Below are positions 1-51,850 of a DNA stretch of 51,850 nucleotides, one piece after another (the stretch's first letter is position 1; each line of letters begins with the position of its first letter). The position numbers and the translations under genes are program-made. The notes under the pieces are model-generated. The model saw only the letters and a program-made list of their open reading frames with translations. It made no database searches and had not been told where the DNA came from. The DNA is taken from the NCBI GenBank assembly GCA_027002995.1, contig JALWZB010000093.1, positions 1 to 51,850 on the forward strand, written 5' to 3'. Source of the DNA: Desulfurococcales archaeon. GTDB taxonomy: Archaea; Thermoproteota; Thermoprotei_A; Sulfolobales; NBVN01.

Positions 1-923
1 CTCAACTTTATGATCACCCACGGTGGAGTTGAGGCTTCAACCTCTGCGACCTTCAAATTAACAGCCCTTCTGCGCGGCACTTTGAGTTCCAGGACAAGAG
101 GCCTCCCAGACCCCAGCATGCGGGCATCAGCATCTTCCCTGCCAGCCGCGTGAAGCTTTAGTTCCTCTGCATTGTATATTCGCGTGACCTTCCTGCAGGA
201 CTCCTCAATAGATAGTTCATAGTATTTGACCCCTCCTTCCCCTACCCATTCCATTTGAGATATAAATCTACCCAGCTTCACGTAATTGCCAAGTATGTAC
301 AAAGGTTGCGGTTGAACATTTACGGATAGGGAGTCTAAATCTAAAAGCACTACAGCATCGTAATGCTTGAAGTCCGGCTGTATACCTGTCAATAACTGTA
401 TTCTCTTCCCGACCTCCCTTTTGAGTTCCCTTGACACAGACTCCCAGTGCTCTATGCCTAAGTCCATTGCTAAGTTCTGTTCCCTCAACTCAACGCCCGA
501 GCCGGACTTAACCCCAACAACGAAGGATTTCGACTCCAGACCCTCGAGTTCTTGAGCCGCAATTAATGCTGCTTCGGATATGAAACGATCAAGGACGTTA
601 TTACATATGGCGCATGGTGCACAGCATTCTCCGATTTCCTTGTTCTCGTGGCGAGAGTAGCTACGTGCTAGCTCTGTGAAGGGATAACATGCGTTCTTAG
701 CTAGCTTAAGTATACAGGATCTAGCTCCCTCATCACCCGCCTTCGCCCTACTATGAAGTACCATGGAAAGTAGGATCTTTATGCCTCTGCCCCTTTCCGC
801 ATTAGAGAGTCCTCTCCCTAAGTTGGCGAAGAGCCTACCTAAGCACCTATCGCATAGGGGAACCCTTAGTAGTGCCTCCAGTGCCTTGCTAAGTAACTCG
901 TCCTCCTCGCCCTTAGAACCCAC
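1..923 (-). CDS. pus10: tRNA pseudouridine synthase Pus10 (C-terminus truncated by window edge)
   Basis: Reverse-strand translation from GTG at 923 gives ...CDRCLGRLFANLG...CAPCAICNN...HAAGREDADARMLGSGRPLVLELKVPRR..., the Pus10 CxxC/THUMP region and GREDxDxRMLGxGRPF catalytic motif; overlaps srp54 by about 11 bp. Absent from ORF track because it runs off the edge. Confidence 0.9.
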   Translation of the reverse strand, partial: MGSKGEEDELLSKALEALLRVPLCDRCLGRLFANLGRGLSNAERGRGIKILLSMVLHSRAKAGDEGARSCILKLAKNACYPFTELARSYSRHENKEIGECCAPCAICNNVLDRFISEAALIAAQELEGLESKSFVVGVKSGSGVELREQNLAMDLGIEHWESVSRELKREVGKRIQLLTGIQPDFKHYDAVVLLDLDSLSVNVQPQPLYILGNYVKLGRFISQMEWVGEGGVKYYELSIEESCRKVTRIYNAEELKLHAAGREDADARMLGSGRPLVLELKVPRRRAVNLKVAEVEASTPPWVIIKL

Positions 924-2250
924 CTTTTATCCCCAGTTTCCTCAGTATCCCTTTCTTCCTCTTAATGTTCTTCAGCATTCTCCTAGTGTTTTCATAATAT
1001 GCTAGAAGCTCCCTCACGTCCTCTGGTCTGGTGCCTGAGCCTAAGGCTATTCTCTTTATCCTCCGCCTATCGATTATTGATGGGTTATCCAGTTCTTCAT
1101 AAGTCATTGATTCCATGATGTGTAGCCACTTATTCATCTTCTCTTCGGACAACCTGAGCTTCTCGTCGTCTAAGGGCATCATAGCGAGACCGGGGATCAT
1201 CTGAAGTACCTTACGCAGCGGCCCCATCCTCTTTAGCGACTTAATCTGGGCGTACATATCGCGTAGTGTAAGTCTACCAGTTAGTATTGCCTTCTCAAAA
1301 CGCTTCTCTAGTTCGGCGCTCTCCTCAAGAGCCCTAAACTTCTCAAGCAGAGTCTCTAGGTCGCCTAGACCAAGTAACCTAGCGACGAATTTCCTAGGGC
1401 TGAAGGGCTCTAGGTCCTCTATTTTCTCCCCATCCCCTATGAACTTTATGCGGGCCCCAGTCACTGAGACCGCAGATATAGCGCCACCTCCCTTAGCAGT
1501 GCCGTCTAACTTAGTAATTATTATTGAACCTATGGGAGTTCTTTCGTGGAACCTCCTAGCAAGGTCGTAGGCCTTCTGACCTAGGTAGGCGTCAATAACG
1601 AGAATTACTTCATTAGGTTTTATCGCGTCGGCAAGCTCACGCATCTCCCTAAGTAATTCTTCTTCCTCACCATAACCATGCCTTCCAGCAGTGTCTACGA
1701 TTATTACGTTCACTCCTTCACTGAGTAATTTCCTCACACCTCGCTTTGCAATGCCTACGGGGTCCTGGGAATCGCGTTCTCCGTAGAATGGAACACCTAT
1801 TTGCTCAGCTAGTTGCTTGAGCTGATCGTATGCTGCGGGACGGTACGTGTCGGTTGTTATTAATCCGACCCTGTATCCGCGTCGTTTGTAAAAGTATGCT
1901 AGCTTCCCTGCTGTAGTGGTCTTACCGCTTCCCTGGATTCCGACTAGCATCATAATCCATGGTAGCTTTTTGGGCAGGATTTCGGGAGCCTCTCCTCCAA
2001 AAAGCTCGACTAGGCTATCATATACTATCTTAACGAACCACTCACGCCTCAGTACTCCCGGCGGTGGTTCTGTTTTTAGAGCACGTTCCTTGATTTTTCG
2101 CGTTAGCTCCAGTACTACACGTACGTTAACATCGGCGCTGATCAGCGTTTTCTGGAGTTCCTTAATGAATTGATTTACGGCTTCCTCGTACTTCCCCTTA
2201 CCTTTCAGGAAGCTGGCTACGGCGCTTCGTAGTCGCTCTAGTCCCTTCAT
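913..2250 (-). CDS. srp54: Signal recognition particle 54 kDa GTPase
   Basis: [45 protein letters not shown] motifs and C-terminal M domain. Confidence 0.97.
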
Positions 2251-2654
2251 TTGGCTCCCTTAAGCACTCTCATGATTTTCCTTCTACCCATCACAACCCA
2301 GTATTCGACCTCAGCACCCGGTTCAAGTTTCGCGCGTATGTCCTCCTCACCTGGCATGTCAACCTCGAATGTTTCATATGTCTCGAGATCCATTAACTGA
2401 ACGGTGTCCCCAGTCACAGCTATTACTTGGGCGTTCCTCTTGTCAATTATTGGGACCTCAACCCTCTGGCTCACGGGGGCAACTAAGGTTCTCTTGTTTC
2501 CAGTGAATATCCCTATAGCAACAACGTGTGCTTTAGCACTACCGTGCTTGCCAGTCTTAGCCTTACTCATCTCAACGATTCTGCATGGCTCGCCATTTAT
2601 TACAATGAAGTTCCCTACCTTCAAGCTCCCAAGTTCAGCGTACATCGTGCTCAT
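2247..2654 (-). CDS. eif5a: Translation initiation factor aIF5A
   Basis: Hypusination loop KTGKHGSAK, full-length eIF5A-type protein, overlaps srp54 start. Confidence 0.96.
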
Positions 2655-2757
2655 GTAATCAACACCTCAAACCTTACCTTAGGTGTGAGCTTAAAAATAG
2701 TTTTCAATGCCGACTGATGTGCTAGGATATCAACAATAATGTATAAGGTGATTATGG

Positions 2758-2847
2758 CGCCGCGGCCGGGATTTGAACCCGGGTCACGGGCTGTCTGCGT
2801 GGGCCCTCGACAGGCCCGCATACTGGGCCGGGCTATACTACCGCGGC
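2758..2847 (-). tRNA. tRNA-Asp(GTC) with about 15-nt intron at 37/38; CCA encoded (2755-2757)
   Basis: Acceptor GCCGCGG/CCGCGGC, T-arm ACCCGGGTTCAAATCCCGG, anticodon arm CGGGC-CTGTCG/A-GCCCG interrupted by AGGGCCCACGCAGAC; CTGT pairs with GCAG as central BHB helix, bulges CG^A and AC^A. Confidence 0.9.
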
Positions 2848-2939
2848 ACCGCCAAGACCCTAATTTGTTAGGGGTATATTAAGGTTACTCCACCATCAAG
2901 ACTAAATAATAGTGTTTGACCACATCATTAAGGTAGGAG

Positions 2940-4409
2940 GTGTTAGTGTTGCCAGACATGCGATTCGTGTATAATGACTTGGGTAGGGAGTTCGGACGGT
3001 GGTTTGACTGGATCATAGGGGCGGCGGAGATCTACGACTACGGTAGGTACCCTGTTAAGGGCATGGGTGTTTGGATGCCCTATGGATTCCGTTTAAGAAG
3101 GTACGTTATTGAGTTACTGAGGGAAGTTCTTGATTCGAGGGGGCACGAGGAAATACTTCTCCCGTTGCTGATACCGGACTTCATTCTAGCGAAGGAGTCT
3201 GAGCACATACGTGGTTTTGAGGGGCAGGTATACTGGGTCACGCGGGGCGGCTTCGAAGAACTTGACGTGAAGTTAGCATTAAGGCCCACAAGCGAGACGC
3301 CTCTGTCCTATATGGAGTCGTTCTGGATTAAGAGCTACAAGCAACTTCCTAAGAAGTACTACCAGATAGTCAGTATGTTTAGGTATGAAACTAAAGCAAC
3401 GCGCCCGATGCTGCGTGTGAGAGAAGTTACGATGTTCAAGGAGGCGCACACGGTACACGAGGACTTCGACGATAGTGAGAGGCAGGTGCTAGAGGCCATA
3501 GAGGCATACAAGGAGTTCTTCGACAAGTTGGGCATCCCGTACGTCATATCGAAAAGGCCTGAATGGGATAAGTTCGCTGGAGCCATATACACGATAGCGT
3601 TCGACACACTAATGCCTGACGGTAAGGCCCTCCAAATAGGGACCGTCCATAATCTAGGCCAGAACTTCACTAAGGTATTCGAGGTCAGGATTCAGAGAAG
3701 GGATCAGTCAATAGATTACGCCTGGCAAACATCGTACGGCGTCTCGGAGCGAGTGGTAGCGTCATTAATAAGTGTGCACGGGGACTCCAAAGGATTAAGA
3801 ATCCTATACAAAATAGCGCCAATACAGGTCGTGATCATACCTATACCCGCAGGATCAAGCAAGGAGAAGGAAGCAGTGATTAAGGAAGCCCACGCATTAC
3901 GTGAGGGGCTCCTAAAGGAGGGAATCAGGGTGCATGTAGATGATGACCCAGATAGGACGCCAGGCGAGAAGTACAACATCTGGGAAATGAAAGGCGTGCC
4001 TATAAGGCTAGAGATAGGGCCTAAGGAGCTACGGGAGGGAACAGTCACGGTATTTAGAAGGGACAAGAAGGTAAGAGTACGTGTAAAAATAGAGGAGCTT
4101 GCTGATTTCATTAAGAGGTTGGGGAAGGAGATAGATGAAGAGCTGAAGAAGCAAGCATGGGAGAAGTTCAAGTCAAAAGTAAAGATGTTCAGTAAGGTGG
4201 AGGACGCTAAGAAATTCTTCGAGCAGGACGTCGGGATAGTTGAGATCCCGTGGTGCGGGAAGGAAGAATGTGCCAGTGAGGTTGCCGAGGCACTCGGCGC
4301 GGATGCGCTAGGAACGCCCCTCGATAAGGACGTAGATGTTAGCGGCATGAAATGCCCTACATGCGGAGCGCCAGCTGTGACACTAATGAGATATGCTAAG
4401 AAGTACTGA
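2940..4409 (+). CDS. proS: Prolyl-tRNA synthetase (archaeal type)
   Basis: Class II aaRS motifs ([28 protein letters not shown]), C-terminal zinc-binding region WCGKEEC...CPTCG. Confidence 0.96.
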
Positions 4410-4510
4410 GGCAAGGAGCTTTTTCGAGGAGTAGCTTAATAGTCCATAGCACTTTATATGCGTAGTAAAGATTAAATATACGGTCTAAAGAGACCTAGAG
4501 GTGCAGGGTT

Positions 4511-4795
4511 GTGCCCAAGAAACGTGAAAATAGGGGTAGGCATAAAGGCGGTAAAGGCTCTGTGAGGATGATTCAGTGCGACCAGTGTGGTCGCATGGTA
4601 CCTGAAGACAAGGCAATATGTGTAACAAGATGGTACTCTCCCGTAGATCCCCAGCTAGCTGCCGAACTCGAGAAGAAGGGCGCGATAATAGCGAGATACC
4701 CTGTAAGGAAGTGCTATTGTGTGAGTTGCGCTGTCTTCCTGGGTATCGTTAAGGTCAGGTCCGAGGAAGAGCGGAAGAGAAGGAGAGCAAGATAA
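4511..4795 (+). CDS. rps26e: 30S ribosomal protein S26e
   Basis: MPKKRENRGRHKGGKGSVRMIQCDQCGRMVPEDKAI...YCVSCAVFLGIVKVR. Confidence 0.93.
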   Translation: MPKKRENRGRHKGGKGSVRMIQCDQCGRMVPEDKAICVTRWYSPVDPQLAAELEKKGAIIARYPVRKCYCVSCAVFLGIVKVRSEEERKRRRAR

Positions 4796-4842
4796 ACTAT
4801 TTAGGGCTGGATTAAACCCCTATTCAGGTGTGGTGAGGAGCT

Positions 4843-5133
4843 GTGAAAATCCCGAAGAAGATAAGAACGTACTGCCCTCGGTGTAAGACACACACAGTAC
4901 ATAGCGTAACAATCTACAAGGCTGGAAAGAGAAGGGCATTGGCTGAGGGTCAGCGCAGATATGAGAGGAAAAATAAGGGATACGGTAGCAAGAGGAAGCC
5001 TGAACAGAAGAGAATGGCTAAGGTCACGAAGAAAGTTGTGTTGAAGCTCAAGTGCTCTCAGTGCGGATACATAAGCCACAGGAAGGGCATTCGCCTGAAG
5101 AAGGCAGAACTCGTGGAGGTTGTTAGGGGATGA
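4843..5133 (+). CDS. rpl44e: 50S ribosomal protein L44e
   Basis: [30 protein letters not shown]...KLKCSQCG. Confidence 0.96.
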
Positions 5134-5327
5134 AGAAGCGTAAGATCCTAATACCAATGCCTAAGTCGAGGTTCGTGAAGGTAAAGTGCCCATCTTGCGG
5201 TAACGAGCAAATAATATTTGATCATGCAACGTTCCCTGCAAGGTGTTTAGTCTGCGGAACAGTCCTCGTAGAACCTACGGGCGGCAAAGCGAAAATCTTA
5301 GGGGATATTGTTAAGATCCTAGGGTAA
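5130..5327 (+). CDS. rps27e: 30S ribosomal protein S27e
   Basis: [44 protein letters not shown]; 4-bp overlap with rpl44e. Confidence 0.96.
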
Positions 5328-5428
5328 GACCTGTTTTAAAGCTGTTTTAATGACGTGTAATTACGCCTAAGTACTAGCACGTTTCTAGTGGTGGCGGCCT
5401 CACTTATATTAAGCAGTCAGCGTATAGT

Positions 5429-6247
5429 ATGCAGGCGGTGAAGACCATGGTGAGGAAGCGTAAGCCCATGCCAAGAGTTGGGGAACTAGTCATAGGAACA
5501 GTTAAGAAGATCTTTGATTACGGTGCATACCTTAATCTAGACGAGTACAATAATCACGAGGCGTACCTACCCTGGTCAGAGGTAAGTTCTAAGTGGGTGA
5601 AGGACATACGTGACTTCCTAAGAGAGGGTCAGAAGGTAGTTGTTAAGGTAATACGTGTTGACAGGCGTCGTGGACACATAGATGTCTCACTAAAGAGAGT
5701 CAACGCATCCGAACAGAGAAGAAAAATGCTAGAGTTCAGGAGGGCTCAAAGAGCTGAAAAGATGCTTGAAATAGTGGCTAAGAAACTCGGGAAAACCCTC
5801 GACGATGCCTACAGGGATGTGGGGTGGAAGCTAGAGGACTATTACGGAGAGATATTCTACGGTTTCGAAGAAGCGGCATACCGTGGGGAAGGAGCATTAC
5901 GTGAAGCCGGAGTACCTGAAGAATGGATCCCAGCGCTAATGGAGGAAATACGGAAGCATATACGCATAAAGCGCATTAAAATAAGGGGGCTTGTAGCGCT
6001 AGTGAGTACGGCCCCAGATGGTGTCGAGCATATAAGGACAGCCTTCACAGCACCACTAAAGAAAATTGAAATACCGCCTGATACTAATGTGAGGATATAC
6101 ACTGTCGGCGCACCCAGGTACAGGGTGGAAGTTACCTCAACAGACTACAAAAAGGCAGAGAGGGTGCTCTCCGAATACATACGTAGTATACAAGATTACG
6201 CGAAGCGCTTCAACATGATCTTCGCTTACGAGAGGGAGAAAAGCTAA
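5429..6247 (+). CDS. eif2a: Translation initiation factor aIF2 alpha subunit
   Basis: S1 domain PRVGELVIGTVKKIFDYGAYLNLDEYNNHEAYLPWSE...; start may be internal (5447). Confidence 0.95.
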   Translation: MQAVKTMVRKRKPMPRVGELVIGTVKKIFDYGAYLNLDEYNNHEAYLPWSEVSSKWVKDIRDFLREGQKVVVKVIRVDRRRGHIDVSLKRVNASEQRRKMLEFRRAQRAEKMLEIVAKKLGKTLDDAYRDVGWKLEDYYGEIFYGFEEAAYRGEGALREAGVPEEWIPALMEEIRKHIRIKRIKIRGLVALVSTAPDGVEHIRTAFTAPLKKIEIPPDTNVRIYTVGAPRYRVEVTSTDYKKAERVLSEYIRSIQDYAKRFNMIFAYEREKS

Positions 6248-6426
6248 TGAAGTTCCTACTTAGGAAGTGCCCTGTATGTGGCAGGTATACGTTAAAGGAG
6301 AAATGTCCTACGTGTAACACGAGTACTAAGGTGGCACACCCACCCAGGTTTTCTCCTCAAGACAAGTACGTGAGGTACCGAGTAGTACTGCGAGAGCTAG
6401 AGCACCAAAAGGAATCAAGTAATTAG
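6247..6426 (+). CDS. nop10: H/ACA RNP protein Nop10
   Basis: 59-aa ORF below track cutoff: MKFLLRKCPVCGRYTLKEKCPTCNTSTKVAHPPRFSPQDKYVRYRVVLRELEHQKESSN; overlaps aIF2a stop by 1 bp. Confidence 0.93.
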   Translation: MKFLLRKCPVCGRYTLKEKCPTCNTSTKVAHPPRFSPQDKYVRYRVVLRELEHQKESSN

Positions 6427-6475
6427 TGTAGCTACACTAATTTCCACAATAGATCATATACATCATATACACCCA

Positions 6476-7030
6476 TCACAGTGGTGTATCTTTCAATCCC
6501 AAGAGGTAGGCAATGAGGTTTGTGAGAGGATGTAGAACCATAACTATGTATATTCCTAGAGCTAAGTCCACCAAAGTTACCCTTATACCTACAGCATTAT
6601 CAACCCTGAGTATAGACACTAGGATATAGGCAACAAGAATGAAACTCAACTGATCCATGGGTATGAAAGGGTCCCCTGAACGTATACTTAAGCGTCGCTT
6701 GACAAAGGAATTTAAGGAGTCCCCTATCATTGCACCGACACCAGATACTGCTCCGTACGTAATCCACGCAATATCATGGGTCACTGAGGCGTACACACAT
6801 CCCACAAGGAGACCTCCGGCAACTCCGGCGATGAACCCTTCAACGGACTTATTCTTACCCAGCAACCTTTTGCCGTCAACAAACTTCAAGCCGAAGTCTA
6901 AGGGGTGTCTCTCACGTATGACTCCACTAACGATTACAGGCAATGCATTAGCAACCATTGCTGGCAAAAATATGAATGCAGACCGCAGGAGTGCATACTC
7001 AAACGTTATTAGCCAGCTTAACACCTTCAT
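6476..7030 (-). CDS. carS: CDP-archaeol synthase CarS (DUF46 family)
   Basis: Membrane protein with FGLKFVDGKRLLGKNKSVEGFIAG and GDSLNSFVKRRL...GDPFIPMDQLSF; likely start is Met27 of the track ORF, overlapping the RecA-like gene by about 30 bp. Confidence 0.9.
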   Translation of the reverse strand: MKVLSWLITFEYALLRSAFIFLPAMVANALPVIVSGVIRERHPLDFGLKFVDGKRLLGKNKSVEGFIAGVAGGLLVGCVYASVTHDIAWITYGAVSGVGAMIGDSLNSFVKRRLSIRSGDPFIPMDQLSFILVAYILVSILRVDNAVGIRVTLVDLALGIYIVMVLHPLTNLIAYLLGLKDTPL

Positions 7031-7631
7031 CACCCACCTCAAACCTCGTCCTCTTACCAGCCCATGAGTCTGGGTAGTTAAATATAAGCTCACCCTTACC
7101 GGGACCAATTCTCTCGCACTTAATCACTATGTCACTCCAAAATGATATCAGGGTGTCACCACTGATCTCCTCCTCACCCGTAGGTGCAGTACGTACTTGA
7201 GCAGTAACGAGTACTAAGGCTCTATCCTGATGAGCTATATGGGAAAGCAGTGCAAGGATAGTATTGAACATTACGTTAGCGTACTTTAACTTCAAGACTT
7301 CAGCCCGGTAGAAGTTATTGATTGAGTCGATAGCTAGGTACTTCACTCTCAAACCCGACAGGAGTACGTCAAGCACGAGCTTAAGGAGATGCTCCCCGCT
7401 TACCGCATAAGCTAGGAAGCATTGAGGCCCTAGGTCATATCTTCTAAGTAAGTTAAGGTAATGGGGTCCCTCTGTACTTATGAAGTAACATGCTTCACCA
7501 TCAGCAAGGTCCCTGCAGGTGATTTCCATGAGTTGCATTGCTATGTTAGTCTTGCCTGAGCCAGCAACACCGTATAGCACCGTGAGGTGCCCACTCATTA
7601 ACCTGGCAAGTTCCTCCCATGTCAACGTCAT
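6999..7631 (-). CDS. RecA-superfamily ATPase, RadA paralog (RadB/RadC/KaiC-like)
   Basis: Walker A GVAGSGKT, Walker B YLAIDSIN, LVTAQVRTAPTGEE segment; short single-domain RadA-like protein. Confidence 0.75.
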   Translation of the reverse strand: MTLTWEELARLMSGHLTVLYGVAGSGKTNIAMQLMEITCRDLADGEACYFISTEGPHYLNLLRRYDLGPQCFLAYAVSGEHLLKLVLDVLLSGLRVKYLAIDSINNFYRAEVLKLKYANVMFNTILALLSHIAHQDRALVLVTAQVRTAPTGEEEISGDTLISFWSDIVIKCERIGPGKGELIFNYPDSWAGKRTRFEVGDEGVKLANNV

Positions 7632-7675
7632 TTACTGTCGAAGTAACTTATTAACGCGTAAAAATAAAACCCATC

Positions 7676-8320
7676 GTGAGAGGTCGAAGGTTGAGGACTT
7701 CAGGATCTCGGGACATTAAGGCTGTAATATGTGACCCAAGGCTAATGAGGAAATTCGCTAAATTAGCGGGCGAACTAGGTTTAACTTACTCTGTCCCGAA
7801 AGAGGTGGGCGTTAAGGTGTCAGCAGACATAATCATCATAGATAACGAGTGCCTAGAACATTACGAAATAAATTCAAACGCAGCATACCTTGTGACCAAC
7901 AGTAACGTAGAGAATGTGGTTTCAGAAGTAGCTGGTGTAAGGAGGGCTTCAGTGCTGATGGTGGGTGTGGACTTGGGGGCTAGTATCGCTTATGCTGCGT
8001 TCGCTGACAAGGAGTTGGTTAGTGCAGGTAAGGTGCGTGAACCCAAGGATTTCTTCCAGAGGCTAAGGGAGCTAATGAGTTTCATAGAGCCTCGCAAAGT
8101 AATAATCAAGGTAGGACTACCAGAGACTAACAATGCGGATGAAGTTCTTGATGAAGTGATAGAAGGACTCTTAAAGATGGGATGCATCACATACTTAGTT
8201 GATGAAAGTAAGACGTCTACTGAAGCCCCTAAGATAGCGTTAAGAAGATTGAACGTGAAGGACGATGACATATTAGCGGCTATAAACATAGCTCTTAGGA
8301 GCGGTATGAGGGTTACCTAA
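7676..8320 (+). CDS. RNase H-fold (YqgF/RuvX-like) protein, conserved hypothetical
   Basis: VLMVGVDLGASIAYAAF...IKVGLPETNNADEV...VDESKTSTEAPKIAL...KDDDILAAINIAL resembles YqgF VGLDxG / VGLP / VDERxTS / DAxAAxxIL pattern. Confidence 0.5.
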   Translation: MRGRRLRTSGSRDIKAVICDPRLMRKFAKLAGELGLTYSVPKEVGVKVSADIIIIDNECLEHYEINSNAAYLVTNSNVENVVSEVAGVRRASVLMVGVDLGASIAYAAFADKELVSAGKVREPKDFFQRLRELMSFIEPRKVIIKVGLPETNNADEVLDEVIEGLLKMGCITYLVDESKTSTEAPKIALRRLNVKDDDILAAINIALRSGMRVT

Positions 8321-8335
8321 GCGTAACGTTATGAG

Positions 8336-8689
8336 GTGTTGCGAGTGCCGGGCGGGCCACCTTGGAGATGGCGTAGATGGATGGGAAGAGGCAGGATGCC
8401 TAAGCCGAGATTCATTCATACCCCTTTAAGAGGGTATGCCTACGTACCTTCACCTGCGGTGCCCCCAGGTATGGATTATGAGGAAATACTCCCTGACGAG
8501 CTTGAGGCGCTGCGTTTAGTGTATGTAGAGAAGAAATCGCAAAGTGAGGCTGCTCAAATAATGGGTGTTTCTAGGGGTACGGTATGGCGGTTGCTGGATA
8601 GCGGCCGGAGCAAGTTGGTGAAAGCATTGATTTCAGGCAAGGCTATAGTAGTGGTTCCGCCTCAGCCTGAACACTCTTCGCCAGAGTAA
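8336..8689 (+). CDS. DUF134-family helix-turn-helix DNA-binding protein
   Basis: LPDELEALRLVYVEKKSQSEAAQIMGVSRGTVWRLLDSGRSKLVKAL. Confidence 0.85.
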   Translation: MLRVPGGPPWRWRRWMGRGRMPKPRFIHTPLRGYAYVPSPAVPPGMDYEEILPDELEALRLVYVEKKSQSEAAQIMGVSRGTVWRLLDSGRSKLVKALISGKAIVVVPPQPEHSSPE

Positions 8690-8731
8690 GTGCTACTTAA
8701 GTTAACCAGGTCTTCTCATAGCAAATCATGG

Positions 8732-9619
8732 TCAAGAATACCTTTGAAGGGCCTCGTATATGGCGGAGTACGTGTTAACGTCTAACTCATATACACGGGC
8801 GTTCTCCAGGTTCCTTTCCTTAAGGATTCCGACAATCATTTCCTCATCAACGCGCGGGCTAATAGACCTTAGGCACTTCCTCAACACGTTCTTAGCGAGC
8901 CTCCGGCGTTGTGAAAACATACATCTCAGAAGAGTTTCAAGAAGAGCGTGCTCGGGCTTCCATTCGCGTATGCGTTTTAACACTACTAATTGTGACGAGA
9001 CCTTTGGGCTAGGAATGAAGTCCTTGGGCTTAAAAGTTGCTGAGACTTTAACCACGTTGAAATAATTCACCATAACTGTCACACGACCGTACCCCTTACT
9101 ACCTGGAGCGGACGTAAGTCTCTTGGCAACCTCCTGTTGAAGCATTAAGACAGCTGCCCTCATGTTGGAACGTATGTACGCGATAAGTACCGGTCCAGTC
9201 AATGAGTACGGCGTGTTCGACGCTAGAACATCAGCCCTAGTGCACCTGCCCTCGAGGAGACATATACCATCCCCTAAAAGAGGGTGGACGTGAATTAGAT
9301 CCTCAACATTAGTACTTAGAATACTGGCCATCCGTGGGTCCACCTCAACAGCTATCACGGGCTTCCCTACCGCTGCTAAGAACCTCGTCAGGAAACCGGC
9401 ACCCGCCCCTAACTCAAAAATAGTTCTCGGGTTCAGCTCTTTTAGTTCTCTAACAAACGCGTAGCCTATCCTACATGAACGCATAAAATGTTGGCTATAC
9501 TTCTTCATTAACCTAACGTTAGTGCGGATCCGACGTAAGTTACGCCGTAGCTGACGGCATGCCTCGGCTAACATGCCTTCAAGGCAAACATCGTCTATCA
9601 TTTTGAGGCGTTCCTTCAA
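8732..9619 (-). CDS. rsmA: rRNA dimethyladenosine transferase RsmA/KsgA
   Basis: SQHFMRS...FELGAGAGFLTRFLA...AVEVDPRM...ASNTPYSLTGPVL...PKDFIPSPKVSSQLVVLK. Confidence 0.92.
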   Translation of the reverse strand: MKERLKMIDDVCLEGMLAEACRQLRRNLRRIRTNVRLMKKYSQHFMRSCRIGYAFVRELKELNPRTIFELGAGAGFLTRFLAAVGKPVIAVEVDPRMASILSTNVEDLIHVHPLLGDGICLLEGRCTRADVLASNTPYSLTGPVLIAYIRSNMRAAVLMLQQEVAKRLTSAPGSKGYGRVTVMVNYFNVVKVSATFKPKDFIPSPKVSSQLVVLKRIREWKPEHALLETLLRCMFSQRRRLAKNVLRKCLRSISPRVDEEMIVGILKERNLENARVYELDVNTYSAIYEALQRYS

Positions 9620-9664
9620 GGCATGTTAGGCGGGACAGTATAATAATTTAGCCTCAGTTAATGA

Positions 9665-10990
9665 ATGCAAATGTGGTGCCGGGGCGTGCTTGTTGAACTC
9701 GAGCTTAAGAAGGGAGAGATACTGCGCATCGTGGGTCCGGCAAGAGTTGATGTGCTCAGCGGGTCACTGCTGGCAGTGGGCGCAGTATACAGGAAGGGAG
9801 AATCGTTTGTGGTGCATAGCCTAAGAAGCTACGGTATCAAGGCTTTAGAGAACACTAAGATAAGGGCGACACTTGGTGAGGGCGCGTCCGTAGAGGAACC
9901 CTCCGAGGGTGAGGAGGTAATCAATGACTGGGTTAACGTAGCGAAATCCATCCATGAGGACCCACGTAAAATTAAGAAGGTAATAATCATAGGCCCGGTA
10001 GAATCAGGGAAAACCACGCTAACAGCCTTCATAGCCAACTACATGATGGAGCGAGGCAGTAAGGTATGTGTCATAGAGGGGGACGTAGGGCAGGAGGATC
10101 TCGCGGTGCCGGGAACACTCTCCCTAGCTCTCCCCTCAAGGAAGTTCCTGTGGTTAAGGGAACTAAAGTGTGAGAAGGTAAGATTCGTTGGGTGTATCTC
10201 ACCCAGTCATGCACAATGCCAGCTACACGTGCTTGCCGCATTACGTGAGTTAATTGAGGAAGCCGAGAACTTGAAGTGCGATACTATAGTAGTAAATACG
10301 GACGGGTGGGTATCTAGCAAACAGGCGTTGGACTTCAAAGTATCAATTATAAGATGGTTAAGACCAACACACGTTATCACGTTAAGCAACGATATTTACA
10401 ACACCATGCGTGCCGTGCTTGGACATAACTCCTTTACTGCGGTGCTGAAGGCGAGATCGCCGGTTAAAGTCAAGGAGAGAAGCAGAGATGAAAGAAGAAG
10501 ATTAAGAGCAGAGGCCTACAGAAAGTACTTTTCCGAAGGATCGAAGACCGTGAACCTAAGACTGGGTGAAGTTGGGCTGATAGGTTCCTGTATATTGGGA
10601 GGGCAGAGGATATCGATTGATGAGGCAATCACCTTATGCCCTTCTCTAGAGTCAGTACGCGGTAAGGTACTTTTCGCTTCACTGTACGGGCAATATCTAA
10701 ATGTAGTCCTAAGCGATGGCCCACACAACATAACGTGCAAAGAGAACGAGGATCAAAGCTACATAATTAACGCCGTACGGAGGGATGACTTAAGCGGATA
10801 TCTGGTCGGGATCCTAGATGAGGAGGGTAAAGATGTGGCACTAGGCATAATCGAGGACGTAGATTTCAGCAATAACGTCATTAAGGTCAGAACACCTTAC
10901 AGTGGTAAGATATCAGCTCTAGTAGTTGGGAGGATAAAGTTATCACCCGACTACGAGGATACAGGTAGGGTGCTACGATGCGGGATATAG
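9665..10990 (+). CDS. Polynucleotide 5'-hydroxyl kinase (Clp1/Grc3 family)
   Basis: P-loop VIIIGPVESGKTTLTAFIANYM, EGDVGQEDLAVPGTLSLA, FVGCISPS, VVNTDGW. Confidence 0.88.
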   Translation: MQMWCRGVLVELELKKGEILRIVGPARVDVLSGSLLAVGAVYRKGESFVVHSLRSYGIKALENTKIRATLGEGASVEEPSEGEEVINDWVNVAKSIHEDPRKIKKVIIIGPVESGKTTLTAFIANYMMERGSKVCVIEGDVGQEDLAVPGTLSLALPSRKFLWLRELKCEKVRFVGCISPSHAQCQLHVLAALRELIEEAENLKCDTIVVNTDGWVSSKQALDFKVSIIRWLRPTHVITLSNDIYNTMRAVLGHNSFTAVLKARSPVKVKERSRDERRRLRAEAYRKYFSEGSKTVNLRLGEVGLIGSCILGGQRISIDEAITLCPSLESVRGKVLFASLYGQYLNVVLSDGPHNITCKENEDQSYIINAVRRDDLSGYLVGILDEEGKDVALGIIEDVDFSNNVIKVRTPYSGKISALVVGRIKLSPDYEDTGRVLRCGI

Positions 10991-12279
10991 CGTCGCTCTT
11001 GGAGCACTACAGAAGCCAAGGGAACGTAATTACGGTGGAGAAAACGTTAAGCACAGAGTATGAGCCAACCAAGGTACTGGAGGAAGCTGAGAGGAAGGGG
11101 GTTCCCGTAATATTTAACGTCCAAGGCTTTCCTATGCCTTGCGTCGGCTCACTAATACCTTCACGAGAACACCTCTACACCTTGATGGGAGTGAGAAGTG
11201 ATGAAGACGCCTACAGGAGGGTCTTAGCACCACCTCCCTCTAACGACTGGTTCATAGAGAAATCCTTCGAAAACATCTTCTCGGAGTTCAACGGTAATGT
11301 CAAGGATCTTCCTGCGATAAAATTCTATGAGAAAGATGGGGGTAGGTACATCACTACGTCAATCATTGTTGCCCGCGTACCGGGCACAAATACTTATAAC
11401 GCATCAGTCCATAGGCTCATGATTAGTGACGAGAAGGGCTTTGCCATACGGATTGTTCCGAGGCACCTTTATAGAATATATGAGGACAACCTAAAGGAAG
11501 GTAAGGAAACTCCCGTAGCTATAATGATTGGCGCATCACCACTGACCCTGCTGGCATCATCTCTTTCACCCCCGCTGGGGGTCTTTGAGCTGTCGCTTTA
11601 CAAGAACCTAGCTAATGAGAGACTCGAGATTGTGTACACGCCCAATTATGGCTTACCCGTGGATGCGTCATCAGCCATCATAATTGAAGGTGTGCTGACG
11701 AGTAAGCTTGTTGATGAGGGCCCGTTCGTAGATTTACTTAACCTGTACGACAGGAAAAGAAAACAACCGTATCTTAGGGTTGAAAAGATCTACCTCAATC
11801 AAAGTTCGCGGGCATTCTTCCATGTTCTTCTCCCCGGAGGGCTGGAGCACAAAACCATTATGGGTTTCCCCAGAGAGGCAGCGATCTGGGACGCTGTCCG
11901 TAAAGCCGTTCCGCGAGTAATTAAAGTACGGTTAACTCCCGCGGGTGGCGGGTGGCTTCACGCAATAATATCCATTGAGAGAAACAGTGACGGGGACGGC
12001 AAAACCGCTATCATGGCAGCATTCGGTGCTCATCCCAGCGTAAAGCATGTAGTTGTAGTTGATTACGATATTGATCCAGATAAACCAGAGGACGTGGAAT
12101 GGGCTATAGCAACCCGCTTCCGAGCGGATAGAGGCTTAGTGATAATAAACTATGCGCGTGGCTCTACGCTAGACCCCACAGCGGAGGATGGTATAGTAAC
12201 CAAGATGGGTATTGATGCGACTTACCCGTTGAAAGAACGTAGCAAATATGAGCGCCCCACGTACCCTAAAGGGCGATGA
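10978..12279 (+). CDS. UbiD-family decarboxylase; likely trans-anhydromevalonate 5-phosphate decarboxylase
   Basis: UbiD fold motifs (RVPGTNTYNASVHRLM, DEKGFAIRIVPRHL, VVVVDYDIDPDKPEDVEWAIATRF, TKMGIDATYP); adjacent to aconitase-X pair. Confidence 0.85.
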   Translation: MRDIASLLEHYRSQGNVITVEKTLSTEYEPTKVLEEAERKGVPVIFNVQGFPMPCVGSLIPSREHLYTLMGVRSDEDAYRRVLAPPPSNDWFIEKSFENIFSEFNGNVKDLPAIKFYEKDGGRYITTSIIVARVPGTNTYNASVHRLMISDEKGFAIRIVPRHLYRIYEDNLKEGKETPVAIMIGASPLTLLASSLSPPLGVFELSLYKNLANERLEIVYTPNYGLPVDASSAIIIEGVLTSKLVDEGPFVDLLNLYDRKRKQPYLRVEKIYLNQSSRAFFHVLLPGGLEHKTIMGFPREAAIWDAVRKAVPRVIKVRLTPAGGGWLHAIISIERNSDGDGKTAIMAAFGAHPSVKHVVVVDYDIDPDKPEDVEWAIATRFRADRGLVIINYARGSTLDPTAEDGIVTKMGIDATYPLKERSKYERPTYPKGR

Positions 12280-12282
12280 GTT

Positions 12283-13482
12283 ATGTACCTCACTAAGGAG
12301 GAAGAGAGAGTACTTCGAGGCGATGAAGGGGAGGTTAAGGCCCGAGCCCTTAAAGTTATTGTTAAGGTAGGGGAAATTTTTGGTGCGGAGAGGCTAGTTA
12401 GTATAAGCCATGCACACGTATCAGGTATTTCTTACTTCAACATAAGGAAATATGGCGTTGAGTTTCTCGAGGACCTAGTGAATGGCGGGGCTAAATTCTC
12501 GGTGCTCACGACCGCTAATCCTTACGCAGCACATTACCTCTCCTTCAATGGAAGAGGATTTAGTAGGGATGTGATTGACAATCAAGAACGAATAATAAAC
12601 GCATTAATCAGTATGGGGGCACGTGCCTTCACGTGTGCCCCCTATCATATACGTAGACCTAAGGTAGGTGAACACCTAGCATGGGCTGAAAGTAATGCTG
12701 TGCTTTACGCTAATAGTGTGCTTGGAGCGAGAACCAATCGCGAGGGCGGTCCGTTGGCTCTCCTCGAAGCCATAGTGGGTAAGGCTCCCTACTGTGGAAT
12801 GCATGTGGATGAAGAGCGATATCCATCAATCTTAATTAAAGTTCCGAGACCCTCATCCTTGTCAGAGGCGGCAGTAATAGGGTACTTAACAGGAAGGATG
12901 TCTCCCTCAAAAATACCTTATGTAGAAGGGTTAGGTAGAGTGCCAGAGGAGTGGCTGAAAGCGTTCCTAGCCGGTGTCGGGACAAGTTCCAGCGCCCCTA
13001 TGGTGTTTCTAGAAGGGATTACCCCTGACTGTAGGAGGGTAAGGAAAGGCAACATACAAGAACGCGTAAGGTTATCTGAAGAGGATGTCAGGTCATTCAT
13101 TAAGGAGCACAGCCCACCCCAAGAAGTTGCTGGTAATAGACTATACGTGATAGGTTGCCCACACGTCAGTAAGGGGGAGATCCGTGAAATTGCCCTACAC
13201 GTGAGGGAAACATACAGCAGTGCACGCAGCGAAGAATTATGGATCATAACAGGGTGCTTCTCACTACCATGCAGCAAAATACCGGCAAAATCTAACAGTA
13301 AAGTGAAGATAGTAGAGGGTGTGTGTCCTGTAGTCACTAGACTGGATCTCCTAGGCATCGAGGAAGTAGTGACAGACTCAGCTAAGGCACTTCACTACCT
13401 ACCCAGGCTGGCGCATGTTAAGTCTTTCATAATGGACAGAAAAGAGATACTTAAGAGATTTAGGGTGAGGTTACATGGATGA
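12283..13482 (+). CDS. Aconitase X large subunit; likely phosphomevalonate dehydratase large subunit
   Basis: AcnX-type: ...VSISHAHVSGISYFNIRKYG...FSVLTTANPYAAHY...CAPYHIRRPKVGEHLAWAESNAVLYANSVLGARTNREGGPLALLEAI. Confidence 0.9.
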   Translation: MYLTKEEERVLRGDEGEVKARALKVIVKVGEIFGAERLVSISHAHVSGISYFNIRKYGVEFLEDLVNGGAKFSVLTTANPYAAHYLSFNGRGFSRDVIDNQERIINALISMGARAFTCAPYHIRRPKVGEHLAWAESNAVLYANSVLGARTNREGGPLALLEAIVGKAPYCGMHVDEERYPSILIKVPRPSSLSEAAVIGYLTGRMSPSKIPYVEGLGRVPEEWLKAFLAGVGTSSSAPMVFLEGITPDCRRVRKGNIQERVRLSEEDVRSFIKEHSPPQEVAGNRLYVIGCPHVSKGEIREIALHVRETYSSARSEELWIITGCFSLPCSKIPAKSNSKVKIVEGVCPVVTRLDLLGIEEVVTDSAKALHYLPRLAHVKSFIMDRKEILKRFRVRLHG

Positions 13483-13894
13483 CAACATAGCTGACATCAC
13501 CATAAAGCTAAAGGTTATAGTCGAGGGTACGCGACAACACGGCGAACTTTGCGGGGTGTTAGAGGTTATTGATCACCCAATATCATTTCTTGGAGACATA
13601 GATGCCGAGTCAGGGAAAGTACGTGGTGGGGGCAGTGTTAAAGGCAAAATATTGCTGTACCCTACCGCAGTAGGCAGTACGGTAGGGTCCTACGTAATTT
13701 ACGGGTTATCGAGAAGTGGGAATGCACCGGTTGCTATAGTCACATGTAATGAGGATGTCGTAACAACAGTTGGCGCGGTTATGGCGGACATACCGCTCTA
13801 TAAGCTAGTGGACTGTAGCGCGATTAAGAACCTTAAGAAGTATAATGGTAAGGTTTTCTGCATACGTGACTCGATCTTAGTAATGAAGAAGTAG
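13475..13894 (+). CDS. Aconitase X small (swivel, DUF126) subunit; likely phosphomevalonate dehydratase small subunit
   Basis: DHPISFLGDIDAESGKV...GSVKGKILLYPTAVGSTVGSYVIYGLSRSGNAPVAIV; 8-bp overlap with large subunit. Confidence 0.9.
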   Translation: MDDNIADITIKLKVIVEGTRQHGELCGVLEVIDHPISFLGDIDAESGKVRGGGSVKGKILLYPTAVGSTVGSYVIYGLSRSGNAPVAIVTCNEDVVTTVGAVMADIPLYKLVDCSAIKNLKKYNGKVFCIRDSILVMKK

Positions 13895-13924
13895 GTTATT
13901 TCCCCTGAACATTAAGGTGTTAAG

Positions 13925-14551
13925 GTGAGGATAAGGTGGCACAAGATGGTTGGGGATGAAGGAAAGCTAATAGTGCTCGAGGGAATTGATGGTGCTGGTA
14001 AAACGACGGTTGCGAAGACCTTAGTTGATGAGTTAAAGAGGAAAGGATTCAATGCTCTATATACTTACGAACCTTTCGACAAAGAATTGATATCGATCCT
14101 GAATAAGAAGGGCTCAGCACTAGGTGGTATATTTGAGGCACTAATCATGGCTGCCGACAGGTACAACCACATCGAATGCCTAGTAAAGCCTGCCCTGCGG
14201 GCTGGTATGGTTGTCGTTATGGATCGCTATTACTACTCATCCCTAGCATATCAAGGTGCCCACGGCGTTCCACTTGAGTGGATAAGGACATTAAATAACT
14301 TTGCTTTACGCCCAGATTTAGCTATATACCTCGACGTTCCTGAGGAAGTGGGTCTGCTGAGAAAAAAGCGCTCAACCACACGCATACCTTACTTAGAGAG
14401 CAGTAAGGAGTTCACCAGAAAGGTGCGTCAGATATACTTAGACCTAGTCAAGAATGGAGAATTAATCCTGGTGGACGGAACTCAGGAACTTGATAGGGTT
14501 ATTCTAGAGTGTAAAAAGCTGATTTGCTCAAAGCTTGGTTTGCTCTGCTAG
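13925..14551 (+). CDS. tmk: Thymidylate kinase
   Basis: VLEGIDGAGKTTVAKTLVDEL, MDRYYYSSLAYQGA, dTMP kinase motifs. Confidence 0.93.
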   Translation: MRIRWHKMVGDEGKLIVLEGIDGAGKTTVAKTLVDELKRKGFNALYTYEPFDKELISILNKKGSALGGIFEALIMAADRYNHIECLVKPALRAGMVVVMDRYYYSSLAYQGAHGVPLEWIRTLNNFALRPDLAIYLDVPEEVGLLRKKRSTTRIPYLESSKEFTRKVRQIYLDLVKNGELILVDGTQELDRVILECKKLICSKLGLLC

Positions 14552-15976
14552 TTTTACTAGCGCATCCTTTACGCAGTACTTACTGATGGCTTCATCCACC
14601 GCTTTAAGCACTTTAACGTAGATGTCGCCTTGGACGTATCCTCCCCTAACTAGGGCTAAGAATAACTTGCTATCAATGATCCTGCAAGGCTCCCCAGAGG
14701 CCCTAACCAAGTCCACCTCCAGATCGACATACTGTACCTGACCGGAAGGAAGGAATTCGGGCGGGGTATTCACATTTACATACACTCCCTTTAGATTACC
14801 ATCCTTATCGAAGTATCTGTGCTCTGTTATCCAGGATCCTTCCGTCATGTACGTCAGGATCTGGTCTCCGGGCTCCTTAGGTATATTTAACCCGTCGTAC
14901 TCCCCCGCGGACTTAACACTCCTCTTCACGATAACACTTATTCCTTTGCCATCAATTACTTCAACGGGTTTTGCTTTCCCTAGCACTATGTTCTTCTTGG
15001 TGATCCTCTTATGGAGAAGGATTATGTCACGTTTATTGCTCAATCTATGCGCTATCCACTTTCGCACTAGAGTGGCTAGCCTAGAGCCCTCCACTTCTGC
15101 GGCGATAATGTCCAGTAAGTCCACGAGCCCGTTACTTCGTATCTCGTCTGACCTGAGCATATGGTGATAGGGTGCGGTTGGCGCAACTTCGTTTCGAACA
15201 GCGTCTAAGTAGGCCTTTGAGTTATAGGTGAGTTCCACTAACCTCATGAATTCCCCTATATACACAACTTCCAAAGGTTTTGCATATGCTAGCCTGTGTT
15301 CAACCTCCCTTAGTTTTGAAATCAGTTGCGGGATCTCGTTGACAACCTCCTCCAAGTTTGCTTCGTCTGCATTGCTCCTCCACCGAATGCTGAATCCTTG
15401 CCTTACGTACTGGGCTGATGCCTCTAGCAGGTTTGATATACGTTCCTTATTTCTGATGAAGTTACTGAAGGAGACACCGGAGCCTTTCCCCACTATTGCA
15501 TACTTACCGACTACCCTAACCCTGCTTGAGACAACCATGCGTTCTCCGGGCCTTATGGGAACCTTAACAACAGTAACGGGTATCTCTCTTCCAGCCACGC
15601 ACTCCGGCTCATCCACAAGCGTTGCTGGGCCTACTGGAGTTTCCGCGATGCACTCACGTCCCTCCTGCCCTATTATACGAGCCTTAAACGCAGCGTACAA
15701 CCCGATCTTAGGTCTATACACTATTATGTCAGGTACGGTATTCTCGATGATCGAGCTGATGGTATGCACCTCGCCAGGGAAACCTAGTATCAGTATTTGT
15801 GAGGGGTTATTTTCGTCGGACTTTACGGTAACGTCCGCCGGCTTTCCCCTGCGTTCATCTATCCCTAGCCTCTCCGCTATTACCGGGCTTACATCCACTA
15901 ACTCAATGCCGTTGTCGTGAAGTATTTTAGATATTGCTGTAGAATAAATTCCTCTGACCCTAGCGCGTATAGGCAT
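14528..15976 (-). CDS. Probable ribonuclease FAU-1 / AU-rich RNA-binding protein (S1-like + DUF402)
   Basis: MPIRARVRGIYSTAISKILHDNGIELVDVSPVIAERL... plus C-terminal DUF402-like DQILTYMTEGSWITEHRYFDKDGNLKGVYVNVNTPPE...YVDLEVDLV. Confidence 0.85.
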   Translation of the reverse strand: MPIRARVRGIYSTAISKILHDNGIELVDVSPVIAERLGIDERRGKPADVTVKSDENNPSQILILGFPGEVHTISSIIENTVPDIIVYRPKIGLYAAFKARIIGQEGRECIAETPVGPATLVDEPECVAGREIPVTVVKVPIRPGERMVVSSRVRVVGKYAIVGKGSGVSFSNFIRNKERISNLLEASAQYVRQGFSIRWRSNADEANLEEVVNEIPQLISKLREVEHRLAYAKPLEVVYIGEFMRLVELTYNSKAYLDAVRNEVAPTAPYHHMLRSDEIRSNGLVDLLDIIAAEVEGSRLATLVRKWIAHRLSNKRDIILLHKRITKKNIVLGKAKPVEVIDGKGISVIVKRSVKSAGEYDGLNIPKEPGDQILTYMTEGSWITEHRYFDKDGNLKGVYVNVNTPPEFLPSGQVQYVDLEVDLVRASGEPCRIIDSKLFLALVRGGYVQGDIYVKVLKAVDEAISKYCVKDALVKLAEQTKL

Positions 15977-16025
15977 GATTTAGAGTACCCCACATCCAGT
16001 CTGAGCTATAGGATGCCGGCATGTG

Positions 16026-16340
16026 TTAGTCCTTTACCGTCGATAGCACGGCAACGATGTTCCACACCGCAGTCCTTGTATGCATTGGCATGTTGGGATC
16101 TTGCGATACTTCGTCCAGTATGCTTATGGCGTTAGCCGCCCTCACACCTGGTGAGAGGGAGAGATCCCTTAACATTTTCATCGCCTCTATCGCAGCTCGT
16201 CTGATGTTCCTTGGGACGCTGGAGTCTCCAATGATTTTCTCAAGTAATATCATAGCTTGCCTAATCTTAGCCTCATTGAGGCTCTTCTTATCTATGCCAG
16301 GACTCGCCACGTCGACCACCTCCTTAAATAGGGTATGCAT
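16026..16340 (-). CDS. UPF0147 family protein
   Basis: [26 protein letters not shown]...[33 protein letters not shown]. Confidence 0.88.
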
Positions 16341-16385
16341 AGGAATAATAAATTAAACTAAAGACAATTCTGCAGGGATGAGAGA

Positions 16386-16754
16386 ATGGCTGACAACAGG
16401 AATGAGATTGTCCGCAAAATGGCAGAACTTATGAGGTCTGGGGCGACGATGCTGGATAAATCATGCCCACTCTGTGGTGCCCCTCTCTTCAAGCTTCGAA
16501 GCGGCGAAATTATCTGTCCAATCCATGGCCCGGTAAGAATCGTTAAATCCGAGAGTGAGGTAGTTGAGATATTAACTGATGCGGTACTTGACGAACTCGA
16601 GGACTTCGCTGCAAGGAGGATACATGAGATCCTCACATCCCTTAAATCAGGAGATTCTCCCAGCGAGGAACAATCGTTAAGATCCTTAATGCAATGGTTA
16701 CGGGTACTCAAATACGCTCGTGCAACAAAGAAGTCGTCACAAAAGGAGCAATGA
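16386..16754 (+). CDS. Sjogren's syndrome/scleroderma autoantigen 1 (SSSCA1) family zinc-ribbon protein
   Basis: MAELMRSGATMLDKSCPLCGAPLFKLRSGEIICPIHG. Confidence 0.85.
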   Translation: MADNRNEIVRKMAELMRSGATMLDKSCPLCGAPLFKLRSGEIICPIHGPVRIVKSESEVVEILTDAVLDELEDFAARRIHEILTSLKSGDSPSEEQSLRSLMQWLRVLKYARATKKSSQKEQ

Positions 16755-16775
16755 TTACAGACCCCTAAGTAATGG

Positions 16776-16880
16776 TGCGGGGGGTGGGATTCGAACCCAC
16801 GCAGGCCTCCGCCATCGGGGATCCCACCCCGATAAGGGGTCCTGAGCCCGACCCCTTTGACCTGGCTCGGGCACCCCCGC
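16776..16880 (-). tRNA. tRNA-Leu(CAG) with 20-nt intron at 37/38; CCA encoded (16773-16775)
   Basis: Class II tRNA: acceptor GCGGGGG/CCCCCGC-A, T-arm GTGGGTTCGAATCCCAC, anticodon stem TCGGG/CCCGA only forms after removing ACCCCTTATCGGGGTGGGAT; canonical hBHBh: CTCA pairs TGGG, bulges GG^A and AT^C, distal hairpin CCCC-TTATC-GGGG. Confidence 0.92.
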
Positions 16881-16926
16881 CCAAGAAATACTGATAAACG
16901 TATGAGCTTAATAAGCTTGAAGAAGG

Positions 16927-17205
16927 CTAACTGCCTTCCTCACTACTCATAATCTCTAGGAAGACCTCATAGAACTCCTCCTTCTCTTGTTCCAACTCCT
17001 CCTCACTCCTCTTAGCGGTGCTCTCCTCACTTACCACGGATGTCGTTTTCACTTTAGAGCTAGTTGCTTTAACCTCGAGTCTATACTCCTTAGTCTCTGA
17101 GGACTTAACAACCTCCTCATACCCGCACTCTGGGCACCTAAGTACAAGTTTTTTACCACGCTTCTCCGGCAGGAGCATCGAGCCGCACTTTGGGCAGAAC
17201 TTCAT
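16927..17205 (-). CDS. TFS/RpoM-like N-terminal zinc-ribbon protein with acidic tail and no C-terminal TFIIS domain
   Basis: MKFCPKCGSMLLPEKRGKKLVLRCPECGYEE followed by EEELEQEKEEFYEVFLEIMSSEEGS; start reassigned to Met25 of the track ORF. Confidence 0.7.
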   Translation of the reverse strand: MKFCPKCGSMLLPEKRGKKLVLRCPECGYEEVVKSSETKEYRLEVKATSSKVKTTSVVSEESTAKRSEEELEQEKEEFYEVFLEIMSSEEGS

Positions 17206-17852
17206 GGCACTGACAACCCGACCTAAAGCACCGTCTGAGGGGATAAAAAAGATTACCTGCATAACCTTAACTGCCACGGTCTACTTTTGTTTATTCATAA
17301 CTTTGGTGGTTCATTAACGTATCTAAAAGGAATTGCTTTTTCAGCAACAGTAAAAAGTAAGAAAAAGTAGTGATTTTAATTCCAAGGGACTCATCTAAAT
17401 TCATAATGACGCAGGAAACACACCTTCGGGACAGCAATTACATCTATGCTTTGTTTATTGTGTATTAACGTGCCAGCACTAGAGGAGGTATGTCGCGAGC
17501 TTACTAAGTGCTGTTTCTCAGGTTCTTGTAAGAAAAAGGTAATGGTACTGAGAGCAACAAAGAGGTTTTAAGAGGTACTCGTTCCGAAGGAGTCTTGGGG
17601 GTAATGGGTTTTCATACTCACGTACTGGGCCTTAGGGATACTGACAAGACGAACCCTGCAGAGTATGCAGTGCTGAGGGTAAGGTCTCTGTGGTATAGCC
17701 ATACCTTGAATATATGCTAAAAAGATGTCCTTCATTAGAAACAATCATGAATAATGTTAATGAATTTTACTAAGTTGTATAAAACCCTAACTGACCAGAA
17801 GCTTTACCATGAGTTTTGGGGTGATCAGTGTCTGGTGCCCTAATCATCCCTA

Positions 17853-18143
17853 CTAGTTTTTGTGGTCAAGGTCATATGTAATACCTTTCATCATATTCTC
17901 CGTGTATTCTCTCCTTGCTAGGACTCTTCCCCATTCCCTATACCTTGTAATTACTATAAACGTCCTACTTATTCTCTCATGTTCCATACATTCCGTCTCG
18001 ACCACATCGCCATTATCTAGCACTGCAATTATCCTGAATAAATTGTCCTCTCCGCAACTCTCGAGCTTAGCTGAGGTTACGAACCCGTTTAATGCTAATC
18101 CCTCGAGGCGGAGTACTTCCACGCGTTCGCGCAGTGAACTCAC
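17853..18143 (-). CDS. Hypothetical protein, 96 aa
   Basis: ORF with plausible composition and divergent promoter upstream; no family recognised. Confidence 0.55.
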   Translation of the reverse strand: MSSLRERVEVLRLEGLALNGFVTSAKLESCGEDNLFRIIAVLDNGDVVETECMEHERISRTFIVITRYREWGRVLARREYTENMMKGITYDLDHKN

Positions 18144-18153
18144 CGTAGAGGTG

Positions 18154-18180
18154 TTTCGCGCGAAAATTTATATTTCGCGC
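18154..18180. promoter_or_regulatory. Symmetric operator/bidirectional promoter: TTTCGCGCGAAA-ATTTATA-TTTCGCGC
   Basis: Perfect 8-bp inverted repeat GCGCGAAA (18158-18165)/TTTCGCGC (18173-18180) flanking a TATA-like ATTTATA core, plus a third half-site making perfect palindrome TTTCGCGCGAAA (18154-18165); between divergent genes. Confidence 0.6.
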
Positions 18181-18199
18181 TGCCCGCATCACTCTATGA

Positions 18200-19780
18200 G
18201 TGATCGCTACGAGGATCGTCCTAGTAACTACGACATCAGCGAAAGAATTAGTGGAGAGTGTGGCTAAGGAGCTATTAAGTAGCTACAGTGACCTAGAGTT
18301 AGAGATTATCGTGTCTTCGGCATCAGTCGCGTCTCTCGCATCAACTGAAAGTATCTTAAGCGACTTGCTAAAGCATAAGGAACGGGTAACGAACGCTGAC
18401 CTAGTGATACTGCCGGGCATGATAAGGGGTTCGGCAAAGAAGCTGGAGAAGGTTCTGGGAGTACCTGTTGTTAAAGGTCCTAAATATGTGGGTGATTTAC
18501 CGGAAATGATAGCCCTGCTGAGGGAGGGCATGTGTTTTAGTACGGATATACCGGCAGATGATGTAATCACGATGGACAGTAGGAGACGCCTAGATCGCTT
18601 GTTTAGAAAACTGGAGAAAGTAGAGCCTTATTTCAGGGTTAGGAGCGTATCATTTACCCTGAGACCTCCACCCCTAAACTTATTCTATGAGTTATGCCCT
18701 ACGGCATTCTCTAACTGCGGGTTACAGAGGTTCAAGAACTTCAGAACACTAGTTGCAGGTCTAGCAAAGCTTGGGTACGGCGGCGTAATTGTTGGATGTG
18801 ATGTTGAAGAGAATTGCTATGACGATCTACGAACGAAGTTACTGGAAATAAGGAGGCTCGGGCTACTTGCAGGGATAGACGTATTTGACCTTAGCAAAGT
18901 ACCTAGAGAGGTGTTCGAACTAACGGACATCATACTGAACGTTACTGCTGAAGACATAGATATTATTGCACGTCACGCCCAAAAAGACACTGCTCTTGTG
19001 CTTGTTCCTGAGAAAACGAGCTCGCTGGCTGAAGCAATGAACTCCATAAAGAGGGCGGTTAAGCTTGCTGAGAGCGCAGGTTTCAGAAAATTAATAATAG
19101 ACCCTATACTAAAACCACCAATGCTTGGCTTAGCTCAGAGCTTAGCATTTTTAAAGGAAGCAATATCGTCGATAAGGTATCCATTCCTAGCAGGGCCATG
19201 TAATGTTTATGAGTTAATGGATGCAGATAGTCCAGGTGTAATAGCGCTTTTAACGGCGTTAATGTTTGAAGTCGGGGTCAGTAACCTGTTGATCACCGAA
19301 GCAAGCCGCAAGGCTTGCGGAGCGGCAGAAGAGGCTGCGTACGCTAGAATGATGATCTACGAGGCATTCATGAGGAAGTCACCGCCTAAGGACACAGCAT
19401 ACAACCTCCTAATTCTTAAAGATAAACGGAAGAGAGAGATACGACACAGTGCTGAGGAAGCCGTAACTAGGAAGAGAGTGGTGGAGGGGATAGTCCCTCC
19501 AAGGATGGAGAGGACTTACATTAAGTTATATGTTAACCGAGAAACGCAAAAAATAGTTGTTGATGTGCATCATGACAGAAAAATAACGAGGTATGAGGGA
19601 AAAGACCCTCTCAGTCTAGGACGCGTCATAGTACGTGAATCAGGCCTGAGTGCTGAACATGCAATGTACCTAGGCTTTGAGCTAAGTAAAGCATATTTGG
19701 CTATCAAAACAGCTAAGGACTACGTGCAGGATGACGAGTTATTCATATGGTCAGGTTATCTGGGTAGTGAGAAAGATTAA
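18200..19780 (+). CDS. Dihydropteroate synthase-related protein (DHPS-like TIM barrel)
   Basis: MIATRIVLVTTTSAKELVESVAKEL...ADLVILPGMIRGS...IIDPILKPPMLGLAQSLAFL...; GTG start. Confidence 0.75.
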   Translation: MIATRIVLVTTTSAKELVESVAKELLSSYSDLELEIIVSSASVASLASTESILSDLLKHKERVTNADLVILPGMIRGSAKKLEKVLGVPVVKGPKYVGDLPEMIALLREGMCFSTDIPADDVITMDSRRRLDRLFRKLEKVEPYFRVRSVSFTLRPPPLNLFYELCPTAFSNCGLQRFKNFRTLVAGLAKLGYGGVIVGCDVEENCYDDLRTKLLEIRRLGLLAGIDVFDLSKVPREVFELTDIILNVTAEDIDIIARHAQKDTALVLVPEKTSSLAEAMNSIKRAVKLAESAGFRKLIIDPILKPPMLGLAQSLAFLKEAISSIRYPFLAGPCNVYELMDADSPGVIALLTALMFEVGVSNLLITEASRKACGAAEEAAYARMMIYEAFMRKSPPKDTAYNLLILKDKRKREIRHSAEEAVTRKRVVEGIVPPRMERTYIKLYVNRETQKIVVDVHHDRKITRYEGKDPLSLGRVIVRESGLSAEHAMYLGFELSKAYLAIKTAKDYVQDDELFIWSGYLGSEKD

Positions 19781-19928
19781 AAAGAATAATTTTCAGAGAG
19801 CGTCAAGTACTGAGGCTCACAGACTTATCTGTAGGCTCTACGTATCTCATCCATAGATTAAGTGATACTTGCTGTCACACTGTATTTTTAAACCTCATTT
19901 TCACAATCATGTAATGTAGTCTTAATAA

Positions 19929-20177
19929 ATGGCATGCGTAAACACTTACTCGGTGGATGTTATGTCTATCATGAGAAGAACGGCAACAGCAAGGAAAGTA
20001 ATAGGTAAAAAAGTTGTAAAGGGGAAAGTGTATACATACGAATACTTCACGTTACCATTAAATCTGTATCTACCTAAAAACATGGTAGAGAAATGGGGTA
20101 CCGAGTTCATTGTCGAACGCGATGAGGATCGCGGCATCATAACTATTAAGGCAAAGAAGGCTCTCGAAGGAGCTTAG
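19929..20177 (+). CDS. AbrB/SpoVT-like DNA-binding domain protein
   Basis: TYEYFTLPLNLYLPKNMVEKWGTEFIVERDEDRGIITIKAKK; start probably internal (Met12 or Met15). Confidence 0.55.
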   Translation: MACVNTYSVDVMSIMRRTATARKVIGKKVVKGKVYTYEYFTLPLNLYLPKNMVEKWGTEFIVERDEDRGIITIKAKKALEGA

Positions 20178-20260
20178 CCTCCTAGCAAGCCTAAGGTGTC
20201 CTGTGAAGGTTCGGTGTTAAAAACTATTTTTGACCTTTGGTAGAAAAGGTAGCTTAGCCT

Positions 20261-20662
20261 ATGAGGGTTGGTCAAGTGAAGTGGCGCAGTGTTCCTTGCG
20301 TAGTATTTGATGGTGTGTTACTACGTACATGCGATTCCAACAAAAACATCGTAAAGGAATTGATACTGGCTCTAATACAACTTATACCTATAGGTAATGT
20401 AACGACATATTCCAGTATTGCTTGCCTACTTAATATTCACCCTAGGATTGTCGCGCTAGCGCTAAAGAAAAACAAAAGACCAATAGCATATCCCTGCCAT
20501 AGAGTTATAAGATCTGATGGATACATAGGTGGCTACACGCTCTCAGGTAGACGCGCAGACAGCGTCAAGGAGAAACTCCTTACCCTTGAAGGGGTACCGA
20601 TAATCAATGGGCGTGTGTCTCCTAATAGAATTATAGATCTTACTAAACTGTTATTAACGTAA
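20261..20662 (+). CDS. ogt: Methylated-DNA--protein-cysteine methyltransferase (Ogt/MGMT)
   Basis: IPIGNVTTYSSIA...RPIAYPCHRVIRSDGYIGGYTLSG; active-site PCHRVI. Confidence 0.93.
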   Translation: MRVGQVKWRSVPCVVFDGVLLRTCDSNKNIVKELILALIQLIPIGNVTTYSSIACLLNIHPRIVALALKKNKRPIAYPCHRVIRSDGYIGGYTLSGRRADSVKEKLLTLEGVPIINGRVSPNRIIDLTKLLLT

Positions 20663-20679
20663 GGACAAATGACAGGTTT

Positions 20680-21012
20680 TTAATGTGATTTCTCTTTATC
20701 TATATTATAGTCCTTTAGTATGCTCCATAGGCTCATCCTTAATGCGTTATAGTCTTTCTCCATGTTCCCAAAGAACGAATCTTGTCGCAAAATTTCCCTT
20801 CCTTCAAGGAACAGGGACACTGAGGGTTCACATCCTTTAATATGTAGTACAGCGAAGCTTACGTACTTCCTGAAAGCAATCTCTAACCTATTGAGTATCT
20901 GTAACATTTGCTTACCTGAGTCTGTGTCTAGATCCACTAAGGCAAGAAATACTGTCCTCCTAGAGTACACCTCCTTCTTAGCATCATTAACGCTTCTAAG
21001 CATTAACGGCAA
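20680..21012 (-). CDS. Hypothetical protein, possible thioredoxin-fold without CxxC
   Basis: TVFLALVDLDTDSGKQM...AVLHIKGCEPSVSLFLEGREILRQD; 3-bp gap to upstream gene. Confidence 0.5.
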   Translation of the reverse strand: MPLMLRSVNDAKKEVYSRRTVFLALVDLDTDSGKQMLQILNRLEIAFRKYVSFAVLHIKGCEPSVSLFLEGREILRQDSFFGNMEKDYNALRMSLWSILKDYNIDKEKSH

Positions 21013-21014
21013 CT

Positions 21015-21806
21015 CTATCCCTCACATTTTTCCCTCAATTCCGACCTTATTATGTTCTTCAAGTTCTGAGGCATGTAAACCTCAACGTCAACAGGTAATC
21101 TCTCTTGAGTTGGCGGTTTAACTTCATTATCATTATAGAGAATAATATCATGCTTTAATAAAGTCCTTAACTCTGCGCAATCAAGTTCTTGGATTAGCTC
21201 CATGAACTTCACTCGGAACTCTTTACTCTCAATAATGTCCTTCTCACTAACTAAAGCACCGCATACCAAGCATGTTAGGTCCGGCATTAGTGAATTAAAG
21301 CCGCAGCAGGGACACTGCGGTGGCAGAACCCCGTACTTCTTCTTAAGCCAAGAGTTTCTCCACTTGACACGCAGTATGTCAAGTAAGTCGTTCCTCCTTA
21401 ATTTTCTTAAGAACCTGTAGATGCGTGGTATTACACTCAATGCGGTATTTACGTCTATATTGAAAGCTATGAACTCTAGTTGTTCTGGCGTTAATTCGTT
21501 CAACATGAATGCTAGCCTAGCAGCTATTACTTCATTGATCTTGTCGCGGGCCCGCAAGTATCTTTTAGCTATGACTTTCACGTTGCTGTATGACGTAAGT
21601 GAGCCGTATAGCTCGATTAGGATGTCTGAGAGTAACTCTTTATATTGTTCTTTAGTTAACCCTAGGATATCCAGGCCTGTCAAGCTTACGAAATCCATTA
21701 TGTACTTATCTATCCAGGCGTCTATGTTTACTTCTCGCTTCTTCCTCTTGGTTTTCCTTGTCTTAGCCTGGGTCTCTTTCCTCTCCTTCTTTTTCTTCCT
21801 TGCCAT
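21015..21806 (-). CDS. Hypothetical Lys-rich zinc-ribbon protein
   Basis: N-terminal MARKKKKERKETQAKTRKTKRKKR, internal CPCCGFNSLMPDLTCLVCG. Confidence 0.6.
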   Translation of the reverse strand: MARKKKKERKETQAKTRKTKRKKREVNIDAWIDKYIMDFVSLTGLDILGLTKEQYKELLSDILIELYGSLTSYSNVKVIAKRYLRARDKINEVIAARLAFMLNELTPEQLEFIAFNIDVNTALSVIPRIYRFLRKLRRNDLLDILRVKWRNSWLKKKYGVLPPQCPCCGFNSLMPDLTCLVCGALVSEKDIIESKEFRVKFMELIQELDCAELRTLLKHDIILYNDNEVKPPTQERLPVDVEVYMPQNLKNIIRSELREKCEG

Positions 21807-21857
21807 GAGTTTAGGCCTCGCTTCAAATACATAGCAACTGGTGACCTTACTTGAACC

Positions 21858-23054
21858 TTATATACCTTTGATTTTAGTCCTTATTTCTATGACGTCACCA
21901 TCCTTCAGTACGTGATCTAGACCTACACGCTCACCTGGATAATTAGCAGAGGGTCCCCAGATCCTGGCATACTTGAAGTACCTTAGGAACTCTTCCCGTA
22001 TGCGTTTCACGGCATCCTCTACAGTAGCTCCTGCCTTAAGTATCATTGGCTCAGATGAAGGTTTAGAGGAATTAGGTTCCTTGGTGTAAATCCTGATTAT
22101 TCCGACGATATCAAAGATTATCCTGGGTATTGTGTTTAGTCCCTCCCCTTTCATTGCTGAGGTGATCGCCGTAGGTACATTAGGTAAGGCTTTGCTTATT
22201 AGTGCCTCCACCCTCTTTGCGTAATCGTGGGTCACGAGGTCCTTCTTCGTGAGTACTATCAATGAGGGCTTGAACGTAACTCTTTCGTAAATAGCTTTCT
22301 CAACATCGTCTAGGGTCACGTGACCGTAGATCTTCACTATAGCGTTATATATCTTGTAGCTCTCCAGTAGCTTCCTGACATCGTCGGCTGTGCAGCCTTC
22401 TAGCCTTCCATAACTGATGACCTTTATCCCATGGGCAGCCTTGGTCCTTTCTATCCTGACCCTACCCCTAGGCTTGATTATGTATATTCCTGCTTCAGAG
22501 AGCTCCCTACAGAGTACCTTAAGTTGCTTCAACGGTTTGTTAGATAGATCTACGACAAGCATTATGGCGTCTGCGTTACGTGCCAATCCAAGGACTCTGG
22601 ATCCCCACCAAATCGCTCCTCGCGAAGCGCCCTCAACGATCGCTGGTGCCTCCACTAGCTGGAACTGTATGTCCTCAAACTTCAGCATCCCAGGCACCGG
22701 GAACTTAGTTGTGAAGGGTACCTCGCTTACATCCGGTTTAGCATTTGTCAATGCGGAGAGCAAGGCACTCTTACCGGAATTAGGTAGCCCCAGCATTACT
22801 ACCTGAGCAGCCCCCTCTTTCTCTATGAAGAAGCTCGGTGCTCCCGTGCCTGCTCTCCTAGCCTTACGCTCCTCGATCTCCTCTCTTAATTCAGCGATCT
22901 TTCTTCTAACCCAGGACCTCAGGTTCTCTGTGCCCTTGTGTTTCGGTATGGCTGATAAGTACTCCTCCAAAGCCCTTAGCTTCTCCTCGGGTGTCCTAGC
23001 CTCTAGGTACTTAACCCACTTTGCCCTAGCTTCAGCCGGCAAGTTAGTCGGCAC
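21858..23054 (-). CDS. OBG/DRG-type GTPase with TGS domain
   Basis: VVMLGLPNSGKSALLSALTNAKPDVSEVPFTTKFPVPGML..., VLTKKD, C-terminal TGS KDGDVIEIRTK. Confidence 0.92.
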   Translation of the reverse strand: MPTNLPAEARAKWVKYLEARTPEEKLRALEEYLSAIPKHKGTENLRSWVRRKIAELREEIEERKARRAGTGAPSFFIEKEGAAQVVMLGLPNSGKSALLSALTNAKPDVSEVPFTTKFPVPGMLKFEDIQFQLVEAPAIVEGASRGAIWWGSRVLGLARNADAIMLVVDLSNKPLKQLKVLCRELSEAGIYIIKPRGRVRIERTKAAHGIKVISYGRLEGCTADDVRKLLESYKIYNAIVKIYGHVTLDDVEKAIYERVTFKPSLIVLTKKDLVTHDYAKRVEALISKALPNVPTAITSAMKGEGLNTIPRIIFDIVGIIRIYTKEPNSSKPSSEPMILKAGATVEDAVKRIREEFLRYFKYARIWGPSANYPGERVGLDHVLKDGDVIEIRTKIKGI

Positions 23055-23112
23055 GTCAGCACCCTAAGATTTCTTTTTTGCCTCTACACCTTTTAATAAT
23101 GATTTAATAACC

Positions 23113-23820
23113 TCACGATGTTCCGCCCTTGGATTCCTCGAACCATTTGCCTAGTCCCTGGTCCTGCTTTTTCTCAGTAACCGTTATACCGAATCTCTTT
23201 AATGTGCTCCAGGATCGCCTAATGATTGAGGGCACTACTGTTGAAGAATCAATTAGGTGTTTCTCGAGCCACTCTATGGTTCTAGGGTCAGCTGGGTAAC
23301 CGCTTCCAAAGTCACCGTACATCTCCTTGAGTTTCGACACGTGAAGATCCCTGAGAAACTTAGCCACTATTGACGCAGCACTGACAACAACGTACTTCCT
23401 ATCGGCCTTAGGTTCCAGTACAAATGGTATCTTACTTATCCCTCCCTTGAGTATGGCGAGGGCTTTCCTACCTGTCACGGCGTCAACGTAGATTTTCTTA
23501 ATTTGTAGCCCTATGCGTAGAATATTATTCACTAAATCAATTACGGCCTTAGCATATAACACGTTAATGTTCGTCTTATCGATAACTGATGGAGGAAACC
23601 GCTTAACTATAACTGCTTCGGCATACCTCAGGACGATTGCCACGAGTCTAGACCTCGCACTTGGAGTAAGTTCTTTACTATCCCTGATGCCAAGTTCACG
23701 GAGTCTCTGAAGCATGCTGGGATTAATAGCGACCCCAGCAACAAACATATCCCCTATAACGGGACCTCGCCCAGCCTCATCTATCCCCAGAACTACGATT
23801 CCTGAACTTTCTTCTCTCAC
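23113..23820 (-). CDS. rnhB: Ribonuclease HII
   Basis: VLGIDEAGRGPVIGDM, DSKELTP, KADRKYVVVSAASIVAKFLRD, GSGYPADPRT; GTG start reassigned to 23820 (4-bp overlap with preceding gene). Confidence 0.95.
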   Translation of the reverse strand: MREESSGIVVLGIDEAGRGPVIGDMFVAGVAINPSMLQRLRELGIRDSKELTPSARSRLVAIVLRYAEAVIVKRFPPSVIDKTNINVLYAKAVIDLVNNILRIGLQIKKIYVDAVTGRKALAILKGGISKIPFVLEPKADRKYVVVSAASIVAKFLRDLHVSKLKEMYGDFGSGYPADPRTIEWLEKHLIDSSTVVPSIIRRSWSTLKRFGITVTEKKQDQGLGKWFEESKGGTS

Positions 23821-24662
23821 TTTGGGTCGCCTCCTCTCACATAACTTACTACCCACCTCAGTTCACGTATGTTAATATCTCTCCCCATAATGTCCTTGAA
23901 TATTTCCAACACACCCACTCTCGCGTGAGGAACGTGTGACCGTATTGCCTGCATTAATTCCCTAAGGAATTCCTCGGAAGGAATAACGTGAGTCAGGACG
24001 GCGTAGGGTCCTGGTACGTGAACACCATGGATGTGCACCACCTTAGTGCGTTCCAACATTATTGGGGGTAAATCATTAACTATGGTTAAGGGGTTATGGA
24101 GTACTTTCCATCGCTTAACCCTACGCTCAATTATGTGTGGAATGTCGAGGCACACACCTATTTTTCCAGGGTCAGCACGCATGAGTAAGTGAGGCAGATG
24201 CTCCTCGTTAGAGCAACACCGGTCAATTACAGTCTCAATAAGTAGTGGTATTCCTAACTCATCAGAAAGCTGCGAGAGGGTCTCTAGTGATTTGCTCGCA
24301 GCCTCAAGACAGAGCTGGTCTTTAGGGCCGCACCAAGACTGGTTAGTGGATAAATGCACGACGAAGTAGAGAGGGTCCAATTTGCTGGTCACGGACGTTA
24401 CTACACCTGATATTATTCTCTCTGACAACCTCCTAATTTCTGGAATGGGGGAAGCTAGGAACACCTCTCTCCACGGTAAGTGTAAACCTACTTCCAGCCC
24501 CTCCCTATGTATAGCGTCAATGAATACGTTGGGTATCTCCTGAGTAAAGAGTAGGGGATAGTCTATGCTTAATTCTATGCCGTCTGCATTGATCCTTGTT
24601 AAGCTCTCCATGAAACTATGATTCATTATGTTCCGGTACCAGCAATTAATGAAAACCTTCAT
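23817..24662 (-). CDS. Xylose-isomerase-like TIM-barrel (sugar phosphate isomerase/endonuclease IV superfamily)
   Basis: ADGIELSIDYPLLF...LEVGLHLPW...IPLLIETVIDRC...GKIGVCLDIPHII...VVHIHGVH. Confidence 0.7.
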   Translation of the reverse strand: MKVFINCWYRNIMNHSFMESLTRINADGIELSIDYPLLFTQEIPNVFIDAIHREGLEVGLHLPWREVFLASPIPEIRRLSERIISGVVTSVTSKLDPLYFVVHLSTNQSWCGPKDQLCLEAASKSLETLSQLSDELGIPLLIETVIDRCCSNEEHLPHLLMRADPGKIGVCLDIPHIIERRVKRWKVLHNPLTIVNDLPPIMLERTKVVHIHGVHVPGPYAVLTHVIPSEEFLRELMQAIRSHVPHARVGVLEIFKDIMGRDINIRELRWVVSYVRGGDPK

Positions 24663-25732
24663 TTGGTATACCCTGTAATCTCCATTATGGTCTGTAGAAG
24701 CTTCTTCATAGGATCTTCGAAGTCTTTAGTTAGCTTGCTTACTATATCCTCATATGGGGGCTTAGGGCTCTTTGCATACTTATCTATTATTTCAAGCACC
24801 TCATCGTTAGTGGTAACGTTAAATAACGGGTACCCCTTAGACTGCACGTACTCATTTATTGCTAGTCTTCCAGGGTAGTATGTTAAGCCGGGGGTTAGGA
24901 GTAACGCGGCTTCCCTAGCTATGGACGCACCGCCCGTTATGACGGCAGCTGCGTAATACGTAAGGCTCACACCATCGTATCCTCCCTGAATAATCCTAGG
25001 TCTTACTCCCAAGGAATCTAGCTCCCTAATTAACTTGAGATGGCTACGGTACCTGGGAAGTAATACAACAACGTACCCTTCCCTCTTCAACGTCAGCGCT
25101 AATTCGACGACATCTACTCCCACCTTGAGTCCTCGATAATATGTTGCTTTCTCCTCGTGGGGTCTTAGAACGACATACTTTCCGGGATCAAGGCCCAGGG
25201 ACTTAATGTAACTCATGCTTGGTCTGCTGCGAAGGATCCAAAAGAGCTCATCAACGGCCTCATACTGAATTAGCTTGGCATCACCGCGAAACATGTATTT
25301 CCTTACGTTACCCGGATCTATGGCTCTAGAGCACAGAATGACTGACGCCAGCGGTAATGATAAGCGGCTCGGTACCTCTGCGTGGGGGGAGTCCGTTATA
25401 CCTACGTATGGGATTCCTACACCGTAGGCAAGCCGAGCAGCTGAGGGATTAGGGTACGCTACTAATACAGCAGGGCGTTTCTCTTTCACAACAGGTATGA
25501 GCTTCGATATCCGCTCAGCATCTGCTAGAACCTTATCATAAGGATCTCCCTCGGAGTACCTCCCCACAACGACGGGGTTTATTCCTAAACGCTTTAGTGA
25601 GCCTACGGTGTATTCGTATTCCCTACAAGTAACTAGTGTACTAAATCCTGCCTTCTCTAACTCCCTAGCTATGAATCCGAGCAAAGTGCCTTGCTTTGAG
25701 GTCAGTGCATCTAACCACACGACGGTACCCAA
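24659..25732 (-). CDS. DUF354 family glycosyltransferase-like protein
   Basis: MGTVVWLDALTSKQGTLLGFIARELEKAGFSTLVTCREYEYT...GGASIAREAALLLTPGLTYYPG. Confidence 0.82.
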   Translation of the reverse strand: MGTVVWLDALTSKQGTLLGFIARELEKAGFSTLVTCREYEYTVGSLKRLGINPVVVGRYSEGDPYDKVLADAERISKLIPVVKEKRPAVLVAYPNPSAARLAYGVGIPYVGITDSPHAEVPSRLSLPLASVILCSRAIDPGNVRKYMFRGDAKLIQYEAVDELFWILRSRPSMSYIKSLGLDPGKYVVLRPHEEKATYYRGLKVGVDVVELALTLKREGYVVVLLPRYRSHLKLIRELDSLGVRPRIIQGGYDGVSLTYYAAAVITGGASIAREAALLLTPGLTYYPGRLAINEYVQSKGYPLFNVTTNDEVLEIIDKYAKSPKPPYEDIVSKLTKDFEDPMKKLLQTIMEITGYTK

Positions 25733-25804
25733 ATCCCATGCCCTAAAGGAAATGCCGTGAAACAGTTTTTAGTTTATGATCTCGATGATAATGATGTGGT
25801 GATC

Positions 25805-27178
25805 ATGCGCAACAGGCTGTTTGGGACCGACGGCGTGAGGGGAGTCGTTAACGAGACGCTAACGCCTGACTTCATATTGCGTTTAGCCTTAGCGATAGGG
25901 GATTACTTCCCTCCAGGTAGCAGAATTTTAGTGGGGAATGATGCTAGGGCCGGAAACGAGTACATAGTGAAGGTCGTGACTGGGGCATTAATAGCTTCCG
26001 GACTTAAGGTCTATTACGCTGGAGCGTTGCCAACACCCGCACTCCAATTCAATGTTAAGGAACGTGGATTTGACGGCGGCGTGATGATTACTGCCTCACA
26101 CAATCCTCCTCAATATAGTGGCGTGAAAGTGATAATGGCTGACGGAGTGGAGGCACCCCGTGATGTTGAGGAACGTATAGAGGAAGCATTCTTTAGTGGT
26201 AGGTACAGGAGGGTTCCTTGGCACGCCTTCAGGGACCAATACTTCAAACTGAGTGATTCCGTGGAATATTATGTCGAGGGGGTAGTGAAGAAGGTCGACT
26301 CAGAGCGGATCCGGAGAAGGGGGTTCCGTGTCGTTGCTGATTGTGCTAATAGTGTAGGTGCGTTAACGACCCCCAGAATACTTAGACGCTTAGGGGTCAA
26401 GGTTCTCAGCGTTAACGCACACCTCTCACCAATACCATATAGGGAGCCTGAACCCGTACCCGAGAACTTAACCGATACTTCAGAGATTGTTCGTGCTATT
26501 GGAGCTGACTTCGGGGTGGCTCACGATGGTGACGCGGACAGGGCAATATTTATTGACGATACGGGCCGCGTAATCCCTGGAGATAGAAGCGCGGCTTTGC
26601 TCTGCCGGCATATAGTGGTGAATAGGGGAGACAATGCGCCTAGGAGGGTCGTGACGGCGGTTTCCTCATCAACCATAATTGAGGATGTACTCAAGGATCT
26701 AGGAGTTGAAGTGTACTGGACTAAAGTTGGTAGCGTGGGTATAGCGAGAACTATGATGAAGATAGGCGCTCTGGCAGGGTTTGAGGAGAACGGAGGCTTC
26801 ATGTACCCACCCCACCAATACGTAAGGGACGGGGGAATGGCATTGGCTTTGATGCTTGAGTACTTATCTTATGAGGGTAGGAAGTTAAGTGATATCATTA
26901 ATGAGCTACCCAGCGCTCACTTAATTAAGACTAAGGTCCCGCTAAGTGACAAAGGCAAAGCTATAGAAATAATTGAGGAAATAAAGAGGAGGTACAGCAG
27001 CCTGAGAATCATAGATATAGACGGCGTTAAAGGAATCGGTGAGGACTTCTGGTTCCTTGTGAGACCCTCCGGAACCGAACCCGTATTAAGGATATTTGTT
27101 GAGTGTAGATCGGAGGACAAGGCAGAGAAATTACTTAATGATATACTCAGCATAGTAAAGGAGGTAGTGGGAGGATGA
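25805..27178 (+). CDS. glmM: Phosphohexomutase (phosphoglucosamine mutase / phosphomannomutase)
   Basis: RLFGTDGVRGVVNETLTP, GVMITASHNPPQYSG, AHDGDADRAIFID, RPSGTEPVLRIFVE. Confidence 0.93.
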   Translation: MRNRLFGTDGVRGVVNETLTPDFILRLALAIGDYFPPGSRILVGNDARAGNEYIVKVVTGALIASGLKVYYAGALPTPALQFNVKERGFDGGVMITASHNPPQYSGVKVIMADGVEAPRDVEERIEEAFFSGRYRRVPWHAFRDQYFKLSDSVEYYVEGVVKKVDSERIRRRGFRVVADCANSVGALTTPRILRRLGVKVLSVNAHLSPIPYREPEPVPENLTDTSEIVRAIGADFGVAHDGDADRAIFIDDTGRVIPGDRSAALLCRHIVVNRGDNAPRRVVTAVSSSTIIEDVLKDLGVEVYWTKVGSVGIARTMMKIGALAGFEENGGFMYPPHQYVRDGGMALALMLEYLSYEGRKLSDIINELPSAHLIKTKVPLSDKGKAIEIIEEIKRRYSSLRIIDIDGVKGIGEDFWFLVRPSGTEPVLRIFVECRSEDKAEKLLNDILSIVKEVVGG

Positions 27179-27558
27179 GGTACGCGTTAATGAACTTAAT
27201 TGCTTGTCCCATGTGCAAACACTTTCCCCTTAAACTTTACGTATTCGAGGAGAGGGTATTCGAGAAGGAATACGAGGTTAATGTGCCATTCTGCGACGTT
27301 TATTGTGGTAGGAAAGGGAAGAAAGTGAGTGAACTCCAGCAGGAGGAGCTAGACTGTAAGGAGTGTGTGAAACATGATGTGGTGGCGGGTGTTTTAATTT
27401 GTCCTAAGTGTGGTAGGTGGTACCCAATAATCAACAGCATACCGCTAATGTACCCCGATAGCAAGCGCAAGCATCCCAAGGTTAGGGAAAAGGAAGAGGA
27501 GTTCCTTAGAAAGTACCGTGAAAAGCTACCAGCAGAACTAAGAAGCATTACCTCCTAA
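27175..27558 (+). CDS. Trm112-family zinc-binding protein
   Basis: MNLIACPMCKHFPLKLYVFEE...VAGVLICPKCGRWYPIINSIPLMYPD; 4-bp overlap with glmM. Confidence 0.85.
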   Translation: MRYALMNLIACPMCKHFPLKLYVFEERVFEKEYEVNVPFCDVYCGRKGKKVSELQQEELDCKECVKHDVVAGVLICPKCGRWYPIINSIPLMYPDSKRKHPKVREKEEEFLRKYREKLPAELRSITS

Positions 27559-28030
27559 ATCTCCTGCGTCGCCTACGCCTTAAGCCCCGTAGCAACAACT
27601 CGGTGGTTGACTCTTCCGCCTCGATCCTGGGTTTCAATTCCTCAATCGCCTTCATTAGAGGCTCTGCCTCGTCCTCAGGCAGTTTATTCTGCTCCAGGAA
27701 CTCTTCACCTGTCGACGTCAATCTCAACCTACGCGTTACGGGGTCTGTCTCAAGCAACCCTAAGTACAGCAGTATCCTGACGTCCTCTGCCAGTGCCCTG
27801 CTACTGGGAGTGTCCCCTATCATTATGAACTCGTACCCCACATCAACGTTCTTCTCGTTCTTCAGCATGTACACGAGATTCGTTAGGGAACGCTCCGAGA
27901 TTTCCTTCATAGCCTGAACTATGTGCAGGATCCTCAACTTCTTGGGATCCTTCCTAACTACCTCTACCGTTACGACAGGCTTAGTTACTATTCGTAGTTC
28001 CTTGCTTCCTCCAGAACCTTTCTGTGACAA
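27548..28030 (-). CDS. Conserved hypothetical, winged-helix-like with Arg-rich C-terminal tail
   Basis: ALAEDVRILLYLGLLETDPVTRRLRLTSTGEEFLEQ...LLLRGLRRRRRRRFRR. Confidence 0.6.
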   Translation of the reverse strand: MSQKGSGGSKELRIVTKPVVTVEVVRKDPKKLRILHIVQAMKEISERSLTNLVYMLKNEKNVDVGYEFIMIGDTPSSRALAEDVRILLYLGLLETDPVTRRLRLTSTGEEFLEQNKLPEDEAEPLMKAIEELKPRIEAEESTTELLLRGLRRRRRRRFRR

Positions 28031-28130
28031 TCTACCACCATTGTTATTTGACCCTTAGGAAAATTAAGCGTTCCCGAGGTCTCAATTAGGCAAAAATTAA
28101 ATTCCTGCGGCTCTATCTCATAGATTTTGG

Positions 28131-29504
28131 GTGAGGCCGATGGCGGAGATAAAGGAGATAAAGGTAAGCCGAAGCGAGTACGGCATAAGCATACACAGTC
28201 ACATACGTGGATTAGGACTCGATGAAAAAGGTAATCCGAAACATGTTGCCGACGGACTCGTGGGTCAACTAGAGGCTAGAAAAGCAGCAGGCATAGTTGT
28301 CGAGATGATAAGGCAAGGCAAGATGACTGGGAAGGGCATACTCTTTGTAGGCCCGCCAGGAACCGGCAAAACCGCCTTGGCCGTAGCTATAGCCCGGGAA
28401 CTGGGGGAAGACACACCCTTTGTCGCCCTAAGCGGTAGCGAAATATACTCCACTGAAGTCAAGAAAACTGAAATATTGATGAGAGCTGTTCGGAAGGCCA
28501 TGGGTGTTAAGATAAAGGAAGTTCGTAAAGTATACGAAGGCGTGGTGAGAAGTATAAAAATAGCTTATGCAAGGCATCCCTTCAATCCCTACGTAAGGGT
28601 ACCGCGTGAAGCACGGATAACCTTGGCAACAAAACATGATGAACTCACACTAAACGTTGGTGAGGAAGTCACTGCGCAGCTAGTTCAGCTACGTGTGAGG
28701 CGTGGAGACCACATATGGATTGATGCTGAGACAGGAGTGGTGCATAAGGTAGGCAGGGTCCGCGGTGTTGAGAAGGCCAAGTACTACGATGTTGAACCAT
28801 GGAGACTGGAGGAGGAGATGCCCAGTGGCCCTGTCAAGCGGGAGAAGGAGATAGTGAGGGTATTTACTTTAAACGACCTAGACGTGTATGCCGCCAGTCA
28901 GAGGCTATCACTTACAGGGTTATTTGGCATAGAACTTGAAAAGGAGATAGACGAGGAGGTGAGGAAGTCCGTCAATAATCAGGTTCGCAAATGGATTGAG
29001 GAAGGTAAAGCGGAAATTGTGCCTGGGGTGCTCTTCATAGATGACGCGCACTTACTGGACCTTGAGGCATTCGCATTCTTAACAAGGGTGCTGGAGTCAG
29101 AATTCTCGCCAATCCTCATACTAGCAACAAATAGGGGCATAACGAAGATCCGGGGCACAGACATAGATTCGCCTCACGGCATACCACTAGACCTTCTTGA
29201 CAGGTTACTGCTGATTCCCGTAAGGCCTTACACGAGGGACGAGATACGTAAGATAATAGAGATAAGAGCTGACGAAGAAGGAGTCGAGTTAAGCGATGAG
29301 GCGCTTGAGAGACTTGCTGACATAGGTGCTGAGAGGAGCTTAAGGTACGCAGTGCAACTTCTCAGGCCTGCAGCAATAGTTGCTGGTAGGAATGGGCACT
29401 CAAAGGTACTCGTGGAGGACGTCAATGAAGTAGTGCGCCTATTTGCCGATACCAAGACAAGCGTGTCACTCATAAAGGAGTACGAGGATCTTTTTATGAA
29501 ATAG
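28131..29504 (+). CDS. TIP49/RuvBL-family AAA+ ATPase
   Basis: HSHIRGLGLDEKGNPKHVADGLVGQLEARKAAGIVVEMI, GPPGTGKTALAVAIARELG, GVLFIDDAHLLDLEAFAFLTRVLE, LDLLDRLLLIPVRPY. Confidence 0.93.
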   Translation: MRPMAEIKEIKVSRSEYGISIHSHIRGLGLDEKGNPKHVADGLVGQLEARKAAGIVVEMIRQGKMTGKGILFVGPPGTGKTALAVAIARELGEDTPFVALSGSEIYSTEVKKTEILMRAVRKAMGVKIKEVRKVYEGVVRSIKIAYARHPFNPYVRVPREARITLATKHDELTLNVGEEVTAQLVQLRVRRGDHIWIDAETGVVHKVGRVRGVEKAKYYDVEPWRLEEEMPSGPVKREKEIVRVFTLNDLDVYAASQRLSLTGLFGIELEKEIDEEVRKSVNNQVRKWIEEGKAEIVPGVLFIDDAHLLDLEAFAFLTRVLESEFSPILILATNRGITKIRGTDIDSPHGIPLDLLDRLLLIPVRPYTRDEIRKIIEIRADEEGVELSDEALERLADIGAERSLRYAVQLLRPAAIVAGRNGHSKVLVEDVNEVVRLFADTKTSVSLIKEYEDLFMK

Positions 29505-29826
29505 CTTCCACACCTTCTTCATCGTCTAGGGCACTAACCAGCGGTATTAGTAACGAAGGGTCATCTACTTCAACCTTATCTCCGCTGGAACTGTTTTCAC
29601 TTATGACCAACGTAATGACTAAATAACTTCCAACTTTAACAGCCTTAACCTTCTTTATCCTCATCCTTGTATGCGGGTCCACCTCAGCCAGAGAATTATT
29701 CGACCCTAGCCGGAAAGTATGGCTCGATGAAGCTAGTGTCTTAGCTCTTATACGTGTCGCTATATATTGGTCGTAACCAGTTACGGCTAGGATAATCAGC
29801 GTAATTGTCGCTATGAATAGCATCAC
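29494..29826 (-). CDS. Hypothetical protein with N-terminal transmembrane segment
   Basis: MMLFIATITLIILAVTGYDQYIATRIRAK...; 11-bp convergent overlap with TIP49. Confidence 0.5.
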   Translation of the reverse strand: MMLFIATITLIILAVTGYDQYIATRIRAKTLASSSHTFRLGSNNSLAEVDPHTRMRIKKVKAVKVGSYLVITLVISENSSSGDKVEVDDPSLLIPLVSALDDEEGVEAIS

Positions 29827-29893
29827 CTCTAACGTGCGTCATCACCCACGAATGTAAGTAGGGTATTTCAAACCTTAAAAAACGTAGAGCGCG

Positions 29894-30580
29894 TTACTTC
29901 CGTGATACGCGTGATAAGGCGTTGAGCGCGTGCGCCGCTACTCCGCGCGGGTCGGGTGCTTTAGTGATAGCAGAACCTATGACAATAATATCAACGCAGG
30001 CTTCAGTGAATTCCTCAATGTCCTCAGGCTTTATCCCTCCGCTAACGGAGATAATCACGTCACTCAAGGCATTCCTTATCTTGCAAGCAAGGTCTCGGAA
30101 TGATGTGGCCCTAATACCGAGTCTTCGTTGGACATCAATTCCTGAATGGATATTAATTATGTTAACTCCAAGCTCATGCAACTCTCTAACGCGTTGAGGG
30201 ATTACATCAGGTCGCAAACCTATGGTGTCAGCAATGATGTCAACGCCCAGTTTCTTACCCTCAGTGACTGCGGCCTCTATAACAGCGTCATCGCTTGATG
30301 CGAGAACAGTCACGATATCCGCGCCGTGGCGAGCCGCCATACTGGTTTCGAGGGCACCTACGTCAGCCGTCTTCATGTCTGCAAGGATTAAGGCATCAAC
30401 GCTTGCTAGGGCCTTAATTATGGCTACGGATCTTATACCCTCAGCCTTGATTAGAGGTGTTCCGACCTCTATTATCGGTACTGGAAGGTCTCTTAGAGCA
30501 GACATTACGCGTATAGCTTCTTCAATGCCTGTGAAGTCTAGTGCCACCTGCAGCAAGGGGTGTTCACATTGTTCGAGCAT
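29894..30580 (-). CDS. hps: 3-hexulose-6-phosphate synthase (OMP decarboxylase superfamily)
   Basis: LQVALDFTGIEEAI, VIEVGTPLIKAEG, ILADMKTADVGALE, GADIVTVLAS, VSGGIKPEDI; start uncertain (30580 ATG or 30607 TTG). Confidence 0.88.
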   Translation of the reverse strand: MLEQCEHPLLQVALDFTGIEEAIRVMSALRDLPVPIIEVGTPLIKAEGIRSVAIIKALASVDALILADMKTADVGALETSMAARHGADIVTVLASSDDAVIEAAVTEGKKLGVDIIADTIGLRPDVIPQRVRELHELGVNIINIHSGIDVQRRLGIRATSFRDLACKIRNALSDVIISVSGGIKPEDIEEFTEACVDIIVIGSAITKAPDPRGVAAHALNALSRVSRK

Positions 30581-30735
30581 TTGAAGTAGTTTCCCCAATG
30601 ATCTCAACCGAAAATGTAGTAGATGAGGAAGCTATTAACGCATTTTCTGTGGGGGCTATTGGCTCTGAGCCAGCCTTTATTGGATGGCCAGGAAAAAAGC
30701 GCTGAAAGTCTTTAATTTCACTTAAAGCCCGTCGC

Positions 30736-31032
30736 TTACTCCTTCTTGGCAATTACTATTTCAATGGTGGAGACCCTAGTCTGCCTGCCCTCGGCAGTGG
30801 TCACTACTTGGCTGCCAATCTTGATGTCCTTGATCTCCACCTTGTCGGGGAGGAACCTACTCCTCACTATCTCGACGGTGTCGACAGCCTTGCTAATGGC
30901 TCTGCCCCTAGCCTTTATCACGATCTCTGAGACGCCCTGGTTTAGCAGGGTTAGGGTGGCTAGTACGTAGTTCATTACGGGCTTCTTACCTACTAGGACT
31001 ACATTGCTTGAGATTGGACCTTGGGATGACAT
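30736..31032 (-). CDS. albA: DNA/RNA-binding protein Alba
   Basis: [49 protein letters not shown]. Confidence 0.96.
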
Positions 31033-31121
31033 TGCTCTCTCACCTCATCTGCCTAAATTGCTTTATTCGCAGAGTATTCTTTGCCTCCGCCTTATAAGTT
31101 TTGTTGTAGTCCACTAAGAGG

Positions 31122-31502
31122 ATGTTTAGGAACTGCTTATTAGTATTGTGTTGGTTACCTACTCAGGTGAGGATAACGGAGGAAAGCCTCCATAAGGCAG
31201 AATTCGCTGGGGTTGCGAGAATAAGTAAAGTGCCCTTAAGTATTGCTAAGGGATTAGCACAGGCAAAGATAACCCCGCAAGACCTAAGTAACCCTGTATC
31301 GTTCCAGCTGGCCTTCTCAAGGCTATATGAAGCTCTTATGAAATCACTAGAAAAAGGTGAGGGTGAGACCTATGTTGCTGAAGTTAAGTTTGTTGATAGT
31401 TTAGGGAATGAAGTTACGTTCGCGGTGGACATGGGTGAGGAACCCCCAGCATTTAGTAGTGATACAGTAAGGGTTCGAGTAATTGTGGAATTTTACGAGT
31501 AG
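31122..31502 (+). CDS. Hypothetical protein (start uncertain)
   Basis: ORF; likely begins downstream near VRITEESLHKAEF; no family recognised. Confidence 0.45.
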   Translation: MFRNCLLVLCWLPTQVRITEESLHKAEFAGVARISKVPLSIAKGLAQAKITPQDLSNPVSFQLAFSRLYEALMKSLEKGEGETYVAEVKFVDSLGNEVTFAVDMGEEPPAFSSDTVRVRVIVEFYE

Positions 31503-31599
31503 GGCTTTTAGGCATGTCGGCTTAGACCTAACGAGGGAAACCCTAAACAAAGCTAATGACTAACTATGTATATGTGGCTCCCGGAAGAGGTGCATTTTA

Positions 31600-33255
31600 G
31601 TGGCTGACGATGCGGATCGATTGAAGATCTGGGTTAAAGGATGGATTGACTCTGAAGACTTTAAGAAAATATTGCGAGTAGCCGACTATGTGGGCAGAAG
31701 TAAAGGAATTTCTTACTTCCGCTTATCAAAAAATAAGGTATTGTCCAGCGGTCTTTCAGTCGATGAGATTCTATCTATTCTAGATGATGTAGGTGCTGAG
31801 TACGATCCTGAAATCGAGGACGTGCTTAATGATTACCTTCGTGTGAGTAGGGGTTCAGCAATACTATCCTTCGATGGTGAGAGAATCTGTGTTAAATTTG
31901 AGCGATACTTAGGCAGGCTTTACGACAAACTGAGGGATTTGCTAAGATATGATTCGGAGGACAAGGTGTTCTATACGCTACCGTATAGGTATCATGAATT
32001 AAAGACCCGGCTGCATGATTTAGGATTTAACGTAGAGGACCTCACAGGTTTCAGGAGCGATTTACCTTTGAATATTGACGTGGTGTTCACCGGTAAGTTA
32101 AGAGACTATCAGGAAGACGCCATAAAGTCCTGGTTAAGGAACGATGGGCGCGGCGTCATAGCACTACCTACAGGCTCCGGAAAGACCGTAATAGGTGTGG
32201 CTTCAGTAACTAAGGTAAAACAAAGAACCTTAGTAGTAGCCTATACTAAAGAGCAGTTAGTGCAATGGAAGGACGCATTCCTAAAATTCACAAATATTCC
32301 GGGATACAGCATAGGTCTCTATTATGGTAAGGAGAAGAGAATCGCGCCCATAACGCTAGCGACCTACCAAACAGCGTATAAGCATATAGCAAAACTTGCG
32401 CCATACTTTAACTATATCATAATAGATGAAGTTCATCATCTGCCGGCAGAGAAGTTCAAACACATAGCCGTGAGTATGCCATCCAAGTATAGGTTAGGGC
32501 TCTCAGCCACACCTTATAGGGAGGACGGAAAACATGTGGTGTTGTTTCCGTTGATGGGGGGTATAGTATACTACAAAACTCCTCAGGAACTTGCGGAGAA
32601 GGGCTACTTGGCTAAGCACAGGATAATAACTATCAAGGTACCGTTACTTCCCGCTGAGAAGAAGAGGTATGAGGAACTAAAGAGGAAGTTCAGGAGACTG
32701 GCAGGTTACGTTGGTTTTGACGCTATAGTTGATGCGGCAAGGAGAGGGGACGCCAGGGCAATCCAAGCGCTACGTATTCACTCCGAGATGCGTCAAATAA
32801 TACAGAAATCCGAGGCTAAACTAAGGAGGGTTGAGGAAATAATAAGGAAAGAGCTTGCTGAAGGATCTAAGATAATAGTATTCGCTCACTACGTGGACCT
32901 AGCAAAAACCTTGGCTGACAGAGTGAAGGCATATCTACTTACTGGTGAGATGGATGCGCGGGAACGAAGGAGGGTGTTAGAGGAATTCAAGAGGTGTAGG
33001 AGTGGGGTTCTAGTAGTAACTACGGTGGGAGATGAGGGCTTAGATATACCTGACGCTAACGTAGGCATTTTAGTAGCTGGAACAGGATCACGTCGTCAAT
33101 TCATCCAAAGGCTCGGTAGGTTATTACGACCTGGTGAGGGGAAGGAAGCTAAGTTGTATGAAGTAATTGCTAAAGGGACAGCTGAGGAGATTCAGTCAAG
33201 GAAAAGGAAGAAGGTAAACATGCAGGACTTCAAGGATTTAACAAACATAGAGTAA
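31600..33255 (+). CDS. xpb: XPB/Rad25-type DNA helicase
   Basis: LRDYQEDAIKSWL, ALPTGSGKTVIG, IIDEVHHLPA, GLSATPYREDG, IQRLGRLLRPGEGK. Confidence 0.92.
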   Translation: MADDADRLKIWVKGWIDSEDFKKILRVADYVGRSKGISYFRLSKNKVLSSGLSVDEILSILDDVGAEYDPEIEDVLNDYLRVSRGSAILSFDGERICVKFERYLGRLYDKLRDLLRYDSEDKVFYTLPYRYHELKTRLHDLGFNVEDLTGFRSDLPLNIDVVFTGKLRDYQEDAIKSWLRNDGRGVIALPTGSGKTVIGVASVTKVKQRTLVVAYTKEQLVQWKDAFLKFTNIPGYSIGLYYGKEKRIAPITLATYQTAYKHIAKLAPYFNYIIIDEVHHLPAEKFKHIAVSMPSKYRLGLSATPYREDGKHVVLFPLMGGIVYYKTPQELAEKGYLAKHRIITIKVPLLPAEKKRYEELKRKFRRLAGYVGFDAIVDAARRGDARAIQALRIHSEMRQIIQKSEAKLRRVEEIIRKELAEGSKIIVFAHYVDLAKTLADRVKAYLLTGEMDARERRRVLEEFKRCRSGVLVVTTVGDEGLDIPDANVGILVAGTGSRRQFIQRLGRLLRPGEGKEAKLYEVIAKGTAEEIQSRKRKKVNMQDFKDLTNIE

Positions 33256-33978
33256 TGCCCTTAACGCGAATATCTTCATAATTTTATCATTTATGAGTCC
33301 AGTCATAATTATTGATCCGTTATATGGAATCTCACTTATTAACACGTAGTCGTCGAGGAAGACTAGGGGCTTTGAAAGGACCATTAGTTTCTCGGGAACG
33401 TCATGTACAATCTCAGCCTCAAGGGTAGTGTTGGGATACTTCAAACCGTAAAGCATGGGGTGAACACGCCATAAATGCCATGCTAAACCCTTAATAGACT
33501 CAGTAGCTACGCCAGTTAACCCGGGTAGTAGGACAATATGCTTCGTATGAAACACTTTGCTAAAGTAGTCATCCCATGTAATTTCGGAGTTGATATCGAC
33601 TATGAGGCATTTGTTGCCCCTAACAGAGGCTACCCGCTTATTGATGAGTTGTATTATGGGGTCAAGTAAGTCTTTGAGGGTGCCTGCTCCTATAACGTCA
33701 GGGCGACTACTCAGCAGGAATTTTCCATCTACCCAGCACTCCTCTGTAATACGATAATATCTGTAGGCAGTGTCCAAAGGCTTAGGCGTGATTAGGGTTA
33801 ATGGAGGTAGAGTAACGTGCCTTGTTACTCCATTAATATCTAAAGGAACAATCGAGGGCTTCATTATTACGTAGGACTCACCGCTCAATCTAAGCGCGTC
33901 CATTACCATGCGCGCTTCATTGTCGAACCGCGAGTATTGCCCCACTAGGTTAGCAAAGTAACCTTCCTTCAATTTCAT
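33238..33978 (-). CDS. Hypothetical protein, 246 aa
   Basis: Long ORF, 18-bp convergent overlap with XPB helicase; no family recognised. Confidence 0.55.
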   Translation of the reverse strand: MKLKEGYFANLVGQYSRFDNEARMVMDALRLSGESYVIMKPSIVPLDINGVTRHVTLPPLTLITPKPLDTAYRYYRITEECWVDGKFLLSSRPDVIGAGTLKDLLDPIIQLINKRVASVRGNKCLIVDINSEITWDDYFSKVFHTKHIVLLPGLTGVATESIKGLAWHLWRVHPMLYGLKYPNTTLEAEIVHDVPEKLMVLSKPLVFLDDYVLISEIPYNGSIIMTGLINDKIMKIFALRALLYVC

Positions 33979-34070
33979 CCTATCCAGCGCCTAGGAGGAG
34001 ATTTCAGCTCACGGGTTAAAGTCTTTGGGGGGTACATATATTTAGCTAAGGACGGTAAGACAGTTTGGAA

Positions 34071-34133
34071 ATGATGAGCTTTGTAAGGGCGGATCCGTGG
34101 ATTCACTCAGGATGAGGAGAACCGGGCTACTGA
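34071..34133 (+). ncRNA. Candidate C/D box sRNA
   Basis: Box C ATGATGA (34071-34077), 12 nt, degenerate D' CGGA, C'-like AGGATGA, 14 nt, box D CTGA (34130-34133); TATA-like catatattta about 26-36 nt upstream; in an intergenic gap. Confidence 0.4.
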
Positions 34134-34257
34134 ACTTCCTAGCGTCATCAAAATTTGCTTAGTGTAACGTAACGACCGTGTTTTGCGCAGGAAGCGGGTT
34201 TACTTCCACGGTTTACGTTTATTAGGATTGTATACCAGTATATACGATGATGGCGCT

Positions 34258-34500
34258 ATGCCTGCCGCGATAGTTCTCGTAAATACTGAGATAGGCGCAG
34301 AGTCACAGGTTATGGAGGCGCTTTCACAAATAGAGGGCGTCAAGGAAATACATGTAGTATACGGTATGTATGACATCGTAGTTAAGGCAGAGGCTGACTC
34401 CCATGAATCCTTAAGGGAGTTAGTAATAAATAAGATTCGAAGGATACCGCAAGTACGCGGCACAACCACAATGATTATAATCGAGTCAAAAACGGTATGA
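34258..34500 (+). CDS. Lrp/AsnC-type RAM (ligand-binding) domain-only protein
   Basis: MPAAIVLVNTEIGAESQVMEALSQIEGVKEIHVVYGMYDIVVKAEADSHESLRELV; no HTH. Confidence 0.85.
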   Translation: MPAAIVLVNTEIGAESQVMEALSQIEGVKEIHVVYGMYDIVVKAEADSHESLRELVINKIRRIPQVRGTTTMIIIESKTV

Positions 34501-34659
34501 CTTCAGTAGCGAATATTAGGCAGTCAAACTTGAGTAAAGTAAGTTTTTGATGCTAATCCTTCACACCAAGTTAAGTAAAGCTAGCTTGAAGGAAGCCCCT
34601 CCTCAGCCATGGCAATTCCATAACCTCTCCTCTCCCATCCTTTCAAGAGGTGCATCAGC

Positions 34660-35265
34660 TTCCATTAATCCGCTTAAGCATGGCTACATTAGCCTTCCTG
34701 AGAACGGTGCTCGGATGAGGTATTCTATTAGTACAGCAGCCCTGCGGAGGCAAGCTCACAAACTCCAGCATCCCTGCTAGAATCCTAACATGAACATGTT
34801 AGCTCCTGTAGGGTTACCAAGCTTAATTGCCTCCTCAGGGGTCTGAGGGTTTAAGTACAGGTATATAGGCATGCACACCATATAACCTGGTTGTCTTGTT
34901 CATTCTGACTGCTCCACATACTCGGTCATCAGCAGTTACCTACCACGAAACTCTCCCTTACACCTGTATATGCTGAACTCATCAGTAGATCCGTAGCTAA
35001 GTTAAGTCCCACATGCTTCATCGCAACGAGCGACTTAACGCCGCAACCATTTCGGGCGTTAAGACACTTCAAACGCCACTTTCCCGTTGACACTCTACTC
35101 AACGTAAAATTCCTAGCTTGTCCTTTACTTTAAGGAGGGATTTCACGATCTCAGAGGAGGGGGCTTCCGATACGCAATAGCTAAACCCGCACCCCCTTCA
35201 AGAGCCCCTCTGGCTATCGCCTCATTTCCTAGCATTAGTATAGAGCCTTCTCTTTTTCTCAATGT
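34660..35265 (-). pseudogene. Decayed indolepyruvate:ferredoxin oxidoreductase remnant (iorA N-terminal part fused to iorB-like C-terminal part)
   Basis: Minus strand, in successive frames: LRKREGSILMLGNEAIARGALEGGAGLAIAY / [19 protein letters not shown] / [14 protein letters not shown] / [34 protein letters not shown] / VTADD / PSMWSSQNEQDN / RLYGVHAYIPVLKPSDP / EEAIKLGNPTGANMFMLGF*. Confidence 0.85.
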
Positions 35266-35324
35266 TGTACTTGCCTATGAAGAAGTTTATGGGGATTTAT
35301 ACTGTTTAAGCAATTTATTTTTCT

Positions 35325-36938
35325 TTACTTCCTTGAGGCGGCAGCGAGTAATCCTTCGAATACTGGTGAGGGGCTGAGGGGCCTACTCTTAAATTCTGGG
35401 TGTGCTTGAGTGCCTAGGTAGAACTTAGAATCCTTAAGCTCCATTATTTCAGCTATACAGTCATCGCTAGTGCCGCTTACTATGAATCCGTGGTCTTGGA
35501 ACTCATCAATGTAATCTGGGTTGACTTGATATCTATGGCGGTGCCTCTCAAATATTATTTCTGCGCCGCCGTAGATCTTGTGTGCTAGCGTACCCGGAAC
35601 CAACTTTATGGGTCTTGCGCCAAGGCGCATAGTACCGCCTAGTACTTTAACGTTCCTCTGAATTTCCATTAAGTCTACTACCGGGTAGGGAGTGTTAGGA
35701 TCTATCTCAGTGCTGTTTGCGTCCTTATACCCTAAAACATTCCTAGCGAACTCAACAACCATTACCTGTAGCCCGAAGCATATTCCGAGCACGGGTTTGC
35801 CTGATTCTCTTAGCTCCTTTACAGCCTTTATCTTGCCCATTAGTCCCCTCTTACCGAAACCTGGTAGCACCACAGCGCAGTCTATGTCTTCAGGGATTTC
35901 TTTAGGGTCTATACGACCCCGTTCTATGTCTGTGGCCTCAAACCACTTTAGAATGGGCTTTAGGTTCAGTTTTGCGGAAGCATGCTTCAATGCTTCAATT
36001 ATGCTTAGGTAGCTGTCCCTTAACTTCGTGTACTTGCCTATCATACCTACTCTTATGGGTTCAGATGCGGTCTTAACCCTCTCCACGAACTCTTTCCAAG
36101 CGGTTAGGTCCGGCCTATTTAACTTGATTCGTAGCTTGTCGCTAATTACATCAAGTATTCTCTGCCTATGCAGGACTAGAGGTACTTCATACACGGTCTC
36201 AACGTCTGGATCACTGAATATCGCTCTCTCAGGTACGTTCCCGAAGAGCGATAATTTCTTGCGAGCTTCAGCGCTAAGGTGCGTGGGTGATCTAGCGACG
36301 AGGATGTCTGGCTGAATACCTATCCGGCGTAATTCTTGGATGCTATGTTGTGCTGGTTTTGTCTTCAGTTCGCCTGTGGTGGTTAACTTGGGTACTAAGA
36401 CTACGTGAGCGAAAAGCGTATTAGTTTCTCCTAACTCAAGCCTTAATTGCCTGGCGGCTTCTAGGAAGGGTAATCCTTCAATGTCGCCTACAGTGCCCCC
36501 GATCTCGACTATGGCAACGTCGGTTTCCTGCTCCCTTGCTACGTCAAGGATTTCCTCCTTGATCTCGTCGGTGACATGTGGTATTATCTGAACGGTCTGA
36601 CCTAGGTATTCACCTTTTCGCTCCTTCCCTATTACGGTGGAGTAAACCTTTCCCGTTGTTATGTTGTTCCTCTTGCTTAGGTTGATATTAAGGAACCTTT
36701 CGTAGTGCCCTAAGTCAAGGTCCGTCTCCCCACCGTCCTCTGTTACGAATACTTCCCCATGCATGTAAGGATTCATCGTCCCTGCGTCAACGTTAACGTA
36801 AGGATCAATCTTTATTGCTGTAACCGATAGCCCTGAAGCTTTGAGCAATAACCCTAGAGAGGCTGTTACGACCCCTTTGCCGAGCCCTGAAAGCACGCCT
36901 CCCGTAACGAATATCAGCTTGAGCGCCATCAACACCAC
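35325..36938 (-). CDS. pyrG: CTP synthase
   Basis: [64 protein letters not shown]. Confidence 0.98.
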
Positions 36939-36961
36939 GTCGTTGATTCTGTTATCTGGGG

Positions 36962-38494
36962 TTATGAGTTTAGTGCATGCTTAAGCTCTTTGTATTTCCT
37001 TGAAAAACCCAAAGGATCTTTCAAGATTTGAGGAACGTACTTCAATATGTTTAGCGGTGATGCCTTACCCTCCTGCATGTAAGCGTACTCACCGGCAATA
37101 GCATTGGTGAACGCGGCTACGCAGGCAGCCCTAAAGGGGTCCTTAGTCCTAACTAAGGCAGTTGCTAATATACCGGCTAATACATCCCCGGTACCACCAC
37201 AACTCATATCTTGATGACCGACACCAATCCTTAACTTGTAACTCCCCGTCGGTGACGCAATAACGTCTACGGGTCCTTTCAGGAGTATGTTTGCCCTGTA
37301 CTTCCTAGAGATTTCTAGGGCTATGGCAACTCTTTCATCAACGCTCTGAGGATGAAGGCTCCTCCGTAGCAGTACTGATGCTTCACCTAGATGAGGCGTA
37401 AGTACTAAGGTCACGTTCTCAGGTACATCAATGCTAGGTAATACTTTCAGCGCATCGGCATCAAGCACTAAGGGTACACTTAACTCGCTGGCAAGTTTCA
37501 GTAGGTTCTCAACGAAGCCTGCCGTCTCGTCGTGAAGGCCTAGTCCCGGCCCAGCAACTATCACGTCGATCTTACGTATGAGGCCCTGCTTCTTCAGAAT
37601 GCTTACGTGATCTGCGTTCAAGTGATCTCCCTTAAGTGGTACTCCTAGAATCTCAGGGCTGAATCTATGGCTTAACACTTCCTCAAGCGATGCGAGGAAC
37701 ACTAAGTCGGCGCCCGCGTACCACGCCCCAAGCGCCGTTAGCCATGGTGCCCCCACAAACTCCTTCGAGCCAGTGAATACGAGAATGCGTCCTCCATCAC
37801 CTTTCTTCGCGTCACGCTCCTTGGGTTTAAACCATACAGCAACATCCCCTGGCCCCACAGCCTCGAAGGCGTTCTTTGGTGTACCTATGTTAACAACCAC
37901 TAGCTTACCCACGTACTCTGTGGCTTTAAGGAGGCCAGGCTTTACTGTTGCCATTGTCACCGTTATGTCAGCCTTAACAGCATCTCCAGGTACCTCCCCG
38001 GTATCTGGGTTGACACCGGAAGGTACATCTATAGATACCTTTAAGCCCTGCGACGAATTAATTGATCTTATGGCGTAAGCAACATCCCCGCGGGGTGCGC
38101 CGCGAACACCCGTTCCAAGCAACCCGTCAATAATTACATCCTCAGAGAACTGCTGCCCTAAGGAGTAGCGAGTGATTCTAACACCCCTAAGGTTCTTGAG
38201 CACCTCGAAATTAGCTGCAGCATCTTCATTCCTAATCACTTTACTGGTTAAGTACACGTTAACCTGAAACCCGTGATTCAGTAAGTGCCTCGCAGCGACG
38301 AAAGCATCACCCGCCTTCCCGCCAGAACCAGCTACTACCGCAACGGTATGAGGACCCTCCCCCACAGCGTCAACTATCACACGGGCTACTCCAGCCCCCG
38401 CATTCTCCATCAGAAGCCTTGTTGGAACACCCCAGAACTCCGAATTCAGGTCCGCAGCCCTCATCTCGGCAACCGTCAAAACACGCGGGTGCAT
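36962..38494 (-). CDS. nnr: Bifunctional NAD(P)H-hydrate epimerase / ADP-dependent dehydratase
   Basis: N-terminal YjeF_N ([26 protein letters not shown]) and C-terminal carbohydrate-kinase domain ([21 protein letters not shown]). Confidence 0.95.
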
Positions 38495-38572
38495 ACAGTA
38501 TCCCCGCTTTCCTTATGAGGTAGAGGTCTTATAAGGTGCCTTCAAGTAACAACCTTCACACAGGTATTTAGG

Positions 38573-41500
38573 ATGATCATCAAGGGTATGTGCCCTAACT
38601 GTGGAGGGCCAATAACGGAGAAGAGGCTGCTTGCTGGGTTACCCTGCAATAGGTGCTTACCGGAGAGGGAGGTTAAACGCGTAAGAAGCTTAGGATTAAG
38701 GAAAGTAATCTCCGACCTAGGGCGCGTAAAGGGACTAATAGATGCGTTCCTCCTTGAGGATGAGTTGGGGGACTTTGAAGAGTTCTTCAATAAACTAACG
38801 GGGAAGAGGTTCTGGAGTATACAGCTGGCATGGGCCAGAAGAATGTTGGCGGGAGAGTCCTTCGCACTCATCGCGCCGACAGGTGTCGGAAAGACTACAC
38901 TCCTTCAGGTCTACGCGATCTTCAAGGCACATAGAGGTGAGAGAGTTCTGTATATAGTACCTACCAGGGAACTAATGAAGCAGGTGGTATCCTCCCTGAA
39001 ATCGCTTGGTGAAGGATTAGGCGTGACGGTATTTGATTCAACGACCTTCAAGAGGAGTGAACAGAACAACACTGGTAAACGTGTGGACGTGCTGACACAC
39101 GCGTTCCTCTTCCGCAATAAGGACTTATTCCAGGATGTTAGGTATGGGTTAGTGATCGTAGATGACTTCGATGCGCTACTGAAATCATCCTCCCTAATAG
39201 ACCTAATATTAAAGACATTAGGCGTAAGGGAGAAAGCAATAGAACTAGCTCGCAAGATAGTCACGCTTAAGTCCGAGCTCCTTTTCTACAAGTACGCTGG
39301 TAACGAGGAGCGTGCCGAGGAGATTAGCAAGAAACTCTATGACGTTGAGCTTAAGTTAGCGGCGGAGCTAGATGTGAGTAGTGTAGGGCAGTTACTAATA
39401 GCGAGTGCCACAGGCAGGGCGAAGGGAACTAGGATAAAGATCCTCCGGGAGTTACTAGGTTTCGAAGTTGGATCAATAATGGATTACTTACGTAATATCG
39501 TTGAGGTAATTACGCCTTACGACGAGGACAGGTTAGTTAAGGTACTTAAGGAGTTGGATGGAGGCACGCTAGTATTTGTAAGTAAGGAGATCGGCGTAAG
39601 TGGCGCTAAGAAACTTGTAAGTACCTTAGTGAAACATGGAATTAAGGCATCACTTGCAACATCGAGGAAAGCATTAGAGCTACTAAAGAGTGGGGAGGCC
39701 GAAGTACTTGTCGGTGTCGCGACATACTACGGGATATTAACTAGAGGAATAGATGAACCGCTACTAATATACAACACAGTATTTATTGGTGTGCCCAAGT
39801 TTGAGTTCGACTTACGATCAATGCTAGAGAACCCTAGATCCTTCGTGAGAACACTCATTGAGGCATCAGGGAAGGGATTCATGCTTGGTGAGGAGGAGAA
39901 GGAACTCGTGAGGATCTTAACTAAGTTAAGCCCAGGGAAGATCAAGGTGTTGCAGGCAGGGATAAAAGGGTATGTTGAGTTGGAGGGTTTCCTAGCAGAG
40001 ATTAAGGAGAGAATTCAACGCACTATACCTAAGTTAATGAAGTTCATCTCCACGTATGTAAGGGAACATGGGAAATTCGTCAGCGAGTCCTATGTCATCA
40101 TTAGCAAGAGGGGTAAGCTCGTCGTCAGAATACCTGACGTAATGACGTATATACAAGCATCTGGCAGGTGTAGCAGGTTATTCAAGGGCAGAATGACGTT
40201 AGGGCTGTCAGTGATATTTTACCTTGACGAGGACATTCTCAACATATTTCGGAAGAAGTTACGGAACTATGTTGCCTCCTACAACCCGATCCCGTTAGAG
40301 AATGCTGACCTCAACGAGATAAAGAGGAAGCAGAGGGAATCAAGGAGCGGCGCTGGCGAAGGCATGGACGTGAATAAGATTAAGTCGGTGTTAATAGTCG
40401 TTGAATCACCTACTAAAGCAAGGACTATTTCAAAGATGTTTGGTAGGCCCGGACGAAGGTACCTAGGGGAATACGTTGCGTATGAGACCGTGATTACACT
40501 AAACGATAAGGTCTATGTAGCGACGATAGCTCCGACCCTGGGACACATACTTGACTTACAAATAAACGGTGGACTTCACGGTATAAGGAAAGCCCAAACT
40601 GGTTTGACGCCAGTGTACTCGACAATTAAGAGGTGTGCCGACTGCGGTTATCAAACCACGGATGAAATAGATAGGTGTCCGAGGTGCGGCTCTACGAGGA
40701 TACGTGACAGCAAGAAGATCGTGGATGCACTCAGAAAGCTTGCGAGGGAGGCTGACATGGTGTTCCTTGCCACGGATCCCGATGATGAGGGAGAGAAAAT
40801 CTCTTACGATGTGTACTTACTGCTTCGCCCATACGTCAACGTGTTTAGACGCATAGAGTTCCATGAAGTGACTAGGCAGGGCTTTCTCAAAGCTCTACTG
40901 AATCCGAGGGACATAGACCTAAGGAGAGTTGATGCTCAAATCGTAAGGAGAGTTGACGATAGATTAATAGGTTTCGAGCTAAGCGCGGTCCTCAAGGAGA
41001 GACTGGATAGATACTGGCTCGGCGGAGGAAGGGTGCAGACACCCGTCCTTAAGTGGGTGGTAGACCGATACAGGCAGTACATTGACTCGAAAGGATACTT
41101 ACTAATAATCACGCTACCAGAGAGACTACGCATTAAGTACTTCACGAAGGACAAGGATGTAGCGGAAAGGATTCTCCGTCACGTTGCATCTGAAGGGGTA
41201 ACCCTAGAATTGATCGAGGAGTACGAGAAGGAGCAGAATCCACGCCCGCCATACACTACCGATACGCTACTCTTTGATGGAGTAAGGGTACTTAAGCTGA
41301 GCCCAGGTAAGGTAATGAAGATTGCGCAGAACCTCTTCGAGCTCGGTTATATAACGTACCATAGAACTGACAGCACTCATGTCTCTGCTACGGGGATCGA
41401 GATTGCGAAGGAGTACTTAATTAAAGAAGGGTATGGCTCTGACATACGTCCTAGATCCTGGGGAGGCGAAGGGACACACGAGTGTATAAGGCCGACCAAG

Positions 41501-42202
41501 CCCCTGAAGAGTCTCGATGAGGTCGAAGACCTAGGGTTCATGTCATTCAGTAACTTAACGTGGTACCATAAGAAGCTGTATGAGCTGATATTCCGCAGAT
41601 TCATAGCTTCGCAAATGACTCCGGCAAAGCTACGTGTCCGCAAGTTTAGGGTAATGCTTGGTGACGTGGAACTTCACGTAGAAGTGCCTGTTGAAATAAT
41701 CGAAGAGGGCTTCATGAAAGTACTTCCAGAAAGGGTCTACGAGTACCTCGCACAAGGAAAGGTATTCAGGTTTAGCGAGAACATAGAGTCCAAAGTAGTA
41801 CGGGCATCAGAGGTATCACTCTACACGGCGTCAGATGTAATCAGAATAATGAGGGAGAAGAGAATAGGGAGGCCTAGCACGTACGCGAAGGCAGTTGAGA
41901 ATAACATGCGCCATGGTTACGTCATAGCCTCCAAGAAGAGACTATACCTAATACCTACGAAACTCGGTATGGAGGTTGTGGACTTAGTAAGTAGATATTA
42001 CCCAGAGTTAAGTGACGTAAAAGCTACGAGAGAGTTAGAGGCGTTATTGGATCTCGTAAGAGAGGGTAAGATAAGCAGGAAGAGTGCTCTAATCCTACTG
42101 CTGAGTGACATTGTACGGATTAGGGTGGGCCGCGAACTCATGATGGCCTCAGAGGAGTTGTCAGCAGTGCCGGAAGCTCAGGCAAGTGCGGAGGCACTGT
42201 AA
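38573..42202 (+). CDS. rgy: Reverse gyrase
   Basis: N-terminal zinc finger CPNCGG...CNRC, helicase APTGVGKTT / VDDFDALLK, topoisomerase I domain with second zinc finger CADCG...CPRCG, FLATDPDDEGEKI, active-site region YITYHRTDSTHVS. Confidence 0.97.
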   Translation: MIIKGMCPNCGGPITEKRLLAGLPCNRCLPEREVKRVRSLGLRKVISDLGRVKGLIDAFLLEDELGDFEEFFNKLTGKRFWSIQLAWARRMLAGESFALIAPTGVGKTTLLQVYAIFKAHRGERVLYIVPTRELMKQVVSSLKSLGEGLGVTVFDSTTFKRSEQNNTGKRVDVLTHAFLFRNKDLFQDVRYGLVIVDDFDALLKSSSLIDLILKTLGVREKAIELARKIVTLKSELLFYKYAGNEERAEEISKKLYDVELKLAAELDVSSVGQLLIASATGRAKGTRIKILRELLGFEVGSIMDYLRNIVEVITPYDEDRLVKVLKELDGGTLVFVSKEIGVSGAKKLVSTLVKHGIKASLATSRKALELLKSGEAEVLVGVATYYGILTRGIDEPLLIYNTVFIGVPKFEFDLRSMLENPRSFVRTLIEASGKGFMLGEEEKELVRILTKLSPGKIKVLQAGIKGYVELEGFLAEIKERIQRTIPKLMKFISTYVREHGKFVSESYVIISKRGKLVVRIPDVMTYIQASGRCSRLFKGRMTLGLSVIFYLDEDILNIFRKKLRNYVASYNPIPLENADLNEIKRKQRESRSGAGEGMDVNKIKSVLIVVESPTKARTISKMFGRPGRRYLGEYVAYETVITLNDKVYVATIAPTLGHILDLQINGGLHGIRKAQTGLTPVYSTIKRCADCGYQTTDEIDRCPRCGSTRIRDSKKIVDALRKLAREADMVFLATDPDDEGEKISYDVYLLLRPYVNVFRRIEFHEVTRQGFLKALLNPRDIDLRRVDAQIVRRVDDRLIGFELSAVLKERLDRYWLGGGRVQTPVLKWVVDRYRQYIDSKGYLLIITLPERLRIKYFTKDKDVAERILRHVASEGVTLELIEEYEKEQNPRPPYTTDTLLFDGVRVLKLSPGKVMKIAQNLFELGYITYHRTDSTHVSATGIEIAKEYLIKEGYGSDIRPRSWGGEGTHECIRPTKPLKSLDEVEDLGFMSFSNLTWYHKKLYELIFRRFIASQMTPAKLRVRKFRVMLGDVELHVEVPVEIIEEGFMKVLPERVYEYLAQGKVFRFSENIESKVVRASEVSLYTASDVIRIMREKRIGRPSTYAKAVENNMRHGYVIASKKRLYLIPTKLGMEVVDLVSRYYPELSDVKATRELEALLDLVREGKISRKSALILLLSDIVRIRVGRELMMASEELSAVPEAQASAEAL

Positions 42203-42232
42203 TACAGAACAGATGATGTTCGACGATGTTCA

Positions 42233-42496
42233 CTAATAGATTCTCTCTATTAGTATCTCGATAAACGACACTATCCTGCCTCTAACCTCATTACTTCCTA
42301 TCCGAACATCCACAAGCTTTAGGGCGTCACCCATACGCTCCTTTAGTGCATTATACAATGCCACAGCTTTAGAGATGTTATTGCCTCTCCCACGTATCAA
42401 CACCTGTCGATATCCCTGGTTGAATAGTATTGCTGCCGAAACTATGTAATCCCCCAAAGGCCTATTACCAACGCTTATCTCACCGCGCTCACTCAT
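42233..42496 (-). CDS. Alba-family protein (Alba2-like paralog)
   Basis: ISVGNRPLGDYIVSAAILFNQGYRQVLIRGRGNNISKAVALYNALKERM. Confidence 0.9.
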   Translation of the reverse strand: MSERGEISVGNRPLGDYIVSAAILFNQGYRQVLIRGRGNNISKAVALYNALKERMGDALKLVDVRIGSNEVRGRIVSFIEILIERIY

Positions 42497-42601
42497 AAAT
42501 AACCCCCAAGTATTTTAATGAATAACTTTAAAAGTCGTGGCCTACCTAGTACAGGAAACTCACCTAAAACTTAAATTAGGAGGCATTAGGTTAGACTGTA
42601 G

Positions 42602-42862
42602 GTGTGGACTATGGCAATCCAGAGAAGCGAGAGTCCTCTAAGGACTCTGAGGTCGTCCGTCAATAAGGACGTATTAGTTAAGATTAAGGACGGGAACTCA
42701 TATTATGGCAGGCTAATAATGACCGACCCCACAATGAACGTAGTCATGACTGACTGCGAGGAAATTTCCGACGAAGGAGGAGAGCCCATAGCTAGGTACG
42801 GCACCGTGCTAATCAGAGGAAGTCAGATCCTCTACATAATAGTTGACTACCACAAGCAGTAA
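42602..42862 (+). CDS. Archaeal Sm-like protein (LSm)
   Basis: PLRTLRSSVNKDVLVKIKDGNSYYGRLIMTDPTMNVVMTDCEE...YGTVLIRGSQILYI. Confidence 0.95.
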   Translation: MWTMAIQRSESPLRTLRSSVNKDVLVKIKDGNSYYGRLIMTDPTMNVVMTDCEEISDEGGEPIARYGTVLIRGSQILYIIVDYHKQ

Positions 42863-42991
42863 CCCTACTGACTTTCATCCGTCATTGCTACGTGACGTTG
42901 TTTATAGTTCAACGGTAGTGTTAAGTAGTTTCATCAGAAATAAGGAAAGCTTTAATTTCATACGTCCCCCCTCTGAAATTAGGTATGCAAA

Positions 42992-44218
42992 ATGCAGGGG
43001 AGAAACATACGTGTGGAGGCCGTTTCCTGGACGCCAGTTGAGGAGCAGATGGTAGAGCTTGTTGAGAGGAAAGGTATTGGTCACCCGGACTACATAGCAG
43101 ATGCGGCTTCTGAGGCATCTAGCGTTATTCTCTCAAAATACTACCTTGAGCACTACGGATACATCCTTCACCACAACCTCGATAAGGTTCTGCTTGTCGG
43201 GGGTCAGGCAAAGCCTGTCTTCGGTGGCGGAGAAATCCTTCACCCAATGTACATAATAGTTGCTGGCAGGGCAACGGAATACGTCATTAGCAGGGATGGT
43301 GAAATAGAGAGAATTCCGGTCGGGACACTCATTATAGGGGCTGTTAAGAACTGGATAAAGAAGAACTTCCGTTTCCTCGATCCAGAACGTCATGTCATAG
43401 TAGACTACATGATAAGGAGCGGAAGTTCAGACCTTGTAGGGGTCTACGAGCTAGGCAAGAAGGCCAAGCCATTAGCTAATGACACAAGCTTCGGCGTAAG
43501 CTTCGCACCGCTCTCAACGCTGGAAACTTTAGTCCTAAAGACCGAGCGTTTCCTTAACTCCAGGGAATTCAAGGAAAAGCTACCTGAGGTTGGAGAGGAC
43601 ATTAAGGTCATGGGACTAAGGACAGGGAAGAAAATAACGCTGACGATTGCGGCAGCCATGATATCCTCACTAATACCTGATATGGATCATTACCTATCGG
43701 TGAAAGAGGAAGTCTTGAACAAGGTGAGTGACTTAGCATCTAAGATAGCGCCTGACTATGAGGTCGAGGTTCAAGTTAATACAGCGGACAAGCCTGATAA
43801 GGGGATAGCCTACATAACCGTGACGGGAACGTCGGCAGAGCACGGAGACGATGGAATGACAGGCAGGGGCAATAGGGCTAATGGACTAATAACTCCCCTA
43901 AGACCCATGAGTCTCGAAGCAACGGCAGGAAAGAACCCTGTCAGCCACGTTGGTAAATTATATAATGTATTAGCCATGAGGATAGCTAATAGAATAGCTA
44001 ATGAAGTTCCGAAGGTTCGTGAGGTTTATGTGGAGATACTATCAAAAATAGGTCACCCAATAGACTTACCTCAGGTAGCGGTGGCGAAGATACTTCCAGA
44101 GGATCCAGCATCATTCCTCTCCATGAAGTCGGACGCAGAATCAATAATTAACGAGGAGCTTGAAAATATAACGAAGCTAACGGAACTTATAGTCAATGGA
44201 CAGGCAATGCTGTTTTAG
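42992..44218 (+). CDS. mat: Archaeal S-adenosylmethionine synthetase
   Basis: [24 protein letters not shown]..., [59 protein letters not shown]. Confidence 0.98.
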
Positions 44219-44240
44219 TAATCAAACCGCTCAGCCGCCA

Positions 44241-44300
44241 GTGATGAGTGAAACCGGGTCTGACACCTCAAAGTTAAAGTGATGAGGGGTCGGTGGCTGA
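44241..44300 (+). ncRNA. Candidate C/D box sRNA (dual guide)
   Basis: Box C GTGATGA (44241-44247), 12-nt guide GTGAAACCGGGT, box D' CTGA (44260-44263), 15-nt spacer, box C' GTGATGA (44279-44285), 11-nt guide GGGGTCGGTGG, box D CTGA (44297-44300). Confidence 0.6.
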
Positions 44301-44341
44301 GATTTTTAGTTCATTACACTCCTCATTAAAGGGTTAAGGAA

Positions 44342-45238
44342 TTGGAGTTAGCTTTACTCTATAAGGGCTTAGACAGGGATTGTTTCACCGTCCTTAAGAT
44401 CCTAGATTCGATGCTGGGCAAGTACGAGTATGTCCCCTTAGAGATAATAGAGAGGAAAAGCAAACTACCGCCTAAGGTTCTGGCACGTGTATTGACTAAG
44501 CTAAACAAGATAAAAGCAATAATACGAACGCTAACCCCCAAGACAGGCTACCGCCTCACCTACATAGGTTTAGATCTGCTGGCCCTCCATTCTCTCAGTA
44601 ATGCTGGGGTAATAGCGTACCTCGGAACAAAGGTCGGTATGGGGAAGGAGAGCGAAATATATATCGCCAAGAACCCTGAAGGACAGTTACTCGCTGTGAA
44701 GTTCTATAAGATAGGACGCGTCAGCTTCCAGAAAGTAAAGAGAGTGCGATCATACCTAGTGGATGAGGCTAATTGGATAATCAGATCTAAAGTCACAGCC
44801 GAGAGGGAATATAAAGCGTTGAAGGACCTAATTAAATTCACGCCATACGTCCCTAAAACCTATGGATGGAATAGACATGCAGTAGTGTTAAGCTACATAA
44901 GTGGGATTGAGCTTTATCGCTACAAAGTAGCGATTGACCCTAAGGGGCTGCTTGAAAAGATACTGAGCGCTTTGAGGGAAGCCTACCTCCATGTGGGCAT
45001 AGTCCACGGTGACTTAAGCGAGTACAACATAGTCGTCTCCATGGAAGGCGACAATGAGGTACCTTACATAATCGACTGGCCACAATACGTATACAGGGAC
45101 GACCCAAATCACGAGGCTCTTCTCCGTAGGGACGTGGAATATGTGCTCAAGTTCTTTAAGCGCCGTTACCGAGTCAACATTGATGTCGAGAGAGCCATCA
45201 AGTACGTCAGGGGAGAAGCAGAGAGGCTGTGGGTATGA
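44342..45238 (+). CDS. rio2: RIO2-family serine/threonine kinase
   Basis: N-terminal winged helix, IAYLGTKVGMGKESEIYIAKNPEGQLLAVKFYKIGRVSFQKVKRVR, VGIVHGDLSEYNIVV, YIIDWPQYV. Confidence 0.95.
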   Translation: MELALLYKGLDRDCFTVLKILDSMLGKYEYVPLEIIERKSKLPPKVLARVLTKLNKIKAIIRTLTPKTGYRLTYIGLDLLALHSLSNAGVIAYLGTKVGMGKESEIYIAKNPEGQLLAVKFYKIGRVSFQKVKRVRSYLVDEANWIIRSKVTAEREYKALKDLIKFTPYVPKTYGWNRHAVVLSYISGIELYRYKVAIDPKGLLEKILSALREAYLHVGIVHGDLSEYNIVVSMEGDNEVPYIIDWPQYVYRDDPNHEALLRRDVEYVLKFFKRRYRVNIDVERAIKYVRGEAERLWV

Positions 45239-47285
45239 GCGGACATACGTAGGTGTAGACATAGTTAAGAGCGGCGGTAAAGCCCTTAATAAGTACGTCT
45301 ACGCCATAGCGCTAATTAAGAATGGTCGAGTACTTAAGGTAGATAGAGGTAACCTTGGCCGGTTAGTGAGGTACCTGTGGGATTACAGACCTGCAACGCT
45401 CGCAACGGATAACATCCTTGAACTGGGGGGCTCTAAAAGGAACTTAGTCCGAATACTGAAGCTTGTACCGCCAGATACGGAGTTCATTCAGGTAACGTTA
45501 GAAGGGCAGACGTCCATGAACTTAAGACGTGTAGCCAACATAGCGGGCATGGAACTCGATAAAGGCAAGCTGAACCCCGCCAAGACTGCGGTCCTTGTTG
45601 CAACCTTAGCATGGAGCGGGTACGGGGAGAGACTAGATGTTTATGAAAGGAAGGTCAGGATAAATGTATTCAAGGGCAGATCCGGTCATGCCGGAGGCTC
45701 GCGTGCGGGCAAATTCCAGAGAAATCTCCGAGGAGCTGTAGCGCGGATGGTTAAGAAGCTTAGAGAGGAATTAGAGCGCCGTGGATTCGATTACGACGTC
45801 ATGATTCGCCGCAGTAAGGGAGGGGTTGAGCAGGCTGTGTTCACTGTATATGCGTCGAGAGAGGAGCTATTCGGTGTTGTGAAGAGGGTTAAAGGTCACG
45901 ATGTTGAAGTGAGGATAAAGCCCGTCATAAGTAGGAGGTTCCTCAAGCTAATAGCGCCGCAGGAGACCCCTAAGAAATACTTAATAGTTGGCTACGATCC
46001 TGGGATGCAGGTCGGCCTAGCTGTAATAGATTTAGACATGAAGCCACACCTAATAACATCCGGGCGTGAGCTTGATCGAGGAGAGATACTCTCGAAACTC
46101 ACGAGTATAGGCATACCCGTTATAGTAGCTACTGACAAGAACCCGCCACCCGAGATGGTCAGAAAACTTGCGGCGATGCTGAACGCCCAGTTATTCGTAC
46201 CTCCCCGGTCGCTTTCCACAAGCGAGAAAGAAATGCTGGTATCAGAATATAGTCGCTTGCATGGGGTTGGGATTAAGAACACGCATGAACGTGACGCACT
46301 CTCTGCGGCATTGAAGGCGTACAGGTTTTACCAGGATAAACTAGAGAAGTTAGTGAAGAAAATCAAGAGTATGGGGCTCTCCGTAAAGAACTTGCAGAAG
46401 TATAAGGTACGAATACTAATGAATGAGCCCCTAAGCGCGATAATTGAGGATATAATTAACGACTACGTTAGGCCAGCTGAACCCTCAGTAACTTCATTGA
46501 GGAGGCAGGCCCCGCTAACGTTACCATATCAGGCTCACGAGGTCTCTAAACATATTGAGAAGATTAAGGAGCTTGAACGGCGTGTGGACGAGCTACTTCG
46601 AGAGCGTGAAATTTTGAAGAGTAAGGTCAAGGATTCTGAAGCCCGCATTAGGGAGCTGGAACACAGTGTGCGAACGCTAACGGAATCTATAAACGAGAAA
46701 ATTGCTAGGGATAGGAAGGTTAGCGAGCTCCTGACAAGGCTTAAGAACGCTTCACAGAGAATTGAGGAGCTAGAGCATGAAGTGCTTAGCTTGAAGGAAA
46801 GATTAGCCTCCGTGGGTAAGGTTCTTGAACGCGTATTCGCGGGTGAATTAACGCTCCTGCCGCGCTACGGAGTTAAGTACGTGGTGAGTGATGATAAGTT
46901 AAACGCGGTGTTTGTCGACGATTTGCGTCAGATACTTTCGGCCGGTACTATAGGTAGCCTAGCCTCGAGGAAGGTTGTATTGCCGCCGGGTCGCGAGAGA
47001 GATTCTGAACTCCTTGTAAAGGAGTACCTAATACCAGCAACGACGGCCCGGGAGGTGTGGGACGTGAGTCCGAGCTTGGTTGCCGTAGATTCAGAGACGC
47101 TCAGCAGATTGCGTGCGGCTGAGGAGGAGGTCGCGAGAATTAAGGAAGAGATGATGAGGCAAAGGGAGCTAACTTACGCAGATTTAGAAGCCATTTTGAA
47201 AGAATACCGGGAGTCCCGCTTATCAGCTTCACTGAATACGTCCAAGGTAAAGTACTTTGAAGGTTATGTAAGAGAGCACGATTGA
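45183..47285 (+). CDS. DUF460 family protein (RNase H/RuvC-like N-terminal part, coiled coil, C-terminal domain)
   Basis: YVGVDIVKSGGKALNKYVYAIALIKNGRV..., VGYDPGMQVGLAVIDLD, THERDALSAALKAYRFYQDKLEKL, long coiled coil; start uncertain, overlaps RIO2 3' end. Confidence 0.85.
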   Translation: MSREPSSTSGEKQRGCGYERTYVGVDIVKSGGKALNKYVYAIALIKNGRVLKVDRGNLGRLVRYLWDYRPATLATDNILELGGSKRNLVRILKLVPPDTEFIQVTLEGQTSMNLRRVANIAGMELDKGKLNPAKTAVLVATLAWSGYGERLDVYERKVRINVFKGRSGHAGGSRAGKFQRNLRGAVARMVKKLREELERRGFDYDVMIRRSKGGVEQAVFTVYASREELFGVVKRVKGHDVEVRIKPVISRRFLKLIAPQETPKKYLIVGYDPGMQVGLAVIDLDMKPHLITSGRELDRGEILSKLTSIGIPVIVATDKNPPPEMVRKLAAMLNAQLFVPPRSLSTSEKEMLVSEYSRLHGVGIKNTHERDALSAALKAYRFYQDKLEKLVKKIKSMGLSVKNLQKYKVRILMNEPLSAIIEDIINDYVRPAEPSVTSLRRQAPLTLPYQAHEVSKHIEKIKELERRVDELLREREILKSKVKDSEARIRELEHSVRTLTESINEKIARDRKVSELLTRLKNASQRIEELEHEVLSLKERLASVGKVLERVFAGELTLLPRYGVKYVVSDDKLNAVFVDDLRQILSAGTIGSLASRKVVLPPGRERDSELLVKEYLIPATTAREVWDVSPSLVAVDSETLSRLRAAEEEVARIKEEMMRQRELTYADLEAILKEYRESRLSASLNTSKVKYFEGYVREHD

Positions 47286-48161
47286 GAGAATCAGTGGCAA
47301 TACCCAACTAAGCATTATGTACGTTGCTACCCTACGTCTACTTATCAACCTGAGCCTCATAGCTAGTGCTGTCCCCAACATACCGGAGAATATGGAGATA
47401 GACATTGGGAGCGGTATGGAGAACTGAGTACCTATCTCAGTCAGTATTAGAGTTGAGACATAGGGAGCTACTGAGCTAGTGTACCTTAATCCATAGAATC
47501 CGGAGCCTAACTTAGTGACCCCGTGTCGACCCTGAATCACCAGCACGCCTACGATTATACCGGATATCGTGAGTGCCACGGTGAGCAAGTCACCTGTACT
47601 CTGGCCAGCAAACGCCACTACAAAGCCTATGGTGTTCGCACCCAAGGTGTAGGCAGTGATGAACACCATCACTATGCTCGCAAGCTTAAGTGCAAGCAAA
47701 CTGCTAATTATCCCGTTTTTTCGTGAAGCTATGAGCTTAACAAAGAGAAAGGCTACGATAACGGACGCTAAGAAAGTTACGCACCAGAAACCCAGTATCT
47801 TAAGGATCTCACTCGTTGCTTCGAAACCATACGTGAGTAAGTAACCTATGTAAATACCAACAAAGACCTGCGTTATGGATGTGACGAAGCCGCTGACCGT
47901 GAGCATCACTAGTATGATTATCGCCAGAGTGAACGATGCTTCTATAGCGTTTCTTGGAAGGCTTACACCCCCCAGGAACTTCCAACCTTCAATCAGATAC
48001 CCCAAGCTAAGCCCGGCTATCGCTAAAGCGGAGATCGTGGTTCGCCTTAATATCCTAGAACCCGCGGCCGGTCCAGCAATGACGCCCATATTATTTCCAA
48101 CAGCTATCGCTACTGCGGTTAGTAGTAGTGCTTGAAGCACCACCTGCATGGTACTCACCAA
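47229..48161 (-). CDS. Inorganic phosphate transporter, PiT family
   Basis: IAVGNNMGVIAGPAAGSRILRR and TAYTLGANTIGFVVAF duplicated PiT signature regions; multiple TM segments. Confidence 0.85.
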   Translation of the reverse strand: MVSTMQVVLQALLLTAVAIAVGNNMGVIAGPAAGSRILRRTTISALAIAGLSLGYLIEGWKFLGGVSLPRNAIEASFTLAIIILVMLTVSGFVTSITQVFVGIYIGYLLTYGFEATSEILKILGFWCVTFLASVIVAFLFVKLIASRKNGIISSLLALKLASIVMVFITAYTLGANTIGFVVAFAGQSTGDLLTVALTISGIIVGVLVIQGRHGVTKLGSGFYGLRYTSSVAPYVSTLILTEIGTQFSIPLPMSISIFSGMLGTALAMRLRLISRRRVATYIMLSWVLPLILSIVLSYITFKVLYLGRIQ

Positions 48162-48205
48162 CCATTGTTACTATCATATAGCATCGGACTTTACTAAGAG
48201 CTTCA

Positions 48206-48919
48206 CTAGTATCGCATTGAGCTAATAACCCTAATCAACAGGTGTGAGGCATCCTCGCAAGCATCCACTATAGTATCCAAGCTCTTAATCATCTCAAGCA
48301 AGTGATTAAAGGTTATGGCACTTATCTCAGGGCCTAAGCTATACAGTTTATCAAGGATAGCATTCTTCATCTCATCGACCCTGTCCTCATAAACGTCAAT
48401 TACATCATCTAACTCCTGGAGCTTATTGAAGTCCTCGAGAGCGATTTCTAGTTCCTCCTTGAGTGTTTCTAAAGCTTTAGCTGCAATGACGGTTACTTTA
48501 AGTATTTCCTTGTACATGCTCCTCGCGTGTTCTGTTCCCGATATTCCGGTTCTAAAGGCCCTACCGTACTCCATCGCTATAAAGTATGTTAGGTCAAGTA
48601 TGTCATCTATCCTGTCTATCAAGAATTCTATGTCACCCAAGAGTGCCACAGGCACTGCACCGTGGGTCACCATTTCCGTTAATTCAGCCGCTATCTTGTC
48701 GCCGTGCTTCTCGTAAGTTATTACTTCGACTATCAAGGATTCCATCTCATGGTCTTTTATGTCGCCCTTAAGTAGTCTCTCTATGATTAGCATGGACTTT
48801 AAGGAGAGGTCTACGTGCTTCGCTAGCTTACTGAACAGTTCCTCCTCGCCAGACATTAGTAGCTTCTTAAATAGCTTCATTCTTACTGCACCACGCGGTA
48901 AAGTATATTGCCTCCTCAA
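48206..48919 (-). CDS. DUF47/PhoU-like phosphate transport regulator (Pit accessory)
   Basis: MKLFKKLLMSGEEELFSKLAKHVDLSLKS...EKHGDKIAAELTEMVTHGAVPVALLGDIEFLIDRIDDILDLTYF; start maybe internal. Confidence 0.85.
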   Translation of the reverse strand: MRRQYTLPRGAVRMKLFKKLLMSGEEELFSKLAKHVDLSLKSMLIIERLLKGDIKDHEMESLIVEVITYEKHGDKIAAELTEMVTHGAVPVALLGDIEFLIDRIDDILDLTYFIAMEYGRAFRTGISGTEHARSMYKEILKVTVIAAKALETLKEELEIALEDFNKLQELDDVIDVYEDRVDEMKNAILDKLYSLGPEISAITFNHLLEMIKSLDTIVDACEDASHLLIRVISSMRY

Positions 48920-48944
48920 TTTATAAAGACGCTAGGGGCTATGC

Positions 48945-49283
48945 ATGGGGAAGCGCCGTAGAAAGTTAATGTTCAAAAAAGAGTATGGGGAAGGCATAGT
49001 TAAGGGGTCGAAGACATCGACGATAAGACTCTCCAGCACCCTCAAGAAGGGGGATGAAGTTGAGATAGTTGCTGGCAGGGTTCGACTAGGGGTTGCAAGG
49101 ATCGAGGATGTCGAAGTAAAAAAGGTTCGCGAGTTAACTGATGAAGATGCTAGGATCGACGGCTTCAATAATAGGGAGGAACTCGTGAAGGCCCTTAAGA
49201 GAATCTATGGGAGCAGGATCACAGACAGGACAGAAGTTAAGCTCATAAGGTTCCGCATGATTAAAGATAATGAAGAACAGTAA
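48945..49283 (+). CDS. ASCH-domain (PUA-like) protein
   Basis: LMFKKEYGEGIVKGSKTSTIRLSSTLKKGDEVEIVAGRVRLGVARIEDVEVKKVRELTDEDARIDGFNNREELVKALKRIYG. Confidence 0.85.
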   Translation: MGKRRRKLMFKKEYGEGIVKGSKTSTIRLSSTLKKGDEVEIVAGRVRLGVARIEDVEVKKVRELTDEDARIDGFNNREELVKALKRIYGSRITDRTEVKLIRFRMIKDNEEQ

Positions 49284-49303
49284 TTGACTTAATTTACCCT
49301 AGT

Positions 49304-49705
49304 TCACATTGTGAACTTTATGTACGCTATGCTGGACTTAGGGACTATGTACCCCTTATCCTCTATCCTGAATCCTAACTCATACTTTGTAACCTTCATT
49401 AACTTCCCCTGAAAGCTCAGCCCATTTACTAAGTACACCTCCACATCACTCCCAACCATGTCAGAGTCTATTACCGTGTCCCTCAATTGCTCATTACTGT
49501 ACCCATGTAGCTCTGTGGCCTCAGCAACGGCGTATAGTATTGCATGCCTGAAGATCACCACTGGCGAGCCCTCTGACCGAACACCTATTTCGTACCTAGC
49601 CACCTCATCTATTAATCCCTTGATTGGTTCATCCTTCCCCATAACATAGATAGTTACTTCACGACCGACAAACCTTGCATCTATTAAGTTCTCTCTGAGA
49701 GGCAT
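49304..49705 (-). CDS. Tandemly duplicated Hfq/Sm-like protein
   Basis: Internal repeat: ...IDARFVGREVTIYVMGKDEPIKGLIDEVARYEIGVRSEGSPVVIFRHAILYAV / ...IDSDMVGSDVEVYLVNGLSFQGKLMKVTKYELGFRIEDKGYIVPKSSIAYIKF. Confidence 0.65.
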   Translation of the reverse strand: MPLRENLIDARFVGREVTIYVMGKDEPIKGLIDEVARYEIGVRSEGSPVVIFRHAILYAVAEATELHGYSNEQLRDTVIDSDMVGSDVEVYLVNGLSFQGKLMKVTKYELGFRIEDKGYIVPKSSIAYIKFTM

Positions 49706-49827
49706 TTCCTAACGCACCACTAGCTATTCTTAAGTCAACTATAATAAGCTGTGTTGTTTTGCATAAGTATGGGCTACGCCGGAGAAGTCAATGATGAATA
49801 GTAGCGGTATGATCAGGTAGCTAATGA

Positions 49828-50646
49828 TTAGGCTGAGCTACTCTGAGACTCCCATGTACTTTCCCTATTGGTTATCATTAGCGTGAGTGAAGCCATAGTC
49901 TCGACGAACTTAAACATGAGCTCAGGGTGATGTTCGGAGAAGTCTGCCGAAATACTCTTTAGTACTGGGGTGATGCACTTGTCCTTGACTATGCGGATAC
50001 CGGATAGTGCATCATTTAAATGATCAAGCATTCCCTTAAAGAACGCGTACGCGTATACGTCCTGACGTAATATGTTACCCATGGGGTGTACTATAACACT
50101 TTGCCCAACAACTCTGGGTAACGGACTAACCTCCCCTGCTAACGTTGCATTCGCAAGAAGAGATTGGAGCTGGATCTCGAAAAAATCATTTAGGGTTAGA
50201 GGTGTTAGGATGGCATCAATTCTGAAGCCCATGCTCCGTAGCCTTGGTGTGAGGGAATTTATGATTCCCGGTAAGCTGAAGGACTTCATTCCCTCCTCCG
50301 CCTTAACGGCAAGGTAAATTAAGGGTATCCTCCGTGCAAGCTTTGCATGCATAACCTGCGATACCGCATGATCCAAAGCAAGAACTAGTACGTGACCTCC
50401 ATACCTCTCCTCAATTAAGCTAACCATCTCCGCTAACACTAGACTCTCCACTATTCTTTCTTTTAAAGCAAGAACAGCAACTAACGCTCCGTACCTTAAC
50501 CTTATAGACCTAGAGATTCCTCTCCTAATTCTTTTGACTAAGGACCTACTTAGACAGTAAACGCATAACTTCTCTCCTGAGTCCCGTCTAAGATATACAG
50601 CGGGTCTCCGCTTGCATACATCACATAGCCTATTGTCAACGTTCAA
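49828..50646 (-). CDS. TtuA/Ncs6-like protein lacking the PP-loop motif (CTU2/Ncs2-like candidate)
   Basis: N-terminal CDVCKRRPAVYLRRDSGEKLCVYCLSRSLVKRIRRGI as in TtuA/Ncs6; no SGGKDS; C-terminal DVYAYAFFKGM...HHPELMFKFVETMASL resembles Ncs6 EVALYAFLRGI region. Confidence 0.6.
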   Translation of the reverse strand: MNVDNRLCDVCKRRPAVYLRRDSGEKLCVYCLSRSLVKRIRRGISRSIRLRYGALVAVLALKERIVESLVLAEMVSLIEERYGGHVLVLALDHAVSQVMHAKLARRIPLIYLAVKAEEGMKSFSLPGIINSLTPRLRSMGFRIDAILTPLTLNDFFEIQLQSLLANATLAGEVSPLPRVVGQSVIVHPMGNILRQDVYAYAFFKGMLDHLNDALSGIRIVKDKCITPVLKSISADFSEHHPELMFKFVETMASLTLMITNRESTWESQSSSA

Positions 50647-50653
50647 GAGGACC

Positions 50654-50983
50654 CTATACCTCCAGGATATCTAGCCGATCCTCTTTCAGCACCATACGTA
50701 ACTTGTTCTTGAACTCCTCAAATGACGCGTCAGTAAGACCTTGAGCTATTATACTCATTAACTCCATGACGTAGGGATTCAGGTAATCTGGTCCCTCAAT
50801 AATCTCCTCCCTTAACGTATCAAAGTACTCCTGCAGATCTTCGGCGCTCACGAGCTTGTGCTTCCATAGATAAGCAGCGTAACCGCAAAGCAAAGCAACG
50901 AAGAAGTTAGCACTATCTATATCCCCTTTCTCAAGTACTTCCTGCTCATATGATTCTAATACTGACTCAACGCTTGGAAGCAT
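50654..50983 (-). CDS. Hypothetical protein, 109 aa
   Basis: All-helical-looking ORF, 7-bp gap to the Ncs6-like gene; no family recognised. Confidence 0.55.
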   Translation of the reverse strand: MLPSVESVLESYEQEVLEKGDIDSANFFVALLCGYAAYLWKHKLVSAEDLQEYFDTLREEIIEGPDYLNPYVMELMSIIAQGLTDASFEEFKNKLRMVLKEDRLDILEV

Positions 50984-51090
50984 GAAATATTCCCGCCACC
51001 CCCTACATGGAAGGGGTAATTAAAGCTTTCGGTTACCCTGCTCCTAAAGTTTATATAGAAGTGGTTCTCCTAGAACTAATGGGTGAGTTC

Positions 51091-51850
51091 ATGGTTGCAC
51101 TCTATGGAGTTCCTGTAGTGATACTAAAGGAAGGAACTCAGAGGACGTATGGGCGCGAGGCCCTAAGGAACAACATCATAGCCGCTAGGGCGCTGGCTGA
51201 GGTTCTGAAAACTAGCCTAGGTCCTAGGGGCTTAGACAAGATGCTCGTAGATTCATTTGGCGACATTACCGTAACTAATGACGGTGCCACAATAGTTAAG
51301 GAAATGGAGGTACAGCACCCAGCCGCTAAACTCTTAGTGGAATCGGCTAAGGCGGTTGATGCTGAGGTTGGCGATGGCACCACATCGGTTGTAGTTCTTG
51401 CAGGCGAGTTACTTGGTAAGGCGGAAGCATTACTTGACCAGAACATACACCCGACAATAATAATTGAGGGCTACAAGAAAGCCATGAACAAAGCCTTAGA
51501 GATACTTGATGAGATAGGCACTAAGTTAGAAGTTGGTGATATTGAGACTAAGGAAGGTTATGAGAAGACCAAGAAGTCACTGTACCGTGTGGTCTACTCA
51601 ACCCTAGCGAGCAAGTACCTAGCGACACCGGACTTAATTGACATGATGATTAACATAGCGATTGATGCTGCCTTGCGAGTGGCTGAGAGAAGGCCTGATG
51701 GTACCTACAACGTCAGGCTCGATAACGTGAAGATTGAGAAAAAGAAGGGAGCGTCTCTTGCTGATACTAAGTTGATTTATGGTATTGTGTTGGATAAGGA
51801 GGTTGTGCATCCGGGTATGCCTAGGAGGGTTGAGAACGCGAAGATAGCGC
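51091..51850 (+). CDS. Thermosome (group II chaperonin) subunit, truncated by window edge
   Basis: [98 protein letters not shown]; not in ORF track because no stop in window; start 51079 or 51091. Confidence 0.96.

Follow-up and report, generated by a model that had tools for sequence, protein, structure and literature searches.

A catalytically dead paralogue of the tRNA thiolase NcsA in thermophilic archaea, a candidate Ctu2-like partner subunit

The window, which is the whole 51,850-nucleotide stretch of archaeal DNA analysed here, encodes close to its end a protein of 272 residues that, by sequence comparison, is securely placed in a new clade of NcsA/TtuA proteins that is catalytically dead. 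Judged from the alignments, the ATP-binding PP-loop and the cysteines holding the catalytic [4Fe-4S] cluster are lost in this clade, while the sequence core and the N-terminal zinc finger are kept. The dead paralogue is a maintained pseudoenzyme under purifying selection, evolving faster than the active paralogue, and is not a pseudogene. By analogy with eukaryotic Ctu2, it may serve as a non-catalytic heterodimer partner of one form of the active enzyme, type A NcsA, in the 2-thiolation of tRNA U34, a reading to which we give roughly even odds (about 0.5).

Organization of the locus

The features of the locus, in window coordinates, are as follows.

49828..50646, minus strand: dead NcsA/TtuA paralogue, 272 aa, TTG start; the family profile covers TtuA and NcsA over their full length
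50554..50625, minus strand: N-terminal zinc finger, Cys 8, 11, 28 and 31; all four Cys kept in 60/62 members
50443..50466, minus strand: former PP-loop site, residues 61–68; LKERES aligned to the NcsA SGGKDS columns
49921..49923, minus strand: Glu 242, family signature residue; Glu in 62/62 dead members, nearly always Gly in active enzymes
50654..50983, minus strand: small gene, 109 aa, directly upstream of the dead paralogue, which it adjoins or overlaps in many relatives
51007..51850, plus strand: thermosome subunit gene, divergent, cut by the window end; usual neighbour of the dead family

The small gene ends seven bases upstream of the dead paralogue on the same strand, and the two probably share one transcript. 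It is not a strict partner of the dead paralogue, since in families f6 and f9 it also occurs where the dead copy is absent. The idea that its product replaces a zinc ribbon lost from the C-terminus of the dead paralogue was rejected on this distribution, and also on the locus L116, where the small gene directly precedes a dead copy that keeps the ribbon.

The usual gene order comprises the divergent thermosome gene, the small gene (in some families), the dead paralogue, a convergent thioredoxin-like gene and a zinc-ribbon gene; the last two labels are our own reading, since Pfam gives no clear family for either. In most families the dead gene adjoins the thermosome gene and not ncsA. It lies beside the TrpRS gene in family f4, and it persists away from the thermosome in several genomes. 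Sulfolobales keep an Urm1-like carrier beside a divergent thermosome gene (PMC2948915), which provides a precedent for a sulfur-transfer gene in such a neighbourhood.

Two further observations concern the surroundings. A 133 aa protein encoded at 49304–49705 (minus strand) contains two Hfq/Lsm-like stretches in tandem (Pfam Hfq, 2.9e-7; NCBIfam TIGR02383, 7.5e-9), and in L029, too, the dead paralogue is followed by a relative of it. At 47229–48919 (minus strand) lies a gene for a PHO4-like phosphate transporter with a DUF47/PhoU-like gene beside it, an ordinary pair.

Homology to NcsA and TtuA

Searched on its own, the window protein matches Pfam TtuA_LIM_N at E = 0.012, under the curated cut-off, and PDB sequences at E values of 0.1–1.3, and a scan of the genome contigs with this single protein returns two close relatives. 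The profile A2, built from 18 orthologues of seven families of the order, gives nearly full-length matches to PhTtuA from Pyrococcus horikoshii (PH0300, 5mko; 7.6e-20, 74.7 bits), the top-scoring solved structure, to MmNcsA from Methanococcus maripaludis (6scy; 1.6e-15, 60.5 bits) and to Thermus TtuA (about 5e-15). Furthermore, hhalign of the dead-family profile against the active NcsA profile yields E = 2.5e-23 across 274 columns. In order to exclude a match driven by the zinc fingers alone, both fingers were cut away and the remaining core was searched against 954 ORFs of the loci collected together with the two PDB sequences; outside the dead family every match is an active NcsA or TtuA, and the best of these reaches 1.5e-16 when scaled to a search space as large as the PDB set. 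The structure model, built only from the window protein and two near-identical orthologues, is poor, with a mean pLDDT of 41 and a pTM of 0.29.

The profile matches to both TtuA and NcsA bear out the TtuA/Ncs6 architecture assigned to the dead paralogue in the preliminary description. The zinc-finger pattern reported there for the N-terminus reads as quoted, and the VYAYAFFKGM segment and the RYGALVAVLALKERIVESLVLAEMV stretch are both present in the ORF. With archaeal NcsA (M. maripaludis 6scy and the U34 2-thiolase of Haloferax volcanii), the dead paralogue shares full-length homology and the same N-terminal Cys4 zinc finger; unlike it, NcsA possesses SGGKDS as well as three Fe-S cysteines and is functional as a homodimer (PMC10067955), and these catalytic features are absent in the dead paralogue. 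TtuA, the position-54 2-thiolase known from PH0300 and Thermus thermophilus, is the best solved-structure match of the family profile, but it is active, carries an N-terminal finger of the Cys3-His type in the rows compared, and forms a separate clade.

Lost and conserved features

When 62 dead members are aligned with active proteins, SGGKDS occurs in none of the 62, and none has both cysteines of the Fe-S CxxC; the third Fe-S cysteine site is Ala in the window protein. The SGGKDS columns of the NcsA encoded in the same genome align with LKERES, in agreement with the earlier proposal that RYGALVAVLALKERIVESLVLAEMV stands where SGGKDS would be expected, and an intact PP-loop, which a corrected start or sequence might have revealed, is seen in 0/62 members. 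Simultaneously, all four N-terminal zinc cysteines are kept in 60/62 members. The C-terminal CxxC set had also been described as missing, which holds for the window protein but is not family-wide: the C-terminal zinc ribbon is not found in the window protein or in its family f1, but is complete, with four cysteines, in 29/62 members, mostly of families other than f1. Its loss characterizes the window's lineage together with a few further ones. In addition, the dead family has a signature of its own, with Glu in all 62 members at the G of PGxL, where nearly all active enzymes have Gly, and, at a second position, Pro instead of Ala/Gly in 58 of the 62.

The orthologues of the window protein in three congeners are 79–89% identical to it, with dN/dS values of 0.32–0.40 against these sequences and 0.25–0.40 across all pairs, for comparison with 0.073 for NcsA. 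The identity of the orthologues and the dN/dS values indicate that the ORF is neither a chance frame nor a sequencing slip.

Active paralogues in the same genome

The window's own genome is 97.8% complete (G000). A protein search of it with the dead paralogue returns one other relative, and a search with active sequences returns two active-type enzymes, so that the active Ncs6/TtuA that the preliminary description proposed to look for elsewhere in the genome is indeed encoded there. The first (L002, contig C57) is an intact NcsA-type protein of 333 aa, which carries SGGKDS and the E/R residues and has the Fe-S cysteines as well as both zinc fingers; the second (L087, C14) is TtuA-type, with the L/S residues typical of TtuA. 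These E/R and L/S residues separate U34 from U54 enzymes (PMC10067955). Genes for ThiS-like carriers and an E1 enzyme are present in this genome as well, which makes a sulfur supply plausible.

Among the active proteins of relatives, a TtuA-type protein of family f9 (L120:396-1367, plus strand) has SGGVDS and not SGGKDS in its PP-loop. In G063, three NcsA copies or pieces stand in a row (L059:536-3402, plus strand), of which two extend into unread bases; the arrangement may have arisen in assembly.

Phylogeny and distribution

The dead family forms one clade with support of 100/100, or 99/99 with one more divergent member included, and this clade lies outside type A NcsA, type B NcsA and TtuA in the tree. 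Tests of trees grouping it with A, B and TtuA give p values of 0.089, 0.056 and 0.029, respectively, with long branches involved. A dead copy derived by decay from type B NcsA is not supported, given the position of the clade outside all three groups. Members of the family were found in ten family-level groups, all within one thermophilic archaeal class. Among 397 sampled genomes of the phylum, high-scoring members are found in the window's class, and the best-scoring matches outside the class, among those fetched, all have an intact PP-loop.

In the 98 related genomes, the active NcsA is either type A or type B, and the two types do not occur together in any genome. Both are supported as groups in the tree, where the proteins of family f6 fall with type A. 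The dead copy is present in 58 of the 70 type A genomes, compared with none of the 16 type B genomes (Fisher p 3e-10, shared ancestry left uncorrected). The five carriers of the dead copy without a type A match are assemblies that are 69–87% complete. Twelve type A genomes lack an intact dead copy: eight of family f11, three that are 56–87% complete, and G085, in which the dead paralogue (L127:1109-1920, minus strand) lies in two overlapping frames, owing to recent decay or sequence error. The eight f11 genomes and family f6 do without the dead copy although their NcsA is type A-related, so type A can function by itself, and the dead copy would on this account be dispensable in these two families. 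We take f11 to be Sulfolobaceae-like and f6 to be Ignicoccus-like. Of the three genomes from the sister order, two (f13 and f14) combine the dead copy with type A, and the third (G358, of f12) has it with a weakly B-like NcsA; the absence of the dead copy beside type B thus holds in the window's order but is not put forward as a strict rule.

The linked absences can be followed at the locus itself. In G048 and G088, presumably Staphylothermus-like and both with type B NcsA, the usual gene order is kept and the dead gene is cleanly absent, the small gene and the thioredoxin-like gene being separated by 11–15 bases (L114:3151-3163 and L165:3121-3139). G021, a member of genus g5 in the same family as the window's genome, has the end of its small gene directly before the thioredoxin-like gene, and the dead gene is absent; its congener G016 has type B NcsA. 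To judge from these gaps in a retained locus, the dead gene appears to have disappeared from this position on at least two occasions, in both cases in a lineage whose NcsA is type B.

Proposed role and comparison with Ctu2

Archaeal U34 thiolation is attributed to a single NcsA, archaeal thiolases are regarded as homodimeric, and the division of labour between a catalytic and a dead subunit is regarded as eukaryotic (PMC10067955, PMC12645042). No description of an archaeal Ctu2-like paralogue was found in the literature searched. Ctu2 has no Fe-S cysteines but keeps its zinc sites, and the modelled eukaryotic Ctu1/Ctu2 pair overlays the MmNcsA homodimer (PMC10067955). Like Ctu2/Ncs2, the dead paralogue is an NcsA/Ctu1 paralogue without the Fe-S cysteines and has an active paralogue in the same genome; the zinc-finger sites kept in Ctu2 are likewise kept in the N-terminal finger of the dead family, with the C-terminal ribbon retained only in part. 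Since Ctu2 replaces one half of the dimer in eukaryotes, the simplest reading is that the dead paralogue pairs with type A NcsA. It would take the place of one half of the NcsA homodimer and might help to bring the tRNA or the sulfur carrier into place for U34 2-thiolation, leaving catalysis to the intact type A NcsA of the genome, as in Ctu1/Ncs6 with Ctu2/Ncs2. The partner subunit envisaged in the preliminary description thus fits the distribution (58/70 type A against 0/16 type B), but membership of the eukaryotic CTU2 family itself is not supported, as PF10288 is not matched.

A pseudoenzyme derived from NcsA may instead act outside thiolation, for example, as an RNA-binding or regulatory zinc-finger protein tied to a thermosome/translation cluster. 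The conserved thermosome neighbourhood in most families, the position beside the TrpRS gene in f4, the evolution faster than that of NcsA and the type A NcsA without a dead copy in f11 and f6 are all consistent with such a role. We consider it rather unlikely, as it leaves the co-occurrence with one NcsA type and the absence with the other unexplained, and the gene is kept away from the thermosome in several genomes.

It is improbable that the dead paralogue is a non-catalytic partner of TtuA, which acts at position 54, or an adaptor of the ubiquitin-like sulfur carrier, rather than a partner of NcsA. The higher score of the family profile for PhTtuA than for MmNcsA (74.7 vs 60.5 bits) points in this direction, as does the presence of TtuA, ThiS-like carriers and the E1 enzyme in the genome. 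TtuA, however, is found both with and without the dead copy among related genomes, whereas the NcsA type tracks the dead copy, and trees that join the dead clade to TtuA are disfavoured (p 0.029).

Orthology to eukaryotic Ctu2, with a heterodimer that predates eukaryotes and was inherited by both lineages, would account for the same architecture and the same losses, but is very unlikely. A PF10288 (CTU2) search of the window's own genome gives as best match another ORF, at 14.9 bits and under the cut-off, and PF10288 is not among the 25 families listed for 18 members of the dead family. Because of this missing match, the dead paralogue is not filed as a member of Ctu2. It also differs from Ctu2/Ncs2 in being confined, within its phylum, to one class and in lying next to the thermosome. 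A decaying, functionless gene copy is scarcely credible, the split gene of G085 notwithstanding, as the frame is open in many families, dN/dS is 0.25–0.40 and the motifs are kept in 60–62 of 62 members.

Implications

If the partnership of the dead paralogue with type A NcsA is true, the evolution from homodimer to heterodimer also occurred in archaea. More tentatively, and at slightly less than even odds, many thermophilic archaea of this class may use a heterodimeric U34 thiolase composed of an active NcsA and the dead paralogue, invented separately from Ctu1/Ctu2 or, less likely, ancestral to it. The lineages with the other NcsA type in which the gene was lost naturally offer a built-in comparison. 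According to PMC10067955, neither recombinant Ctu2 nor its complex with Ctu1 was obtainable, and heat-stable archaeal pairs could therefore make such a complex directly testable. The partnership, if true, would overturn the published view of archaeal thiolases as homodimers, and would provide a source of a heat-stable heterodimer.
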